Part shown: one piece after another, positions 1 through 64,000 of the stretch | Position numbering within the stretch: the first letter of the stretch is position 1 | Layout of the letters: each line of letters opens with the position of its first letter | Assembly: GCA_028824295.1 (NCBI GenBank) | Contig: JAPPED010000003.1 | Span: forward strand, 248,001 to 312,000 | DNA length: 64,000 nt | Origin: Rhodospirillales bacterium | GTDB lineage: Bacteria > Pseudomonadota > Alphaproteobacteria > TMED109 | Direction: 5' to 3' | Made by a program: the position numbers and the translations under genes | Notes under the pieces: generated by a model | Told to the model about the DNA's origin: nothing | Databases searched by the model: none | What the model saw: only the letters and a program-made list of their open reading frames with translations

Positions 1-83
1 CAGAAAGCAAGGGGTTCCGCATTGACTACCCGGATGCCCGGGCATCCGCGGGCGTATCCGGCGCCGCTTCCAGGCAGGGTGCC

Positions 84-1376
84 TTATGCCGCGGCGTCCA
101 GACCGGGCTGATCCGCGAGGCTGACCAAGGCTCTGAGCAGGACGTTCGCCCCCCGAATGATGTCATCCGGAAGTGCATTCTCGATCTCGTTGTGACTGAT
201 CCCGTCGACACAGGGGATAAAGACCATCCCCGCCGGCGCGACCCGCGCCACGTTCATGGCGTCGTGCCCGGCCCCACTGATGATGTCGCGGTGCGAGTAG
301 GAGAGGTCTGCGGACGCCGATCGTACCGCCTGGACCACCTCGGTGTGGAATTCGACGGCCGGCACGTCAAGTATCTGTCGAATGGTACACGCCGCCCGCT
401 CCTGGTCGGCGGCCTCTTTCGCGGCGGCGCGCAATCGGTCGTCCATCGTCGCCAGCACCTGCGCGTCCGGATGGCGCATATCGACGGTGAGGAACACCGA
501 ACCGGGAATCACGTTTCTGGAGTTCGGCCGGGCCTCAAGCACGCCACATGTCGTCCGTGCATGCGGCGCGAACTTCTCTCCCAGGGCGCGGACCGCCGTC
601 ACGATGCCCGCAGCGGCGACGAGCGCATCGCGGCGTACTGGCATGGGCGTGGTGCCCGCATGCGATTCCATGCCGGTGAGATCGATCTCGTACCACCGTT
701 GAGCCTGGCCGCCGGTAACGACCCCGATGGCGATTCCATCGTCTTCGAGCAGTGGGCCCTGCTCGATGTGAAGTTCGATCAGCGCCCCAGTCGGATTCTG
801 CCGATGCGTGCATGGGACTGGCCCGTGGTATCCGATTCGCCGGAGCTCTTCTCCAAAGCTGCGACCGTCAGGATCCTCGACCTGCATCATGAAGTCGCGA
901 TCGTGTAGACCAGCGTGGACTCCGGATCCCATCATCGCCGGCGCGAACCGACAGCCTTCTTCGTTGGTCCACATCACCAGTTCAAGAGGAGCTTCGGTCA
1001 CGTAATCCGCGTCATTCAAGGCGCGCATGACCTCCAGGCCGGCCAGCACTCCCAGCGCCCCGTCGTACCGCCCCCCGGTCGGTTGCGTGTCGAGGTGACT
1101 CCCGGTCTGGACGGGATCACGGTCATCGTCGCGGCCGGCACGGCGAGCGAAGAGATTGCCCATTTCGTCCACGCGGACGGTCAGGCCGGCTTCGTCGCAC
1201 CAGGTGCAGAACAGATCGCGTGCCTCCCGGTCGAGGTCAGTCAGGGTCTGGCGGTTCACACCTCCCTTGGGCGTGGCGCCGAGTTCGGCCATCGCAGCGA
1301 GACTGGACAGGAGGCGCTCGGCGTTGACCGACAGCCTTGCGTTTGATTGCGGCGATTCGTTCGGCGAGGATCTCAT
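84..1376 (-). CDS. M20-family Zn-dependent amidohydrolase (N-carbamoyl-amino-acid hydrolase / allantoate amidohydrolase type)
   Basis: A 430-aa cytosolic metallohydrolase of the AllC/HyuC/ureidopropionase group, which cleaves carbamoyl or ureido amides and releases ammonia. Metal-site motifs are in the expected order: GSHLDTQPTGGRYDG (His and Asp), TNEEGCRF (Glu-Glu) and, near the C-terminus, GAGHDAMN followed by GISHNE. The length matches the family. I chose the ATG at 1376 because the upstream in-frame extension (27 residues) is not family-like. The neighbours give no pathway, so the substrate (N-carbamoyl amino acid, allantoate or beta-ureidopropionate) cannot be fixed. Family call is firm, substrate open. 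Confidence 0.9.
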   Translation of the reverse strand: MRSSPNESPQSNARLSVNAERLLSSLAAMAELGATPKGGVNRQTLTDLDREARDLFCTWCDEAGLTVRVDEMGNLFARRAGRDDDRDPVQTGSHLDTQPTGGRYDGALGVLAGLEVMRALNDADYVTEAPLELVMWTNEEGCRFAPAMMGSGVHAGLHDRDFMMQVEDPDGRSFGEELRRIGYHGPVPCTHRQNPTGALIELHIEQGPLLEDDGIAIGVVTGGQAQRWYEIDLTGMESHAGTTPMPVRRDALVAAAGIVTAVRALGEKFAPHARTTCGVLEARPNSRNVIPGSVFLTVDMRHPDAQVLATMDDRLRAAAKEAADQERAACTIRQILDVPAVEFHTEVVQAVRSASADLSYSHRDIISGAGHDAMNVARVAPAGMVFIPCVDGISHNEIENALPDDIIRGANVLLRALVSLADQPGLDAAA

Positions 1377-1760
1377 GACAGGGTCGCACACTGACAATGG
1401 GAGGAACTTCAGTATAGGTTGCGGCCAAGACAGCATTGCGTGGTCGGCTTGCGGCATTTGGAATTTCGGCGGCGCTCCGGCAAGGGTGCGTCCCGGCAGA
1501 CGGCCGTCTCAGCCGGGAGCTTTTCTTCGGTTTTGCTTTGGCCGATCGCGTCCTGGCAAACGATTGCCCGAGCCGACCAGTCGGAAGGCCAAGACGACAA
1601 GCTCAGCCTATTGCCGTCCAAGTTAAGGATTTAGAGTTGGGACCACTTGCAATTTCAGGATTGTAGTTTGGTTGTGGTGAACGCCATTGCGCGGGCGTAG
1701 CATTCCTTCGGCTTAACCTGTCCGGCTGATCAGAATAACCGTTCCTTTCGTAGAAATTCT

Positions 1761-1789
1761 TTGGAATTAGGCGTAGTAACTTGTATATT
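1761..1789 (+). promoter_or_regulatory. Candidate sigma70 promoter of the MucR-like gene
   Basis: TTGGAA at 1761-1766 and TATATT at 1784-1789 are separated by 17 bp, in an AT-rich patch unlike the surrounding GC-rich DNA. The MucR-like ATG is about 65 bp downstream, with AAGGA at 1841-1845 as ribosome binding site. The rest of the 1377-1855 gap holds nothing else I recognise. Confidence 0.5.
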
Positions 1790-1855
1790 GCTTTCCGATG
1801 CTCACGTATTGGGCGCCCTAAATTCAGCTCGTATTCAATGAAGGAACCATTTTCC

Positions 1856-2407
1856 ATGGCGGATAATGCATCCAAGTCGACCGTAGAAATAACTGGCGAC
1901 ATTGTTGCTGCCTACTTGGGTAACAACACGATTGGGGCTGCCCAACTTCCAGAATTGATTGAGGCCGTACACAAGTCGCTGTCCGTGATTGCCGGGGCCC
2001 CGGCGGCCACTCAGGTCGCGCCAAGCACGGACACGACCACGGATGTGAAACGCCGGCCCGGCCGGCCGCGCAAGGTTGAGACGGAGGGCAGGGAGGCTCA
2101 GGACCCCGGGCCTGCCAAGACGGCGAGGCGGGCCGGACGTCCGGCAGGCGACCCGGCGGTCCCAATCGCGGAGTCGGTCACGGCGGACTACATCGTCTGC
2201 CTCGAGGACGGGAAGCAACTCAAGATGCTGAAGCGCTATCTGAATACCAACTACGGCATGACGCCCGCGGATTACCGGCAGAAATGGGGACTGCCTCCCG
2301 ACTACCCGATGGTGGCGGAGAACTATTCGAAGCGGCGCTCCGAAGCGGCCAAGCGATTCGGCCTGGGCCGGAAAGGTTTTCGTCGTCGGTCCAGCGCATC
2401 CGGTTGA
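1856..2407 (+). CDS. MucR/Ros-family regulator with AT-hook-like insert and lost zinc-ligand histidines
   Basis: A 183-aa DNA-binding protein of the Ros/MucR family, known as H-NS-like global repressors in alphaproteobacteria. The N-terminal part (residues 7-45, TGDIVAAYLGNN...) matches the MucR oligomerisation region. A low-complexity segment then carries KRRPGRPRK and RAGRPAGDP, which resemble AT-hooks. The C-terminal zinc-finger-like domain reads CLEDGKQLKMLKRYLNTNY and then MTPADYRQKWGLPPDYPM. Compared with Ros (C79, C82, H92, H97), the first Cys is kept and the second ligand is Asp, but both His positions are Tyr (the neighbouring H96 position is Asn), so zinc binding is unlikely. Zinc-free Ros homologues that still fold have been described in Mesorhizobium. 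The ATG at 1856 has AAGGA 10 nt upstream. Confidence 0.88.
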   Translation: MADNASKSTVEITGDIVAAYLGNNTIGAAQLPELIEAVHKSLSVIAGAPAATQVAPSTDTTTDVKRRPGRPRKVETEGREAQDPGPAKTARRAGRPAGDPAVPIAESVTADYIVCLEDGKQLKMLKRYLNTNYGMTPADYRQKWGLPPDYPMVAENYSKRRSEAAKRFGLGRKGFRRRSSASG

Positions 2408-2591
2408 TGCACTGAAGTTCCGGCCCCGGCTTGGGGCCTGTCCGCCAACCCCTCGAAAGCGCGGGCTCGCGTAGTCGGGCTCGCGTAGTAAGGTGCCCTG
2501 CTTGGCGAGGCCGCCGCCCGTTTGAGCGTGGTATGTCGCGCTTCGATCTCGCGCCGGAGCGGCGGTCCCCGGAACCCAAGGGCCATACCCG

Positions 2592-3458
2592 ATGAAACCA
2601 CACGACATACCCGCCACCGCTTCCGAGGTCCCGGCACCAAACGATGTGCGCGGTTCGCTGACCTTCATCGTGCCGCAGGAGACCAAGCCGTATTTCGAGA
2701 GTTCAGCGCTGACGGGAGGTCTTCCCAAGGTCTACTTCGATACGGAAGATCACTATGTCGACGTGCACGACATGCGGCGTATCGCTGATCGACTTTCCCT
2801 GGATCGGCAAGGGTTCGTTCTGCTTCCCCACACGACCGCCGTCGTCGATCTCTATGACGACGCGGCGATCGCGGGGGTGTACGACCCCGAGCTCGTGGAG
2901 CTGCTCAAACGCGTGACAGGCGCGGACCGGGTTTCCGTGTTCGACCACACGCGCCGGTCCGACAGGCCTGCTGGAGCTGTCAATCGGGATGGCCCGCGCG
3001 CACCGGCTGATCGCGTTCACGTCGATTACACCGTGACGTCCGGGCCGAAGCGAGCGGCCGATGTCCTCGGCAAGGACGAGGTGCAGCGGATCCTTGCCGG
3101 CGGCGGGCGCATCATGCAGATCAACGTCTGGCGACCGATCCAAGGGCCGGTACTTCGGAGTCCGCTGGCTGTTGCGGATGCTGGCAGCGTGCAGGCGTCC
3201 GAGCTGATCGCGACAGACCAAAGGTTTCCGGACCGGGTCGGGGAGATCTATCAGCTGGCGCACGGGACCGGACAACGTTGGTACTGGGTTCCAAAGATGC
3301 GACGCGACGAGGTCCTTCTCATCAAGGGGTGGGACAGCATCGACGACGGCTGTGCCAGGTTTACCCCTCACGGTGCCTTCCAGTTGGAACGTCAGGATCC
3401 CGCCGCGCCTCCACGTGAGAGCATGGAAGTGCGCACCTACGTCGTGTTCGAAGGTTGA
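2592..3458 (+). CDS. CmcJ/NvfI-type non-heme iron oxygenase (copy 1)
   Basis: A 288-aa protein of the family containing cephalosporin 7-alpha-methoxylation protein CmcJ and fungal AsaB/NvfI. Visible landmarks are VHVDYT (H-x-D iron pair), INVWRPI, MRRDEVLLIKGWDS and FTPHGAF, whose His is the likely third ligand. The same series occurs in the gene at 55623. Its own substrate is unknown and no biosynthetic cluster surrounds it. It begins 184 bp after the MucR-like gene on the same strand and probably has its own promoter. The stretch 3459-3720 after it shows nothing recognisable. The family call is inferred from motif order, not from a search. Confidence 0.75.
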   Translation: MKPHDIPATASEVPAPNDVRGSLTFIVPQETKPYFESSALTGGLPKVYFDTEDHYVDVHDMRRIADRLSLDRQGFVLLPHTTAVVDLYDDAAIAGVYDPELVELLKRVTGADRVSVFDHTRRSDRPAGAVNRDGPRAPADRVHVDYTVTSGPKRAADVLGKDEVQRILAGGGRIMQINVWRPIQGPVLRSPLAVADAGSVQASELIATDQRFPDRVGEIYQLAHGTGQRWYWVPKMRRDEVLLIKGWDSIDDGCARFTPHGAFQLERQDPAAPPRESMEVRTYVVFEG

Positions 3459-3720
3459 TGCTGCGCATCGCGGGCCACCACCGTCGCGGGGATCACGCCG
3501 GCGACGCGGCGCGGTCGCTGCCGGCCCCGGCGCCACGGAGTGGCGCATCCTGACAAGGTGGCGCTAAGGCGGTCGTCGCCCGGCCGCCCTGCGAAGTGAT
3601 CTGGAGACGACGCGCAGCCCCGAATCCGTCCTGGATCCGCCGGGATGCGCCGCGCGTACTCCATGGGTGCCGGGCTCCGGTCGTGACCGGAGATTTCCGG
3701 GAACCGGGCGGGGCTTGTTC

Positions 3721-4731
3721 CTAGGCCGCTCCGTTCACGCAGATCTTGCCGATGTGCTGGGCCGCTTCCAGTCGGTCGAGCGCGTCAGGGAATTCCGGGA
3801 ACGAATAGGTTCGGTCGATTACAGGTCGGATGGTACTCCCGTCGATTGCTCGCACCATGTCGCGGAGATCGTCACGTGATCCGCAGGTCACCGATTGGAG
3901 ACGGACCTCGCGGGTGATCGCTGGTCCGAGCGGCAGCTCCGCCTTGCCGCCGGAGAGCACGCCGATCAGGGCGATGGTTCCCCCCGGCCGTACGGCCCGA
4001 AGCGCCTGTGCGAGCGTTTCCGCGCCGCCGAGATCGACGACCAGATCGGCCTCCCGCACCTCGTCGCGGACCGCCTTGCCCCATTGCGGAGTGCGGCGGT
4101 AGTTGATCAGGGTGTCGGCCCCCAAGCCCTGGACAACCGAGAGCTTGGCGTCGCTCGACGACACCACTACCACGTGAGCGCCACACAGATGTGCAAACTG
4201 CACGGCAAAGCAGGCAACGCCACCTGTTCCCTCCACCACAACGACGTCTCCGGGTCGGGTTTGGGAAAGCACGGAGACGGCGCTCCATGCGGTGATCGCG
4301 GCACACGGCAATGTGCTGGCCTCCAGGGCAGTCCACCCCTCGGGAGCGCCGACGACGCCCGCCGCATCCAGGAGCATGCGCTCCTGCAGCACCCCGTCCA
4401 ACGGGCCACCCAGCGCGCCTGTCAGGGCGTCAGGAGGAAAGCGACCGCTGCGCCAGTGCTGGAAGAAGGACGGGACCACCAGCTGACCCGTCAGCGAGCG
4501 GTCGACGCCAGCACCGACTTCGAGCACGCGACCTGCTCCATCCGACAGCGGTACGACGGGCAGCCCGCCACCGGCGCGCCCATACCCGCCGGCGACCATT
4601 ACCAGGTCCCGGTAGTTGAGCGACGCCGCCTCGATTCCCACGACGATCTCGCCCGGACCGGGGACAGGCGACGGCCGGTCTGCCAGCCGCAGTCCGTCGC
4701 GGGACCATGATGTGAGCTCCCAGACCTGCAT
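3721..4731 (-). CDS. MDR-family NAD(P)-dependent alcohol dehydrogenase / quinone-oxidoreductase-like
   Basis: A 336-aa medium-chain reductase. The N-terminal GroES-like domain holds ASLNYRDLVMVAGGYG, and the Rossmann domain holds VVVEGTGGVACFAVQFA, in which the glycine-rich loop is GTGGVA. The Cys/His catalytic-zinc ligands of classic alcohol dehydrogenases are not evident, so this is a QOR-like member. The ATG at 4731 lies 2 bp after the stop of the aldolase/SDR gene, which argues for translational coupling and shared function. In that setting a plausible role is reduction of the small aldehyde released by the aldolase, such as methylthioacetaldehyde or acetaldehyde (inference). An in-frame extension upstream of 4731 overlaps the neighbour and is rejected. 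Confidence 0.85.
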   Translation of the reverse strand: MQVWELTSWSRDGLRLADRPSPVPGPGEIVVGIEAASLNYRDLVMVAGGYGRAGGGLPVVPLSDGAGRVLEVGAGVDRSLTGQLVVPSFFQHWRSGRFPPDALTGALGGPLDGVLQERMLLDAAGVVGAPEGWTALEASTLPCAAITAWSAVSVLSQTRPGDVVVVEGTGGVACFAVQFAHLCGAHVVVVSSSDAKLSVVQGLGADTLINYRRTPQWGKAVRDEVREADLVVDLGGAETLAQALRAVRPGGTIALIGVLSGGKAELPLGPAITREVRLQSVTCGSRDDLRDMVRAIDGSTIRPVIDRTYSFPEFPDALDRLEAAQHIGKICVNGAA

Positions 4732-4733
4732 GG

Positions 4734-6785
4734 TCAGCGCATCGCTGCCGCGAGATTGCCACCATCTACCGTGAGCACGCCGGCAGTGGTCCGCTTCTGC
4801 CGAGCCAGGTGGACGAAGGCCTGCGCAACGTCCGTTGCCTGGACTTCCTCGCCCAAGAGATTGCCGGCCATGTAGTCCTCCACGCTCAATCGCCGTTCCG
4901 CGGCCCGCGCCTCGATCATCCCATCGTCGAGAATGCCGCTCCGGACGCGATCCGGGTTTACCGCGTTCGCCCGAATACCGTCGCCGCCGCACTCAATTGC
5001 ATACTGGCGCATCAGGGCGAGGGTCGCCGCCTTGGCCGCACCGTAGGCGCCAAGCTTGGGTCCCGGAGACACGGACTGCTTGGACACATTGAAGAGCAGG
5101 CAGCCGCCGAGCCCCTGTGCCCGAAACACTGCGACCGCGGCCTGAGCCACGCGCTGGTGGGCAAAGAAATTCACCTCGAAGCTCTCGCGCAGGGTGGCTT
5201 CGTCGACCTCGGCGATCGCTCCTGAATAGGCCACACCAGCGTTGGAGACCAGGATGTCGAGGCCGCCGAATGTCCGAACGACCTCGTCGAAGGCGTGCGC
5301 CACGCTGTCTTCGCGGGTGAGATCGGTTTCAATGGCCAGTCCCTGAACATCGCCCGCGGCCTCATCGAGCGCGCGTCGGTCCCGGTCGAGGAGCACGACC
5401 TCAGCGCCTTCGGCTTGGAAGGCCCTGGCCGTGGCCCGACCGATGGCGCCGCCCCCGCCGGTGATCACGACGACGTGGCCCTCGAACGCGAGCGGTCGGC
5501 GGTTACCGAGCTTCGCCTGCTCGAGCGACCAGTACTCGACATCAAACAGATCGGCGTCCGGCAACTCCTGAAAGGATCCGAGCACGTCAGCGTCACGAAC
5601 CACTTCTCCCGTGGCCTCGGTCAGATCCGCCGTGATGTCTGCGGCGCGGCGGCTGGCGGCGGCGGCAAAGACGCCGAGACCCGGCACCAGCAGCACCCGC
5701 GGAGCCGGGTCCAGCGGCCTGATCGATCCGTCGGATCGCCGTAAGTTGGAATTTAGATACGATTGATAACGTTCTGTATATTCTTGGAAGGCTTCCGATG
5801 CGAGAGATCGGAACGCAGCCTCTCCGGCGTTCGGCCTGTAGGGGGGCACGGCCAGGGGCCACGGCTTTGTCCGCAGGACGTGGTCGGGCGTGGCTGGCCC
5901 GGTGGCGAGACCCGGATGGTCGGCATACCAGAGGGCACGTCGGCTCGACCGGTGCACGAGCACCAGCCGGCGATCAGGTCGGTCACCGCGGTCCGGGTCA
6001 AGTGCTTTGCATAGCAGGCCCCGCAGTACCGGTGCGGCAGCGACCACAGCGCGGGTGGACGGGTTTCGGGAGCGGCCAGGCTTTGTCGAGCGTCGCGCCT
6101 GCGCGATCGCGCGCTCGGCGGCACGTACCAGGTCGATCATCCGGTCGTAGGCGATTCGCGCCGTGGGACCAAACGTGAAGATCCCGTGCCCGAGCAGGAT
6201 GAGCCCCTCGACTTCCGGGGCCTCCTCGTAGATGGCAGCGCAGGCCTTGGCGAGCTGGAAGCCCGGCATCACGTAGGGCACGATCCCGACGCGGTCCCCC
6301 CAGATGACCCTTGCCCGCGCGGCTCCGTCGGGCTGGTTCGTGGCCGCCAGCACGGCATTGGCATGGGTGTGGTCGATGTACGTGTGCGGAAGGAAGGCGT
6401 GGAGCAGGGTCTCGACCGACGGGGAGGGCGAGGAGGGGTCCAGCAAGCAGGCTCGGTGGCTCTGAACCATCGCCGCGTCGGACAGTGCGGCGCGCGCCCG
6501 GAGGGCCTGGAGCGGCGCGAGCTCGACTCCGGGCAGGCCTTCGGGTTCGATTGCGGCCATGTCCCAGCCGCTGCCCTTGACGTGCAGTACGTCGGCAGCA
6601 CCGTGGCGCCGGCCAGGCCGGCGTACCTTCACGGACGTGTTGCCGCCACCGTGCAGCACCAACTGGGGATCGCTGCCCAGCAGGCGGGTTGAATACACGC
6701 GGAGCGCGAGTGCCTCCCCAATGCCGCGCCGCCGGAGCTTGCGAACCAGGGCCGCGGCGTCGGTCGACCGCCAGCGATTCTTCAT
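4734..6785 (-). CDS. Bifunctional class II aldolase / short-chain dehydrogenase (RhaD-like plus SDR fusion)
   Basis: A 683-aa fusion. Residues about 20-270 form a class II (zinc) aldolase with VLHGGGNTSVK for phosphate binding, IDHTHANA for zinc ligands and LLGHGIFTFG for another zinc His. Residues about 430-683 form an SDR with TGGGGAIGRA (NAD loop), the NAG motif, and YGAAKAA as the YxxxK catalytic pair. Such fusions are known for rhamnulose-1-phosphate, giving DHAP plus lactaldehyde. No rhamnose isomerase, kinase or regulator is nearby. Instead the gene starts inside the mtnA stop codon (ATGA overlap at 6782-6785), so 5-methylthioribulose-1-P or 5-deoxyribulose-1-P is the more likely substrate (inference). 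Confidence 0.88.
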   Translation of the reverse strand: MKNRWRSTDAAALVRKLRRRGIGEALALRVYSTRLLGSDPQLVLHGGGNTSVKVRRPGRRHGAADVLHVKGSGWDMAAIEPEGLPGVELAPLQALRARAALSDAAMVQSHRACLLDPSSPSPSVETLLHAFLPHTYIDHTHANAVLAATNQPDGAARARVIWGDRVGIVPYVMPGFQLAKACAAIYEEAPEVEGLILLGHGIFTFGPTARIAYDRMIDLVRAAERAIAQARRSTKPGRSRNPSTRAVVAAAPVLRGLLCKALDPDRGDRPDRRLVLVHRSSRRALWYADHPGLATGPATPDHVLRTKPWPLAVPPYRPNAGEAAFRSLASEAFQEYTERYQSYLNSNLRRSDGSIRPLDPAPRVLLVPGLGVFAAAASRRAADITADLTEATGEVVRDADVLGSFQELPDADLFDVEYWSLEQAKLGNRRPLAFEGHVVVITGGGGAIGRATARAFQAEGAEVVLLDRDRRALDEAAGDVQGLAIETDLTREDSVAHAFDEVVRTFGGLDILVSNAGVAYSGAIAEVDEATLRESFEVNFFAHQRVAQAAVAVFRAQGLGGCLLFNVSKQSVSPGPKLGAYGAAKAATLALMRQYAIECGGDGIRANAVNPDRVRSGILDDGMIEARAAERRLSVEDYMAGNLLGEEVQATDVAQAFVHLARQKRTTAGVLTVDGGNLAAAMR

Positions 6786-7888
6786 GCTGGCTGTTCGTCG
6801 GAAGCGGGACCGAACAGGGCCTCGATGCCTTCTTCCGTCGCCGGACCGACGCCGGCCTCGGTCACCAGGCCTTGCACGAGGTTCGGCGGCGTCACGTCGA
6901 ACGCCGGGTTGAACGCGGATGTGGCGGGCGGGGCGACGGCGACCGAGGCGTGGCTGCCGCCGGCGGCCCGGCCGTTTGCGCGCAGCACTTCTTCTGCGTC
7001 CCGTTCTTCAATCGGGATGGCACCGCTGCCCGGCTGTGTGATGCGGTCGACCGTTGATTCCGGGATTGCGACATAGAACGGCACGTCGTTGTCGTGTGCG
7101 GCCAGCGCCTTCATGTATGTGCCGATCTTGTTGCACACGGTGCCGTCGCGCAGCACCCGATCGGCGCCCGTGATGGCAATGTCCACCCTGCCTTCGGACA
7201 TCAGGTGACCGGTCGCGCTGTCGACGGTCAGCGTGTGGGGGACACCTCCTCCCTTGAGCTCCCAGCAAGTGAGCGCGGCGCCCTGATTTCGAGGCCGGGT
7301 CTCTCCGACCCAGACATGGACGTTGCAGCCGCGTTCGGCGGCGACATAGACGGGAGCAAGCGCGGTACCCCACTCCACGCAGGCGAGCCAGCCGGCATTG
7401 CAGTGGGTGAGCACGTTGACCGGGCCCTCCTTCTTGGTGTCAGCGATTCGTTCGATCAGTTCGGCGCCGTTCTGGCCGATCGCACGGCACTTGTTCACGC
7501 ATTCCTCGGCCAGCTCATCCGCCATGCGCCAGGCTGCCGCCTTCCGGTCAGCCGCGGGGAGGTCGGCGAGGCTCAGGCGCATCTTGTCGAGAACCGTGAA
7601 CAGATCCCGCCCGGTCGGCCGGGTCCCGGCCAAGATCGTGATGATGTCCCGCAGCGTCGCGTCGTCATTACCTTCAGCCAGCCCCAGCGCAACGCCGTAC
7701 GCGGCCGTGACGCCGATCAAGGGGGCGCCACGAACCTGCATGGTGCGAATGGCAGTGGCCGCATCCTCAAGCGATTCGAGACATCGGGTCTCGAGCGCGG
7801 CCGGAAGGCGGGTCTGGTCAATAATCTCAACCGTTTCCGAATCCAGGGACCGCCAAATCGTGCGCGGGCGAGGGGGTTCTACCGGCAT
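6782..7888 (-). CDS. mtnA: S-methyl-5-thioribose-1-phosphate isomerase
   Basis: A 368-aa aldose-ketose isomerase related to eIF2B. It converts 5-methylthioribose-1-P to the ribulose form in methionine salvage, and homologues (DrdI-type) act on 5-deoxyribose-1-P. Diagnostic segments are VRGAPLIGVTAAYG, VLTHCNAGWLAC (active-site Cys) and TGADRVLRDGTVCNKIGTY (active-site Asp). The start at 7888 gives the usual N-terminus; the longer frame reaching 7945 runs into the divergent fabI promoter region. It is first in an operon with an aldolase fusion and an alcohol dehydrogenase. The usual later salvage genes (mtnB, mtnC, mtnD) are absent next to it. Confidence 0.93.
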   Translation of the reverse strand: MPVEPPRPRTIWRSLDSETVEIIDQTRLPAALETRCLESLEDAATAIRTMQVRGAPLIGVTAAYGVALGLAEGNDDATLRDIITILAGTRPTGRDLFTVLDKMRLSLADLPAADRKAAAWRMADELAEECVNKCRAIGQNGAELIERIADTKKEGPVNVLTHCNAGWLACVEWGTALAPVYVAAERGCNVHVWVGETRPRNQGAALTCWELKGGGVPHTLTVDSATGHLMSEGRVDIAITGADRVLRDGTVCNKIGTYMKALAAHDNDVPFYVAIPESTVDRITQPGSGAIPIEERDAEEVLRANGRAAGGSHASVAVAPPATSAFNPAFDVTPPNLVQGLVTEAGVGPATEEGIEALFGPASDEQPA

Positions 7889-7907
7889 TGCGGCTGTGTC
7901 CTGATCG

Positions 7908-7935
7908 TTGACGCAAGGGGGTGCCAGATTAGGAT
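7908..7935 (+). promoter_or_regulatory. Candidate sigma70 promoter of fabI-aroC
   Basis: TTGACG at 7908-7913 and TAGGAT at 7930-7935 are spaced 16 bp apart in the 81-bp gap between divergent mtnA and fabI. Transcription would begin near 7942, which rules out the in-frame ATG at 7934 as the fabI start and favours the ATG at 7970, preceded by GAGGG at 7958-7962. Confidence 0.5.
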
Positions 7936-7969
7936 GGAGGAGCAAATTTTGCCCACCGAGGGTTTTTCG

Positions 7970-8803
7970 ATGCCTGAGACTGGGCTTGTGACCACGGCTG
8001 TAGGGCCATTAATGGCCGGGCGCAAGGGGCTGGTCCTCGGGGTCGCCAACGAACGGTCGTTGGCCTGGGGTGTGGCCCGCGCGGTGGCCGCACACGGGGC
8101 GCAACTCGCATTCACCTACCAGGGCGACGCTCTACGCAAGCGGGTCGGGCCGCTGGCGGAGCGCACCGGGTCGAACATCGTCCTGCCCTGCGACGTCGCC
8201 GAAGAAGGTGCCCTCGATGCCACCGTGGACCAGGCAGCAGACCTCTTGGGAGGCCTGGATTTTCTGGTGCATGCGGTCGCATTTTCAGATAAGTCCGAAT
8301 TGACGGGCAAGTATGTCGAGACCACCCGCGCCAACTTTCTCCGTACGCTGGACATCTCGTGCTATTCGCTGACGGAAGCCACTCGTGCAGCCATGCGGCA
8401 CATCGGGCCCGGGGGCAGCATTCTCACGCTGACCTATATCGGAGCCGAGCGGGTTGTGCCGCACTACAACGTCATGGGCGTCGCCAAGGCCGCTCTGGAA
8501 GCGAGCGTCCGCTACCTGGCGGCTGACCTCGGTGGCGCGCAGGTTCGCGTGAATGCAATATCGGCGGGCCCGATGAAAACGCTTGCCGCATCCGGGATCG
8601 GTGACTTCCGCTACATTCTGAAATGGAATGAGTACAACTCACCGCTGAAACGGAATACGGATCTGGACGACATCGGCGGCGCGGCCCTGTTTCTCCTGTC
8701 TGACCTAGGCCGGGGGACGACTGGCGAGGTCATGCACGTTGACAGCGGTTACCATGTGGTCGGCATGAAGGCGGTCGACGCCCCTGATATCGCTACCGTC
8801 TAG
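7970..8803 (+). CDS. fabI: Enoyl-[acyl-carrier-protein] reductase (NADH)
   Basis: A 277-aa SDR enzyme catalysing the last reduction of type II fatty acid elongation in the cytosol. [18 protein letters not shown] is the FabI nucleotide-binding start, and [20 protein letters not shown] contains the catalytic pair Tyr166 and Lys173 in the FabI spacing Y-x6-K. The C-terminal [13 protein letters not shown] is also typical. Three in-frame starts exist (7934, 7970, 8012). 7970 has GAGGG seven bases upstream and lies after the predicted transcription start. aroC follows 20 bp later. The window shows no alternative enoyl reductase. Confidence 0.96.
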
Positions 8804-8823
8804 CCGCGGGAAGCGGGGCTCAC

Positions 8824-9912
8824 ATGGCGGGCAACTCTTTCGGAACGGCGTTTCGCCTGTCGACTTGGGGCGAAAGCCACGGTCCGGCCATCGGCTGCGT
8901 GCTGGACGGCGTGCCACCGGGCATCCCGCTGGCTGAATCCGACGTTCAACGCGACCTTGATCGTCGGCGTCCAGGCACATCGCGCCACACGAGCCAGCGC
9001 CGCGAACCCGACACTGTCCGCATCGAATCGGGAGTGTTCGAGGGCTGTACCACGGGCACCCCGCTCGCCATGGTGATCCAGAATCAGGACGCGCGGTCAA
9101 GCGACTACGAGCGGCACCGGACGGTGTTCCGGCCCGCGCATGCCGACTACACCTACTGGAAGAAGTACGGCGTTCGCGATCACCGGGGCGGCGGTCGGTC
9201 GTCCGCCCGGGAAACGGCGATGCGCGTGGCAGCCGGCGCGGTCGCGAGGAAGGTCATTGCGCCGGTCCGGGTTCGGGGAGCGCTGGTCCAGCTTGGACCC
9301 CTCGCGATCGATCGTGACCGCTGGGACTGGGAAGCGGTGGATCGGAACCCGTTCTTCTGTCCCGATCCGGAGACCGTGGCCGCCTGGGAGACCTACCTTG
9401 ACCAGATCCGGGGCGAGCGATCGTCCTGCGGGGCCGTGGTCGAGGTGCAGGCCGAGAACGTTCCGGTGGGCCTCGGGGAACCGGTGTACGACCGGCTCGA
9501 CGCCGACCTTGCACGTGCCATGATGGGCATCAATGCGGTCAAGGGTGTGGAGATCGGAGCTGGGTTTGCGGCGGCGGCCCAGACGGGCGTCGAGCACGCC
9601 GATGAGATGCGCGCTGGCCCTGAACCCGGCGACGTCACCTTTCTTTCGAACAATGCCGGAGGGATTCTCGGCGGAATTTCATCCGGTCAGCCGATCGTCG
9701 TCCGATTCGCGGTGAAACCGACGAGCTCCATCCCGCAACCGCGCCGCACGGTGGACCGGGACGGGAACGACACGGAGATCGTGACGACGGGGCGGCACGA
9801 CCCTTGCGTGGGGATCCGCGCGGTGCCGATCGGCGAAGCCATGCTGGCGCTGGTACTTGCCGACCACCTGATTCGTCATCGGGGGATGGTTGCCGGCATG
9901 CCAACCGACTGA
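8824..9912 (+). CDS. aroC: Chorismate synthase
   Basis: A 362-aa, full-length enzyme of the shikimate pathway that makes chorismate from EPSP using reduced FMN. Family signatures are clear: the N-terminal [18 protein letters not shown], the [16 protein letters not shown] segment, [19 protein letters not shown] and, near the end, the [18 protein letters not shown] signature. It lies 20 bp downstream of fabI on the same strand and is probably cotranscribed with it. The adjacency of a lipid gene and an aromatic amino acid gene is metabolically neutral and reflects shared housekeeping expression. Confidence 0.97.
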
Positions 9913-9955
9913 CGCGGGTCAGCCTTGATCGACAGCCGGACAGAGAGGAATCGCC

Positions 9956-10594
9956 ATGAGTGATGGTCGAGACGTGCACGCCACGACCGCGCCGCCGGAA
10001 ACCCTTGACAGCCAGGGGATGCGCGAACCGGGCAAGGTCTGGGAGCTGGTGCTCGCGCCGGACTTCGACTCACTCGACGATGACCTGAAGCGGTACATCG
10101 AGGTCTGCCGGGAGCGGCTCGGCCTGATCCCCAACGTGATCAGCGCGAACGCACTGGATTCGGAACGGCTTCGTACCTTCGCCGACAGTTACAACCGGCT
10201 GATGCTCGGTGAAGGCAGCTTGTCGAAAGCGGAGCGCGAAATGATTGCGGTCGCGGTTTCGAGCATCAACCGATGCTTCTACTGCCTGGTCGCGCACGGA
10301 GCCGCGCTTCGGGAGATCACCGGCGACCCCATCCTGGCCGAGGCCATCGCCTTCAACTACCGGGCGGCCGATCTGTCGTCCCGGCATCGGGCACTGCTCG
10401 ATTTTGCGGCGAAGTTAACGGCCGATCCCGCGGGCATGGACGAGGCCGACCGGGCGGCCCTGCGCGCGGCCGGATGCGACGATCGCACGATCCTGGAGGT
10501 GGCGGAGGTCGCGGCCTTCTTCAATATGTCCAATCGGATCGCCGCCGCGACCGGCATGCTGCCGAACCCGGAATACCACGCGCTGGCCCGCTAG
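9956..10594 (+). CDS. Peroxidase-related / carboxymuconolactone-decarboxylase (AhpD-like) family protein
   Basis: A 212-aa helical protein of the CMD/AhpD superfamily. The redox motif CFYC is followed by LVAHGAAL (C-x2-C with nearby His), and SLSKAEREMIAVAVSSIN precedes it as in 'uncharacterised peroxidase-related' members. Such proteins reduce peroxides through a Cys pair with a separate electron donor; the partner here is unknown. It starts 43 bp after aroC on the same strand and may be the third gene of that transcript. GAGAGGAA upstream of the ATG at 9956 is a good ribosome binding site. Confidence 0.85.
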   Translation: MSDGRDVHATTAPPETLDSQGMREPGKVWELVLAPDFDSLDDDLKRYIEVCRERLGLIPNVISANALDSERLRTFADSYNRLMLGEGSLSKAEREMIAVAVSSINRCFYCLVAHGAALREITGDPILAEAIAFNYRAADLSSRHRALLDFAAKLTADPAGMDEADRAALRAAGCDDRTILEVAEVAAFFNMSNRIAAATGMLPNPEYHALAR

Positions 10595-10654
10595 GGCGCC
10601 ACTGCCGGAAGGGTTGCGGTCGGCAACCGCGGCCGGGCCGGCCTCCCGCCGGTG

Positions 10655-11443
10655 TCAGCCGGTCGGGTCCCGTGGCGCGCGTGCCGCGGCCGGCCTCGAC
10701 GCGGAGCGGATTGCTGCGACCAGGCTTTCGCGGTTCCCGTCGGCGCCGTAAATTGGGCTTTCGGTTTGCCCGAGCACGCGCCAATCGGGTTGGTCGGCCA
10801 GGAACTGGACGACGCCGTCGACCGCGCGCGCGCGCGCGGCCGCGTCGCGCACGATGCCGCCCTTGCCGACGTCCGCCCGCCCGACTTCGAACTGCGGCTT
10901 GATCAGCGCCACGAGGAGGGCGCCGGTATGCGTCAGGGCGAGTGGCGCTGGCAGCACCTTGGCGAGGCTGATGAAACTCGCGTCGCAGACTACCAGGTCG
11001 ACGGTTTCCGGCACGTGCCGGGACTGGAGATAACGCGCGTTGGTCCGATCCAACACCGTCACCCGCGGGTCCGTGCGGAGTTTCCAGGCGAGCTGTCCGT
11101 AGCCGACGTCCACCGCGTAGACCCGGCGGGCTCCCCGTTGGAGCAGCACGTCGGTGAACCCGCCCGTCGATGCACCCACGTCGATGGCGACCGCCCCGGT
11201 GGGATCCAGCTGAAAATGATCGAGCGCGTGGGCGAGCTTGATCCCGCCGCGTGAGACCCAGGGATGCGGCGGGCGGCGCACGTGGAGTTCGGTGTCGTCC
11301 GGCAGGAGGGTACCGGCCTTCGTGATGCGGGTTTCGCCTTGATAGACGCAACCCGCGAGGATGAGCGCCCTGGCGGCTGCGCCGCTCTCGCACTGCCCGC
11401 GCGCCACCAGCAACCGGTCGGCGCGGATCCGCCGGCGGGTCAT
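10655..11443 (-). CDS. tlyA: TlyA-family rRNA (cytidine-2'-O)-methyltransferase
   Basis: A 262-aa protein with an N-terminal S4 RNA-binding domain (RIRADRLLVARGQCES, to about residue 60) and an FtsJ-like SAM methyltransferase domain. VAIDVGASTGGFTDVLLQ is the SAM loop. KPQFEVGR with downstream KGGIVRD is the usual TlyA catalytic/late motif. Characterised members methylate ribose of cytidines in 16S and 23S rRNA and affect capreomycin sensitivity; some have been called haemolysins. The length is normal. It is convergent with the CMD-family gene and stands alone. Confidence 0.92.
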   Translation of the reverse strand: MTRRRIRADRLLVARGQCESGAAARALILAGCVYQGETRITKAGTLLPDDTELHVRRPPHPWVSRGGIKLAHALDHFQLDPTGAVAIDVGASTGGFTDVLLQRGARRVYAVDVGYGQLAWKLRTDPRVTVLDRTNARYLQSRHVPETVDLVVCDASFISLAKVLPAPLALTHTGALLVALIKPQFEVGRADVGKGGIVRDAAARARAVDGVVQFLADQPDWRVLGQTESPIYGADGNRESLVAAIRSASRPAAARAPRDPTG

Positions 11444-11536
11444 CCTGGCGCCGGCGGGAACGGCGTGACGCGGCGTGTGGTGGCGCTCGTCGCCACGGTT
11501 GGAAACGGTCGTCCCGCCTGCGGAATCCGGCCGGCC

Positions 11537-12481
11537 TCAGCTGCTGGACGGCGGCGGGAAGTTGAGGGCTAGCCCGGGGCGCGGCCAGTCACAGGCGGCG
11601 AGGCGTCCGCCCGCCGACAGCGTGATGAATGCCGTCCGGAGATCGGGGCCGCCGAAGCAGATGTTGGTCGCATACATGTCGGGCATCGGTACGTGGTCCG
11701 CCCGCGAACCGTCGGGCGCGACAACCGTGATCCCTCCCTCTATCAGCGTCGCGACGCAGATGTTGCCGCCGTGCTCCACCGCGAGACTGTCAAACCGGCG
11801 GTACCGGGAGACCCCGGTCAGGAAGCGACCGCCGTGCGGCGATGGCCAGGGCTCGGGTTGGATCCGGCCGGGAGCGATGATGTCGAACTCCCACAGCCGG
11901 CCGGGCTCAGTCTCAGCGACGTACAGCCTCGACCCGTCCGGCGAGAGCCCGACGCCGTTGGGGGTCACCATCGGATGGCAGACCTCGTGGATCGCGGTGC
12001 CGTCGGCCTGGGCGTAGAGCACGCGGCCGCGGTCCATGTCGCGTTCACGGAGCTTCCCGAGGTCCGTGAACCAGAAGCCGCCGTGGGCATCGAACACGAT
12101 GTCGTTCGGCCCCTTCAGGGGATGGTCGTCCGATTCGGTGTAGAGGACCTCGATCTCTCCGGAGTCGAGGTCGATGGCCTCAATCCGCCCGCCGCTGTAG
12201 TCGCGCGCCTGCATGACTGGTCGGGCTCCCAACGGCGTGTCGGCCCACTCGAACCCGCCGTTGTTGCACACGTAGCAGCGACCGTCGGGCCCGATAGCGG
12301 CGCCGTTGGGCCCGCCCCCGGGGGTTGCGACGACTTCCTTGCCGCCGTCCGGCCACACGCGCGTGAGGCATCCCCTGCGGATCTCGACCACGATCACGCT
12401 CCCGTCCGGCATCGCCACCGGCCCTTCCGGAAACGCCAGGTCGGTGGTGACTTCACGAAGGTTGAGGGCTTCTGTGGTCAT
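11537..12481 (-). CDS. SMP-30/gluconolactonase-type beta-propeller hydrolase
   Basis: A 314-aa six-bladed propeller of the SMP-30/LRE family, Ca- or Zn-dependent lactonases. FPEGPVAMPDGS carries the first metal-binding Glu, GPNGAAIGPDG and KGPNDIVFDAHGGFWFTD carry the Asn/Asp ligands, and NGVGLSPDGSRLYVAET is a typical blade. Its ATG at 12481 overlaps the stop of the AtuA-C gene by four bases (ATGA), so it belongs to the AtuA operon and may open a lactone made or released by that pathway (inference). Substrate unknown. Confidence 0.88.
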   Translation of the reverse strand: MTTEALNLREVTTDLAFPEGPVAMPDGSVIVVEIRRGCLTRVWPDGGKEVVATPGGGPNGAAIGPDGRCYVCNNGGFEWADTPLGARPVMQARDYSGGRIEAIDLDSGEIEVLYTESDDHPLKGPNDIVFDAHGGFWFTDLGKLRERDMDRGRVLYAQADGTAIHEVCHPMVTPNGVGLSPDGSRLYVAETEPGRLWEFDIIAPGRIQPEPWPSPHGGRFLTGVSRYRRFDSLAVEHGGNICVATLIEGGITVVAPDGSRADHVPMPDMYATNICFGGPDLRTAFITLSAGGRLAACDWPRPGLALNFPPPSSS

Positions 12482-12798
12482 GGCAGCTCGATTTCCAGCC
12501 CGAGGAGCAGGCTGCTCCAGGACTTGCCGTGGCCGTCGAGGTTCAGGGACCCGTTGACCCCGCCTTCGAGGGCGTCGTCGAGGACGAAATTCAGGCCGCC
12601 GAGGGTCGGGAGCTCGTAGCGCGTCACCGGGCCCTGCACCAAGGCGCCGAATTCGCGTTTCACCCGTTCGGCGGTCACCTGCTCGCGCAGGGCCGGATAG
12701 TGCTGCCGGTCGAAGACGAAGATCGACACGTTTGACCGGTTGCCCTTGTCGCCCGCCCGGGCGTGGGCGACCGCCCGCAGCCGGGTCGTTCCGGTCAC
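12478..12798 (-). CDS. AtuA-related C-terminal domain protein (separate small subunit)
   Basis: A 106-aa protein that corresponds to the C-terminal domain attached to AtuA in longer homologues. The opening LRAVAHARAGDKGNRSN is typical. The start is a GTG at 12798 whose last two bases lie inside the TGA of the AtuA gene (GTGA overlap); the longer frame upstream would lie inside AtuA. The two proteins probably form one complex that acts as a single longer polypeptide does elsewhere. Chemistry unproven. Confidence 0.82.
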   Translation of the reverse strand: MTGTTRLRAVAHARAGDKGNRSNVSIFVFDRQHYPALREQVTAERVKREFGALVQGPVTRYELPTLGGLNFVLDDALEGGVNGSLNLDGHGKSWSSLLLGLEIELP

Positions 12799-14129
12799 GT
12801 GCTCAGGACCTCCACGCGGGGGGTGATCAGGTCCCGGTCTACGGATGCGGAGTACGTAACGACTGACGGGGTGACCGAGCCCCGATAGCCGCCGCCGCCG
12901 CTCGGGCCGCAGCAGAGGAGCGATTCCACTTCCCACAGCAGCAGGTCGGCCTCGTCGCGCGATTCGGTACGCAGGGCGCAGCGCAGGCGCACGTCGCGGG
13001 CGGCATCCGCGTACCGGCGGGCGGTCGCGTGCAGCGACCCGGCCCCGATCAGGTCCGTGCGGAGGTCCGATCGGCTGTCATGCACCGTGCGCATGCGTTC
13101 GCTGACGATCTCTCCGGCCAACGCGGCGCGGGCCTGCGCCCCGTCGCCGGCGTAGGACACCTCTGCCTCCGCCAGCCAGCCGCCGTCAAATGCCACAGTC
13201 GCCTTGAGTTGTTTCGGCCGGGCGCTTCCCGAAATGTCGCCCACCGTGACCCGGTCGGTGCCAGTCGCGGTCACGCAAGCGTTGGAGAAATCGGCGGTGA
13301 CGTCTGGCGTGAGATAGCGTGCAGGATCGTGGACCTCGTAGAGCAGCTGCTCCTTGACAGTGCGTTCGTCGACCAGGCCGCCGGTACGGGGAAGCTTGGT
13401 CACGCAGATACTGCCATCGGCGCCGACCTCGGCGTACGGGAAACCGATGTTCGCCTGGCATCCCACGTCCTTGTACCCGGGATCCGCGAAGTAGCCGCCG
13501 GAGACCTGTGCGCCGCACTCGAGCAGATGTCCAACGGCGGTCGCCCGGCCGAGCGACGCCCAGGCGTCGGCCTGCCAGCCGAAATGCCGGCGCAGCGGGG
13601 CGACGAACAGCGAGGGGTCCGCGACCCGGCCAGTGATCACGACATGCGCGTCCGTGTCCAGCGCGGCGAGGATTTCCTCGGCGCCGAGGTAGGCGTTGGC
13701 CCCGATGTAGGGCCGGCCGACCTCAGCGAGAGTCATGCCTTCCCAGAGCGGCGTGTCGGCCGGGAGCAGCGTCCCGATGTCGTCACCGATCAGCGCCGCG
13801 ACCCTCAGCCCGGTCAGGCCGAGCTCTCGGGCGACAGCGACGGTGTGCTCGGCGGCGGCCAGCGGATTCGCCACGCCCATATTGGTGACGATGCGCGGAC
13901 CGCCCGGAAAGACCAGCGGCAGCATGGCCCGCATCCGGCGGGGTAGCAGGGGGTTGTAGCCACCGGACGGGTTGGCCTGCCGGTCGCGGTGTCCGAAGGC
14001 CAGTGTGCGCTCGCCGACGCATTCGAACACTAGGACGTCGAGGGCACCGTGCAGCGCGAGTTCAACGGCCGGATCCAGCCGGTCGGCAGAGAAGCCGGCG
14101 CCGCAGCCGATTCGGAAGTCACGTGTCAC
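12795..14129 (-). CDS. AtuA family protein (DUF1446; acyclic terpene utilisation-like)
   Basis: A 444-aa protein related to AtuA, named for acyclic terpene use in Pseudomonas. Family features seen are IGCGAGFSADRLDPA at the start, GGYNPLLPRRMRAMLP, TNMGVANPLAA and VITGRVADPSLFVAP. Its biochemical role is unsettled even in studied organisms. It is first in a three-gene operon with the separate C-terminal domain protein and an SMP-30-type hydrolase, each with 4-bp overlaps. No geranyl-CoA carboxylase genes are nearby, so I would not infer terpene degradation here. Confidence 0.85.
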   Translation of the reverse strand: MTRDFRIGCGAGFSADRLDPAVELALHGALDVLVFECVGERTLAFGHRDRQANPSGGYNPLLPRRMRAMLPLVFPGGPRIVTNMGVANPLAAAEHTVAVARELGLTGLRVAALIGDDIGTLLPADTPLWEGMTLAEVGRPYIGANAYLGAEEILAALDTDAHVVITGRVADPSLFVAPLRRHFGWQADAWASLGRATAVGHLLECGAQVSGGYFADPGYKDVGCQANIGFPYAEVGADGSICVTKLPRTGGLVDERTVKEQLLYEVHDPARYLTPDVTADFSNACVTATGTDRVTVGDISGSARPKQLKATVAFDGGWLAEAEVSYAGDGAQARAALAGEIVSERMRTVHDSRSDLRTDLIGAGSLHATARRYADAARDVRLRCALRTESRDEADLLLWEVESLLCCGPSGGGGYRGSVTPSVVTYSASVDRDLITPRVEVLST

Positions 14130-14686
14130 GGGGTCGGCTGCCGGTCCTGAGATATGGATGAGATCCCTCTGCTACAGGCGTCGTCCGGAAACCGTCGGAT
14201 CAAGCATCCCGTGCCCCAACGCCGAGAGATCGGCGCGGTCCCCGCATTCTAGAGCGTAGTTCGATCTGAACGAATTGCCGGGTGGCTTCCCGGGCTTCGG
14301 ATTAAGCGATGCAAATGGCTTGCCGGTCGGTGGCGGTCGGTAGCCGCGTCGAAGGCCCTGTCTCCGGAACTTCTAGTACGGGCGCCGCTGCGGTGGTCGA
14401 CGGCACTGGCCACGGTGCGGTCGTGCCGCACTGCTTGGAGCAGCGAATGGTTCGCGTCGTTCGCATCCGTCGATCGTGGGACAGGTGCGGACGAAATCAG
14501 CGGCGCAGTACTCGCATCCAGCCGTACGGGCGTTCCGCAGCACGTCTTGTCGAGACGGAGCGTGAATTCGGTCTCAAGACCCGGTTCTCACGTGGTTTTC
14601 GCGGTACTGACTGTCCGGCATCTCTCCCGCGCGCACCCATCTCCGTCGGCCATTCCGGTCTGCAGAAGCCGGTTGCCGGGCAACGA
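14130..14686. other. Non-coding gap between the AtuA gene and the PLP decarboxylase gene
   Basis: I see no convincing gene, RNA or repeat in this 557-bp stretch. The overlapping short open frames have arginine/serine-rich composition typical of GC-rich antisense frames. It must hold the promoter of the AtuA operon, but I cannot point to a clear -35/-10 pair. Confidence 0.5.
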
Positions 14687-16147
14687 TCATGACGACTGAG
14701 CCGCGTTGTCCCTTCGCTGGTCCGCCGACGCCTCCTCTCCAAGCTGCGAGACGGCCTCCAGCGTCCTCCACACGTCATCCCAGGTCGTCGTGTGGTTCAA
14801 AATGCAAATCCGCAGGGAAAATACGCCCTTGAGGGACGTGGATGAGAAGAATGCCAGGTCGTCCCAGAACACACGCGCGAGCACGGTTCGATTGATCTTC
14901 TCCAGCGTTTCCTCGTCGCAGCCCTGGCCGGCGGGATTCACCCGGAAGCACACGATGCCGAGCGATACCGGAGCCATCAATTCCAGTATCGGGCTGTCTT
15001 CGACGTAGTCTGCGGCGCGGCGCGCCAGGTCCAGCCCGTTCTGGATCGCGGCCCGAAACCTCGCCATGCCAAACGTCCGGACGGACATCCAGATCTTCAG
15101 TGCACGTGCCTGTCGGCTCAACTGCTGACCTCGATCGGCGAAATTGGGGTGGTTCTTGCCCCAGATCGTGTCCTGCAGGACATCGTTGCCGATGGCGAAT
15201 GCGTCCTCGAGGTGCTGCTTGTCCTTCAGCATGAGCGCACCCGCCTCGTACGGTTGAAAGAACCACTTGTGCGCGTCCAGGCTCACGGAATCCGCCCGGT
15301 CGATGCCGTCGAGTAGTTCCCGGCCCTGCTCGGTGACCAGGGCAAAGCCGCCGTACGCGGCATCGACGTGAAGCCAGATCCCTTCCCGTTCGCAGAAATC
15401 CGCAATGGCCGGCAAGGGATCGATGGAGCCCGTGCCGGAAGTTCCCGCATTCGCGCATACGGCAAGCGGCTGCAGCCCGTCGTCGCGATCCCGAGCCACC
15501 CGACGTACTAACTCCTTCAGGTCCATTCGGTAGTTCTCATCGGAAGGCACCACACGTATGTGGTCCCGCCGCGCACCGGCAATCAACGTGGCCCGCTTCA
15601 AGGCGCCGTGGCTCTGATCACTCATGTACACGGCGGGCCTGTCCGGATGCCCTGCCGCTTCACGCGCCGCAACCATGGCCTCGACGCTCGCAGCCGAGCT
15701 GCCGCTCGTCAGCAATCCCCCGGCGGACTCCGGATAGCCGATCCAGCGGCGCATCCAATCCGTGACCACCAGCTCGAGCTGGCCGGTCCCGCTCGATACC
15801 AGCCAGGTGCATGAGTTGATGTTGAACCCGGCGGCCAGAAAGTCTGCAACCACACCTGGCCAGGTTGGTGACGATGGGACGAAACCGAAGAAGCGCGGAT
15901 GGTCGAGACGTGCCGCATACGGGAGCACCTGCTGCACCGCCAGTGCAAGAACATCCTCGGCGGGCAGGCCGGTCTCCGGCGGCAGGCCGCCGAGCTGCTC
16001 CTCCAGGACATTGCGAAATTCCCCGTCCCAGGCCTTCTCGTTCGCAAGGCCTGAGATGCGTTCGACGAGGGCCTCCGTCGCCTTGGCTGCCAGTTGCCGC
16101 ATTTCCTGCGGTGTCATCGTCAAATCGCCAGGCCCTGTCCCGTCCAT
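14687..16147 (-). CDS. Group II pyridoxal-5'-phosphate-dependent decarboxylase (aromatic amino acid decarboxylase-like)
   Basis: A 486-aa fold-type I enzyme. HPRFFGFVPSSPTWPGVVAD matches the family N-terminal substrate region, LTSGSSAASVEAMVAAREAA binds the cofactor phosphate, HVDAAYGG supplies the Asp that pairs with the pyridine nitrogen, and LDAHKWFFQPYEAG contains the Schiff-base Lys. Group II includes decarboxylases of tryptophan, tyrosine, DOPA, glutamate and 2,4-diaminobutyrate; motifs alone do not choose among them. The ATG at 16147 is preceded by GAGG seven bases away. It is monocistronic, with no transporter or amine oxidase beside it. Confidence 0.9.
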   Translation of the reverse strand: MDGTGPGDLTMTPQEMRQLAAKATEALVERISGLANEKAWDGEFRNVLEEQLGGLPPETGLPAEDVLALAVQQVLPYAARLDHPRFFGFVPSSPTWPGVVADFLAAGFNINSCTWLVSSGTGQLELVVTDWMRRWIGYPESAGGLLTSGSSAASVEAMVAAREAAGHPDRPAVYMSDQSHGALKRATLIAGARRDHIRVVPSDENYRMDLKELVRRVARDRDDGLQPLAVCANAGTSGTGSIDPLPAIADFCEREGIWLHVDAAYGGFALVTEQGRELLDGIDRADSVSLDAHKWFFQPYEAGALMLKDKQHLEDAFAIGNDVLQDTIWGKNHPNFADRGQQLSRQARALKIWMSVRTFGMARFRAAIQNGLDLARRAADYVEDSPILELMAPVSLGIVCFRVNPAGQGCDEETLEKINRTVLARVFWDDLAFFSSTSLKGVFSLRICILNHTTTWDDVWRTLEAVSQLGEEASADQRRDNAAQSS

Positions 16148-16376
16148 CGTCAATCCTCTATCACGCGTCGCAACGTCCCTGTAACGTGGGCCCGCCGCAT
16201 CTGCAACCCGGCCTCACCGCGGCCATGCAGCATGCCACATTGCCACGGGAATTATTTACGATAGTGCCAAATTCCCGATAACCCATTGAACCGATTATTT
16301 ATCCCCACGACTTGCGAACCCGGGATCCTGTCATCGGATGATAGTCCTGCGCGCTGCCGCGCGACGGAGCGCAGAA

Positions 16377-16449
16377 GCAGACATGGTGTCAATGGCAGCA
16401 CGCCAAGGTGATCAATCGGAAGAGCTCGGTTCGAATCCGGTCGTCCGCT
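16377..16449 (+). other. Degenerate tRNA-like sequence (probable tRNA pseudogene)
   Basis: These 73 nt fit a tRNA cloverleaf in spacing: D stem GTGT/GCAC with GG in the loop, a U33-equivalent T, T-loop TTCGAAT and discriminator T. The pairing is damaged, with A-C mismatches at acceptor pairs 3-70 and 7-66 and anticodon-stem pair 29-41, plus G-A at 31-39 and C-T at 49-65. The anticodon position reads GAT on a body that looks more like tRNA-Gly or -His. Three mismatches are explained by G-to-A changes. No CCA is encoded. I regard it as a relic, not a working tRNA. Confidence 0.35.
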
Positions 16450-16485
16450 TCGATTGATACGCTACGATGACCACACATCGCTATC

Positions 16486-16510
16486 GTACAACGTATGGAA
16501 AACATTGTAC
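16486..16510. repeat. Inverted repeat GTACAA...TTGTAC
   Basis: GTACAA at 16486-16491 and TTGTAC at 16505-16510 are a perfect 6-bp inverted pair 13 bp apart, in an AT-rich patch. It overlaps the first codons of the small open frame at 16495. It could be an operator or chance; no regulator is adjacent. Confidence 0.25.
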
Positions 16511-16656
16511 AATATCTCGGTTACATGATGCCGGCCGTCGATGATTTCATGGCCACCGCATTCCGGCCGATGCGTGTCGTCGAGGACCCAAACGCGTGCA
16601 TCCGGGATCAATCGAAGCTATGGCACTTTCGCACATCAATCTCGCTGCCACCGTGA
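16495..16656 (+). CDS. Possible small ORF or gene remnant (53 aa), unrecognised
   Basis: An ATG frame of 53 codons starts MENIVQYLGYMMPAVDDF and ends FRTSISLPP before TGA. Its composition is more balanced than the arginine-rich shadow frames in this genome, but I do not recognise it and see no ribosome binding site. It follows the tRNA-like relic and may be a remnant of whatever once sat there. The remainder of 16148-16817 shows no other gene. Confidence 0.2.
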   Translation: MENIVQYLGYMMPAVDDFMATAFRPMRVVEDPNACIRDQSKLWHFRTSISLPP

Positions 16657-16817
16657 ACCCCATGGGAGATGCTCGCGCAACGGCAGGTACTTGGAACTTC
16701 GTCCTGTCTCGTGCGGTGGCGGTCACGGCCTGCTGTTGGCCATCTCCGGCAAATCCAGCAACCGGCAAATGCGGTAGGCTGCTCCGCTGAATCCACGAAC
16801 GCCGGGGAGACAGCGAC

Positions 16818-17231
16818 GTGCCGCAGAAAATCACACGTTCATTCCGGGAGCTGGTCGCGGAGGCCGATGCGGCGGTTCGCACGCTCGATGTCGGCGAGGC
16901 CATCGCGCTGCACGGGAACGAAGATGTCGTGTTCGTCGACCTGCGGGATATCCGCGAAGTGGCGAGGACGGGGACCATCGCCGGCGCCCAACACGTGCCG
17001 CGCGGGATGCTGGAATTCTGGATCGATCCCGAGAGCCCGTACCACAAACCGGTCTTCGCCGAGGACAAGACGTTCGTGTTCTACTGCGCGGGTGGATGGC
17101 GCTCGGCGCTGGCGGCGAAGACGGCCCAGGATATGGGCCTCCGGCCGGTGGCGCACATGCAGGGCGGGATGGAGGCGTGGATCGAGGCAGAAGCACCGGT
17201 CGATCCGCCGAGGGAGCGCAAGGGCCGCTGA
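16818..17231 (+). CDS. Single-domain rhodanese-like sulfurtransferase
   Basis: A 137-aa cytosolic protein with one rhodanese domain. VVFVDLRDIREVARTGTIAG is the first conserved block, FYCAGGWRSA is the active-site loop with its cysteine, and MQGGMEAW is the C-terminal signature. Such proteins carry persulfide sulfur; the acceptor is unknown. The start is a GTG at 16818 with GGGGAGA seven bases upstream. The gene is isolated, with a convergent TRAP permease 107 bp downstream. Confidence 0.9.
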   Translation: MPQKITRSFRELVAEADAAVRTLDVGEAIALHGNEDVVFVDLRDIREVARTGTIAGAQHVPRGMLEFWIDPESPYHKPVFAEDKTFVFYCAGGWRSALAAKTAQDMGLRPVAHMQGGMEAWIEAEAPVDPPRERKGR

Positions 17232-17338
17232 CGCGGAGCGGGTCCGAGGAGAAGAGGCGCCCGGGCCACGCATCCCAGGACAGCGCGTGCCGCTCCCGGA
17301 CCGGGGAGCCGTGATCGCGCTAGCCGCCAATTCGGGCA

Positions 17339-19063
17339 TCAGACCTTCGAACGGCTGCCCCTGAGCCCGTCGAGCCAAATTCCGCTCAGGAACCAGGAGT
17401 ATGCCCAGGTGCCCACGAGAATCAGGGCAAAGGCCACGACGATGTCGCTTGTGCTTCCGTCGAGCGAAAAGGCGGGTACGTAGCCGAAGACGAAGGGGGC
17501 CAGATAGAGGAACTTGGCAAACCTGAAGGCGGAGAAGGCCGTCTTCCACATGTTCGCCTTGGCGATCGCGGCACCGGTGAAGGCCGCGATGCAGACCGGG
17601 GGCGTGACGTTCGAATCCTGTGACAGCCAGTAGACGATCATGTGCGCGGCGATGGGGTTCACGCCGAGCTCGGTGAGCGGGGGCACGGCCACCACCGCGG
17701 TGATGAGATAGGCGGCGGTCACGGGCACGCCCATACCGAGGATCAGTGACGCGAGGGCAATGAGCAGGATGGTCAGCCAGAGCCGGCCGTCCGCCAAGGC
17801 GATCACGATATCCGCGAAGGTGAGCACCAGCCCGCTGTACGTGAGCACGCCGATGATGATGCCGATCACACCGACCGTGGCGCCGATCTTGAGGCTGTTC
17901 TGCGCGCCGGTTCGGGCGGCCTCAAGGAAGCGTCTGGGGCCGATCCGCGTGTCCCTCCGAACCCAGCTCACGGCGACGCAGGTGAAGAGGCCGAGGATGG
18001 CGGAATAGCCCGGCGAGAAGCCCATCAACATCAGGACGGTGATGACGACGAGCGGCAGACAGTAGTACCAGCCCCGACGGAAAATCAGTCCGGCCGACGT
18101 CTCCGACTTCTCCCCCCTGATTCCGTGGCGCTTGGCCTCGTAATGCACCATCACGAAAACACTGAAGAAGTACAGGAGGGCCGGGCCCACGGCGATAAGC
18201 ATGATGGTCGAGTAGGGCTCGCCGGTGAGTTCGGCCATGATGAACCCGCCGGCGCCCATGATGGGCGGCAGGAACATGCCGCCGATGGATGCCGCGGGCT
18301 CGATGCCGCCGGCAACATGGGGCTTGAACCCGGCTTTCTTCATCATCGGGATCGTGAAGTTCCCGGTCGACACCGTGTTGGCGATGGCGCTGCCGGAAAT
18401 GGATCCGAAGAGGCCGCTGGCGATCACGGAAACCTTGGCGGGTCCGCCGATCCTGTGTCCGACGGCCGCCAGCGGGAAGTCCACGAAGAAGCGCTGGGCC
18501 CCACTCGCTTCGAGGTAGGCCCCGAAGATGACGAACAGGATCACGTAGGTCGCCAGCACGTTGGCCATGATCCCGAACACACCGTCGCTCTTGTAAAAGA
18601 TGCTAGTGCAGAGCTCGGGAAAGGTGTCTCCCGCGTGCGAGATGAGCTCGGGCGCGTACTCCCCGTAGACGCCGTAGATCAGCATGATGACGCTGAGCAC
18701 GACGAAGACGTTGCCGACGACCCGGCGCGCCAGCTCGATCCCCAGCAGGACACCCGCCATGGCGATCCACTGATCGAGTTCTGTCTCGGCGCCGACCCGG
18801 TAGTTGATGGCTTCGAAGTTCCACATCCAGTACCCGATGCAGATGATGGACGCGGCGATCAGCAGGTAGTCGCAGACCCTGCCGAGCCGGCTCCGGGACC
18901 GGTACAGGAGGAACACGAGAACGTAGGTGATGAGGACGTAGATGCCGCGGTGAAACTGCGTCGCGGCCGGGTCGAGTACGGCCGCGTACGAGTAGAATCC
19001 GACGAGGCCAAGCGACAGGCCGTCGAAGATCCATCGCTCGCCGCGATTCAGGTCATCGAACAT
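17339..19063 (-). CDS. TRAP transporter fused permease (DctQM-type, TAXI subfamily)
   Basis: A 574-aa integral membrane protein combining the small (Q, about residues 1-160) and large (M, about 170-570) permease subunits. IASGLFGSISGSAIANTVST and AASIGGMFLPPIMGAGGF are diagnostic of DctM proteins in fused TAXI-type systems. It imports organic acids or similar solutes with a sodium gradient using a periplasmic TAXI-type binding protein. No binding protein is adjacent; the only one in the window is about 12 kb away at 31301, so pairing is a guess. Substrate unknown. Confidence 0.93.
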   Translation of the reverse strand: MFDDLNRGERWIFDGLSLGLVGFYSYAAVLDPAATQFHRGIYVLITYVLVFLLYRSRSRLGRVCDYLLIAASIICIGYWMWNFEAINYRVGAETELDQWIAMAGVLLGIELARRVVGNVFVVLSVIMLIYGVYGEYAPELISHAGDTFPELCTSIFYKSDGVFGIMANVLATYVILFVIFGAYLEASGAQRFFVDFPLAAVGHRIGGPAKVSVIASGLFGSISGSAIANTVSTGNFTIPMMKKAGFKPHVAGGIEPAASIGGMFLPPIMGAGGFIMAELTGEPYSTIMLIAVGPALLYFFSVFVMVHYEAKRHGIRGEKSETSAGLIFRRGWYYCLPLVVITVLMLMGFSPGYSAILGLFTCVAVSWVRRDTRIGPRRFLEAARTGAQNSLKIGATVGVIGIIIGVLTYSGLVLTFADIVIALADGRLWLTILLIALASLILGMGVPVTAAYLITAVVAVPPLTELGVNPIAAHMIVYWLSQDSNVTPPVCIAAFTGAAIAKANMWKTAFSAFRFAKFLYLAPFVFGYVPAFSLDGSTSDIVVAFALILVGTWAYSWFLSGIWLDGLRGSRSKV

Positions 19064-19190
19064 CTTCCGGGCATTATGGCCGACCAGTCCTCACAACATG
19101 AAAGGACTTTAATCACATGTTTTGGAGGGCTTTGGCGGATCAACGTATGGCATGGGATTCGGAGGCACATGTACCAGGTGCAATAGTTTG

Positions 19191-19212
19191 CTTTCGGACT
19201 CATATCCGAAAG
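19191..19212. repeat. 8-bp perfect inverted repeat CTTTCGGA/TCCGAAAG with nearby half-sites
   Basis: CTTTCGGA at 19191-19198 and TCCGAAAG at 19205-19212 flank a 6-nt loop; CCGAAAG recurs at 19216-19222 and CTTCGGA at 19231-19237. It lies in the 252-bp gap between the TRAP permease start (19063) and the 3' end of the TPR-ATPase gene (19316). No T-run follows on the minus strand, so a regulator site for the TRAP gene is as likely as a terminator. Confidence 0.4.
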
Positions 19213-19315
19213 TGCCCGAAAGTCAGGCTGCTTCGGATACCTGTTGACGGGTCCGCGGATCGGCCGTTGTCCACGCTTCCGTGAATGGCACCATGAGAAA
19301 AGTCCCTCTTGAGGG

Positions 19316-22237
19316 TTACGCTAGGTTGCCAGGCTCCCGCGGTGGGTTCTCCGAACGTGGCTGCAGCCGCTCTTCCAGCAGTTGCCGTTGTTCAAGCGGC
19401 ACGCTCAGCAAGTGTTTCTCGTCTCCCGTCTTGGTGTACCGCGTCGCCGCCTGGAGCATTGCGACGGGGATGCGGCAGTCGGGGACGTCGACGAGTACAT
19501 CGGCGGCTTCCTGCAAGGCGCTCTCCCAGTCGTCGAGCGATCCGCCAAAGCCGTGCGCAACGTACTCCTTGAGGAAGCCGGTCAGGACGGGGCCGACTAG
19601 GCTGCGGTCCGTCCAGCGCGGCGACAGGTACTGAAGTTTCGCCAAGCCTTGAGGGAGATGCTGTGGACCGAAATTGCGTACCGACTCCGACAGGATCGCC
19701 ACGGTGGCATCAAGATGCAGCCTTTCGTCGGTTTCGAATTCTTCAGGAACTAATGTCGTTCCGAGCTCGCCCAGCGCCACGTCCAGCGGCTCTCTGGCGG
19801 CAACCGCCTGGGCACGCAGCAGGCGGCCCAGGAGCGCCCTTCCCGGCAGGGCTTCGATCCCGGAAGCACTTTCTGCAGCCGCTTCCAGGTTGCCCTCGTC
19901 GATCTGGAGTCGGGTACGTTCGACCCAAAGGTCCAGGTCGTCGGGTACCAGTTCCGCGACCCGCGCGAGGTACCGCTTCGCCGAAGTGAGATCTCCGGTA
20001 GCGCGCACTTGCGAAGCGGCGGCGAGGAGCACCTTGTGGTCGTCGAAGCGCAGGAGCTGGTCAAATGCTTCGGCGGCAGGACGGCCGAGCCTGAGCAAGG
20101 CTTCGCCGCGGACGACGTAGGGATGGCGATGATCCGGGTCGATCTCGATGAGGCGATCCGCCACTTCGATGGCTTCTTCCCACCGGCCCGAAAGGAGCAG
20201 GGAATCGGCCAGTCGGCGATGGGCGAACACGGCGTTCGGCACCTGGGATACAGCCTGACGAAGGTCTGCAACCGCCCGGTCGTAATCCTCCATGTCGAAG
20301 AGAATCAAACCTCGCAGATGGCGCGCCTCGAGAATGCCGTCGTCGATATCCAAAGCCTTGTTGACGAGCTCGAGGGCTTGGTCCAGACGGTTGCGGGCGC
20401 GGAAGAAATTTGATGCCTTAAGAAGCGCGATCGGTTCGCCGGGCGCGAGTTGCACCAGTTCGTTTGCGTGGGTTTCCGCTTCCTCAAGCCGGCCGAGCCT
20501 GGCCAGGGTTTGGATCATTTGGTCGAGGCCGCGCCAATGGTCGGGGTCCCGGTCGAGCACGGCTTGAGCCTCCTCGATCGATTCCTCGAATCGGTCGAGC
20601 CCCCGCAGGACATCGGCGCGAAGACAGGTAAAGGCGGGGTCATCCTTGAGCGTGAGGGCCTGATCGACGGCGAGGAGCGCCTCGGCGAACTGCTCCTCCA
20701 GCCGATACGTGCAAGCCAGTGCGAAATGGACGAGAGCGTCGTCCGGATGGGCAGCGATTGCTTGCCGGCCGGCGGCGATCGCGGACTGGGTCCCTTGCTG
20801 CTCCAGGAGGGCGCTCACCCACAAGACATAGTCCGTGGCGGCCCCGCGATCCCTCACCAGGGATTCCTGGATCGCCGCCAGGCCCTGGGAGTCGCCGGCC
20901 TCCAGACATCGGCGCGCTTCATCGTCCAGTGCGTTCACGAAGGGGTCGTAGCAATCCGCAAGGGAGCATCGGACGGCCTCCTCTACATGCAGGCGATCCA
21001 GATCAATGCCGGGTCCGTGGCGTCGGAACGCGTCCTGGCGCCGTACCAGTTCCCGGGTGGAGAACCAATGGCGAAGGAACTCGACGAACAGACGAAAGTG
21101 CTGGGTCTTGTTGTCCTTGACCTCGATGCAAATGCGCATCAATGGCTCGGAGAGTTCACAGAACGTGTTGCGTCCCGAACGCATGCGGCTGACGAAGCCG
21201 GCAGCCTCGAGTCCGCCAATCTGCTTGGCGGCGGTCTGGTGCGACATCAGGCAGGGCGTCGCGATGTCCTTGATGGCCGTCGGCACGCCCTCGAGGCACA
21301 GGTACTCGACGATCTTGCGTTGCGCCGGGGGGAGCTGGCGCATCCTGTCCTGGTAGTAGGGCGTCAGGTCGTCGACCATCTGCATGAACGGCCCGACGAG
21401 GTCCTCGAGCGACTCCTGGTCGAGGAAGTCGGACAGGACGACGTAAGCCCGGTAGTTTCCGGCGGCTAGGTGGTGGACGGCACGCGCCCGGGCCCGGCCG
21501 ACAGGTGTGCGGAGAAAGGCGGCAAGCTCCGCCTTGCCGTCGTGCAGGGCCTTCCTGGCGAGCACCTCAAGGCCGGTCTCAAAATCGATCTTTTCCAGGG
21601 CGCGGACGGTGAAGAACCCGTAGAACGGATGGTCCTGCAGCGAGAGGGTGGCGAACAGTGACGGGGTGGAGGCCACGATGGCCCAGTTGCCATCCTCCTG
21701 GATGGTGGCGCGCCACCGTTTCTGTCCCTCGTCGTCCAGACCGTCGAACAGGTCCACGAGGTTCTCGCAGAGAAGCAGGAGCGTCTTGCCTCGGGTGCAC
21801 TGCCGGAGCAGACCGAGCGCCAGCGCTTCCGCCTCGGCCGGGTCCTTCGAGAACCGGTCGTAGATCTTCGCGATGTCGGCTTCGAGGTCGGGAGCCTGGT
21901 CCGCCATGGCCCGGAGGATGCGGACGACGAGGTCGAGGTACGAGGCGACGCCCCACTCCTCCTCATTGAGGACGGCGATGACGACGTGGTCACCGGCGTC
22001 GTCTGCTCGGAGTCGCTCCAGCAAGCGATGGTAAGCAAGGGCAAGCAGGTGGGTTTTCCCCGCCCCTCTCGGGCCGACCAGGAGGATGTAGTGCTTCTCC
22101 GGGGACTGAACTGACCGGGTAATGCGGGACAGGACGTCCTCCATGACATCCTGACGCCCGACAAACAGGGCTTCGAGCGATTCACGGTCCATGTTCCCCG
22201 GGCTGTAGCGCGAGCCGCGCAGGAATCCCTCTCTCAT
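19316..22237 (-). CDS. STAND-like P-loop ATPase with winged helix and TPR array
   Basis: A 973-aa protein. The N-terminal ATPase (about 15-290) has GRQDVMEDVL upstream of the P-loop VGPRGAGKTHLL, a Walker-B-like LLLLCENLVDLFD, and a sensor stretch with PFYGFFTVRALEKI. A winged-helix region follows (about 300-385, IVEYLCLEGVPTAIKDIA). From about 470 to 800 come roughly eight TPR-like helical repeats, with LAPGE and IDPDHR inter-repeat turns. This is the build of signal-sensing STAND NTPases, where the repeats bind a trigger or partner. No nuclease, TIR, protease or membrane effector domain is visible. The ATG at 22237 overlaps the stop of the partner ATPase (ATGA). Role unproven; a stress or defence switch is an inference. 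Confidence 0.8.
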   Translation of the reverse strand: MREGFLRGSRYSPGNMDRESLEALFVGRQDVMEDVLSRITRSVQSPEKHYILLVGPRGAGKTHLLALAYHRLLERLRADDAGDHVVIAVLNEEEWGVASYLDLVVRILRAMADQAPDLEADIAKIYDRFSKDPAEAEALALGLLRQCTRGKTLLLLCENLVDLFDGLDDEGQKRWRATIQEDGNWAIVASTPSLFATLSLQDHPFYGFFTVRALEKIDFETGLEVLARKALHDGKAELAAFLRTPVGRARARAVHHLAAGNYRAYVVLSDFLDQESLEDLVGPFMQMVDDLTPYYQDRMRQLPPAQRKIVEYLCLEGVPTAIKDIATPCLMSHQTAAKQIGGLEAAGFVSRMRSGRNTFCELSEPLMRICIEVKDNKTQHFRLFVEFLRHWFSTRELVRRQDAFRRHGPGIDLDRLHVEEAVRCSLADCYDPFVNALDDEARRCLEAGDSQGLAAIQESLVRDRGAATDYVLWVSALLEQQGTQSAIAAGRQAIAAHPDDALVHFALACTYRLEEQFAEALLAVDQALTLKDDPAFTCLRADVLRGLDRFEESIEEAQAVLDRDPDHWRGLDQMIQTLARLGRLEEAETHANELVQLAPGEPIALLKASNFFRARNRLDQALELVNKALDIDDGILEARHLRGLILFDMEDYDRAVADLRQAVSQVPNAVFAHRRLADSLLLSGRWEEAIEVADRLIEIDPDHRHPYVVRGEALLRLGRPAAEAFDQLLRFDDHKVLLAAASQVRATGDLTSAKRYLARVAELVPDDLDLWVERTRLQIDEGNLEAAAESASGIEALPGRALLGRLLRAQAVAAREPLDVALGELGTTLVPEEFETDERLHLDATVAILSESVRNFGPQHLPQGLAKLQYLSPRWTDRSLVGPVLTGFLKEYVAHGFGGSLDDWESALQEAADVLVDVPDCRIPVAMLQAATRYTKTGDEKHLLSVPLEQRQLLEERLQPRSENPPREPGNLA

Positions 22238-23403
22238 GACCGGGTCTCCTGCCACCACTTCTTGACGAGTTGCCAGCGGAAGTCGAATGCGATTCCCTGA
22301 GTTCCCTTCTTCGGTTCGATGTAGTGGTCCTCGGCCAGGACCGTCAGGATCTGGCGAAGCCGCTCATCGGACAGCGACGGGTCCTTGTGCCGGCACAGGT
22401 TGAGGATGGTCGGCGGAGGGACCGGCGACGGCTGGCCCGCAATCACGTCCAGCACCGTCAGGGCGAGCGATCGGTCGGCGTCGGCATAGTACGAGGACAG
22501 GCGGTCCACGTAGTAGTTGAAGTTGGCCGGGTCGTGCGCGTCGTAGACGAGACGGTCCACGGCGGACGCGACGTCGTCGAGTTCCGGTGGGCGGCGCAGC
22601 TGGTCGAGCTGGTCCGCCACATGGTGGATGTAGTAGGGAAAGCCACCAACCTGCTCGGCGATGCGCCCAGCTAGGACGGGAATCTGGGCCGGGGCGGCAG
22701 GAGTTTCCGCGAGCAGTGCCGCGGCGAGGTCGCAAGTGTCGGACCATGCCATCGGTGGCACCGTGAGCGACAGCATGTCGTTGACGGGCTCGTTGGCGTT
22801 TCCTACCTGGCGCAGTGATCGAAGTACCAGGTGGAGTCCGATTGAGCCGGTGAACAGGAATCGCAGGCGGTCGGCGCGGGCGAGGCGCAGGGCGCGGAGG
22901 TGGTCCAGGAGATGGATGGCCGAGTCGTGCCCCTTCCGACGTTGGAGGTTGTGCAGCATGAGCGGGAGTTCGTCCCACAGCATCAGGACGCGCTTGCCTT
23001 CGGCGGCTCGAATGAGGTCGTCGAAGGCATCGGGAAGAAGCGCCTGCCATGCGTCGTCGCCGGACGGCATTTCGACGCCGGCAATCTTCTTCGGCAGGAG
23101 GCCTGACCACTTGGCGACGAGCGCCTTGAGATGGGGTGTCGTGCCGGCTGACTGCTCGACGGTGCTGTAGATCGAACGGATCAGGTCGGCGATCGAGTGG
23201 ACGGCCTCGAGGTCCTGATAGAGGGCGAGGTAGCCGTCGCGGCATTCGTCCCGCATTTTCAGGACGATGTGCGTTTTGCCGATTCGCCGTTCGGCCGAGA
23301 TCACTAGTCCCTGGCGATCAAGAACGCTCCAGTACCTGGCAATCTCCTTGTCTCTACCGACTACGTCGTCGGTTTGGAGGCGTCCGCCGGGATTGATCTG
23401 CAC
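22234..23403 (-). CDS. AAA/MNS-type ATPase, partner of the TPR ATPase
   Basis: A 389-aa P-loop ATPase of the archaeal-ATPase-like (MNS) group. ISAERRIGKTH is a modified Walker A with Ala for the first Gly, VLMLWDELP is Walker B, and LFTGSIGLH the sensor-1 strand. A C-terminal winged-helix-like segment (about 320-385) ends in KKWWQETRS. The in-frame ATG at 23430 lies inside the predicted -10 box, so I prefer the GTG at 23403, with GGAG about 10 bases upstream. It is the first gene of a two-gene unit with a 4-bp overlap. The two ATPases probably assemble together. Confidence 0.75.
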   Translation of the reverse strand: MQINPGGRLQTDDVVGRDKEIARYWSVLDRQGLVISAERRIGKTHIVLKMRDECRDGYLALYQDLEAVHSIADLIRSIYSTVEQSAGTTPHLKALVAKWSGLLPKKIAGVEMPSGDDAWQALLPDAFDDLIRAAEGKRVLMLWDELPLMLHNLQRRKGHDSAIHLLDHLRALRLARADRLRFLFTGSIGLHLVLRSLRQVGNANEPVNDMLSLTVPPMAWSDTCDLAAALLAETPAAPAQIPVLAGRIAEQVGGFPYYIHHVADQLDQLRRPPELDDVASAVDRLVYDAHDPANFNYYVDRLSSYYADADRSLALTVLDVIAGQPSPVPPPTILNLCRHKDPSLSDERLRQILTVLAEDHYIEPKKGTQGIAFDFRWQLVKKWWQETRS

Positions 23404-23425
23404 GCTGCTTTTCTCCGCGACCAGA

Positions 23426-23464
23426 ATCATACGTCAGTTTAGACGTAAGTCAAATACGACGTAT
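23426..23464 (-). promoter_or_regulatory. Promoter with TACGTC operator half-sites ahead of the ATPase pair
   Basis: Read on the minus strand, TTGACT (23453-23448) and TATGAT (23431-23426) are spaced 16 bp, close to the sigma70 consensus. The inverted repeat TACGTC-N6-GACGTA (23447-23430) fills the spacer exactly. A second palindrome, ATACG-N-CGTAT (23464-23454), abuts the -35 box upstream and contains another TACGTC. A protein bound here would block RNA polymerase, so the ATPase pair is probably repressed until triggered. No regulator gene is adjacent. Confidence 0.65.
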
Positions 23465-24041
23465 GTCATCAGCAGCGCGTGCGAACGTAGTCGAATGCGT
23501 TCAAGCCCGAGCGGAGCGCCGGAAGCACATTGAACCTGTCCGGGGAGTTTGTTCGACTGAAGCTAAGCACCAAAGCGCGCGCGGATCGAACCGCCGCTCA
23601 GAAAGTTGCGGGCGGCACCAAGTAACGCACGGGATATTCCCGCTCGCTATGGACGTGAGCTATAGACCTCCGTGCCACATACATGACCCTCCCACCGCAC
23701 CGCCAGCCAGCAGCGCCCTTATCGGCGTGCGGTCGTGTCGCCTCTATCTTCGGATGCTGGCCTCAGCGGGTGGGTATCTTGATCTGACGGTGTGACAGCT
23801 TGCTGATGGCCGATCGAAACTCCACCAGATTGCCGCCCGGAATTCCTCCGACGAGGACATTGCGGGACATATGGGGCCAATTGATGGAGGACCTGACGGT
23901 CAAGAGCGACGTGTGGGGGCTGCGGCCAACAGCATGTTCCCCTTGGTGCTCGAGCATCCTCGACGGGCGGTGTTTCAGCACTGCCGTGCTGCTGGACGCG
24001 TTGTTCCCGCCTCCGGCGCTCACGGCCGCTCGTGATCCCGA
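23465..24041. other. 577-bp stretch without a recognisable gene
   Basis: The region between the ATPase-pair promoter and the 3' end of the hemerythrin gene has only short overlapping frames of shadow-like composition on both strands. I see no tRNA, repeat or insertion sequence. A decayed gene cannot be excluded. Confidence 0.45.
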
Positions 24042-24449
24042 TCACATGCCTCGGTCATGGAGGAAGGTGTGCAGGCGGGCATCCTTCGTGCGGAAGTGCC
24101 CGCCGAACCATGTTTCCAGCTGCGCGCCCAGATCCGCCTCGAAATCGGCATAGCTGCCTTCCTCGAAGGCGTCCATGATGTCCCTGATGTCGTCCAGCAG
24201 CGTTTCGTGGTCATCCTTGTGGTCCGCGTACTCGTCATATTCCAGTTCGCGCATCACCCGCTCCTCGAGGGCGAAATGCGCGGAAATGCGCGCGTGGATC
24301 TCACCGAGAAATTCGGCCACCGTCTCGCGCGTGGCACCTTCGCCGAGCCGCTCATGGAGCTGGTTGATGAGTTCGATCAGCTCGCGGTGCTCGTGATCGA
24401 CCGCCTCGATCCCGATTTCGAAGGCCTTGCGCCAGGCGATCAGCGCCAT
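24042..24449 (-). CDS. Bacteriohemerythrin
   Basis: A 135-aa single-domain four-helix protein with a complete non-heme di-iron site: His21, His58, Glu62, His77, His81, His118 and Asp123, in the order of bacteriohemerythrins (DHEH, HFALEE, HKDDH, HFRTKD). Such proteins bind O2 or NO reversibly. It is the last gene of the heme-copper oxidoreductase operon, 37 bp after the membrane-anchored protein gene, so supplying or sensing the gaseous substrate of that enzyme is a reasonable guess. The ATG at 24449 gives the canonical N-terminus. Confidence 0.92.
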   Translation of the reverse strand: MALIAWRKAFEIGIEAVDHEHRELIELINQLHERLGEGATRETVAEFLGEIHARISAHFALEERVMRELEYDEYADHKDDHETLLDDIRDIMDAFEEGSYADFEADLGAQLETWFGGHFRTKDARLHTFLHDRGM

Positions 24450-24486
24450 GGCGTCCTCCCGGAGACTGTCCCGTGCACGTCGCCTG

Positions 24487-24987
24487 TCATCGGATGATGA
24501 ATCCCTCGCCGCCGCGGAAATCCACGGCAACGCTCTGCCCGGCGGCAAACTCGACGGCCTTCCGGGCAACATGATCGAACCCTTCGCTACGCCGGGAATC
24601 GCGCAGGCGCAGATCGAGGACGTGACGGCCGGCGGGGAGGGCAAATCGTTCGTAGACGCGCGAAGGGCCGTCCCCGGCAAGCCCCGTCGGCGGCAGCAGC
24701 GCCTGGTACAGCGGCTCCCCGTCGAGGTCGATCTCGAAGCGCAGCTCCACTCGCTCACGCGGGCAGTCCAGCGGACTCCGCATGTTGGCCGCCAATTCCG
24801 CAAGCTCCTCCCGCGTCCGTTTCCGGCATTCGACCTTCCGGGCCCCGCCGTGCGAAAAGCTCACCTTGAGCAATGCCTCCCCCTCGGGGAAATGGCGGAA
24901 GGACGGATTGCCCGAAAAGAACCCGACCGCCGCGACGAAGGCGGCGAGCACGGCGGCTTGGCCCACATACCGGAGCACCCTGATCAT
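24487..24987 (-). CDS. Hypothetical protein with N-terminal membrane anchor, oxidoreductase operon
   Basis: A 166-aa protein with one hydrophobic segment (about residues 5-25, VLRYVGQAAVLAAFVAAVG) and a soluble remainder rich in beta-like stretches, so probably periplasmic and tethered. I do not recognise a family. The ATG at 24987 overlaps the stop of the cytochrome b fusion gene (ATGA), so the two are made together and it may help assemble or anchor that protein. Two cysteines (in VECRKR and LDCPRE) are about 23 residues apart, with no haem motif. Confidence 0.75.
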   Translation of the reverse strand: MIRVLRYVGQAAVLAAFVAAVGFFSGNPSFRHFPEGEALLKVSFSHGGARKVECRKRTREELAELAANMRSPLDCPRERVELRFEIDLDGEPLYQALLPPTGLAGDGPSRVYERFALPAGRHVLDLRLRDSRRSEGFDHVARKAVEFAAGQSVAVDFRGGEGFIIR

Positions 24988-26573
24988 GAGCTGCCGACGC
25001 CTCCATCCCCGTGTGCGCGACCGAAGCGCGCGCCGAGTTGCCGGGCGGACGGGATCTCCTGCGGCGGCAGTTCGCGGACGTCGTGGAGGAATGTCTCGAC
25101 GGACCGCCGCAGCGGCACCGACTGGTGCGGCGCGAACCCGTCGCAGCGCACGCGTTCACGTGGCACCCGTTTGCGCAGACCCGGATCCCGCCGGCGGTCC
25201 AGGCGGGCCTCGGTCCACGTGTCACCGAGACGGAAGTGACAATTTCCCTCCGCACAGCCGGCCAGGTAGACCCCTGCGGCGCCGCAACGGCTCAGGAGGT
25301 AGTCGATGAACGAGGGGGGCAGGGCACCGACGCAGGGCAGCGCGGCCACAGCAAGGCCAGGGCGCCTGAGCGTCTCCGGCCTGACCCCGTGCTCACAGGC
25401 TATGAGGTAGACCTGCTGGTCGGCCGGATCCGCCGTTCGGTCGAGGCGATCCCGCAACGCCGCCAGCGTGGCGTCGGGCAGCTCGATCCCCGGGACCAGA
25501 GCGCCGGCGCGGCGGAAGGGAGTCGCTGTCGGGCAGGACCCTGCGCAAATGCCGCAGCTCACGCATAGGGAGCCTTTCACGACTGCCTCCCGGTCGAACG
25601 GCTTGCCGTCGGTGCGGCGCTCCATCGAGATCGCGTTGAAGGGACAGTCCTCGGCGCAGCGGGCGCATCCATTGCAGTTGTCGAGATTGACCTGCGCGAC
25701 GGCGGGACGGCGAAACGGCGGCAGCCATGGCATGGCGGCAAGCGTGAGCGTCAGTATCGCCGCCGTGACCCACACCGTGCCGTGGGACCAGAGATCCAGC
25801 AAGGGGTAGAACCCGAGGTAGAACCAGTCGAGGTTGAGGACCGTCGGCACCTTCGCGAGATCAGCCGGCGCGTGGCTCGTCGCCGGCACGACCAACGACA
25901 GGGCGAGCAGCGCCAAGAAGCTGGCGGCAGCCAGGCCGCGTGGCGGGTTGATGCGCGGTCGACTCACACGTTGCAGGTGCAACCACAGGGCCAGCAGCAG
26001 CAGCAGCGGCACGGCGATGTGCAGGAATACGAGCCAGGTGAAGAACCGGTCGTCGAGCGCGTTGGGCGCCAAGAAGTTGCGGGCGATGGGTTCGCCGAAG
26101 ATCGGCAACCAGTCGAGCCACTCCGTGGTGGCGATGGCGATGTACTGCGCCAGCTGGTCCCACACCAGCCAGTAGCCGGTGATGCCGGACGCGAGGACCA
26201 GCAAGACGATCGGGATGCCGGTGAGCCAGCTGAACCAGCGTGCGCCGCGAAGACGGTCGTAGGCGAACTCGCGGATCAGGTGCAGTACCATGACGACCAC
26301 CATGGCGTCCCCGGCGTACCGGTGCAGGCTCCGCATCACGCCGGCGAGGTACCATTGGTCTTCCGTCATGTAGGCAACGGAGTCGTAGGCTTCGGTGACA
26401 CCGGTATCAAAGAAGACGTAGACGTAGATGCCGCTGACGGCGACGATCCAGTAGAAGAAGAACCCCAGCGCGCCGAGGTTATAGAGGGGGTTCCAGGCGG
26501 ACCCGAACACTCGCGACGTCCAGTCGTCGAGGCGCCAGAACGCCGGTCGCAGGATGCGTTGGAGCGCCGTCAC
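24984..26573 (-). CDS. Cytochrome b / 2[4Fe-4S] ferredoxin / MvhD-like fusion protein
   Basis: A 529-aa membrane protein in three parts. Residues 1-290 are a cytochrome b domain with two His-x13-His pairs (SLHRYAGD...VLHLI and FLHIAVP...WLHLQ) for two haems b. Residues about 310-370 hold two C-x2-C-x2-C-x3-C clusters, CNGCARCAEDC and CVSCGICAGSC. Residues about 410-500 resemble the hydrogenase iron-sulfur subunit MvhD, with GCAEGNCHFRLG near its end. It could pass electrons between the quinone pool and soluble partners (inference). The start is a GTG at 26573, 17 bp after the SCO gene stop; the longer frame overlaps SCO and is rejected. Confidence 0.82.
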   Translation of the reverse strand: MTALQRILRPAFWRLDDWTSRVFGSAWNPLYNLGALGFFFYWIVAVSGIYVYVFFDTGVTEAYDSVAYMTEDQWYLAGVMRSLHRYAGDAMVVVMVLHLIREFAYDRLRGARWFSWLTGIPIVLLVLASGITGYWLVWDQLAQYIAIATTEWLDWLPIFGEPIARNFLAPNALDDRFFTWLVFLHIAVPLLLLLALWLHLQRVSRPRINPPRGLAAASFLALLALSLVVPATSHAPADLAKVPTVLNLDWFYLGFYPLLDLWSHGTVWVTAAILTLTLAAMPWLPPFRRPAVAQVNLDNCNGCARCAEDCPFNAISMERRTDGKPFDREAVVKGSLCVSCGICAGSCPTATPFRRAGALVPGIELPDATLAALRDRLDRTADPADQQVYLIACEHGVRPETLRRPGLAVAALPCVGALPPSFIDYLLSRCGAAGVYLAGCAEGNCHFRLGDTWTEARLDRRRDPGLRKRVPRERVRCDGFAPHQSVPLRRSVETFLHDVRELPPQEIPSARQLGARFGRAHGDGGVGSS

Positions 26574-26590
26574 GCGCCGATCTGTCCCGG

Positions 26591-27418
26591 TCAGGTCCGC
26601 GTGCGGGGGCGACGATGCCGGAGCCAGCCGCGGGCGACGAAGAAGCCCAGGGTGCCGAGCAAGGCGACGCCGACGGCGATGCCGATGAAGGGGGAGTAGT
26701 CGAACCGGTAGCGGCCGCTCCACGGGTCGTAGATCGTGCAGAACAGGCGGATACGATTGAGGAGACCCTCATACGATGTGGGCACGCTCTGACGCCCGAA
26801 GACCAGATCCTTCAGCGGCTCCACCAGGAACGGCGCATCGAACATCGCCCCGTACACCTGCCGGTAGATGACGCCGTCTGCGTCGACGACCGTCGTTTGG
26901 GTGAGATGGTCAAAGCCCTTTGCCGACGGGAAGAACAGGAAGCCGAGATCCTTCGACAGCCGGGCGATGGTTTCGGAATCGGCGCTGGCGAACCGCCAGC
27001 CGTCGTCGCGGATACCATGGTTTGCGGCAAACTCCCGCATCCGCTCCGGCGTGTCCATCCGCGTGTCGAATCCGACGGTCAACACCTGGAAACTTTCCCG
27101 GCCGACCGCTTCGCGCGCGACGTCGATGGCGTCCGCCAGCGTTTCGATAACGAGCGGGCAGCCGAAGGCGCAACTGGTATAGACCAGATTGATCAGCAAC
27201 GGACGGCCGCGAAACTCCGAGAGCGTGAGCCGTCGCAACGACGCATCGCGAAACTCGTAGCCGGAGAGCGTCCGTCCCAGAGCCGCCTGGCTGTCCGCGA
27301 GTGCTTGTTCAGGATCGAAGGCAGTGGTGGCCGCCGGCGCCGCCAGTCCCGGAACGGCCAGGAGCAGGCAACATGCCGTCAGGGCCCACGCTCCAACCTG
27401 CCCTACAAGGGCACCCAT
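26591..27418 (-). CDS. SCO-family copper chaperone with C-terminal membrane anchor
   Basis: A 275-aa thioredoxin-fold protein for CuA assembly. A signal-like segment spans residues 8-27. The copper-binding cysteines are Cys83 and Cys87 in TSCAFGCP, and the third ligand is the His in GFDHLTQT. A hydrophobic helix near the C-terminus (FIGIAVGVALLGTLGFFVA) is an additional anchor that simpler SCO proteins lack. It overlaps the 3' end of the haem O synthase gene by 16 bp and serves subunit II of the same operon, whose CuA ligands are intact. Confidence 0.92.
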   Translation of the reverse strand: MGALVGQVGAWALTACCLLLAVPGLAAPAATTAFDPEQALADSQAALGRTLSGYEFRDASLRRLTLSEFRGRPLLINLVYTSCAFGCPLVIETLADAIDVAREAVGRESFQVLTVGFDTRMDTPERMREFAANHGIRDDGWRFASADSETIARLSKDLGFLFFPSAKGFDHLTQTTVVDADGVIYRQVYGAMFDAPFLVEPLKDLVFGRQSVPTSYEGLLNRIRLFCTIYDPWSGRYRFDYSPFIGIAVGVALLGTLGFFVARGWLRHRRPRTRT

Positions 27419-28269
27419 GCGTCCGCCATGGCCCCGATCAAAACCAACGAGAGCTGCAGCAGGGAGGCGTTGAAGTTCGCTCGCGCCGCTGCCGGCCCGG
27501 GTGCACGTACGAGTGCGATGCTCTTCCCGACGAATACCCAGCCGCCGATCGCCGCCAACGCGAGATAGACAAGGCCGAGCCCGAAGAAGACAGGCAGCAG
27601 GGATGCGGCGACGAGCGCCACGGTATGGGCCAGAATGACCCTGGCCGCCCTTCCGTCGCCAATAACGACAGGCAGCATCGGGACCCCGGCCCGGACATAG
27701 TCATCGCGCGTCGCCATCGCCAGGCTCCAGAAATGCGGCGGCGTCCAGAGAAACAGCACGACGGCGAGGCAGATCGGCAGGGCGGTAGGCGCCGGGTCGA
27801 CGGCGGCCGCGCCCGCCAGCACGGCGAAACTGCCGGACAGGCCGCCGATGACGATGTTGAGCCAGGTGCGGCGCTTGAGCCACACGGTGTAGACGATCCC
27901 GTAGACGAAGGCGCCAAGGAACACGTGTGTGGCGGCCATCGGGTTGGCGGCCCAGGCGGCCAGCGTCACGGACACGACCAGCAGCGCGCCCATGACCGCG
28001 AGCCAGGCGGGACCGGCGGTATAGCGGCCTGAGACGAAGGGCCGGTCGCGGGTGCGGATCATGCGCGCATCGAGATCGCGCTCAGCGAACTGGTTGAAGG
28101 CGCCGGCGCTCGCCGCGCCGAGGAGCACGGCCAGGGCGAGGGCCGCCGCGTTCCAGAACGGGACGGGCGGACCGGGCGTCACCGCGAGGCCCGCCAATGC
28201 GCTCAGGGCGATTGCGACGCCGATCCGCAGCTTGAAGACACCGCACAGCTGCCGGATGTCTGCGGCCAT
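27403..28269 (-). CDS. ctaB: Protohaem IX farnesyltransferase (haem O synthase)
   Basis: A 288-aa polytopic prenyltransferase that adds a farnesyl group to haem B, giving haem O for heme-copper enzymes. The allylic diphosphate site appears as NQFAERDLDARMIRTRDRP; LWTPPHFWSLA is another family block. Hydrophobic helices alternate through the protein. It sits between catalytic subunit I and the SCO chaperone. No haem A synthase (ctaA) is in the window, so haem O or another modified haem could be the final cofactor. Confidence 0.95.
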   Translation of the reverse strand: MAADIRQLCGVFKLRIGVAIALSALAGLAVTPGPPVPFWNAAALALAVLLGAASAGAFNQFAERDLDARMIRTRDRPFVSGRYTAGPAWLAVMGALLVVSVTLAAWAANPMAATHVFLGAFVYGIVYTVWLKRRTWLNIVIGGLSGSFAVLAGAAAVDPAPTALPICLAVVLFLWTPPHFWSLAMATRDDYVRAGVPMLPVVIGDGRAARVILAHTVALVAASLLPVFFGLGLVYLALAAIGGWVFVGKSIALVRAPGPAAARANFNASLLQLSLVLIGAMADAWVPL

Positions 28270-28284
28270 GCCGGACGCCTCCGC

Positions 28285-30009
28285 TCAACTCAAAGGCCAG
28301 ACCTCCGAGAGGAACTTCCAGTTGACGAAGTAGTACAGCACGAACGCCACGAAGAAGATCGCCACGAGCGTGATCGTACCCGGCAGCTTGAGCGTGCCTT
28401 CGCTGCCATAGCTCGCCACCGCCGCGGCGCCGCCCTGGGGCAGCAGCGGCTCGGCCTTTGCCTTCTCCTCGGTCCGTCGTTCCCCGAAGAAGACCGAGCT
28501 GACCACGACCACGATGTACATCAGGCCGCCGAGGGCCGAGAGGACGCCGAACACGCCGTTCAGCCCCATCATCAGGAAAGCCGTGCCCGGGTAGTCGAAA
28601 GCCACGGGCGCATCGGAGAAGGTGATGTCCCAGTGGCGTCGACTGACGCCGAGCGTCCCTGCCCCCATCATGAACAGGGAGATCCCCGCGACGCCCACAC
28701 CAAAGACGTACGGCTGCCATTGCGCCAGCTTCTTGAACATGATCTCGCGGCGGAAAATCAACGGCACCACGAGGTAGGTGATCGCCATGAAGGCGAGCGT
28801 TGTGCCGGCCACCACGGTGCCGTGGAAATGGCCGGGCACGTACATGGTGTTGTGCATGATCAGGTTGATCTGCTCCGAACCCAGTACCACGCCGGAGATG
28901 CCGCCGATGAAGCCGAACATGACGAGCGACAGGAACATCCCCGCGAAGGCCGGATTGCCCCACGGAGCCTTCCGCAACCATTCGAACACGCCCTTGGTAT
29001 AGCCCCGTCGGCGCTGGGCCGCCTCGATGGCGCCCGGGACGCTGAGGCCGTGGATGAGGCTGCCAAGCACCGCGAGGTAGAGCGCGTAGCTCGTATTGAA
29101 GATCTTCCATTCCGAGCTGATGCCCGGCTCCACCAGCAGGTGGTGCGCCGCGGCGATCTGCAGGAACAGGATGTACATGAGAAAGGCGAAGCGACTCACC
29201 TTCTCTGACAAGGGCTTGGCGCCCAGCACCATGGCAGCGATCGCATACCACACGGCGACATGGGCCGAGACGTTGATCTGCTGCGATGAGTGGCCCATGC
29301 CCCACCACACGACCTTGTATATCACGGGGTCGATGTGGCTGATCAGGCCGATCGACCAGAGGAAGGTGGGAATGAGAATGATGGCGCCCGACGTAATGGT
29401 GAACACCGCGATAATCGCCGCGGCGATGGCGCCGAACGTGACCAGCGGTACCGAGCCCTCGTAGGTGCCTTCGTCCTTCGCGATCACCAACGTGCCGAAG
29501 AACACGGCGACGGCAACCAGGGCGCCAACCGCGAAGAGGATCAGGCCGAGATAGAAGTGGGGCGCCGCCTGCATGGGCACGTAGGACGTGAACATGACGC
29601 TCGATTCGCCCTGCAGCACTGCCACGTTGGCGAGCAGGGCGCCGGCCAGCATCAGCCAGAACCCGAGCCACGCCAGCCGCGGGGTCGCGAGGCGGCAGTT
29701 GAGCAGGATCGCCGAGGCGAAGTAGAGGATGGCAATTTCGAAGAAGATGACCCAGAACAGCAGCACGTCGGCGCCGTGCGCCGTCAGGGCCAGGTAGAAC
29801 CACTCCGCGGGCAGCAGGTGGACCGCCGGCCAGCGGGTCAGCGCCACCAGCAGGCCGAACAGGCCCCCGATGGCAAGAAACACGACAGCCACGACCGCGT
29901 TCCACCGGATCAGCTTTTCGGCCGCAAGATCGACCCTGAGGCCGGTGTCGGGACAGGTCCGGAATTCGGCAGCTCTCGGCAGCGTACCGGCATGAGCGAT
30001 GCTCGCCAT
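28285..30009 (-). CDS. Heme-copper oxidoreductase subunit I with Gln in place of the active-site Tyr (oxidase or NO reductase)
   Basis: A 574-aa protein of about 12-14 helices. Metal ligands are present: His in LTAHGADVLLFW (low-spin haem), His in WWGMGHSSQQ and the pair in AAAHHLLVEPG (CuB), and GHFHGT (both haems). In A- and B-type O2 reductases the helix VI motif is H-x3-Y, with the Tyr cross-linked to His; here it reads H-S-S-Q-Q, so the Tyr is Gln. Loss of this Tyr with CuA retained in subunit II recalls the atypical NO-reductase families (eNOR and relatives), but I cannot assign one. The next gene in the operon is ctaB, 15 bp downstream. Confidence 0.85.
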   Translation of the reverse strand: MASIAHAGTLPRAAEFRTCPDTGLRVDLAAEKLIRWNAVVAVVFLAIGGLFGLLVALTRWPAVHLLPAEWFYLALTAHGADVLLFWVIFFEIAILYFASAILLNCRLATPRLAWLGFWLMLAGALLANVAVLQGESSVMFTSYVPMQAAPHFYLGLILFAVGALVAVAVFFGTLVIAKDEGTYEGSVPLVTFGAIAAAIIAVFTITSGAIILIPTFLWSIGLISHIDPVIYKVVWWGMGHSSQQINVSAHVAVWYAIAAMVLGAKPLSEKVSRFAFLMYILFLQIAAAHHLLVEPGISSEWKIFNTSYALYLAVLGSLIHGLSVPGAIEAAQRRRGYTKGVFEWLRKAPWGNPAFAGMFLSLVMFGFIGGISGVVLGSEQINLIMHNTMYVPGHFHGTVVAGTTLAFMAITYLVVPLIFRREIMFKKLAQWQPYVFGVGVAGISLFMMGAGTLGVSRRHWDITFSDAPVAFDYPGTAFLMMGLNGVFGVLSALGGLMYIVVVVSSVFFGERRTEEKAKAEPLLPQGGAAAVASYGSEGTLKLPGTITLVAIFFVAFVLYYFVNWKFLSEVWPLS

Positions 30010-30018
30010 GGCTAGCTC

Positions 30019-30564
30019 CTATTCTGCTGCGACCACGTGGATCTTGCCCACCATCTGGTGGTGACCGATCCCGCAGTACTCGTTGCAAACGACCCCGTAC
30101 TCGCCGACGCCCTCGGGCGTGAGCGTCAGCACCAGCTCATAGCCCGGATGGACCTGGATGTTGATGTTCTCGGGCTGCAGCGAGAAACCGTGCTGCCAAT
30201 CCATCGAGGAGAGGTGCAGGCGATAGTCCTTGCCTTCCTCCAACTCGAGGATCGGCCACCATTCCCAGAGGCGCGCCAGCATGTACACGTCGCTTCCCGG
30301 GGGCGGCCGCACGACCGGTAGACCCGACTCCCCCTCCTCGCGCACCGTGTACTGGTCCACCATCGCCTCGGTGCGCTCGGCGAACGTTTCTGGATGAATT
30401 CGGTAGGCCTCGTTGGAGAGGTTCTGCTCGCCAGTGAAATGCCAGAAGACCATGGTGAAGAACATCACCAGGCCCCAGACAAACGCGATCGTGATCCAGG
30501 TGATTTCCGATTTTTCGAGCGGCTCGTTCCACCAAATCCGTTTTTCAGGCGGGTGAATAGCCAT
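30019..30564 (-). CDS. Heme-copper oxidoreductase subunit II (CuA protein)
   Basis: A 181-aa protein with one N-terminal membrane helix (TWITIAFVWGLVMFFTMVFW) and a periplasmic cupredoxin domain. The CuA ligands are intact: His in MDWQHGF, then CNEYCGIGHHQM giving Cys, Cys, His and Met. It should therefore take electrons from a soluble cytochrome c or a cupredoxin, although none is encoded in the window. It is shorter than A-type subunit II and resembles the ba3-like form. It lies 15 bp after the small-subunit gene and 9 bp before subunit I. Confidence 0.92.
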   Translation of the reverse strand: MAIHPPEKRIWWNEPLEKSEITWITIAFVWGLVMFFTMVFWHFTGEQNLSNEAYRIHPETFAERTEAMVDQYTVREEGESGLPVVRPPPGSDVYMLARLWEWWPILELEEGKDYRLHLSSMDWQHGFSLQPENINIQVHPGYELVLTLTPEGVGEYGVVCNEYCGIGHHQMVGKIHVVAAE

Positions 30565-30579
30565 GTCGGGACCTCCGGA

Positions 30580-30756
30580 CTATTGCGCGATGGGAATTTG
30601 GGCGACCTCCATGATGCCCCACATGAGATAGAGAACCGCCGGCACGGCGACACCTAGGAAGAGCAGCAGGAATGGATTGTCCAGCAAGCGCTGCATGAAG
30701 GGTACGCGCTCGACCGGCTGCTCCGGTGCCCCAGCGTCGTGACCTGTATCTGTCAT
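30580..30756 (-). CDS. Small single-helix subunit of the heme-copper enzyme (58 aa)
   Basis: A 58-aa product with a charged start (MTDTGHDAGAPEQPVERVPF) and one membrane helix (NPFLLLFLGVAVPAVLYLMW). The ATG at 30756 has GGGG ten bases upstream. It is first in the operon, 15 bp before subunit II. By position and build it resembles the tiny accessory subunits of ba3-type oxidases (for example subunit IIa), but I cannot show sequence homology. Its length makes it easy to miss. Confidence 0.7.
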   Translation of the reverse strand: MTDTGHDAGAPEQPVERVPFMQRLLDNPFLLLFLGVAVPAVLYLMWGIMEVAQIPIAQ

Positions 30757-30820
30757 GATGTGCCCCTTCTCACTGCCTCGCCGCGGTGCGCTCGAGTCAG
30801 GGTGAGGCAGTAGTCACGGA

Positions 30821-30849
30821 AGGATACCCGAAAACCCACCTTCATTCAA
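30821..30849 (-). promoter_or_regulatory. Candidate sigma70 promoter of the heme-copper operon
   Basis: On the minus strand TTGAAT (30849-30844) and TATCCT (30826-30821) are separated by 17 bp, leaving a leader of about 60 nt before the ATG at 30756. I looked for an FNR/NNR-type TTGAT-N4-ATCAA box and did not find one. Confidence 0.4.
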
Positions 30850-30853
30850 TTCA

Positions 30854-31261
30854 CTACGATCCATCCGTAAGCGTTCGAATCAGCCAGAAGAAGACCATCC
30901 CGAGAGCGAGGATGACGGCAAAAAAGAGCAGCGTGCGGTGTTCGAAGCGGCGTCCCGCCGCATGCTCGATTCGATCCACGATCCAGTCGGCGACGAAGTA
31001 GAGCGCAATGGCCGCGACGGTGAAATAGAGAAGCTCCCTCCCTCCCTCCCGGTTATTCCCTGGCCTCGCGTTGCTGGCGCTGGTCGAGGTGGCGTCGTCC
31101 GTGTGAAGCCCTTGGTGGCTCGGAACACGCGGACTCCGCGCGAAGGTCGGGCCGCCGGAAGCCGTCAGAGCGAAGCCTCCAGTTCGCTCGGCCGCGCCGG
31201 CATGTCGTGGAGATGCGGGTGCCCCGCAGGTCGCGGGTCGGGCTCTCGATCCTGCCCACAA
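30854..31261 (-). CDS. Small membrane protein, start uncertain
   Basis: Only the last 60 or so codons look real. They encode ELLYFTVAAIALYFVADWIV, a charged linker, then a second helix LLFFAVILALGMVFFWLI and a short tail. The upstream part of the frame is arginine/serine-rich and unlike a protein. No ATG, GTG or TTG lies near the apparent beginning (about 31036-31060), where the DNA is a (GGGA)n run; a base error or a non-standard start is possible. It ends just before the heme-copper operon promoter on the same strand. No family recognised. Confidence 0.4.
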   Translation of the reverse strand: MWAGSRARPATCGAPASPRHAGAAERTGGFALTASGGPTFARSPRVPSHQGLHTDDATSTSASNARPGNNREGGRELLYFTVAAIALYFVADWIVDRIEHAAGRRFEHRTLLFFAVILALGMVFFWLIRTLTDGS

Positions 31262-31300
31262 GCGCCTCCCTGCAAGCGGTTCCGGCCGTGCCTCGGCGGA

Positions 31301-32272
31301 CTAGAGCAGGCCCTGCTCGGCCCAGAACCGCCTGGCGCCCGGATGCAACGGCGTGACGATTCCCTTGAGCGCGTTCTCGACACCCATTTCCTTGAACGTC
31401 TCCTTCTGCTTCCGCATGTACGCGAGCCCGGCGTCGGTGTAGATCTTGGCGAGCAGGTCGTAGACCACGTCGTCAGCGACGTCCGCGTTGGCGACCCACA
31501 GCGCCGAGTCCTGGAACGAGGGAGTCGCATGATCGACGCCCCGGTAGGTACCGGCGGGGACCGCAAGACCGGAAAAGTAGGGGTACCGCTCGAAGAAGCC
31601 GGTCGCCTCCGCGTCCGCCGCCAGGTCGACGAGATCGATGTCGTTGGTCTGGGCGGCCATGATCACGGCCCCGCTCGGGAAGGCCGTGAACAGCCAGAAG
31701 GCATCGAGCTGGCGGTTGCCGAACGCGGCGGCCGCGTCGTTGTAGCCCATCGCGTTCCGTTCGACGGCGTCCCAGATACCCATGTGCGTGAAGAACAATT
31801 CACAGTTCGCGAAGGCGCCGGAGCCGGCATTTCCGACCCCGACCTTCTTGCCGACGAGGTCCTTCACGCTCTTGATTCCCGACCCCTGGCGGACGATCAG
31901 CTGGGCTGGCGCGCCGTACAGGTAGGCAACCGCAAGCACGTTCTCGTACGTGCGGTCGTCGTTCTTCAGCTGGCCTTCCCGGCCCAGGTACACGTGGCCT
32001 GAATAGACCACCCCGAATTGCATCTTGCCGCGGTTGATCCGGCGGAGGTTCTCGAGCGAGCCCGCCGACGACTGTGCCTTGACCGTGTAGTCCTCGGACT
32101 CCTTGACCGGCCCGTAGGTCTGGATGGCGTTGGCGACGATCTGGAACGTGCCACCGGCCGGTCCGCCGCCGAACACCATGCGCTGGGCGGCCGCGTCGGC
32201 AGTCGGAAGCGCCACCGCGAGGGCCAGCAACGTGGCCCCGGCGGTCCCGACGATCGTGCGATTCACCTGCAT
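31301..32272 (-). CDS. TAXI-family TRAP transporter solute-binding protein
   Basis: A 323-aa periplasmic binding protein. A signal peptide spans about residues 1-28, ending TADAAAQ. The mature start MVFGGGPAGGTFQIVANAI is the TAXI signature for ligand contact, and VGKKVGVGNAGSGAFANCEL follows it, as in the family. The ATG at 32272 gives the proper signal peptide; upstream codons do not. It is not next to a permease. The fused TRAP permease at 17339 is the only candidate partner here. Confidence 0.93.
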   Translation of the reverse strand: MQVNRTIVGTAGATLLALAVALPTADAAAQRMVFGGGPAGGTFQIVANAIQTYGPVKESEDYTVKAQSSAGSLENLRRINRGKMQFGVVYSGHVYLGREGQLKNDDRTYENVLAVAYLYGAPAQLIVRQGSGIKSVKDLVGKKVGVGNAGSGAFANCELFFTHMGIWDAVERNAMGYNDAAAAFGNRQLDAFWLFTAFPSGAVIMAAQTNDIDLVDLAADAEATGFFERYPYFSGLAVPAGTYRGVDHATPSFQDSALWVANADVADDVVYDLLAKIYTDAGLAYMRKQKETFKEMGVENALKGIVTPLHPGARRFWAEQGLL

Positions 32273-32506
32273 GACAGAGCTCACGGTTGCGGTTTCGGCA
32301 GGCCCGCCCGGCACCGGGCCATCTGGACGCCCACGGGCCCCGGCGGCGGCAGGAGCTTGGGGGCAGATTCCGGACTCCGCCCGGCGAGCCGGCGACAACG
32401 CGGACTGTAGCCGTGCCCGCAGGCGGGTCAATTTCGCGGCAGCCGACTGGTCGCAGCGCGGGACTGGCGTGGATCCCGCGCCGGCCGATGTGACGCGGCC
32501 AGTCCT

Positions 32507-33577
32507 TCAGCGTGCGGACGCGGCGGGTTCCGGGGCCGCTCCGTGCGCGAGCAGCTTGCGCGTGTAGGCGGGGAGGCGCTGATCGTCGTTTCGGCCGGGG
32601 TGCCAGATTTCGTCCGGGGCGGGGTCGCGCGTCGTTGCGCCGGCGCGGATCTCGGTCCGGAGCGTCAGGTGCGTGAGGCCGTGCTCGACCAGCCCCGCCA
32701 CGCGGTGCCAGGCGGGGGCCGGTGGCTGGGCCGCCTGCACGGCGGCCGTCGAGGGGCGGGTGGCGGCCCAGGGTGTCGCGGGGAGCACGAGCATCCCCTG
32801 GAACGGGCCCGGATCCGACTGTCGCCGGAGCAGCACCTCACCGCGGCGGTTGGTCAACCGAAAGGCGACGCTGTACCGGACGGCCGGGCGCTTCCTCGGC
32901 GCGGACACCGGGAAGTCCGCCGTTCGGTCTGTCCGGAAGGCCTCGCAGGTGCTCTGCCACGGACAGATGTCGCACCGGGGCTCGCGCGGCCGGCAGACCA
33001 GCGCCCCCAGTTCGATCAGCGCCTCGGCGAACTCTCCGGGCAGGGCCTCGGGCGCCAGGGTGGCCCCGATTGCCTGCAGCCGCCGCGACGACCGGCCGGC
33101 CGGCGTGGGGATGGCGAACACCCGCGCGAGGACCCGGGCGACGTTGCCGTCCACGGCCACGGTTCGCACGCCGAACGCCAGGGCGGCGATGGCCGCGGCG
33201 GTATACGCCCCGACCCCGGGGAGTGATTCGAGATCGTTGACGGAACCCGGGAAGCGACCGCCCCAGACGGTGACGATGACCTGCGCGGCACGGTGGAGGT
33301 TCCGCGCCCGGCGGTAGTAGCCGAGGCCGGCCCAGGCATCCAGAACTTCCCGCTCCTGCGCCCGGGCCAACGCATCCACGGTCGGCCATCGGTCCAGGAA
33401 GGCTTCGTAGCGGGGAACGACCGTTGCCGCCTGGGTCTGCTGCAGCATGATCTCGCTGAGCCAGACCCGGTAGGGGTCACGCTTGCTGCCCCATGGCCCC
33501 CGCCACGGAAGGGCGCGCCTGTGCCGCTTGAACCACGCGAGCAGTTGGTCCGCGCAGGGCGTTGACGGCGCTGACAT
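32507..33577 (-). CDS. mutY: A/G-specific adenine DNA glycosylase
   Basis: A 356-aa base-excision repair enzyme removing A opposite 8-oxoG. EIMLQQTQAATVV contains the catalytic Glu, LPGVGAYTAAAIAALA is the helix-hairpin-helix, and VAVDGNVARV holds the catalytic Asp. The [4Fe-4S] ligands C-x6-C-x2-C-x5-C are in CRPREPRCDICPWQSTC. The C-terminal NUDIX-like domain (about 230-350) recognises 8-oxoG. The ATG at 33577 starts a normal N-terminus; the longer frame overlaps the divergent gene's promoter area. The closeness to a DciA-type gene is usual in alphaproteobacteria. Confidence 0.96.
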   Translation of the reverse strand: MSAPSTPCADQLLAWFKRHRRALPWRGPWGSKRDPYRVWLSEIMLQQTQAATVVPRYEAFLDRWPTVDALARAQEREVLDAWAGLGYYRRARNLHRAAQVIVTVWGGRFPGSVNDLESLPGVGAYTAAAIAALAFGVRTVAVDGNVARVLARVFAIPTPAGRSSRRLQAIGATLAPEALPGEFAEALIELGALVCRPREPRCDICPWQSTCEAFRTDRTADFPVSAPRKRPAVRYSVAFRLTNRRGEVLLRRQSDPGPFQGMLVLPATPWAATRPSTAAVQAAQPPAPAWHRVAGLVEHGLTHLTLRTEIRAGATTRDPAPDEIWHPGRNDDQRLPAYTRKLLAHGAAPEPAASAR

Positions 33578-33690
33578 TACAGGCGGAGATCGGGACGGCT
33601 GAAGGCCGGGTCGTCGCTGCTTGCGCGGCGGGGGCAGGATGCGTAAAGAGACGCGTGACGATTGCGGGTTCCGGCCATACATCTAGTCCC

Positions 33691-34365
33691 ATGAATCAGT
33701 CTGCAGTACGACGATCCCTTGCACAACAGGGAGCTAACTGGGACCGGCTGGCGGCTGAAGTCGGCCGCGCGGCCCAACCGCTCGATCTCCTCGCCCGGTC
33801 AGATCAGGCGGCCATGACCTACGCGGTGGCCGAGACCGAGCCGATCCCCGGCCTCTTCGACCTCTGCGAAGAGATCATCACGGAAATTCCGCCCCACGAG
33901 ACCATCTATCGGCCGGATACGTGTCTCCGGGACGTCAACGGCCGGGTCCAGCCGTACCTGCTGCGCTGGCACCTGCGGCCCAAGCAGACCGGCCGGAGCC
34001 AGTTCGCGCTCTACCTGCACCGCTTCCTGCAGCCCGACGAGACGGTGCTGCACGACCACCCCTGGCCGAGTGCGTCCTGGCTGCTTTTCGGCGAGCAGAG
34101 CGAGGTGTGGAAGACGGCCGGCGGGACCGCCGGGCCGCCGTCGCGCAATCGGCTGGTACCGGGGAACCTGGTGTGCCGCCCGGCGACGCACGCCCACTGC
34201 CTGGGCCTCCCCCGGGACCAAAACGGCGCGTGGGTTCCCGCCACGACCCTGTTTGCGACCGGTCGGCGAATCCGGGATTGGGGGTTCTGGCCGGAGGGCC
34301 GGTTCGTGCCTGAGGCCGAGTACCAGTCCCGCCTGTCCGCGATCTCGCGGCGCGATGCCGCCTGA
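33691..34365 (+). CDS. Unrecognised protein with cupin-like His motif
   Basis: A 224-aa soluble protein I cannot name. QFALYLHRFLQPDETVLHDHPW followed by ASWLLFGEQSEVW, then VCRPATHAHCLGL, resembles a cupin metal site (H-x-H, then a later His), so a jelly-roll metal-binding fold is plausible. The N-terminal 70 residues are helical in character. The next gene, of DciA type, starts 11 bp before its stop, so the two are translated together. The ATG at 33691 was chosen because the upstream extension is poor. Confidence 0.7.
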   Translation: MNQSAVRRSLAQQGANWDRLAAEVGRAAQPLDLLARSDQAAMTYAVAETEPIPGLFDLCEEIITEIPPHETIYRPDTCLRDVNGRVQPYLLRWHLRPKQTGRSQFALYLHRFLQPDETVLHDHPWPSASWLLFGEQSEVWKTAGGTAGPPSRNRLVPGNLVCRPATHAHCLGLPRDQNGAWVPATTLFATGRRIRDWGFWPEGRFVPEAEYQSRLSAISRRDAA

Positions 34366-34885
34366 ACATCCGACGGCGGGGGCAGCGGGGCGGCAGCGGG
34401 ACAGGCGCCAGGAACCGCCGCGCCGGGGCGGCCGGTCGCTGGCGAGCGCCGCCGAGGAGGCCGTGCGACCGTTGCTGCGGAAGCGCGGCTTTCGCGAATC
34501 GGCGCTGATCCGCGAGTGGCGCGAGATCATCGGGCCGCAGCTGGCGCGCCGGACGGCTCCCGTGAGCCTGTCGAGAGGGGTGCTGACCGTTCGGGTCGAA
34601 CCCGCCTTCGCGACCGAGTTCCAGCACCGGAGTGCCATGGTGATGGAGCGGATTGCCATGACGTACGGCTCCCCCGTCGTGAAGCGGATCGTCGTCAAGC
34701 AAGGGCCCGTGCACGGTCGGTCTCGACATGCGCCGCAAGCGCCGTCCGCGGCGGCGCCCACGGACAGCGCACAGCGGCAGGTTGCGGCCCGAACCGCGAC
34801 CGTTCGCCACGCTCCGCTCCGGGACGCGCTGACGCGGCTCGGTGGAGCCGTGGCTGGTCGGGTCCGGGATTCCGGGAAGGGCTAG
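34355..34885 (+). CDS. DciA/DUF721-family protein (replicative helicase loader-like)
   Basis: A 176-aa protein whose central part (about 30-110) matches the DUF721/DciA fold: LRKRGFRESALIREWREIIG, then LARRTAPVSL and VEPAFATEFQHRSAMVMERI. DciA interacts with DnaB and is the ancestral helicase operator in bacteria lacking DnaC. The last 60 residues are basic and low-complexity. It overlaps the upstream cupin-like gene by 11 bp. Its neighbour mutY is divergent. This arrangement near mutY is common in alphaproteobacteria. Confidence 0.78.
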   Translation: MPPEHPTAGAAGRQRDRRQEPPRRGGRSLASAAEEAVRPLLRKRGFRESALIREWREIIGPQLARRTAPVSLSRGVLTVRVEPAFATEFQHRSAMVMERIAMTYGSPVVKRIVVKQGPVHGRSRHAPQAPSAAAPTDSAQRQVAARTATVRHAPLRDALTRLGGAVAGRVRDSGKG

Positions 34886-35148
34886 CGACCCGGCCAGTGC
34901 GAACGCTGGTGACTCTGCTCCGCGCCGGGATCAACGGCGCCATGGAGCTGGAACCGGTCGTGCTTGCGGCGCCGGCGGGCGCCGAGGACACCAGCCCAGG
35001 CCCGTCGAACGGATGCGCAAATCGGTAGCCCGGGCATGGGCGCGGGCCGCCCGCGGGAATTCACCGGCGCAGGAAGTTGCCCCCAACATCGGGTACCCTG
35101 TCCGTGCGCGAGAAGCGAACTCGCGCGAGCTCCGGGAGACCGTACCCC

Positions 35149-36462
35149 ATGAGATCATCTCTTTGGCGATTCCTGAGCGCCCTGGCTGCACTGGCCGCGT
35201 TGGGTCTGGCGCCGGCGGCCGCGCAGGCGCAGGACTCCGACGAGGGCCGCACGCTCCGCATCGGGTTTGTGGCGTTCCTGTCGGGACCGGCGGCGGGAAG
35301 CTTCGGCATTCCGAACTTCGAGGGCTTCGAGTTCATGGTGGATGCCATCAACGCGGGCGCGGTGCCGCCCCCGTATGACACGCCGGGCATCGCAGGTGCG
35401 CAGATCGAGTATTTCGTGGTCGACGAATCCGGGGGGCCAACCAAGCAGGTGACCGAATTCCGGAACATGGTCGAGCGCCGGAACGTCGACCTGGTCATGG
35501 GATACATCTCCTCCGGTGACTGCCTCGCGATTCCGCCGGTGGCCGAGGAACTCCGGCAGCTCACGGTCCTGGTGGACTGCGGCACGCCGCGCGTCTTCGA
35601 GGAAGCCGACTACCGCTACGTGTTCCGGACCGGCCCGCACGCGGCGATGGACAACATCGCGGCGGTCCGCTACCTGCACGACATCGATTCGGAAGTCGCC
35701 ACGATCGCCGGAATCAACCAGAACTACGCATGGGGCCTTGACGCCTGGGCCGACTTCACCAGTGCGATGGCCGTCCTGTACCCGGGCGTGGAAACCGTCA
35801 CCGAGCAGTTTCCCAAGCTATTCGCAGGCCAATACAGCACAGAAATCTCGGCGCTGACGGTCCGGGCGCCGGAGGCCATTCACACGTCGCTCTGGGGCTC
35901 CGACCTTGAAGCCTTCGTGCTGCAGGGCGCCCAGCGCGGCCTGTTCATGAACCGCCACATCGTGATGGTCGCGGCGGACCACGTGCTCCCGGTCCTGGGG
36001 CGCAACGTCCCGGACGGCGTGATCGTCGGCGCCCGCGGCCCGCACGGCGATTTCGCGCCGGACACCGAACTTGCGAACTGGTTCCGTGAGGGCTTCAAGG
36101 AGCGTTACGGCAAGCTGACCACGCAGCCGCCGCACAAGTCGGCCATGGCGATCCTCGGCGTGAAGACCGCGTTCGAGAAGGCCGCCGCGGCAGTCGGACG
36201 GTTCCCGACCAACGAAGAAGTGATCGACGCGTTCCAATATCTGCAATGGGACACGCCGTCGGGTCCGGTCGAACTGGCGCTCGGCAAGGGGCATCAGGCC
36301 ATCCAGGCCTCGGCGATCGGCGTCACCCGCTGGAATGATGACGAGCAACGTGTCGAATTGGTGGACATCAAGCGGTACGCTGCCCGATGTGTGAACCCAC
36401 CAGAAGGAGTGCTGTCCGTCGAATGGATCAGGGACGGCATGCCGGGTGCCCAATGCGACTGA
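35149..36462 (+). CDS. ABC transporter substrate-binding protein, branched-chain amino acid/amide type
   Basis: A 437-aa periplasmic protein of the Peripla_BP_6 (LivJ/K-like) family. A signal peptide covers about residues 1-26, ending AAAQAQ. The mature region opens RIGFVAFLSGPAAGSFGIP, the typical first strand. The ATG at 35149 is preceded by GGGAG. No permease or ATPase genes are adjacent, so it is an orphan here. The LivHMGF-amidase operon at 58951-63971 lacks a binding protein inside the window, but the two are 22 kb apart and a link is only a possibility. The gap 34886-35148 shows nothing. Confidence 0.9.
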   Translation: MRSSLWRFLSALAALAALGLAPAAAQAQDSDEGRTLRIGFVAFLSGPAAGSFGIPNFEGFEFMVDAINAGAVPPPYDTPGIAGAQIEYFVVDESGGPTKQVTEFRNMVERRNVDLVMGYISSGDCLAIPPVAEELRQLTVLVDCGTPRVFEEADYRYVFRTGPHAAMDNIAAVRYLHDIDSEVATIAGINQNYAWGLDAWADFTSAMAVLYPGVETVTEQFPKLFAGQYSTEISALTVRAPEAIHTSLWGSDLEAFVLQGAQRGLFMNRHIVMVAADHVLPVLGRNVPDGVIVGARGPHGDFAPDTELANWFREGFKERYGKLTTQPPHKSAMAILGVKTAFEKAAAAVGRFPTNEEVIDAFQYLQWDTPSGPVELALGKGHQAIQASAIGVTRWNDDEQRVELVDIKRYAARCVNPPEGVLSVEWIRDGMPGAQCD

Positions 36463-37790
36463 CCTACTCGAGTTCTGAACCGGGCCTGTCGGGGTCCGCC
36501 ACTGTGCGCCGACTGCTTCCGTTCGCGTGTGTCTGGGGCCTGCTGGCCGCGCCCGTCGCGGCCGCGGACACCCTCCAGACGGCGATTGCCGACGCACACG
36601 CCTGGCATCCTGCCATCCAGACCGCACGCGCGCAGGTCCGCATCGCGGCGGCCAGCGTGAACGAGGTCGGGCTGGGGAACAGCCTGACCGCGACCGGGGA
36701 CTTCGGCGCCTCCATGACCGAACGGACCGCGGAGCTCAGTGACGGGTCCAGCCAGAGCGAGGCCAAGCCAGTGTTCACGTCTGCGCGGTTGTCGCTCTCC
36801 AAGCGGGTTTTTGACTTTGGCCGGGTCCGCGGCCGCGTGGGGGTGGAGGAGTCGCTGCTCGATGCCGCCCGCTACCAGCTGCAGGTGGTCGAGCAGCAGG
36901 TCCTGCACGACGCGGTGATCGCCTACCTGAACGTGTTCCGGGCCCGGGCCCGGCTGGAGTTGGCCATCAAGGGTGAGGAGCTGGTGCAGAGCGATCTCAA
37001 GGCGACGCAGGAACGCTTCGAGGTCGGCGACGTGACCCCGACCGACGTTGCCCAGGCCGAAGCGCGCCTGGCCGACCGGCGGGCCGACCGGCTCAACCGC
37101 GAGCAGGACTTGGACCAGGCGCTCCGGGAGTACCGACTGGCGACCGGCTCCGACTTCTCCGAGAACGCGGCCTATCCGACCGAGCTGCCGGCGGTACCGG
37201 CCAGCGAGATCGAGGTCGAGGACAGTGCCGTCAACATGCACCCCTCGGTGCTGATGCGCCGGGCCCGGGTGGACGCGGCGACTCGGGGCAAGGACACGAT
37301 GGTGCTCGAGATCCTGCCGACGTTCGACGTGACCGGGACCGCCACCTACGCGCGCAACCCGAACACGTTCTTCGAGTCGTCGACGGACCTGTCGATCGGG
37401 ATCGGTGCGACGGTCCCGCTGTGGTCGGGCGGGCGCGTCGATGCCGCGGTGCGCAGCAGCGAGGAGCTGCTGGGCCAGACGCGGCGCGAGCTCGACGCCG
37501 AGATGCGGGGCGTTCGGCTGCAGGCGCTGAGCGCTTGGCACCGATACCGCAGCGCGTCGGAGACGATCACGGCCCTCGAATCCTCGGCCCGTGCGAACCG
37601 CATCGCCTCCGATGGGGTCCGCCGGGAGGCCGAGGTCGGAAACCGCACGACCCTCGATGTGCTGAACGCCAACCAGGAACTGCTGGTGGCCGAGGACCGC
37701 CTCGACGAGGCGCGCCACGTCCTGCAGGTAGCGGCCTACGGGCTGCTCCATGCCACTGGCCGGATGACGGCCGAGCAATGGGGTCTCTGA
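36453..37790 (+). CDS. TolC-family outer membrane efflux protein
   Basis: A 445-aa outer-membrane channel protein with paired internal repeats. The first repeat includes SLSKRVFDFGRVRGRVGVEE and a long helix to about residue 200; the second includes VPLWSGGRVDAAVRSSEELL and NRTTLDVLNANQELL, both typical of TolC. A signal peptide is present (LLPFACVWGLLAAPVAAAD). Two starts are possible: the ATG at 36453, overlapping the previous stop by 10 bp, and the GTG at 36504, which gives a more standard signal peptide. It is followed 8 bp later by the PopZ-like gene, the usual alphaproteobacterial order before valS. Confidence 0.9.
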   Translation: MRLTYSSSEPGLSGSATVRRLLPFACVWGLLAAPVAAADTLQTAIADAHAWHPAIQTARAQVRIAAASVNEVGLGNSLTATGDFGASMTERTAELSDGSSQSEAKPVFTSARLSLSKRVFDFGRVRGRVGVEESLLDAARYQLQVVEQQVLHDAVIAYLNVFRARARLELAIKGEELVQSDLKATQERFEVGDVTPTDVAQAEARLADRRADRLNREQDLDQALREYRLATGSDFSENAAYPTELPAVPASEIEVEDSAVNMHPSVLMRRARVDAATRGKDTMVLEILPTFDVTGTATYARNPNTFFESSTDLSIGIGATVPLWSGGRVDAAVRSSEELLGQTRRELDAEMRGVRLQALSAWHRYRSASETITALESSARANRIASDGVRREAEVGNRTTLDVLNANQELLVAEDRLDEARHVLQVAAYGLLHATGRMTAEQWGL

Positions 37791-37797
37791 GCGGTTC

Positions 37798-38064
37798 GTG
37801 ACCGCGCCGTCGCAGGACAGGATCGAGGCCACACTGGCGGCGATCCGGGCCGACCTAGAGAGGGTCGGCCCGCGTCCCGAAGGCCCGGTGTCCGCCGGCC
37901 TCGAGGCGCGGGCGGATGATCCGCTCGACGAGTACGTGCGGCGCCGCGTCGACGAGTTGATTCGGGCGTGGCTCCGCGAGAATCTCCACGCGACGGTCCG
38001 CGAGATGCTCCGGGCGGAGCTGGCATCCCGGCCCGCGGGTCCCCGTTCCGACGAACCGGCATAG
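37798..38064 (+). CDS. Short PopZ-like protein (DUF2497)
   Basis: An 88-aa protein located between tolC-type and valS genes, where alphaproteobacteria keep the polar organiser PopZ. Its N-terminus (IEATLAAIRADLER) resembles the PopZ N-terminal helix (EEILASIRR type), and LDEYVRRRVDELIRAWLREN resembles the C-terminal oligomerisation helices. The long acidic, proline-rich linker of typical PopZ is nearly missing: about 30 residues separate the two parts. The start is GTG at 37798, and the stop lies 2 bp before the valS ATG. Whether it still forms polar condensates is unknown. Confidence 0.68.
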   Translation: MTAPSQDRIEATLAAIRADLERVGPRPEGPVSAGLEARADDPLDEYVRRRVDELIRAWLRENLHATVREMLRAELASRPAGPRSDEPA

Positions 38065-38066
38065 CT

Positions 38067-40733
38067 ATGTCCGAGCAGCAGATCGGCCGCACGTACGAGG
38101 CGGCCAGCGTGGAATCACGCATCTATCAGGCCTGGGAGGACGCCGGCGCCTTCACCTGCGATCCAGGATCGGCCGAAGCGCCGTTCGTCGTGATGATGCC
38201 GCCTCCCAACGTCACGGGGAGCCTGCACATCGGGCATGCGCTGAACATGACGCTGCAGGACGTCCTCAGCCGTTACTGGCGGATGTGCGGCCGGGACACG
38301 CTGTGGCAGCCGGGTTCGGACCACGCCGGGATCGCGACCCAGATGGTGGTGGAGCGGCAGCTGGCAGAGGAGGGCGGGCCAGACCGGAAGGCACTGGGCC
38401 GCGAGGCGTTCGTCGAGCGGGTCTGGGCGTGGAAGCGGGATTCCGGCGGCACGATCAACCGGCAGTTGCGCCGGCTGGGCGCGTCCGCCGACTGGTCCCG
38501 CGAACGCTTCACGCTGGACGAGGGCCTGTCGGCGGCGGTCCGGAAGGTGTTCGTGCAATTGCACCGGGAGGGGCTGGTCTACCGCGACAAGCGGCTGGTC
38601 AACTGGGACACCCAGCTCCGGACCGCCATTTCGGACCTCGAGGTCGACACGCGCGAGGTCAAGGGAGGCTTCTGGTACATCCGCTACCCGTTCGCCGACG
38701 GTGATGGCCACGTCACCGTGGCGACGACTCGCCCGGAGACCATGCTGGGGGACACCAGCGTCGCCGTGCACCCGGAGGACCCGCGCACCGCAGGCTTCGT
38801 AGGACGCGAGGCCCGGCTGCCGCTCACTGACCGGGTGATCCCGGTGGTCGCCGACGAGTACGTGGATCCGGAGAAGGGGACGGGAGCAGTCAAGATCACG
38901 CCGGCCCACGACTTCAACGATTTCGAGGTGGGGCGCCGGCACGGTCAGACGCCGATCAACATCCTGAACGCCGATGGCTCGCTCAACGGCAATGTGCCCG
39001 CGGCCTATCGCGGCCTCGACCGCTTCGAGGCCCGACAGCGCGTGATCGCCGACCTCGAGGCACAGGGTCTGCTCGAGCGCGAGGAGGAGATCGTGCACAC
39101 GGTCCCGTTTGGCGACCGCTCGCAGACGGTGATCGAGCCCTGGCTCACCGACCAGTGGTTCGTCGACGCGAAGACGCTGGCCGGGCCGGCGATCCGCGCC
39201 GTTGAGGAGGGTGCGACCCGGTTCGTGCCGGCGAACTGGGCCAATACGTACTTCGAATGGATGCGCAACATCCAGCCATGGTGCGTCTCGCGGCAGCTCT
39301 GGTGGGGACACCGGATCCCGGCGTGGTACGGCCCCGACGGCAAGGTGTTTGTCGCCGAGTCGGAGGCGGAAGCCCGGGCGGCGGCCGAGGAGGCGTTCGG
39401 CAAGCCGGTGGAGCTGGTGCAGGACGAGGATGTCCTGGACACCTGGTTCTCGTCGGGGCTCTGGCCGTTCTCCACGCTGGACTGGCCCGCCCGGACGGAC
39501 CTGGTCGAGCGCTACTACCCCGGGACCGTCCTAGTGACCGGGTTCGACATCATCTTCTTCTGGGTGGCCAGGATGATGATGATGGGGCTGCACTTGCAGA
39601 AGCAGGTGCCGTTCCGGGACGTCTACATCCACGCCCTCGTGCGCGACGCGAAGGGCCGGAAGATGTCCAAGTCCGAGGGGAACGTGATCGATCCGCTCGA
39701 GCTGATGGACCGGTACGGAACGGACGCCGTCCGGTTCACGCTGGTCGCCATGGCCGCGCAGGGCCGGGACATCCGGCTGGCCGAGGACCGCGTCAAGGGC
39801 TACCGGAACTTCGTCACCAAGCTCTGGAACGCCGCCAGGTTCCTGGAACTGCAGGGCGCCGGCCAGGCCGCCCCGGCCGCAAGACCGGCCCCGGTCCTGA
39901 GCCTCAACCGGTGGATCGAGGCGGCGGCTGCCGAGGCGGCACAGTCGGTCGCCGCGGCGATTACCGCCTACCGCTTCGACGAGGCCGCCGCAGTGGCCTA
40001 CCAGTTCCTGTGGCACACCTACTGCGACTGGTACCTGGAGCTCGCCAAGCCGCTGCTGGGCGGCGATGACGCAGCCACCCGGGCGGAAACGCAGGGAAGC
40101 GCCGCCGCCGCGTTCGCCGTGACCCTGCGGATGCTGCATCCGCTGATGCCCTTCGTGACGGAGGAGCTCTGGTCGCTCCGCCGGGAATCGGAGCGCCTGC
40201 TGGCCCTCACGCCATGGCCGGATGCGCCCCGCTCAACCGATCTGGAAGCGAAGGGCGAGATCGAGTGGCTGATGGCGTTCGTGAACGAGGTCCGCTCCGT
40301 GCGCTCGGAACTCCGGGTGCCGCAGGCGGCGATGGTCGGAATCCGGTTCCGGATCACGACGCCGTCGGCGGATCGCGCGCTCGCCGTGCATGGCGAGGCC
40401 ATGCGGCGGCTCGCCCGGATCGAATCGTTTGCAGCTGACGACGGTCAGGACAGCCAGGCCGCCGAGCTCGAGGCAGCCGGGACGGTCGCGCTCATGCCGC
40501 TCGCCGGCACCATTGATGTCGCAGCGGAACGGACCCGGCTCGCGAAGGAGATGGAGACGCTGCGCAAGGAGATCGCGCGGTTCGAGGCGAAGCTCGCCAA
40601 CCCGTCGTTCGTGGACCGGGCTCCGCCGGCCGTCGTGCAGGAGCAGCGCGACCGGAAGACTGATGCGGAGGTCCGTTCCGAACGAATCGAACGGGCACTG
40701 GCCCGGCTCGGAACCGGGATGGAAGCCGCGTAG
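38067..40733 (+). CDS. valS: Valine--tRNA ligase
   Basis: An 888-aa class I aminoacyl-tRNA synthetase. PPPNVTGSLHIGHAL contains the HIGH motif and GRKMSKSEGN the KMSKS motif. The CP1 editing domain lies between about 190 and 340 (TTRPETMLGDTSVAVHPED). The C-terminal coiled coil typical of ValRS is visible as a charged heptad region ending near EEAA-like residues (RLAKEMETLRKEIARFEAKL). Start at 38067, two bases after the PopZ-like stop. Full length, with no oddities seen. Confidence 0.97.
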   Translation: MSEQQIGRTYEAASVESRIYQAWEDAGAFTCDPGSAEAPFVVMMPPPNVTGSLHIGHALNMTLQDVLSRYWRMCGRDTLWQPGSDHAGIATQMVVERQLAEEGGPDRKALGREAFVERVWAWKRDSGGTINRQLRRLGASADWSRERFTLDEGLSAAVRKVFVQLHREGLVYRDKRLVNWDTQLRTAISDLEVDTREVKGGFWYIRYPFADGDGHVTVATTRPETMLGDTSVAVHPEDPRTAGFVGREARLPLTDRVIPVVADEYVDPEKGTGAVKITPAHDFNDFEVGRRHGQTPINILNADGSLNGNVPAAYRGLDRFEARQRVIADLEAQGLLEREEEIVHTVPFGDRSQTVIEPWLTDQWFVDAKTLAGPAIRAVEEGATRFVPANWANTYFEWMRNIQPWCVSRQLWWGHRIPAWYGPDGKVFVAESEAEARAAAEEAFGKPVELVQDEDVLDTWFSSGLWPFSTLDWPARTDLVERYYPGTVLVTGFDIIFFWVARMMMMGLHLQKQVPFRDVYIHALVRDAKGRKMSKSEGNVIDPLELMDRYGTDAVRFTLVAMAAQGRDIRLAEDRVKGYRNFVTKLWNAARFLELQGAGQAAPAARPAPVLSLNRWIEAAAAEAAQSVAAAITAYRFDEAAAVAYQFLWHTYCDWYLELAKPLLGGDDAATRAETQGSAAAAFAVTLRMLHPLMPFVTEELWSLRRESERLLALTPWPDAPRSTDLEAKGEIEWLMAFVNEVRSVRSELRVPQAAMVGIRFRITTPSADRALAVHGEAMRRLARIESFAADDGQDSQAAELEAAGTVALMPLAGTIDVAAERTRLAKEMETLRKEIARFEAKLANPSFVDRAPPAVVQEQRDRKTDAEVRSERIERALARLGTGMEAA

Positions 40734-40786
40734 CGCCAGTCGTATCCTGCCCCCGGCCAGCCCCCCACATCCACGGACTTCACGTC

Positions 40787-42502
40787 ATGACGATCGACAA
40801 GAGCAGACTTCCCAGCCGACACACGACTGAGGGCCCCGAGCGCGCCCCGCACCGATCCTTCTACTACGCGATGGGGCTCACCGAGAAGCAGATTCACCAG
40901 CCGTTGATCGGGGTGGCCACGACTTGGAACGAGGCGGCGCCATGCAACATCACGTTGCGCCGCCAGGCTCAGGCGGCCAAGGCGGGAGTCGATCAGGCCG
41001 ACGGGACCCCGCGGGAGTTCACGACGATCACCGTGACCGACGGGATCGCCATGGGGCACCAGGGCATGAAGGCGTCGCTCGCGAGCCGGGAGGCGATCGC
41101 CGACACGATCGAGCTCACCGTGCGGGGGCACGCGTATGACGGCCTCGTGGGCCTCGCCGGCTGCGACAAGTCGCTGCCGGGCGTAATGATGGCGATGGCG
41201 CGCCTCAACGTGCCGAGCGTGTTCCTCTACGGCGGCTCGATCATGCCGGGGCGGTTCCGCGGCCGCGACGTGACCGTGCAGGACGTCTTCGAGGCGGTGG
41301 GGCAGTACCAGGGCGGCAACATGAACGCGGACGACCTCGACGAGATCGAGCGGGTTGCCTGCCCGTCGGCGGGCTCATGCGGCGGGCAGTTCACGGCGAA
41401 CACGATGGCCTGCGTGTCCGAGGCGCTGGGCATCGCGCTGCCGCATTCCGCCATGGCGCCGGCGCCGTACCAGTCGCGGGACGAATACGCCTTCGCGTCC
41501 GGCCAGGCGGTCATGAAGCTGATCGAGCAAAATCTCCGGCCGCGCGACATCATCACGCGCGAGGCGCTCGAGAACGCGGCGCGCGTCGTGGCCGCGAGCG
41601 GCGGCTCGACCAATGCCGGGCTGCACCTGCCGGCGATTGCGCACGAGTGCGGCATCAAGTTCGACCTGAACGACGTCGCCGAGCTGTTCCGCTCGACGCC
41701 GTACATCGGCGACCTCAAGCCAGGCGGCAAGTACGTGGCGAAGGACCTGTACGAGGCGGGCGGACTGCCGGTGCTGATGAAGGCGCTCTACGATGGCGGC
41801 TACATCCACGGCGACTGCGTGACGGTGACCGGACGCACGGTGGCCGAGAACCTCGCGGACGTCGCGTTTCCCGAGGACCAGGACGTCATTCGCCCGGTGT
41901 CGAACGCGATCACGCCGACAGGCGGCGTGGTGGGGCTTCGGGGGAACCTCGCGCCGGAGGGCGCCATCGTGAAGGTCGCGGGCATGCAGCGGCTGCGCCA
42001 CGTGGGGCAGGCCCGCGTATTCGACACAGAGGAGGAGGCGTTCAAGGCGGTGAAGGAGCAGCAGATCCGCGACGGCGACGTGCTCGTCATCCGCTACGAG
42101 GGGCCGAAGGGCGGGCCCGGCATGCGGGAGATGCTCGCCACGACGTCCGCGATCTACGGCCAGGGCCTCGGCGAAAAGGTCGCACTGATCACCGACGGAC
42201 GGTTCTCGGGTGCGACGCGCGGCTTCTGCATCGGACACGTCGGGCCGGAGGCCGCGGTCGGGGGACCGATCGGCCTCGTCGAGGAAGGCGACCAGATCAC
42301 CATCGATGCGGAGACCGGCGAGCTGTCCGTTGCGCTCAGCGACGAGGAACTCGCCTCGCGCCGCGAGCGCTGGACGCCACGCACGCACGAGTACACGTCC
42401 GGAGAACTCTGGAAGTACTCGCAGCTCGTGGGCCCGGCCGTCGGAGGCGCGGTGACGCACCCGGGCGGGCAGGCCGAAACCCACTGCTACGCGGACACGT
42501 AG
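40787..42502 (+). CDS. ilvD: Dihydroxy-acid dehydratase
   Basis: A 571-aa Fe-S dehydratase forming the 2-keto acid precursors of valine and isoleucine. AGCDKSLPGVMMAMARLN and CPSAGSCGGQFTANTMACV contain the cluster-binding cysteines; DGRFSGATRGFCIGHVGPEA is the C-terminal signature. Length and domain order are those of the IlvD family rather than sugar-acid dehydratases. It lies 53 bp after valS on the same strand, and the two share a theme (valine). Confidence 0.96.
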   Translation: MTIDKSRLPSRHTTEGPERAPHRSFYYAMGLTEKQIHQPLIGVATTWNEAAPCNITLRRQAQAAKAGVDQADGTPREFTTITVTDGIAMGHQGMKASLASREAIADTIELTVRGHAYDGLVGLAGCDKSLPGVMMAMARLNVPSVFLYGGSIMPGRFRGRDVTVQDVFEAVGQYQGGNMNADDLDEIERVACPSAGSCGGQFTANTMACVSEALGIALPHSAMAPAPYQSRDEYAFASGQAVMKLIEQNLRPRDIITREALENAARVVAASGGSTNAGLHLPAIAHECGIKFDLNDVAELFRSTPYIGDLKPGGKYVAKDLYEAGGLPVLMKALYDGGYIHGDCVTVTGRTVAENLADVAFPEDQDVIRPVSNAITPTGGVVGLRGNLAPEGAIVKVAGMQRLRHVGQARVFDTEEEAFKAVKEQQIRDGDVLVIRYEGPKGGPGMREMLATTSAIYGQGLGEKVALITDGRFSGATRGFCIGHVGPEAAVGGPIGLVEEGDQITIDAETGELSVALSDEELASRRERWTPRTHEYTSGELWKYSQLVGPAVGGAVTHPGGQAETHCYADT

Positions 42503-42592
42503 TTCTCAGGCGATCTGGTACCGCTCTACGGTCAGCGGCGCGGTTCCGACTATCAAGGCCGCGGGCAGTCAGGCACCGGCCGCCCGCGCAGA

Positions 42593-43465
42593 TCAGCCTG
42601 CAGCGTCAGGAACTGCGCCGAGGTAACTGTTGAGACAGGCGCTTCGGTAACCGTCCTCGGTCCACAGCACGGGGAAGAAGGACTCGTCCATCTCCGTGCT
42701 GCCGGCGCGCTTGTAGCGGCCGTAGATGCTTCCGACGCGGGTCGGGTGGTACCGGGCTTCGGAAGACATGCAGTGGGACACGAGCGCCCGTCGAGGCGCT
42801 TCGGTGCGGTTGGTGCCCGAGCCGTGGAATATCCGTCCGTGGTGAAAGACTCCCCCTCCCGCCGGAACCTCGACCCGCACCACGTTGGGGACGGCACCCG
42901 CCCGTGCGGCGGCCTCGCGCATCTCGCGTTCGTAGTCGTCAGGAGCGTGGAACCGGGAGGCCGGCTGACCGAGGTCCCAGCGGTGCGAACCCGCGACGTA
43001 TTCGATGGTGCCGCCAGCCCCGGTGGTCGGGTCGAGTGCCATCCAGCAGGTGCACAGTTCGGGCGGCACCACCCACTGCTGATAGCTGTCGTCCTGGTGA
43101 AAGGCGAGCGGGCGGGCCCCCGGCGGCTTCCACAACACGTTGTCCTGGTTGATGCGCGCGCCCGGCCAGCCGCTGAGCCGCGCGCACCACAGGCCGACCC
43201 GGGGGTGGAGGACCGCGTGCGCCACCTCACGGTCCGACTTCCAGGCGTTGCAGATCTGGCGGGTCAGGTCCCCCGCGTCCCTTCCGTCGCGCCAGTTCCA
43301 CTCGTCGGGATGGAGGCCGGTCTCGAATTCGCCGCGGAAGAGCGGTTCAAATCGCGCGGCCAGGCGGGCTGCGGCGTCGGGTTCGATGAGCCGTTCGACA
43401 ACGAGGAAGCCATCCCGGTGAAAGCGTCGGATATCCGAAGCGTTCGGCTCTTCGATCAGAAACAT
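42593..43465 (-). CDS. Phytanoyl-CoA dioxygenase (PhyH) family protein
   Basis: A 290-aa Fe(II)/2-oxoglutarate dioxygenase. The iron ligands appear as FHQDDS (His-x-Asp) and the later His in GGGVFHHGRIFHGSGTNRT, whose Arg would hold 2-oxoglutarate. RINQDNVLWKPPG precedes them as in PhyH relatives. The ATG at 43465 is preferred over one 24 bp upstream because MFLIEEPNASDIRRFHRDGF is the standard start. It is convergent with ilvD and stands alone. Substrate unknown; PhyH relatives hydroxylate many small molecules. Confidence 0.88.
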   Translation of the reverse strand: MFLIEEPNASDIRRFHRDGFLVVERLIEPDAAARLAARFEPLFRGEFETGLHPDEWNWRDGRDAGDLTRQICNAWKSDREVAHAVLHPRVGLWCARLSGWPGARINQDNVLWKPPGARPLAFHQDDSYQQWVVPPELCTCWMALDPTTGAGGTIEYVAGSHRWDLGQPASRFHAPDDYEREMREAAARAGAVPNVVRVEVPAGGGVFHHGRIFHGSGTNRTEAPRRALVSHCMSSEARYHPTRVGSIYGRYKRAGSTEMDESFFPVLWTEDGYRSACLNSYLGAVPDAAG

Positions 43466-43655
43466 GGCGCCTCCCGCCTCTCGGTGCACCGTTCGTCTCG
43501 AACACCGGGAATCGGCTGTTCCTTCCGAGTGAGCCTAACCAATTCTCGGGCCCGCACACTTCAATGCATCGCACAATTGACTTTTGCTTCGATTGCTTCA
43601 TGTAGGTCATTCAAGTGCCTACCCCTGAGGGATTGCGCCTTCCAAGGAGGCATGC

Positions 43656-43862
43656 ATGAGCGCGTTGACCGGACGGAATAGCTTTCGCGACCTGACCGGG
43701 GATTTCACGCCAGAACGCCGCCAACGCGTGGAGGCAAGAAAAGCCGGCCTTCGCGCAGCCATGCCGCTTCACGAACTCCGTTGGGCACGCACGAAGCCTC
43801 TACGGGTGAGCGGACAGGGGCTGCACGAAAAGCGGCCGGCTGCCGACATCTCGTCGGATTGA
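43656..43862 (+). pseudogene. Truncated XRE/HTH antitoxin-like gene
   Basis: A 68-codon frame begins FRDLTGDFTPERRQRVEARK and then LRAAMPLHELRWARTK, matching the front half of XRE-type antitoxins of the HigA/'TFTPERR' group. It seems to end within the helix-turn-helix (LHEKRPAADISSD, then TGA), so the last 25-30 residues are missing. No toxin gene lies upstream. A functional short form cannot be excluded. Confidence 0.5.
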
Positions 43863-43891
43863 CGAGTACAGCACGCCTGGAGCATCGATCT

Positions 43892-44116
43892 GTGTTGACG
43901 ATCCGCCTGCCGGCAGACATTGAGGAGCGCCTGGAGCAACTCGCGAAGGCGACCGGTCGCACCAAGACGTTCTACGCGCGCGAGGCCATCCTCCGTCATC
44001 TGGAGGACCTTGAGGATCTGTACCTGGCCGAGCAGAGCCTGGCTGAACTGCGGGAAGGCCGGTCGCGCACCTACACGCTCGAGGAAGTGGTGCGCGACCT
44101 CGGCTTGGAGGATTGA
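43892..44116 (+). CDS. RelB-type ribbon-helix-helix antitoxin
   Basis: A 74-aa protein starting LTIRLPADIEERLEQLAKA, a ribbon-helix-helix DNA-binding region, then TGRTKTFYAREAILRHLEDL and a C-terminal tail that in RelB neutralises RelE. The start is GTG at 43892 or TTG at 43895. A RelE-like sequence overlaps its 3' end but is broken, so this is probably an orphan antitoxin, perhaps kept as an autoregulator or to counter a toxin elsewhere. Confidence 0.82.
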   Translation: MLTIRLPADIEERLEQLAKATGRTKTFYAREAILRHLEDLEDLYLAEQSLAELREGRSRTYTLEEVVRDLGLED

Positions 44117-44240
44117 GCTCACCGGGCGAGCCCGCGAACAGCTAAGCGAGTTCGATTACGTTGTCGCCCGCTGCATTGCCGATCTCCCGGTCAGCCGTCT
44201 TGCGGGAACGGACTACGCCCACGCCAGGGGACATCGCGCT
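44103..44240 (+). pseudogene. RelE toxin remnant
   Basis: In the frame overlapping the end of relB, codons from 44103 read AWRIELTGRAREQLSEFDYV and go on VARCIADLPVSRLAGTDYAH, matching the first half of RelE. Then homology stops and the second half with the catalytic residues is missing. No start codon stands where relE should begin (TCG GCT TGG). It looks like an inactivated toxin. Confidence 0.6.
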
Positions 44241-44321
44241 GCAGCATGGCTCGCCCCCTCCAGCCTGTCCGGGGACGACCATTTCGGTGAAGGGCAACTC
44301 TTCGACGCGGTGCGGAGGATG

Positions 44322-44894
44322 TCAGCGCGGCGGTTCAATGAGGATCTCATCGACCACAGAGATCGTGCGGTCACGCCCGATCTCGAGCAGGACGACCTCG
44401 CCGGAGGCGACACCCCGGCCGAGCAGCGCCCTGATGTTCACGTAGTGGGTGACCAGGATGACAATCTCTCCTGGCGGGAGGCTCGCTAGGAAGTCCCGCA
44501 ATTCGGCGGTCTGCGCATTGGCGCGGGCTGGGTTCCGGAAGAACGAGTTGAGCGCGGGCAGCTCTTCGACCGGCCCGAGACCGAGAAGCTGGGCCGTGTC
44601 GCGGCAACGGCACCATTGGCTTGTGAGAACCCGGTCGACGATCGCATCCGCAGCCCTGATCGCCGCGCCAATCGCTCGCGCCTGTTCCCGGCCCCGTGCG
44701 TCGAGATTGCGTTGGGTGGCACAGTCGTCGAGCGTGAACGATGCGGGATCTCCGCTCCCGGGCGCAAGGGCGTGGCGCACGATGGCGACGATGCCGGGTT
44801 CGGACAGGCGGGCGAAACGAGCGTCGGCGTCGGCCGGCGTAGGTAGGAGGCAGAAGACTGCGAAAAACGTGAGCAAGAGAAGTAGGCGCGTCAT
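44322..44894 (-). CDS. Secreted histidine phosphatase family protein
   Basis: A 190-aa branch-1 histidine phosphatase-like protein with a signal peptide (LLLLLTFFAVFCLLPTPADA). The catalytic motif is IVRHALAPG (R-H-A), the second catalytic His is in VILVTHYVN, and RGREQARAIGAAI and WCRCRDTAQLLGL are further family pieces. It probably acts in the periplasm on an unknown phosphoester. The ATG at 44894 sets the signal peptide; the longer frame adds a basic stretch. Confidence 0.88.
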   Translation of the reverse strand: MTRLLLLLTFFAVFCLLPTPADADARFARLSEPGIVAIVRHALAPGSGDPASFTLDDCATQRNLDARGREQARAIGAAIRAADAIVDRVLTSQWCRCRDTAQLLGLGPVEELPALNSFFRNPARANAQTAELRDFLASLPPGEIVILVTHYVNIRALLGRGVASGEVVLLEIGRDRTISVVDEILIEPPR

Positions 44895-45249
44895 CGGCAG
44901 ACGGAAAATGCGAAGTCGGGAACGGATTGGGTGCACGAAGCTGACACTCCGGTCTAGAAGTTTCCCTTTGTGCTTGGCGGGCGTTTCCGGAATGCGTAGG
45001 CAGAAGAGTTGGTCAGTCGCGACACGTCGGTTTGGGTCGCGGCCTATCGAGAACCTGCCGGAGGGAACGCCGCGCAAAGATGGCCTCACCGAGAGCTGCT
45101 GCGCTAGTTTTATTCCTCACGCTTGAATGCCCACAATGTTTGTTTTGTGATCTATACCAGTATACGTTATTGCTTTTCACAATCAGTTACCGTTGTTCAA
45201 TGAATGAGTGGAGAATTTTCCCGGTCTCCGCAAAGGAACCGGTCACATC
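44895..45249. other. AT-rich leader ahead of the Fic gene, with palindrome TATAC-CA-GTATA
   Basis: From about 45100 the sequence becomes AT-rich, unlike the rest of the window. It contains a perfect palindrome TATAC-CA-GTATA at 45153-45164, about 90 bp before the Fic ATG. A Fic promoter and operator probably lie here; a firm -35/-10 pair is not visible. The composition suggests horizontal arrival of the Fic gene. Confidence 0.4.
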
Positions 45250-46800
45250 ATGGACACCGCCATACAGAATCGTTTTTCAGAACCGGTTGCCGTTTTTCGG
45301 GATCGGCGCCTTCCTGTAACGGCGATGCCGGCGGGTTACGCCGCACTGATTGGGGCGTACGATCTGGCGGTGCCGCTTCCGCGGAACCTCAGCGCCATCG
45401 GATCACGGCACAGGCTCGTGGAGCAAGACGGCTGGCGGATTTACTCACCGCGCTACACGCCGGACGCAAGCCTGCAAGGTCATCTCACCTTCGCCCTGAA
45501 GCACGAAGGGTTGGACTTGGCCGTCTTCAAGCGCCTGTTTGCGGCGACAGGCCCCGACGCCGTTGCCGATCTGGTCAGGGCCAGGCCCACGGGCGCCTAT
45601 GCCCGGCGTGTCTGGTTCCTCTACGAATGGCTGACCGGAAGGCGGCTCGATCTCCCGAATGCTGAGCGCGGGGCCTATGCGCCGATCGTGGATGCGGACC
45701 GGCAATATGCCATCTCCGCCGCAACGTCTTCACGGCACCGTGTCAAGAACAATCTGCCAGGCACGCCGGCCTTCTGTCCGCTGGTGTTCCGCACCAATAC
45801 GCTAGAGCGTTTCATCGCCATGGACCTTCAGACCCGGGCGCAGCAAGCGGTGGCCGCCGTGCGGCATGATCTGCTGGCGCGCACCGCTGCATTCCTGCTT
45901 CTTAACGACTCGAGGTCGAGCTTCGCCATTGAGGGCGAACATCCCCCGCAGGATCGCATCCAGCGATGGGCACGCGCGATCGGACAGGCTGGCCAGCTAC
46001 CGATCGATCATGACGAACTGATACGTCTGCAGCGCATCGTGATCGGAGATTCCCGATTCGTCCGTCTGGGCCTCCGAACCGAGGGCGGCTTCGTCGGTCA
46101 GCATGACCGCGAGTCGCGTTCGCCGATCCCCGACCACATCAGCGCACGGCCGGATGATCTGGGACAGCTGATCGACGGCATCATCGCTTTTGACCGGGGA
46201 GTTGCCCAGCAGCTCGATCCCATCGTGGCCGCATCAGTTCTGGCCTTCGGCTTTGTCTACATCCATCCGTTCGACGACGGAAACGGCCGAATGCACCGCT
46301 ACCTAATTCACCACGTCCTGGCCCGGCGCGGTTTCAACCCGCCGGGGGTCGCATTTCCGGTATCAGCGGCAATTCTGGATCAAGTGGACGACTACCGCGC
46401 AGCGCTCGAGGATTACTCGGAACGCCTGCTGCCGGTAGTGCAGTGGGAACCAACGGAATACGGCAACGTCCGGGTGCTGAACGATACCGGAGACTTCTAC
46501 CGGTATTTCGATGCCACACGGCAGGCCGAGTTCCTGTACGGCAGCGTGCAGCGGACGATCGAACTGGACTTGCCGCGGGAAGCGGCATTCCTGGGACGGT
46601 ACGACGCGTTTCGGAGGCGTCTGAACCTGATCGTCGACATGCCGAATCGGCTGTCGGATCTCCTGTTCCGGTTCCTTCACCAGAACGGCGGCACGCTTGC
46701 TCGCCGCAGGCGGGAAAGGGAATTCGCTGCCCTGACCGATGACGAGGTTCAACGTGTCGAGGCCATCTACCGGGAAGAGTTCGCCGACGACCGTCGCTGA
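45250..46800 (+). CDS. Fic-domain protein (AMPylator family, autoinhibited type)
   Basis: A 516-aa protein. The catalytic loop IHPFDDGNGRMHR (near residue 340) is a full HPFx[D/E]GNGR motif, so nucleotidyl transfer is expected. RSSFAIEGE (near residue 225) fits the inhibitory helix motif [S/T]xxxE[G/N] ahead of the Fic core, i.e. an internally inhibited class. A long N-terminal domain and a C-terminal winged-helix-like part flank it. The ATG at 45250 has AAGGA about 12 bases upstream; a GTG at 45208 is possible. No separate Fic antitoxin is adjacent. Targets unknown. Confidence 0.9.
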   Translation: MDTAIQNRFSEPVAVFRDRRLPVTAMPAGYAALIGAYDLAVPLPRNLSAIGSRHRLVEQDGWRIYSPRYTPDASLQGHLTFALKHEGLDLAVFKRLFAATGPDAVADLVRARPTGAYARRVWFLYEWLTGRRLDLPNAERGAYAPIVDADRQYAISAATSSRHRVKNNLPGTPAFCPLVFRTNTLERFIAMDLQTRAQQAVAAVRHDLLARTAAFLLLNDSRSSFAIEGEHPPQDRIQRWARAIGQAGQLPIDHDELIRLQRIVIGDSRFVRLGLRTEGGFVGQHDRESRSPIPDHISARPDDLGQLIDGIIAFDRGVAQQLDPIVAASVLAFGFVYIHPFDDGNGRMHRYLIHHVLARRGFNPPGVAFPVSAAILDQVDDYRAALEDYSERLLPVVQWEPTEYGNVRVLNDTGDFYRYFDATRQAEFLYGSVQRTIELDLPREAAFLGRYDAFRRRLNLIVDMPNRLSDLLFRFLHQNGGTLARRRREREFAALTDDEVQRVEAIYREEFADDRR

Positions 46801-46900
46801 ACACGAGCAGAAGTCGGCTGGCGAAAGGCCGCGGCCACTGTCGGTGACCGCACGTTGGCTCCAATCACGATGACGAGTCCGGGCGCCGTAGCTGCTGTGG

Positions 46901-47086
46901 TCACCGGCCTTGTGATACGGGAGCGCGATGCGTGCGTTTGACGGGGCCGTGCGGCGGATGCTCGATGAGGTACTTCCGGTCCTTCGAAACGTAGATGGCC
47001 GTTTTTCCCTGCTTGTGGCACATCGCGACGCCGCTCTTTGGTGTGCGTCCCATCTCGTCAATGCGTTCAAGGTTGGCGTCCGTCAT
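46901..47086 (-). CDS. Small hypothetical protein (61 aa)
   Basis: A 61-aa basic protein beginning TDANLERIDEMGRTPKSG and containing KQGKTAIYVSKDRKYLIEHP, a beta-rich stretch like small proteins seen beside mobile or toxin genes. I do not know the family. It is convergent with the Fic gene. Its residue balance is better than that of surrounding shadow frames, which is the main reason to list it. Confidence 0.4.
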   Translation of the reverse strand: MTDANLERIDEMGRTPKSGVAMCHKQGKTAIYVSKDRKYLIEHPPHGPVKRTHRAPVSQGR

Positions 47087-47362
47087 GCTAGAGCGGGATG
47101 GTGTCGGTGTTCCGGCTGTCGCTTTGGCCTCGCGTTCCTTGCGCTGGTGGGCGCCGGTCCGGTTGCGCTGCTCACTCTGCATGGTCATGCATGATCATTC
47201 TGGAGTTCGTCTGGAGCCAGTCTACCGCCGGAACCTCGGCTCTCCCATGTCCTGCTCGGCGGACTGGCAACAAGTTCGCAGTTCCATTCCCGCTGCTCGG
47301 TGGTGGACTTTCCCACGCGCTGGGGCATGCGGGCATTCCCGCGTGACCGGACGTGCCGACAA

Positions 47363-47635
47363 GTACTTGCCCCGGAACGTCGGGCCTTCCTCGGGTCGGG
47401 CGCCACGCCGATCGTAAAGGTGGGTGGTGGCGATGCGGGCGTGCCCGGGCCACTTCTGGACACGGTTGATGTTGGCGTTGTGCTGGAGGGCGGTGATCGT
47501 CGCGGTGGCGTAGCGCGAATGCACGCAGAGATCACCCACGCGCGCGTTGAACCCGATGGCTGCGCCGGAGTGCCGCACGACGTTCTCGTCGAACGACCGC
47601 GGATCGAGCGCGCGGCCATCTGTCCGGTTTCGGTT
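47363..47635 (-). pseudogene. Tyrosine recombinase (integrase) C-terminal remnant
   Basis: The minus-strand frame encodes the end of a phage-type integrase: VHSRYATATITALQHNAN, KWPGHARIATTHLYDRRG, then RPEEGPTFRGKY. The GHA histidine and the HLYDRR nucleophile Tyr are recognisable, while the usual HSLR box has become HSRY. An in-frame TGA at 47636-47638 ends it upstream, and the catalytic domain's first half is absent. The remnant marks past mobile DNA in this accessory region. Confidence 0.65.
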
Positions 47636-47748
47636 TCAATAGAGCGGTTGGAAGAGTGAGGCGGCGAGATTACCGCTCGCGCCAATGATGCTGTACCGGG
47701 AAGGAAGTGTGAATCTGCAGACGCAGGCGCGCGCAGTTTGAGCACCAC

Positions 47749-48912
47749 TCATACCGTTGCAAGGAGCGACGCCAGTTCGCCCAGACCGATCACTTCGACG
47801 GCCTCGCTCCTAGGGTATCGTTCGATGCCCGAATACACGACGAATGAGCGCGTGGGATTGAGGTCCTGACGCGCGTGGTGAAATCCCTTGTCGAGCCGCG
47901 GGGCGAGGCCGCGCTTGATTTCCACCGCCCACAAGTCTCCACCTGGCATCTGGAGCACCAGGTCGATTTCGGCGCCAGCAGCTGTCCGGTAAAACCATGG
48001 CCTCACACGCTCCGGGGCGGCGCTGAGGAGGTTTTCCAGCACGAACCCTTCCCAGCTCCCACCGGCGACCGGATGACCCAGTACGGCATCCCGGTCGTCG
48101 AGGCCGAGCAGCGCGTGGACGATACCGCTGTCGCGTACGTAGACCTTCGGGGATTTCACCAGGCGCTTGCCGACGTTGGCGTGAAAGGGGGGCAGGCGTC
48201 GGACCAGCAGGAGGTCGACAAGCAGGTCGAGATAGCGGGCGATTGTCTTGCCATCGACGGCAAGGGCACGAGCGAACTGGGCCGCGTTGAGCAAGCCGCC
48301 CTGCATATGGGCCAGCATGGTCCAGAAGCGTCGCAGCGTTTCCGCCGGCACGCGCGGGCCTAGCTGCGGAACGTCACGCTCCAGGTACGTGCGGACAAAG
48401 TTGTCCCGCCAGACCAGGCTGGCTTCATCGCTATCGGCCAGAAAACTGTCCGGGAAGCCGCCCCGGATCCAGAGCTTCTCGTGCGTAACGGCGTCGACTT
48501 CGAGAACATTGAAAGGCCCGAGCTCGATATAGGCGATGCGGCCGGCAAGGGATTCTCCCGACTGCTTGAGGAGGTCGATCGACGCCGAACCCAGAAGCAG
48601 AAACCGGCCCGCGCGGATGTTTCGGCGGCGCTCCCTGTCGATGAGGCCCCGAAGTGTCTGGAACAGCTCCGGCACTCGCTGGACCTCGTCGAGGATCACC
48701 AGCTCTTTTTCGTGCCCGGACAGGTAAAGTGCGGCATCGCTTAGCTTCTCGCGGTCCGCTGTGTTCTCAAGGTCGAGATAGGTGCTCGCTCGTTCTTCAG
48801 CGATAAGCCCAGCCAGCGTGGTCTTGCCTGTTTGGCGCGGGCCTAGGAGGGCCGCGGCTGGGAACTGGTCCAGTCGAGCGCAGACAAGTTGCGATTTCTG
48901 ACGCGATATCAT
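47749..48912 (-). CDS. AAA_14 / DUF4143 ATP-binding protein
   Basis: A 387-aa protein of the widespread DUF4143 ATPase group. ALLGPRQTGKTTLAGLI is Walker A, ELVILDEVQRVPELF Walker B, and FLLLGSASIDLLKQSGESLA the sensor strand with the LxGR-type turn. The C-terminal DUF4143 region contains VRDSGIVHALLG and ends in a restriction-endonuclease-like stretch AGAEIDLVLQMPGGDLWAVEIK (E-x-D...E-x-K). Its biological role is unsettled; such proteins are often in accessory DNA. The ATG at 48912 lies in an AT-rich leader. The stretch 48913-49276 shows nothing else. Confidence 0.88.
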   Translation of the reverse strand: MISRQKSQLVCARLDQFPAAALLGPRQTGKTTLAGLIAEERASTYLDLENTADREKLSDAALYLSGHEKELVILDEVQRVPELFQTLRGLIDRERRRNIRAGRFLLLGSASIDLLKQSGESLAGRIAYIELGPFNVLEVDAVTHEKLWIRGGFPDSFLADSDEASLVWRDNFVRTYLERDVPQLGPRVPAETLRRFWTMLAHMQGGLLNAAQFARALAVDGKTIARYLDLLVDLLLVRRLPPFHANVGKRLVKSPKVYVRDSGIVHALLGLDDRDAVLGHPVAGGSWEGFVLENLLSAAPERVRPWFYRTAAGAEIDLVLQMPGGDLWAVEIKRGLAPRLDKGFHHARQDLNPTRSFVVYSGIERYPRSEAVEVIGLGELASLLATV

Positions 48913-49276
48913 CCTAGCATATATGGCATAGTATTCCAGAAATGCAATGATAAATTGGACACAAGGAATTTGAGAAGCGGGCTGCGGAACTCGGGAACAC
49001 AACAATTTGAGCGCGGAATCACAGGCTTTTTCCGAGATGGTGCTCTCCGACCGTGTTCCGGCGGGCGAGCGCGCACCGCCCCCTTTGTGAGGACGCGGAA
49101 GCATGGGCCCCAGGCGGCACGGCGGCAAGCGAAACGCCGGTGGGCGGCGGTCCACGCAGGCGGGAGGCTGAGGACCGTGAAGAAGGCAGCGAGAAGAAAA
49201 GTCGGCGCGTCGAAAATCCGCGACAGGCAGCGTTACGCCACGATGGCGCCAGCCAGAGCGGACCGGCTCTGAATCG

Positions 49277-49732
49277 TTACAGGATCCGGTACACCTCGTA
49301 CGTCGGGCCGGTCGGTTTCCGGTCACCCTTGCCCACGCACACGAGGCCGTTGAGCCAGGCGTATTCCGGTGCGCCGGTCTCGAAGAACGGGGCGATCCGG
49401 AAGTAGTACTCCGAAGGGTCGACGGTTTCTCCCGCGTTGAGCCGGCGCATCACGTCCTCGGGTCCGTGCCGGACGCCGAAGTAGGTCATGTAGACGAGGG
49501 CCCCGTCGTGGGTGCGGAGGGTCGCCCGGACATCCAGCCGAAGCGATCCGTCAGCACGGAGCACCAGCCAGTCGCCGCCGCCCTGGAGAACCTCGCCCCG
49601 GAAGTTGGGGCCCTCGAACGTTCCGCCGGTGACATTGACGTTGAGACGTCGCCCGGACGGCGTGTTGTCGAGCACGATGGGCTTGTCGACGGTCAGGTCG
49701 AAAACAGCGAGCAGTTCGGATTCGAGAGGCAT
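49277..49732 (-). CDS. DUF3237 family protein
   Basis: A 151-aa protein of unknown function. Typical segments are SGRRLNVNVTGGTFEGPNFR, VLRADGSLRLDVRATLRTHD and YFRIAPFFETGAPEYAWLNG. These small beta-barrel proteins often occur in genomes rich in aromatic or xenobiotic degradation genes. The ATG at 49732 was chosen over a very long antisense-like frame. The gap 49733-50119 up to ribokinase holds nothing I recognise. Confidence 0.88.
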   Translation of the reverse strand: MPLESELLAVFDLTVDKPIVLDNTPSGRRLNVNVTGGTFEGPNFRGEVLQGGGDWLVLRADGSLRLDVRATLRTHDGALVYMTYFGVRHGPEDVMRRLNAGETVDPSEYYFRIAPFFETGAPEYAWLNGLVCVGKGDRKPTGPTYEVYRIL

Positions 49733-50119
49733 GGATTGCTCCTGGAGGGGCGGGCGTGACGCTTCGCGTGCGCCGGTCGTTATACACGTCCGCGGTGGTC
49801 CCGGTGTGCCGGACGTCCGCCGGCCGGCGGGGTCTGACCGCACGGGCACAACAGCGGATGATTTGGTTACCCGCTGGCCGTCCTGCCAGCCGGCTGCCGC
49901 GTCGATGTCAGGTACTGGCTGGTCGGGGGGCCACGGATTGCTCGCAGATCGCGGGCCGGCGCACAGGGCACGGCGCCGCGAAGGTATCTTCTGCACCTGG
50001 TTTGGCAGCCGGCCTGGCCGGGAATGGAGTCCCCGCCGATCCGGCAGCTGCAAAACCGTATTGCACCCTGCGTCTACCCCGGTTGGCAGGCGCGCGATCA
50101 CCTGGGCTGAGGCCACGCC

Positions 50120-51043
50120 ATGGCAGGACACATCGCGATCCTCGGCATCTTCGTTGCCGATGTCACGTTCCGGACCGACCGCCTGCCGCAGATGGGCGAG
50201 ACCGTCATCGGCGAGAGCGTGGCGCTGAGCCCGGGGGGCAAGGGATCGAACCAGTCGGTCGCCGCGGCCAGGCTTGGCGCCGAAGTCCGGTTCATCTCCA
50301 TGGTTGGCCGTGACGCCTTTGCGGACATGGCGTATGCAGCCTGGGCCGACGCGGGCGTGGAGCCCCTGGTGGCCCGGTCGGAGCGCCTGGCGACGGGGGC
50401 CGCCTCGGTGGTGGTGAACGCGGCGACGGGCGAGAACGCGATCGTCGTGTGTCCGGGCGCGGCCTTCGAGCTCTCGGATGCGGATGTCGATGCGGTGGCG
50501 GACGCCATCCGCACGGCCGCCGTCTTCGTCACCCAGCTCGAGCAGCCGGTCCCGGCCGCGATGCGGGGACTTGCGATCGCGAGGGAGGCGGGGGTGACGA
50601 CCGTCCTCAACCCGGCTCCCGCCGCGACGGTTCCGGAGCGCATGCTCGGGCTTTGTGACTACGTGACGCCGAACGAGACAGAGGCTTCGGCCATGACCGG
50701 TCTTGCGGTGGGGAGCGAAGACGAGGCCCGCGCCGCTGCGCGCGCGCTCAGGGAGCGCGGGGCCGGGGCGGCCGTGATCACGCTGGGCGCCGAGGGGGCG
50801 CTCTTCGACGGTCCCGGGGGCGGGTACCTCGTGCCGGCGTTTCAGGCGGGCCCGGTTGTGGAAACCACGGGGGCCGGGGATGCCTTCAACGGGGCATTCG
50901 CGGTGGCGCTTGCCGAAGGCCGAGAGCCAGTTCAGGCAGTGCGCTTTGGATGTGCGGCCGCCGGCCTCTCGGTTACGCGACCAGGAACGGCGCTCTCCAT
51001 GCCGCATCGTGCCGAGGTGGAGACGTTGTTGGATGGGGTGTGA
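50120..51043 (+). CDS. rbsK: Ribokinase (PfkB family)
   Basis: A 307-aa sugar kinase. SPGGKGSNQSVAAARLGAEV is the N-terminal PfkB signature with the substrate-binding GGKG-N pattern, and TTGAGDAFNGAFAVALAEG holds the catalytic Asp and anion hole. PNETEASAMTG matches ribokinases. It would phosphorylate ribose or deoxyribose; no ribose transporter is adjacent. Its last 105 bp are duplicated 1029 bp downstream. Confidence 0.9.
   Translation: MAGHIAILGIFVADVTFRTDRLPQMGETVIGESVALSPGGKGSNQSVAAARLGAEVRFISMVGRDAFADMAYAAWADAGVEPLVARSERLATGAASVVVNAATGENAIVVCPGAAFELSDADVDAVADAIRTAAVFVTQLEQPVPAAMRGLAIAREAGVTTVLNPAPAATVPERMLGLCDYVTPNETEASAMTGLAVGSEDEARAAARALRERGAGAAVITLGAEGALFDGPGGGYLVPAFQAGPVVETTGAGDAFNGAFAVALAEGREPVQAVRFGCAAAGLSVTRPGTALSMPHRAEVETLLDGV
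50939..51043 (+). repeat. Ribokinase 3'-end repeat, copy 1 (inside the gene)
   Basis: These 105 bp, from GTGCGCTTTGG to the TGA, are the end of the ribokinase gene. The second copy at 51968 aligns without gaps at about 95 of 105 positions, and most differences are synonymous or conservative. Confidence 0.9.
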
Positions 51044-51230
51044 CCAATCCTCTACCGTAGGAAGTGGGAATGACCTTGACCGTCGCACACTGTTGCCTGT
51101 TTGCGAGTTCGGTACGACGGGCTTGGAGTCCTCGTGGCGCTTGAGCGAAGCGCCTAAACCAGCACCGTGCTTGACGACAATCGGGGTAGACTGGCCAGAT
51201 CGTTCGATTCGGCTAGCGAGGACGTGTCCG

Positions 51231-51440
51231 ATGCAGGATCGCAACTCTGAATTCACCGCAGTCGGGCACGCGCCGGAACCCGATCCGGTGATTGATGCGT
51301 ACAAGTGCGACATAGACCGCACGCTTCTTCGACAGAACCTGCTGCGAACCGTGACGGAGCGGGTAGAGAACCTGATGGCCCTGCAGCGCTTGGCGGCGGA
51401 AGCACGCCGGGCTGGACAGTCTCTGCGAGGTGACACCTGA
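51231..51440 (+). CDS. Small helical protein preceding a nucleotidyltransferase (69 aa)
   Basis: A 69-aa protein with DPVIDAYKCDIDRTLLRQNL followed by TVTERVENLMALQRLAAEAR, an all-helical, charged pattern. Proteins of this kind often precede small nucleotidyltransferases and may act as a partner or antitoxin-like subunit, but function is unproven. Its TGA overlaps the CTG start of the next gene (CTGA at 51437-51440). It is the first gene of the segment enclosed by the ribokinase-end repeats. Confidence 0.7.
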   Translation: MQDRNSEFTAVGHAPEPDPVIDAYKCDIDRTLLRQNLLRTVTERVENLMALQRLAAEARRAGQSLRGDT

Positions 51441-51916
51441 CCGACTTCGAGGCAGCCCTTCGGTCCCTCTGCGAAGCGGGAGTCGAATTCGTCGTCGTTG
51501 GCGGGCTTGCCGCCGTCATTCACGGGTCGGCACGACTCACCCAGGACATCGACGTCGTCTATTCGAGGTCCAGCGCCAATATCGTACGCCTCGTCGCGGC
51601 ACTTGGTCCCCATGCGCCGTACCTGAGGGGGGCGCCACCCGGCCTGCCGTTCGAGTGGAGTGCTGCGACCGTCGAGCGTGGGCTCAACTTTACGCTCACG
51701 ACGGCGGTTGGAGATATTGATCTGCTCGGGGAGATCACTGGTGCCGGCGACTACGATGCCCTCGTTCCCGACACTGTGGAAGTGGATATTTTCGGGTTCC
51801 AATGCCGCTGCCTGGACCTGCCGCAGCTCATCGGCGCCAAGCGCGCCACCGGCCGGCCGAAGGATCTGGACGCGCTCGCCGAACTGGAAGCACTGCTGGA
51901 GGAACGCGGAGCGTAA
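51437..51916 (+). CDS. Nucleotidyltransferase-fold protein (DUF6036/AbiEii-like) with CTG start
   Basis: A 159-aa protein of the NTase fold. VVVGGLAAVIHGSARLTQDI contains the GG...GS-type entry and D-I-D metal-binding aspartates (TQDIDVVYSR). TAVGDIDLLGEI gives the third acidic site, and AKRATGRPKDLDALAELEAL is typical of the end. An in-frame TGA at 51431-51433 means the only start before the conserved part is CTG at 51437; the sequence CTGA probably derives from an ATGA overlap. It could transfer a nucleotide to tRNA or protein, as AbiEii/MNT toxins do (inference). Confidence 0.78.
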   Translation: MTDFEAALRSLCEAGVEFVVVGGLAAVIHGSARLTQDIDVVYSRSSANIVRLVAALGPHAPYLRGAPPGLPFEWSAATVERGLNFTLTTAVGDIDLLGEITGAGDYDALVPDTVEVDIFGFQCRCLDLPQLIGAKRATGRPKDLDALAELEALLEERGA

Positions 51917-51967
51917 ACGGCCCACGATGCCGGAGGATGGTGGTAAGGCCGGGCGCCGGAATGGACG

Positions 51968-52072
51968 GTGCGTTTTGGATGTGCTGTCGCCGGCCTCTCG
52001 GTCACGCGACCGGGAACGGCGCTCTCCATGCCGCATCGTGCCGAGGTGGAGGCACTGCTGGAAGGGGTGTGA
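51968..52072 (+). repeat. Ribokinase 3'-end repeat, copy 2 (displaced fragment)
   Basis: This fragment still encodes an in-frame ribokinase C-terminus (VRFGCAVAGLSVTRPGTALS and on to LLEGV, TGA). Homology begins abruptly at 51968; just upstream the sequence is unrelated to ribokinase. It is about 90% identical to copy 1. The rest of 52073-52412 contains nothing I recognise. Confidence 0.88.
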
Positions 52073-52412
52073 TGAGACCGCGCCGCAGGGCTTGGCAATT
52101 CGCCGTCCGGTCATGCATCCGCGAGGCACCGAAAGCCCCGAGATGACGAAGGCTTGCAGCCCGCGCGGTGTTTGAGCGTGACGATCGGATCTCTGCTCCC
52201 ACCGCTTTCCCCGCTGCGGCCAGGTCAGCGTCTGCGTCACCCAGACGGGTTTCCCGATCGTCTCCGCCTCGCCGTCGCCGACGCTGAAATGACCAGCGAC
52301 ACCTGATACTGGACAGCCGCCTGCCCTGAGGGGGCGGGGTCTTCATGGAAGCTCTGGCTTCTGCTACGGATCGCGATTGCGCATTTCCACTGCAGTGTCC
52401 GTCATGGCGTCT

Positions 52413-52700
52413 TCAGGCCGTGATCCGGACCTTCATTCCCAGTGCCCGCGTGATCCGCATGACCGTTGCGAGGGTGGGATTGCCGCCTTCCGACAACGCC
52501 TTGTAGAGCCCCTTGCGGCTCATCCCTGTTTCGCGCGCCAGCTGGCTCATGTTCCCTGCCCGGGCGATGTCGTGGAGGGCGGCGCGCAGCAGGCTGCCGT
52601 CGCCCGGATCCTCCTCCGCACAGGCTTCCAGGTAGAGACGGATGTCTTCCGGCGTGCGCAGGTGATCGGCCGCATCCCACTTGGTGAACGCCTCGCTCAT
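52413..52700 (-). CDS. HigA-type addiction module antidote (XRE family)
   Basis: A 95-aa antitoxin of the 'putative addiction module antidote' group. DIRLYLEACAEEDPGDGSLL and AALHDIARAGNMSQLARETG lead into a helix-turn-helix, with MSRKGLYKALSEGGNPTL as recognition segment and a TLATVMRITRALGMKV tail. It follows its toxin gene, overlapping it by 4 bp, and probably represses the pair. Confidence 0.92.
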   Translation of the reverse strand: MSEAFTKWDAADHLRTPEDIRLYLEACAEEDPGDGSLLRAALHDIARAGNMSQLARETGMSRKGLYKALSEGGNPTLATVMRITRALGMKVRITA

Positions 52701-52993
52701 TGTTGCCTCCAGTCGTCCGCCAGTTTCCCGGCACGCTCGATGTCGCGTTCTTGGCTGGCCTTGTTGCCGGCGCAGAGTACGATCACCGTCTGTCCCTCGC
52801 GCAGGACGTACACGCGGTAGCCCGGCCCATGGTGGACGCGCAATTCATGCAGTCCACCACGTATCGGCTTGACGTCTCCCAGGTTGCCCAGCGACAGGTG
52901 TCGCAACCGGGCATTGATCCGAGCGACCGCGCGCCGATCGCGCAATCCGCGGATCCAACGCTGGAACGTGGCACTCTCGACGACATCGAACAC
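52697..52993 (-). CDS. RelE/HigB-type toxin (addiction module killer protein)
   Basis: A 98-aa RelE-superfamily protein. FQRWIRGLRDRRAVARINAR, LGDVKPIRGGLHELRVHHGP and GYRVYVLREGQTVIVLCAGN follow the usual strand order, and the basic and aromatic residues of the mRNA-interferase site (Arg, Tyr, Lys in NKASQ) are kept. The start is a GTG at 52993. The toxin-first order with 4-bp overlap is the HigBA layout. The pair looks intact. Confidence 0.9.
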   Translation of the reverse strand: MFDVVESATFQRWIRGLRDRRAVARINARLRHLSLGNLGDVKPIRGGLHELRVHHGPGYRVYVLREGQTVIVLCAGNKASQERDIERAGKLADDWRQQ

Positions 52994-53407
52994 TTGAAAT
53001 GCGTATACTACAGTTCACATAACGTCAAGCGCAATCACGGTCCGGGTGATCACGGGAAGGCCCCTTCGTGAGACGCCCCAGGATTCCGTGAACTGTTTGA
53101 TGGAGCACACGGGGACGCCGAGACACGTCGTTAGTAGCGGCTCTCGAACTTATCGGCTGCGAGATCCCGACGCAGGGTGCCGCGCTGGCTATCGCGGGCC
53201 GGCCGCCGCGGGAGGGACAGGCGGACCTGTGCCATTACCTGGGTGCGGAGTTGGTTGGTGGCACCGTCGTCCAGCACGTGGGCGTCAGGCTCGAGCCGGT
53301 AGCTCAGCCGGCGGTTCTCTCGGTTCCGGGACTCGAATGAGACACTAGCTTTGCCGCCGGCGTCATGCCAACTTGTTGCCATAATGTTTTTTCAATATTT
53401 TCCGGTC

Positions 53408-53617
53408 ATGTCGAAAGATCACGACATCCCAATCTCCCGTGGCGACCTGACGTTCACAGTGCACATGGCACTGCGCGATCCACGACGACACGCCGGCGAA
53501 CGACGACAACGGCGTGCGATGGGGCAGCCGGACGATCTCGGGCAAGGGCGCCAGGGACGACCTTACCGCCGCCGAGCGCGATGCGTGGCGCAGGGCCGTG
53601 GAGGCAATCGACAATGA
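53408..53617 (+). pseudogene. Probable frameshifted small gene upstream of an XRE antitoxin
   Basis: An ATG at 53408 opens SKDHDIPISRGDLTFTV, protein-like, but the frame then becomes arginine/glutamine-rich. In the +1 frame the DNA from about 53475 reads IHDDTPANDDNGVRWGSRTI and then GARDDLTAAERDAWRRAVEA, which looks like a real C-terminus stopping at 53621. I infer one small gene split by a one-base indel near 53470. It may be the partner of the next gene. An AT-rich promoter-like patch (53380-53405) precedes it. Confidence 0.4.
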
Positions 53618-53928
53618 CTGAACGCAACATCGCTGCCAAGGTCCTCGACGCACTGTGCGAAGTACGCGAGCACCGCGCTGGCAAGCGCACCTTGAAGACC
53701 GTGCGGGTCGAGCCGCGGCCCCTCCTGAAGCTGACCCCAGAGGTCATCCGCGCCACTCGCGAGCGCCTGGACGTCTCCAGGGCGGTCTTTGCACACATGA
53801 TCCGCGTCCCCGTGCGCACGATCGAGCGCTGGGAGCAGGGTCGGTCAAGCCCTCCCGAATCGGCTGCGGCCCTCATCCTCATGGCGCAGAAGTACCCGGA
53901 CACGTTTGATCGGCTCGCCTCCCTGTAA
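53614..53928 (+). CDS. XRE-family antitoxin / HTH regulator
   Basis: A 104-aa protein with a C-terminal helix-turn-helix: LTPEVIRATRERLDVSRAVF then VPVRTIERWEQGRSSPPESA. This matches HTH antitoxins of the NadS/MqsA-like type, whose N-terminal part binds the toxin. The N-terminal 45 residues (KVLDALCEVREHRAGKRTLK) are helical. The ATG at 53614 overlaps the stop of the upstream small frame (ATGA). If that gene is the toxin, it is broken and this antitoxin is orphaned. Confidence 0.82.
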   Translation: MTERNIAAKVLDALCEVREHRAGKRTLKTVRVEPRPLLKLTPEVIRATRERLDVSRAVFAHMIRVPVRTIERWEQGRSSPPESAAALILMAQKYPDTFDRLASL

Positions 53929-54013
53929 CCCGCCCGGGCGGCCCGGTCCGATCAACCGACTGGGCGCGGTCCAATGGCAAACGGAGCCACTGCTCACGCG
54001 AAGGCGGCGGCGT

Positions 54014-54386
54014 CTAGAGCAGGCGGCAGCCGTAGTCGGTGAAGCGGCTGTCGGCGCTCATCAGCCTGACATTCCGCGCCATGCTCTGCACGACGAGCAT
54101 CCGGTCGAACGGATCGCGATGGCGAAAGGGAAGGTCCTTCAGGAGAACGGCATCTGCCGCGGAAAAAATCGAGCAGCTCGAAACCCAGCCGCCCGGCGCA
54201 GGCGATGGCGTCATGATCGAAGCGGAGCTTGCCGAGCGACGCCTTGATCATGCTCTCGGCGACTGAGACCGAACTCAGATAGACGATGTTGGCGCGGCTC
54301 TCGAGCTCGCTTCTCTGCCGTGGCGACAGGCGTTCGGGCGCGGCGACCGCCCAGATGAACACGTGCGTGTCGACCAGGATTCTCAA
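54014..54386 (-). pseudogene. VapC-type PIN-domain toxin disrupted by a one-base frameshift
   Basis: The N-terminal two thirds read RILVDTHVFIWAVAAPERLS to GFELLDF, with the first PIN Asp and the Glu in SVAESMIK. The rest, in another frame, reads SAADAVLLKDLPFRHRDPFD and ends SADSRFTDYGCRLL, with the remaining acidic residues. The switch falls on a run of six A (54163-54168, T6 on the coding strand); five would restore a 124-codon gene. The TTG start at 54386 overlaps the antitoxin TGA. Either a true inactivating mutation or a homopolymer sequencing error. Confidence 0.85.
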
Positions 54387-54619
54387 TCGCCGGGCCCGTA
54401 GAACATGCGTTCGATGTCCGCGTCCTCTTCGAACAGTGCATCGTCGGGCACGTCGACCTGCCCCTTCAGGATGCCCAATTTCCGCTTTCCTTCCGGGGTA
54501 TGCGGCACCAGGTCGGCGACCGGAAGATTGTTCTTGGCGATGACCACCTTCTCGCCGTGGTAGACGCGATCGATCAGGTTCGAGAGTTGCGCCTTCGCCT
54601 CCGAAATGTTGACGATCAT
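54383..54619 (-). CDS. Phd/YefM-type antitoxin (VapB-like partner)
   Basis: A 78-aa antitoxin. IVNISEAKAQLSNLIDRVYH and GEKVVIAKNNLPVADLVPH are the Phd/YefM DNA-binding fold; the acidic tail VPDDALFEEDADIERMFYG would cover the toxin active site. It overlaps the frameshifted PIN-domain gene by 4 bp. If the frameshift is real, it survives as an orphan antitoxin. The 404 bp upstream of it (54620-55023) hold no gene I recognise. Confidence 0.9.
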   Translation of the reverse strand: MIVNISEAKAQLSNLIDRVYHGEKVVIAKNNLPVADLVPHTPEGKRKLGILKGQVDVPDDALFEEDADIERMFYGPGD

Positions 54620-55023
54620 CCATCGGCCTCCCGTACCAGGTCTGTCAGACCATAGATGGCCAATGGGACCAATTCAGATCCGGTTTGGCAATACTTAGGG
54701 ACCACGCGATGATCGGATGGACCGAGAGGATGGCAGAGCGACAGGGCAAGCGACGCGCAAGATGCGGTGCTGACGCAGCCCCGCTGACATGATTGGCCGG
54801 CTCGGTGAAGGAACGGTCCGCCTTGCCAGGCGGGTTCTGCCATTCGACAGCAGTGCAGCGCGCTTACGCCCGGATTGCTTCGGCCAGCCGCATCGCCGTC
54901 CACGGAGATACACGCAGTCGTGCCGCGTCGACATTCCGCTTGGCGGTGAACTTGCCCTTCCACTAGCATCCGGTCCGGACGGGCCGGTGGCGGCCGGTCG
55001 CACCGTTCAATGGAGGCCGGACC

Positions 55024-55329
55024 ATGGCTGCATTCCTGATCGTTCGCGCCCAGGTGGATCCGGCCGTGAAGGACTCATTCGACACCTGGTATCAGAACGA
55101 GCACCTGCCGGAGGCAGTCGACGCCTTCGATGCCGTTGGCGCGAGTCGCGGCTGGAGCGAACTGGAGGAGAACGTGCATATCGCCTTCTACGAGTTCCGG
55201 GACATGCCGGACGTGAGCCGGGTGATGGGCTCGGACGCGCTCAAGCGAATGATCGGGGAGTTCGACCGGCTGTGGAGTGGCAGCGTGACGCGCACGCGCG
55301 AGGTGGTGGATCTCGTCCAGGCGATCTGA
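55024..55329 (+). CDS. Small dimeric alpha/beta-barrel-like protein (EthD/NIPSNAP-like)
   Basis: A 101-aa protein beginning AAFLIVRAQVDPAVKDSFDT followed by WYQNEHLPEAVDAFDAVGAS, where a W-Y-x-N-E-H-L pattern is shared with EthD-like and related ferredoxin-fold proteins. HIAFYEFRDMPDVSRVMGSD matches the second half. These usually dimerise into a small barrel; the substrate is unknown. GGAGG precedes the ATG. The same-strand CmcJ-type gene follows after about 290 bp with nothing obvious between them. Confidence 0.7.
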   Translation: MAAFLIVRAQVDPAVKDSFDTWYQNEHLPEAVDAFDAVGASRGWSELEENVHIAFYEFRDMPDVSRVMGSDALKRMIGEFDRLWSGSVTRTREVVDLVQAI

Positions 55330-55622
55330 GCGCTGGCGCCGGGCCCGGTCACGGGCAGAAACGGATTGGATGCGGCAGGGGTTTCCCGAGGAACCGCGTC
55401 GCAGACCGTCCAATCAGCCGTGACACGCAAAGACATGCTTCCTGGTTCATCCGCTGAGGCAATCCCGGTGTCGATCACGATTGCCGGTGCGCGGCCGGGA
55501 GAGTTGGCGATTTGGCCGCAAGCGGACTATGTATGCGAACGGGGAGCGTCGGTTCGTGGCGGGCAGTCCTGTCGAATGGCCACCGGACCGGGAACGCCCC
55601 CGCACGGGAACAGGCGACCGGC

Positions 55623-56621
55623 ATGACCAGACTGGCCACGGAGGGAACCCGCGAAGGGGTTCGCCTCGGTACCTTCCGCTACATGCAGACGTCGGCGGAA
55701 TCCTCGCTCTACCGGAACGGCAAGGTGCTCAGCCGCCGCGACCGGGACGGCAGCGACAGCGGCCTCCTGGGTGTCCATCTGGAAGATCGCGAGATGGCGA
55801 TCCTCGACGCCCGCTCGGTGACGCAAGCTGAACAACCGACTTTGTCGGCCAACGGCTTTGAGCTGCTTGAGCGACCGTCGGCGGACCCGGACCTGGACTT
55901 TCTCGATCACGACGCGGTGGCCCGGGCGTACTATCCCGAATGCGCCGAGATCGTGCGCGCTGCGACCGGGGCGGAGACCGTCGCCGCCTTCGACCACAAC
56001 GTCCGCTCCGCGACCGGCAAGTCGGGCAAGCGGCGTATCGCGGGCGGCCAGCAGGTCCAGGGACCGGCGCATCTGGTGCACGGTGACTACACCCTGACCA
56101 GCGCGCCCCAGCGAATGCGTGACCTCGCCCGGCCGCCGACCCTGAACGACACCTATCGCACGGTGCTGGCCGAGGACGAGACGCTGCTCGACGCCGCGGC
56201 GGTCGAGCAGGCGATCGCGGACGGACGGTTCGCGCTCATCAACCTCTGGCGCAACATCGCCCGCGAGCCGGTGGCGACGCGGCCGCTTGCGCTCTGCGAC
56301 GGGATGAGCGTGCACCCGGAAGAACTCGTCGTCTTCGAGATCCACTACAGCGACCGGATCGGCGAGAACTACTTCGCCAAGCACGACGACCGCCACCGCT
56401 GGGTCTACTGGTCCGCCATGACCCGTGACGAGGCGCTGCTCATCAAGCAGTGGGATTCAGCCGGTGAACTGGCCCGGTCCGAAGGCACGAGGGCCGACCC
56501 TGACGGCGTCGACCGACCTTGCACCTTCAGCTTCCATAGTGCGTTCGAGGATCCTGCGACCCCGCCGGATGCGCCCGACCGCTGGAGCATCGAGGTTCGC
56601 TGCGCGGTGCTCTACGCGTAG
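55623..56621 (+). CDS. CmcJ/NvfI-type non-heme iron oxygenase (copy 2)
   Basis: A 332-aa paralogue of the gene at 2592. It has VHGDYTLTSAPQRM (H-x-D pair), INLWRNIAREPV, MTRDEALLIKQWDS and CTFSFHSAFEDP (likely third His). It is 44 residues longer, mainly at the N-terminus and between the H-x-D and INLW segments. The ATG at 55623 was chosen because the preceding frame is low in quality. No other biosynthetic genes adjoin. The two copies probably act on different small molecules. Confidence 0.78.
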   Translation: MTRLATEGTREGVRLGTFRYMQTSAESSLYRNGKVLSRRDRDGSDSGLLGVHLEDREMAILDARSVTQAEQPTLSANGFELLERPSADPDLDFLDHDAVARAYYPECAEIVRAATGAETVAAFDHNVRSATGKSGKRRIAGGQQVQGPAHLVHGDYTLTSAPQRMRDLARPPTLNDTYRTVLAEDETLLDAAAVEQAIADGRFALINLWRNIAREPVATRPLALCDGMSVHPEELVVFEIHYSDRIGENYFAKHDDRHRWVYWSAMTRDEALLIKQWDSAGELARSEGTRADPDGVDRPCTFSFHSAFEDPATPPDAPDRWSIEVRCAVLYA

Positions 56622-56842
56622 CCAGCGGAGACGCTTCTACGCGCTGACACGTAGCGTTCGGCGGTAATCTCCCGGCGCGTATGCGTGGGGGCGTATTCGG
56701 GTCCCCGGCCCGATAGTTCCGGTTCCGGCTTCGATGACGGCCAAAGGCTGCTTGGACCGTTTCGTCGGCAGGCTCCCCGCCGTCCGCCTTCTGTAGCACG
56801 CTGGCCGAACCACGGGCGATTTGGCAAGGTGGTCGGACAATT

Positions 56843-57070
56843 GTGGACTTTGACGCGGCGGCGCTTCGCGGCATCACGCCGCCCATGACAACGCCGTTCA
56901 CCGGGACGGACGCGATCGAGGAAGCCGGCGGAATGGTCCATGTGCTCGCGGGGATCATCGTCGTGTCGACCCTGCAGACGGCTGGCATCGGGGCTCGATC
57001 ACCTCCCGACCCGGCGGGCCGCCGCTGGCCGGGACGTGCCGAATTACACGTGAACGCGCCAAGCGCCTAG
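56843..57070 (+). pseudogene. Dihydrodipicolinate-synthase-family remnant
   Basis: The first 30 codons from the GTG at 56843 read DFDAAALRGITPPMTTPFTG and then TDAIEEAG, the standard beginning of DapA-family aldolases. After this, only HVLAGIIVV vaguely resembles the next strand, and the frame ends at 57070, far short of about 300 residues. It is a truncated and probably deleted gene. Confidence 0.5.
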
Positions 57071-57090
57071 TGGGTTCCGCGCCTCTCGCA

Positions 57091-57125
57091 GGGAGGCGAC
57101 CACCGCTGGTCGGGCGGTCCCTCCC
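57091..57125. terminator. GC-rich hairpin between convergent genes
   Basis: GGGAGG-CGACCA (57091-57102) can pair with TGGTCG (57107-57112) and CCTCCC (57120-57125), with a small internal bulge. It lies between the convergent DapA remnant and the acyl-CoA synthetase gene. No T-run follows on either strand, so it is at best a weak or factor-assisted terminator. Confidence 0.3.
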
Positions 57126-57152
57126 GGAACCGGGCGGCAGCCGACGTTACCG

Positions 57153-58940
57153 TCAGGGTCGAGGGAGGGCTGATTGCCGGGTCTCGTCGTTGCCGTGACC
57201 GAGTTCATCGATCATCATTTGCCGCATGCGGAATTTCTGCGGTTTGCCCGTGACGGTCGTCGGCACTTCCGCTACCACGCGGACGAAACGGGGAATCTTG
57301 TAGTGCGCGATGTTTCCCTGACAGAAACTGCGGATGTCTTCTGCTGACAGTTCGGAACCCGTGGTCGGGATGACCCAGGCACAGACCTCTTCACCGTAGC
57401 CGGCATCCGGGATTCCGAACACGTGCGCTTCGCGAACATGCGGGTGGCGGAACAGGTACTCCTCGACTTCGCGCGGGTAGATGTTCTCGCCCCCCCGGAT
57501 GATCATGTCCTTGGCCCGGCCGGTGACGGTGCAGAACCCCTCGGCGTCGAGGCGGGCCAGATCGCCGGTGTGCATCCAGCCGTCACGAACGCTCGCCCGC
57601 GTTGCCGTCTCGTCATCCCAGTACCCCTTCATGGTGGAGTAGCCGCGGGTACACAATTCACCCTCCTCGCCGACCGGGAGCACCTTTCCGCCCGCATCAA
57701 CGATCCGGGCCTCCAGGTGCGGATGGATCCGTCCGACCGTGTTGCAGCGTTGCTCGACCGGGTCGTCCACCATGCTCTGAAACGACACCGGCGAGGTCTC
57801 GGTCATGCCGTAGCAGATGGTGAGTTCCGGCATGTGCATCTCGTGCAGGACCCGATCCATGACCACCTTCGGACAGGGGGCGCCGGCCATGATTCCGGTC
57901 CGCATCCGCGCGAGCTGAAGGTCGAGTGCGGGGAGCCGATCCAGCATGGCGACGAACATCGTCGGCACGCCGTACAGCGCGCTGCAACGCTCATCGGAAA
58001 CCGTGGAAAGGGTCGTCTCGGCATCAAAGCCTTCACCGGGGAACACCATCGCGGCGCCCTTGCTGATTGCGCCGAGGACCCCCATCACCATGCCGAAACA
58101 GTGGTAGAGGGGGACGGGGACGCAGAGACGGTCGTCCTCGGTGAGATGGATCCGGTCGGTGACGAAGCGCGCGTTGTTGACGATGTTCCGGTGGGTCAGC
58201 GTGGCGCCCTTCGGCGCTCCGGTCGTGCCGGACGTGAACTGGATGTTGATCGCATCATCGGGGGCCAGGGTCGAGTCGACAGCAGCGAGCCGCAGGACTT
58301 GCGCGGGTCCGGCAAGACCGGCCAGGCTCGCAAACGCGTAGATCCCGGGCCCCGGATCGTCGCTCAAAGCGATGACGCTCCGGAGATGCGGCAGCTGCTC
58401 CGAGCGCAGGCTGCCGGGCCGGCACCGGTCGAGTTCTGGTGCCAGCTGCCGCAGCATGCGCAGGTATTCCGACGAATTGAAGCTCTCGGCCAGCACCAGG
58501 GCGCGACACCCGGCACGGTTGAGCGCGAACTGGAGTTCCGCCGACCGATACGCCGGGTTGATCGTGACCAGAATCGCGCCAATGCGGGCGGAGGCGAGTT
58601 GCGTCAGCACCCATTCGTACCGGTTGGGCGACCAGATTCCGACCCGATCGCCTTTTGCTAGCCCGATGGCGAGGAGCCCTGCCGCGAGGGCATCGGTTTC
58701 ACGGCAGAGGTCGTGGTAGCTCCGCCGGATCGACTGGTGGGGACAGATCACGGCCTCCCGCGGCCCGAATCGCGAGGCTGCGCGCCCGAGCAGGTGCGGA
58801 ACCGTGATGTCCTCGAGTGGCGGCGCGGTGGCTCCGCGCACGTACGACTCGCCGTGGACGGGTACGGCGTCGGGTGCAGCGGATGGTGCGGTACCGAAGT
58901 TGGCGACTTGGCCTGCCAGGCTCTGGGTCAGAATGTTCAC
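57153..58940 (-). CDS. AMP-binding acyl-CoA synthetase
   Basis: A 595-aa ANL-superfamily enzyme that activates a carboxylic acid to its CoA thioester. [16 protein letters not shown] is the P-loop, CYGMTETSP motif A5, [14 protein letters not shown] motif A7 and [16 protein letters not shown]8; the late Lys is in [11 protein letters not shown]. The substrate is open (medium-chain or aryl acids are typical). The start is GTG at 58940, 10 bp after the stop of the ATPase-amidase fusion, so it is the last gene of the transporter operon and may activate the acid released by the amidase. Confidence 0.92.
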
Positions 58941-58950
58941 GGGCGCGTCG

Positions 58951-61359
58951 CTACATCGTCCGCCAGTCGCCGGACTGTTCGAAGGCGTGCGCGGCACGGT
59001 AGATCGTGGTTTCCTGGTGGGGGCCCCCGACCAGCATCATTCCGATCGGCAGTCCCTCGCTCATCCCGCAGGGGACGTTCATCGCCGGCAGGCCGCCGTT
59101 GAACGGCGCCGTGTTGCCGATGTTCTCGAACGCCCGCTGGATGTACACCGCAATCGAGCAATCCGGAGGCGGGATTTCCTGCGCCTTCATCGGCAGCGTC
59201 GGCAGCAGGAGAAGGTCGTGCACCTCGAGTGCGCGCGCGTAGGCCGCGTTGGCCTTGCGCATCAGGTTCTGCGCCTTGCCGTAGAAGCGGCCGCGGTATT
59301 GCTGGCGGAAGTGCTCGCCGAGAAACATGCAGACCTTCAGGGAGTGGCTGAGTTCGTCCGCTCGCGTCCGCCACTGGGCCATGTGATCGATCATCGACGG
59401 CAGGAACAGACCGCGGCAGTTCGTCCCGGCCGCGTTGCCGTGCATCATCTGGTCCTGAAGGCCTTCGACGGCGATCGCCGTCCAGCAGTCGAGAGCCAAG
59501 AAATGCTCCGGGACCGAGATGTCCTCGACGCTCGCGCCCAGTTCGCGGAAGCGGTCGGCCGCTTCGCGGACTTTGCGGTCCACGTCCGGCTCGCTCTCCG
59601 GCCGGCCAAAACCCTCCTTGAGTACGCCGACCCGAAGGCTTCGGGCACCCTGGCCGAGCGCTTCGGTGTAGCGGGCGGTCTTCGGGTCGCGCTGCCGGGA
59701 ATCGAGCCCGTCGTCGCCGGCCAGCACCTCCAGCAGGAGTGCATTGTCGGCCACCGTACCGGTCACCGGCCCCACGTGGTCGATCGTGCGCTCGATCGGC
59801 ATGATCCCGCTGTACGGTACTAGGCCATGCGTCGCCTTCATGCCGTACACACCGCAGTTTGCCGAAGGGATCCGGATGGAGCCGCCCTGGTCGCCGGCAA
59901 TTGCCATGTCGACTTCCCCGGCGGCGACGAGCGCTGCCGAGCCGCTTGACGAACCGCCCGCCATGTAGCCGCGTTTCCACGGGTTCTGGACCGGCCCCTT
60001 GGCGCCGGTGTGCGAGCCCGCCGAGAGGCAGAAATTCTCGCAGTGGGCCTTCCCCACGATCGTGGCGCCAGCGTCCAGCATGCGGGTGACGATGGTTGCG
60101 TCTACTTCCGGCGTATAGCCTTCCATGATCGCCGAGCCGTTCATCATCGGCACGCCGGCGAGGCACACGGTGTCCTTCAGGACGATCCGCTTGCCGCGGA
60201 GCGGACCATCCGGGGCGCCGCGCACGTCCGTTTTGACGTACCACGCGTTTAATTGATTGTCAGACGGTTCCGGGAAGTGCCCGGGCGCCCTCGGATAGCG
60301 CACTGGCGGCAGGTAGTCGGGCGCCGCGTCCAGCCGGTCGTACGCCTGGACATAGGGCTCCATGACCTCCCGGTACTGTTCGAGTTCGTGGTCGGTGAGC
60401 CCCATGCCGAACTGGCCGGCCATGGTGCGCATCTGGGAGAGCGAAGGTCGATTGACGGTCATGGTGTTCGCTGTTCCGGGGAATCCGGCGGCATCACCGG
60501 CTGGCAGGGGCGCCCCCCGTTCCTCCGGGATACGTTCGTGGATCGGCGGAGCGGCCCGCTCGGCGGAAGACCCGTTTCCCGGCGGGCCGGGGCGAGGTGA
60601 CGGGGAGGAAGAGGCGGCGGATCGCGCTGGGCCAAGACCGAGAAGCGTCTCGATTTCGGCGGGGTTCGCGAGGTCGGTGCGCCCAAGCTCGCCCGTGACC
60701 CGGCCCCGTTCCAGGATGAGGACGCGATCGGACAGGGCCGCGACGAAATCGAAATTCTGTTCCACAAGCAGGACAGAAAGCGCTGAACGCTCCTGCAGGC
60801 CGCGCAGGGTTTCGGCGATCTCGTCGATGATCGAGGGCTGGATGCCTTCGGTGGGTTCGTCGAGCATCAGGAAATCAGGCTCGCCCATCAGGCACCGCGC
60901 AAGCGTCAGGAGCTGCTGCTCCCCGCCGGACAGCGCGCCGCCCTTGCGGTCGAGCAGGCCGGCAAGGCGGGGGAAGGCGGCGAGCACCGTGTCCAGCACG
61001 TCGTCTTCGTGCTCGCCGGTGAGGCCCTGCCAACCGAAGCGCAAATTGTCCCGGACTGTGAGTTGCGGAAAGATTCCCCGCTCCTGGGGAACGAAGCCTA
61101 TGCCCAGGCGGGCGCGCTCAAACGGCGGCAGCGCGGTGATCGCGTTGCCGCGGTACCGGATGACACCGGACGTGGCGGGCAGCAAGCCCATGAGCAGCCG
61201 CAGCAGGGTGGACTTCCCCATGCCGTTGTGGCCGAGGATTCCCACCACCTCGTCATCGCGCACCTGGAGGTCAACCCCGTGCAGGATGGGCACCTTCCCA
61301 TAGCCGCCCGTGAGTCCCTCGACTTCCAGGGCCGGCGCCGCCTCTGGCACCTCGGTCAC
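58951..61359 (-). CDS. LivF-type ABC ATPase fused in frame to an amidase
   Basis: An 802-aa protein. Residues 1-245 are a full ABC ATPase: GHNGMGKSTLL (Walker A), LSGGEQQLLTLA (signature), FLMLDEPTEGIQP (Walker B). A 55-residue proline/serine/alanine-rich linker follows. Residues 300-802 are a complete amidase-signature enzyme with the Lys of VLKDTVCLAG, the cis-Ser in GGSSSGSAAL and the nucleophile in AGDQGGSIRIPSANCG. These are normally separate proteins. An internal ATG at 60462 could start the amidase alone, but no strong ribosome binding site precedes it. The 4-bp overlap with livG and the downstream acyl-CoA synthetase suggest amide uptake and hydrolysis. Confidence 0.88.
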   Translation of the reverse strand: MTEVPEAAPALEVEGLTGGYGKVPILHGVDLQVRDDEVVGILGHNGMGKSTLLRLLMGLLPATSGVIRYRGNAITALPPFERARLGIGFVPQERGIFPQLTVRDNLRFGWQGLTGEHEDDVLDTVLAAFPRLAGLLDRKGGALSGGEQQLLTLARCLMGEPDFLMLDEPTEGIQPSIIDEIAETLRGLQERSALSVLLVEQNFDFVAALSDRVLILERGRVTGELGRTDLANPAEIETLLGLGPARSAASSSPSPRPGPPGNGSSAERAAPPIHERIPEERGAPLPAGDAAGFPGTANTMTVNRPSLSQMRTMAGQFGMGLTDHELEQYREVMEPYVQAYDRLDAAPDYLPPVRYPRAPGHFPEPSDNQLNAWYVKTDVRGAPDGPLRGKRIVLKDTVCLAGVPMMNGSAIMEGYTPEVDATIVTRMLDAGATIVGKAHCENFCLSAGSHTGAKGPVQNPWKRGYMAGGSSSGSAALVAAGEVDMAIAGDQGGSIRIPSANCGVYGMKATHGLVPYSGIMPIERTIDHVGPVTGTVADNALLLEVLAGDDGLDSRQRDPKTARYTEALGQGARSLRVGVLKEGFGRPESEPDVDRKVREAADRFRELGASVEDISVPEHFLALDCWTAIAVEGLQDQMMHGNAAGTNCRGLFLPSMIDHMAQWRTRADELSHSLKVCMFLGEHFRQQYRGRFYGKAQNLMRKANAAYARALEVHDLLLLPTLPMKAQEIPPPDCSIAVYIQRAFENIGNTAPFNGGLPAMNVPCGMSEGLPIGMMLVGGPHQETTIYRAAHAFEQSGDWRTM

Positions 61360-62072
61360 GCGGCTTGTCCCAGATAGACGCTGCGCACGGCCGGGTCCGC
61401 CAACACGGCGTCCACGTGACCCTCGAGCAGCACCGCGCCCCGGTGAAAGACCGTGACGGTTCTGGCAATCGAGCGGATGAACTGCATGTCGTGTTCGACC
61501 ACAACCACGGCCGCTGTCCGCGAGAATTCTTCCACGATTTCGGTCAGGCGTTCGACGTCACCGCCGGTCATCCCGGCCGCCGGCTCGTCGAGCAACACAA
61601 GCCAGGGATCCCCTGCCATGACCATGCCGAGCTCGACATGCTGGCGCTCGCCGTGGGCGAGCCTGCCGGGCGAGCTCCGCGCAACGGGCTCCAGCGCCAG
61701 CCGGGCGATGGTTTCGTCGGCTTTCCGGGTGGCGGCTTGCGGCGGCAGGAACCGGCGGGCGGCGAGCCAGATGTTCTCGAAGACGCTCAGCCCGTCCATG
61801 ACGCTCGGCACCTGGGTCTTGGTGCCGACGCCGAGACTTGCCACGTGATGGGACGGCCAGCGCGTGGTTTCCTGGCCGCGCATGAAGATTTGCCCCTCCG
61901 TCGGCTGCAGCAGCCCCGTGACGCATTTGAAGAACGTCGACTTTCCGGCGCCGTTCGGGCCGATGAGGCAGCGGAGCTCGCGGGCATCCAGCCTGAAGTC
62001 GACGTGGGCGACTGCCTGCACCCCACCAAATTGCATGATGAGGCCCTGGGTCTCCAGGACCGTTTCAGGCAT
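61356..62072 (-). CDS. LivG-type ABC transporter ATPase
   Basis: A 238-aa ATPase of the branched-chain amino acid/urea/amide transporter group. GPNGAGKSTFFKCVTGLL is Walker A, LAHGERQHVELGMVMAG the signature region (LAHGE for LSGGQ), and LVLLDEPAAGM Walker B. It pairs with the LivF half of the next gene. It overlaps LivM by 8 bp and the fusion gene by 4 bp. The protein is cytosolic, attached to the two permeases. Confidence 0.94.
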   Translation of the reverse strand: MPETVLETQGLIMQFGGVQAVAHVDFRLDARELRCLIGPNGAGKSTFFKCVTGLLQPTEGQIFMRGQETTRWPSHHVASLGVGTKTQVPSVMDGLSVFENIWLAARRFLPPQAATRKADETIARLALEPVARSSPGRLAHGERQHVELGMVMAGDPWLVLLDEPAAGMTGGDVERLTEIVEEFSRTAAVVVVEHDMQFIRSIARTVTVFHRGAVLLEGHVDAVLADPAVRSVYLGQAA

Positions 62073-63108
62073 CGCCTGACGCCAGGGAGGACCGCGGCCC
62101 GCGCCGTCGCCGGTACCGGCTCCGGGGACGCCTGCGCGTGACTAGGCGCCAAGCGTTCGCCAAAACGGGAGCGATCCCTCCCGGAAGAAAGAGCACGAAG
62201 AGGACCAGGATGGCGCCGGACACGACGGAATTGTGTAAGAGGTCCTGCTGTCCCAGGAGGAACTTTAGATAGGAGAGACCGGCCGCGCCCAGCACCGGCC
62301 CGATGCGGGTGCCCAGGCCGCCGACGATGCACCAGATGATGATGTCCGCCGACTGGCTGAGGGAAAACAGGCGCGGGGTGACGATTTCCGCCCAGTTCGC
62401 AAACAGTGCGCCGGCCAGGCCGGCGATGGCGGCGCCTGCGGCGAACATGACAGTCTTGCGGGCCGGCACGTCGTAGCCCATCAGGGCAGCCCGCGTCTCG
62501 TTTTCGCGAATGCCGACGGCAATGCGCCCGAACGACGACCGGAGCACCGCGCTCACGAGCAGGTACGCCAGCAGCAGGCAGACCGCGCTGAAGTAGTAGA
62601 AGGACTCGCCCCAGACGTAGGCACTCGGGTCTCCGGGGACGTTCAGGGTCTGGAACCCCGGAATACCGTTGAACCCGCCGAGCCGCGCATTCCCGATGAC
62701 GTACTCCGAACCGGCGGTGGCGTTCATGAACCGGTGGAGGATCAGCGTGACGACGAGGGTGATGACGCCGAGGTAGACGTCGGTCAGCCGGCCGTAGAAC
62801 AGCATGGCCCCGAGCACCGCGGCGAAGCCCGCCGGAACCGCCACCGCGAGGAGCATCGGCACCGTGCTCTCGCCGAAGTTGATCGCGGCAATGGCGTAGG
62901 TGTAGGCGCCAAGACCGAAGAAGGCGGCCTGGCCGAAACAGAGGATGCCCCCGAACCCCCAGACCAGTCCCAGGCTGAGACCGAGCATCCCGTAGATGAT
63001 GAGAACGGTCAGCGTGTAGGTGCTGACCAACATGGGCAGGACACCGACGGCGCAGGCGGCCACCACCAGCGTGCCGGTGAGTTCGCGGCCCCACCCGGCG
63101 TCCCTCAC
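62065..63108 (-). CDS. LivM-type ABC transporter permease
   Basis: A 347-aa membrane permease. SLGLVWGFGGILCFGQAAFF and GAYTYAIAAINFG match the LivM/UrtC core, and SFGRIAVGIRENETRAALMG is the cytoplasmic coupling loop that contacts the ATPase (EAA-like). The C-terminal 30 residues are very basic (RRRPRSRYRRRRG), unlike most relatives. It overlaps LivH by 4 bp. Confidence 0.94.
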   Translation of the reverse strand: MRDAGWGRELTGTLVVAACAVGVLPMLVSTYTLTVLIIYGMLGLSLGLVWGFGGILCFGQAAFFGLGAYTYAIAAINFGESTVPMLLAVAVPAGFAAVLGAMLFYGRLTDVYLGVITLVVTLILHRFMNATAGSEYVIGNARLGGFNGIPGFQTLNVPGDPSAYVWGESFYYFSAVCLLLAYLLVSAVLRSSFGRIAVGIRENETRAALMGYDVPARKTVMFAAGAAIAGLAGALFANWAEIVTPRLFSLSQSADIIIWCIVGGLGTRIGPVLGAAGLSYLKFLLGQQDLLHNSVVSGAILVLFVLFLPGGIAPVLANAWRLVTRRRPRSRYRRRRGPRSSLASGDA

Positions 63109-63971
63109 AGCGATTCCCTGAACAGCCGGTCGGTGATGCCCCGGGGCAGGAGCCGGAGGAGGATGACGGCCGCCACCAGGAGCGCCACTTCGCCGACGAC
63201 CGGCGAAACCGCGAAGCTGAAGATCTGGTTGATCAGCCCGAAGACGCCGGCGCTGCTGGCCAGACCCGCGATCAGCGCGGGCCCGCCAGCGATGACCGTA
63301 ATGAACGCCTTCGCGATGTAGGCGCCGCCGGACGTGGGGACCAGCCCGACGAGCGGGGCGAGGACGGCACCGGCCAGCCCTGACAGCGCGGACCCGCAGG
63401 CGAACGTCAGCATGTAGATGCGGTCGGGGTTATAGCCGAGTGACGCAGCCATGTCCGAATGCTGCATCGTCCCGCGGGCGATGAGACCCGACCGGGTCGA
63501 TCTGAGCACGGCCAGCATGAGGAGAAGGAGGACCGCGGCCACCAGGACGATGAAGAAGTTGTACCCGTTGACTTGATAGTCCCCGAGCGCGAAGCCGGGA
63601 ATGGGGGTCGATATGCCGGTCGTCGTGTTGCCGAACAGCATCGTCACGATACCGATGAACAGCAGGCTCAGCCCCCAGGTGGCGAGCATCGTGTCGATGA
63701 GGCGTCCGTAGAGGTGCCGGATCACCAGGCGCTCGACGGCGAGGCCCAGCACGCCGACGACCGCCGGCGCCAGGACGAGCATGGCAAGAAAGACGTTCAC
63801 GCCGAGATCGACGGCGGTAATCGTGGCATATCCCCCGAGCATCATGAACTCGCCGTGCGCGAGGTTGATGACCCGCATCATGCCGAAGATCACGGCCAGG
63901 CCGGCGCTGATCAGGACCAGCGCGCCGATCGCGTACAGCACTTCGACAACGATGACCAGAACGAGATCCAT
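63105..63971 (-). CDS. LivH-type ABC transporter permease
   Basis: A 288-aa membrane permease of the LivH/UrtB type. FGMMRVINLAHGEFMMLGGY is the family hallmark and STRSGLIARGTMQHSDMAAS the coupling loop. It is the first gene of the operon inside the window; the substrate-binding protein, usually upstream, would lie beyond 64000. Hydrophobic helices run through the whole length. The urea/short amide branch of this family is a reasonable guess because of the amidase downstream. Confidence 0.94.
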   Translation of the reverse strand: MDLVLVIVVEVLYAIGALVLISAGLAVIFGMMRVINLAHGEFMMLGGYATITAVDLGVNVFLAMLVLAPAVVGVLGLAVERLVIRHLYGRLIDTMLATWGLSLLFIGIVTMLFGNTTTGISTPIPGFALGDYQVNGYNFFIVLVAAVLLLLMLAVLRSTRSGLIARGTMQHSDMAASLGYNPDRIYMLTFACGSALSGLAGAVLAPLVGLVPTSGGAYIAKAFITVIAGGPALIAGLASSAGVFGLINQIFSFAVSPVVGEVALLVAAVILLRLLPRGITDRLFRESL

Positions 63972-64000
63972 GTCAGTGGCGCGGGGTCGTCGGGGTCAGA

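Follow-up and report, generated by a model that had tools for sequence, protein, structure and literature searches.

The present study shows that an ABC-importer ATPase and an amidase are encoded as one protein in the window, a stretch of 64,000 nucleotides from a Rhodospirillales bacterium (GCA_028824295.1, contig JAPPED010000003.1, positions 248,001 to 312,000), and comparison across genomes confirms that this fusion is real. The reading which we favour, and hold to be reasonably probable, is that the importer ATPase bears the amidase on a flexible tether, within a gene cluster for amide use, and that a conserved internal start probably adds a free amidase. From the genes it contains, we infer that the cluster, nine genes in all, serves to import a primary amide or a urea-like compound and to use it. 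The features are collected in Table 1.

Table 1. Features of the fused gene and its neighbours (positions in the window unless stated)
Feature	Position	Strand	Basis
Acyl-CoA synthetase (AMP-binding)	57153..58940	minus	ORF, domain searches, start comparison
Fused gene: UrtE/LivF-type ABC ATPase, linker and amidase, 802 aa, GTG start	58951..61359	minus	ORF and domain searches
Amidase domain (aa 300-802), PRK07235/RhAmidase family, N-terminal segment included, complete	58954..60462	minus	Profile search, structure alignment, residue conservation
ATG (Met300), ancestral amidase start codon, possible internal translation start	60460..60462	minus	72-ORF comparison
Linker rich in Pro/Ala/Ser (about aa 241-299; 59 aa), predicted disordered, unconserved in sequence, always in frame	60463..60639	minus	ORF comparison, structure model
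GGAA, only Shine-Dalgarno-like bases 5' of the internal ATG in the window genome; weak	60474..60477	minus	-3.5 kcal/mol
ABC ATPase domain (aa 10-240), LivF/UrtE type, Gln replacing the H-loop His	60640..61332	minus	Domain search, structure alignment, motif conservation
UrtD/LivG-type ABC ATPase, partner of the fused ATPase	61356..62072	minus	ORF, domain searches, locus comparison
UrtC/LivM-type permease	62065..63108	minus	ORF, domain searches, locus comparison
UrtB/LivH-type permease	63105..63971	minus	ORF, domain searches
Substrate-binding protein, flotillin, AmiC-like protein, divergent MarR	L032 12051-16768 (upstream, outside the window)		

The sequence-only reading had described one frame spanning both halves, with the catalytic motifs of each present, and both points were borne out. 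The ORF runs from 61359 to 58951 on the minus strand, which that reading had left unstated, as a single 802-aa frame without an internal stop (stop codon at 58951-58953), and its GTG start shares bases with the stop of the preceding UrtD-like gene as GTGA. Pfam searches gave matches to ABC_tran at aa 26-170 (1.1e-31) and to Amidase at aa 378-786 (1.6e-85). The ATPase in the window contains Walker A (GHNGMGKS), the Q-loop Gln, the signature LSGGEQQ and Walker B (LMLDEP), and alignment of 24 fused proteins revealed that these motifs are invariant or nearly so. The switch (H-loop) residue is Gln201 in 'LLVEQN' and not His; 'LLVEQN' is also read in the LivF-like 1ji0, the closest solved structure to this half. 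By its Walker A, Q-loop, LSGGQ-type signature, Walker B and VEQN switch, the ATPase half is assigned from sequence to the LivF/UrtE type. The amidase half scores 751.7 bits against a cutoff of 545 for NF005565, covering positions 1-505 of the 506 in the profile, and is likewise assigned to the PRK07235/RhAmidase family, with amide hydrolysis as the predicted activity. Lys395, Ser470 and Ser494 are invariant in the 24 fused proteins and align to 3a1k; these we take to be the Lys-Ser-Ser catalytic triad of amidase-signature enzymes. The closest solved structures to the amidase half are those of the Rhodococcus amidase (3a1k/3a1i). Residue 305 of the fusion aligns with residue 6 of 3a1k, so that the N-terminus of the amidase is entire, and thus two full genes have been joined end to end.

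The fusion exists in many other genomes. Counting the window copy, 72 distinct fused ORFs were found, nearly all from other alphaproteobacteria (Ruegeria, Phaeobacter, Sulfitobacter, Hoeflea, Roseibium and others). Both halves lie in one open frame in 61 of the 80 named loci retrieved with the protein; the amidase is unfused in the other 19, in most of which the ATPase is a separate gene adjoining it, and in some unfused relatives the two genes share a reading frame and a single stop separates them. The window gene is the sole fused copy in its own genome, a same-genus genome carries the fusion at 92% identity, and complete roseobacter plasmids carry it annotated as a single CDS named 'amidase'. 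It is present in 10 of 385 sampled genomes of the class, the window genome counted; in a search reaching outside the class, 299 genomes drawn from the phylum showed only unfused amidases apart from the window gene, with no further fusion. A check for a missed stop had been proposed, and in this comparison relatives also lack a stop between the domains; the fusion held. In the amidase tree the fused proteins group together with one change of state (support 73). The ATPase tree needs two changes, one of which is a long-branch paralog, weakly placed. These trees fit a single fusion event, after which the gene was inherited and transferred. No re-split gene was seen in the fused clade apart from fragments apparently cut by contig ends. 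Two g73 genomes (G211 and G410) had been candidates for re-splitting, having loci without the ATPase half, and these look like such fragments: in G211 the fragment opens 47 bases ahead of where the amidase starts, which points to a contig end and not to a stop.

The second line of evidence concerns the start codon of the ancestral amidase, which is kept in 72 of 72 fused ORFs (71 ATG and 1 GTG). Most fused genes have a Shine-Dalgarno-like GGTGA just before it, which would pair with the end of 16S rRNA at normal spacing, and early-branching fused genes without GGTGA have other purine-rich sites at the same place, for example AGGAGG and GGGAGG. Around the internal start, bases vary less than the encoded residues. 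The third base of codon -4 is G in 63 of the 72 genes, which encode 11 different amino acids there, and at codon -3 Val is written GTG in 51 of 54, while the next best of 29 conserved Val columns reaches 75%. Four of the six most synonymously constrained of 741 columns fall at codons -4 to +7 in a diverse 25-gene subset; this test leaves out the columns upstream of the real ATPase start (UrtD overlap), which were top-ranked in an earlier column test. The mean anti-Shine-Dalgarno energy at the internal start is -7.0 kcal/mol, as against -4.1 at 1919 control in-frame ATGs, and it is -9.1 kcal/mol at 57 unfused amidase starts. A synonymous-shuffle test of single genes was significant alone in only 2 of 72, and related sequences are not independent. 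This per-gene test is too weak to decide, so column-wise comparisons were used, and it is there that the signal lies. Across the fused family there are thus a conserved codon and, from the alignments, a ribosome site kept at the nucleotide level, as in a functional internal start, and in most relatives the fused genes probably yield two products, the fusion and a free amidase.

For the window genome itself a second product is uncertain. Its GGAA site is no better than synonymous shuffles, and the GGTGA of relatives lies nearer to the ATG; a close relative (L070) has CGTGA there. The lack of a strong Shine-Dalgarno site in the window copy makes the claim of a free amidase weaker for this genome. 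Met300 and its neighbours may also be kept partly for protein reasons. A role of GGTGA as a frameshift-and-stop signal is disfavoured, as relatives without TGA have AGGAGG, GGGAGG or AAGGA at that place. The sequence-only reading had set the fusion against an amidase starting at 60462. The fusion stood, but the opposition need not hold, since both may be true and the codon at 60462 is conserved. In-frame internal starts occur generally in bacterial genes; according to a report on SpaO (PMC13059759), such a start gives two isoforms from one frame, the shorter being the C-terminal part. The case described here would differ in that the predicted short form is a complete enzyme and the long form is attached to a transporter.

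The gene order of the fused loci is MarR (divergent), AmiC-like binding protein, flotillin, substrate-binding protein, UrtB, UrtC, UrtD, fusion and CoA ligase. Among the 52 fused loci with enough flank, UrtB, UrtC, UrtD, the binding protein and flotillin were present in all, and the AmiC-like protein and MarR in 50. CoA ligase comes next in 58 of the 60 fused loci as compared to 0 of 18 unfused loci, and flotillin is found in 0 of 14 unfused loci; thus, both go with the fused form. In the window, 58940 is a more likely start for the acyl-CoA synthetase than 58997, and a gap of 10 nt then separates it from the stop of the fusion. The enzyme scores above the Pfam cutoffs for AMP-binding and AMP-binding_C and below that of its nearest NCBIfam subfamily, PRK12583 (784 bits against 832). 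In the window genome the flotillin-family protein lies at 13336-14931 of L032, outside the window and inside the importer operon. Another copy of the operon, with 94% nucleotide identity to the window genome over 7260 bases, is on L070, a contig of 11797 bases whose title names a Chloroflexi MAG (SB0662) but which is probably alphaproteobacterial and misbinned. The nucleotide identity of L070 and L034 to the window genome ends about 80 bases past the CoA-ligase stop; the operon is therefore a block whose downstream neighbours differ.

Several known systems resemble parts of this arrangement. UrtABCDE and LivFGHM-type (HAAT) importers share with this cluster both their genes and the order of these (binding protein, two permeases, UrtD, UrtE), and the Urt families are the best NCBIfam matches of the transporter genes, with all components below the Urt equivalog cutoffs. 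Unlike those importers, here the UrtE subunit bears an amidase and the cluster adds flotillin and CoA ligase. RhAmidase of Rhodococcus sp. N-771 (PDB 3a1i/3a1k) is homologous over its full length from aa 305 of the fusion (E 1e-136), with the Lys-Ser-Ser residues aligned; it is a separate protein, whereas here the amidase is the C-terminal half of an ABC ATPase fusion. The operon on Tistrella mobilis pTM2 has, like the fused loci, MarR, an AmiC-like protein, a binding protein, permeases and two ATPases and then an amidase, and a Reyranella locus has the same order where matched. In both of these unfused operons, in contrast, the amidase is its own gene, and neither flotillin nor CoA ligase adjoins. 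Nitrile hydratase genes are near the pTM2 operon: on pTM2 (L140) and on a Klebsiella pneumoniae plasmid (L141), relatives of the amidase adjoin nitrile hydratase and urt-like transporter genes, and on the Klebsiella plasmid IS elements are close to this region. One of the solved structures related to the binding protein is that of AmiC of Pseudomonas aeruginosa (1pea). In the ami operon of P. aeruginosa and in the FmdDEF amide uptake system of Methylophilus, an AmiC-type amide-binding protein and amide use are combined in one operon. Neither is known to contain an ATPase-amidase fusion.

In the reading that we favour, the binding protein and permeases would carry the amide in, and UrtD together with the UrtE-amidase would form the ATPase pair under the two permeases, which would drive transport from the cytoplasmic side. 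One amidase would be tethered to each importer on its inner side, where it would cleave the amide into ammonia and an acid close to the exit, and the product of the next gene, the CoA ligase, would convert the released acid to a CoA ester. An import-hydrolyse-activate chain had been put forward earlier, and it stands in so far as a shared pathway is backed by the operon context and by the constant position of the CoA ligase next to the fusion. The linker had been called disordered-looking, and the structure model agrees (pLDDT below 50 across aa 243-298), with the limit that the amidase half of the same model, made from 24 sequences, is also poor. In the 72 fused ORFs the linkers are 37-73 aa long with 29 different lengths, all in frame and free of stops; Ala, Pro, Thr and Ser abound in them, and they have little common sequence except in the first and last few residues. 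A disordered tether of this length raises local concentration and by itself gives no channelling. Its benefit, going by the model, would be local concentration and fixed proportions, as it would allow movement and build no channel. RhAmidase-type enzymes are dimers, formed via the N-terminal helical domain, and because of this a free amidase from the internal start could complete a dimer with the tethered copy on the transporter. We put forward only tentatively the fuller scheme, in which one gene gives an anchored and a free amidase that pair, and the importer bears a full dimer, possibly organised by flotillin, from which product is passed to the CoA ligase.

It could be argued that the joining reflects neutral compaction of the operon, in which the stop between translationally coupled neighbours was lost once, leaving the amidase as a passenger without benefit and the internal start as a relic. 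In unfused relatives the genes adjoin directly, some of them already sharing a frame broken by a single stop, and the sequence of the linker is unconserved, as this explanation would have it. On the other hand, the frame stays open across many genera and linker lengths, re-splitting is seen in the fused clade only as apparent contig-end fragments, and Shine-Dalgarno-like bases are kept at the nucleotide level, which is unexpected of a relic. Neutral compaction is therefore somewhat unlikely, and we retain the tethered importer-amidase as the preferred account.

The substrate may also be questioned. UrtE (253 of 285.8 bits), UrtD (236 of 304), UrtC (166 of 296), UrtB (192 of 250) and UrtA (251 of 493) all score below the NCBIfam cutoffs for Urt proteins, and with archaeal-type Urt models too the transporter components score below the cutoffs, which argues against naming it a urea transporter. 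Nitrile hydratase genes adjoin relatives of the amidase at unfused loci and the window genome has one nitrile hydratase elsewhere, which is consistent with amide substrates. Rather unlikely, in our estimate, is an alternative in which importer and amidase handle some compound that is not a simple amide, and the CoA ligase uses an unrelated acid. No transporter component reaches an equivalog cutoff, AMP-binding enzymes are hard to assign by sequence and the ligase scores below the PRK12583 cutoff, all of which would allow it, but the adjacency of the CoA ligase to fused and not to unfused amidases ties this enzyme to the system.

Distinctly less probable is that the fusion is made and then cut in the linker by a cell protease, the working forms being a separate ATPase and a separate amidase: the long, variable and predictedly disordered linker would suit cleavage, but no conserved cleavage motif was apparent in the linkers of the 72 fused ORFs, and the conserved internal start signals would be redundant. 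That an error of sequencing or assembly created the open frame, or that the amidase starts only at 60462, has practically no likelihood left, for although an ATG is present there and conserved, the same open frame recurs in independent assemblies including the complete plasmids with their one-CDS annotation, ribosomes on the ATPase must in the absence of a stop continue into the amidase, and the 72 distinct fused ORFs rule out a missed stop or misassembly.

Both halves and the operon type are already known; what appears to be new is their joining, its conservation and the probable dual product. No description of an ATPase-amidase fusion was found in the open-access literature, an absence which is weak evidence, and our impression is that importer ATPases fused to a cargo-consuming enzyme are rare. 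The fusion is widespread in marine roseobacters, where annotation as 'amidase' alone can hide a transporter subunit, and it suggests an uncharacterised way in which marine bacteria handle organic nitrogen (amides). Being defined and culturable, the system lends itself to asking whether a nutrient is used faster when the enzyme is tethered to its importer, and it also serves as a test case of a fused gene whose output may stay dual through an internal start. Elsewhere in the window, an ORF at 53994-54623 on the minus strand includes a stretch resembling a PIN domain (ILVDTHVFIWAVAAP), and close to it a helix-turn-helix ORF at 53365-53928 on the plus strand has a weak match to the MqsA antitoxin; the two are possible remnants of a toxin-antitoxin pair.
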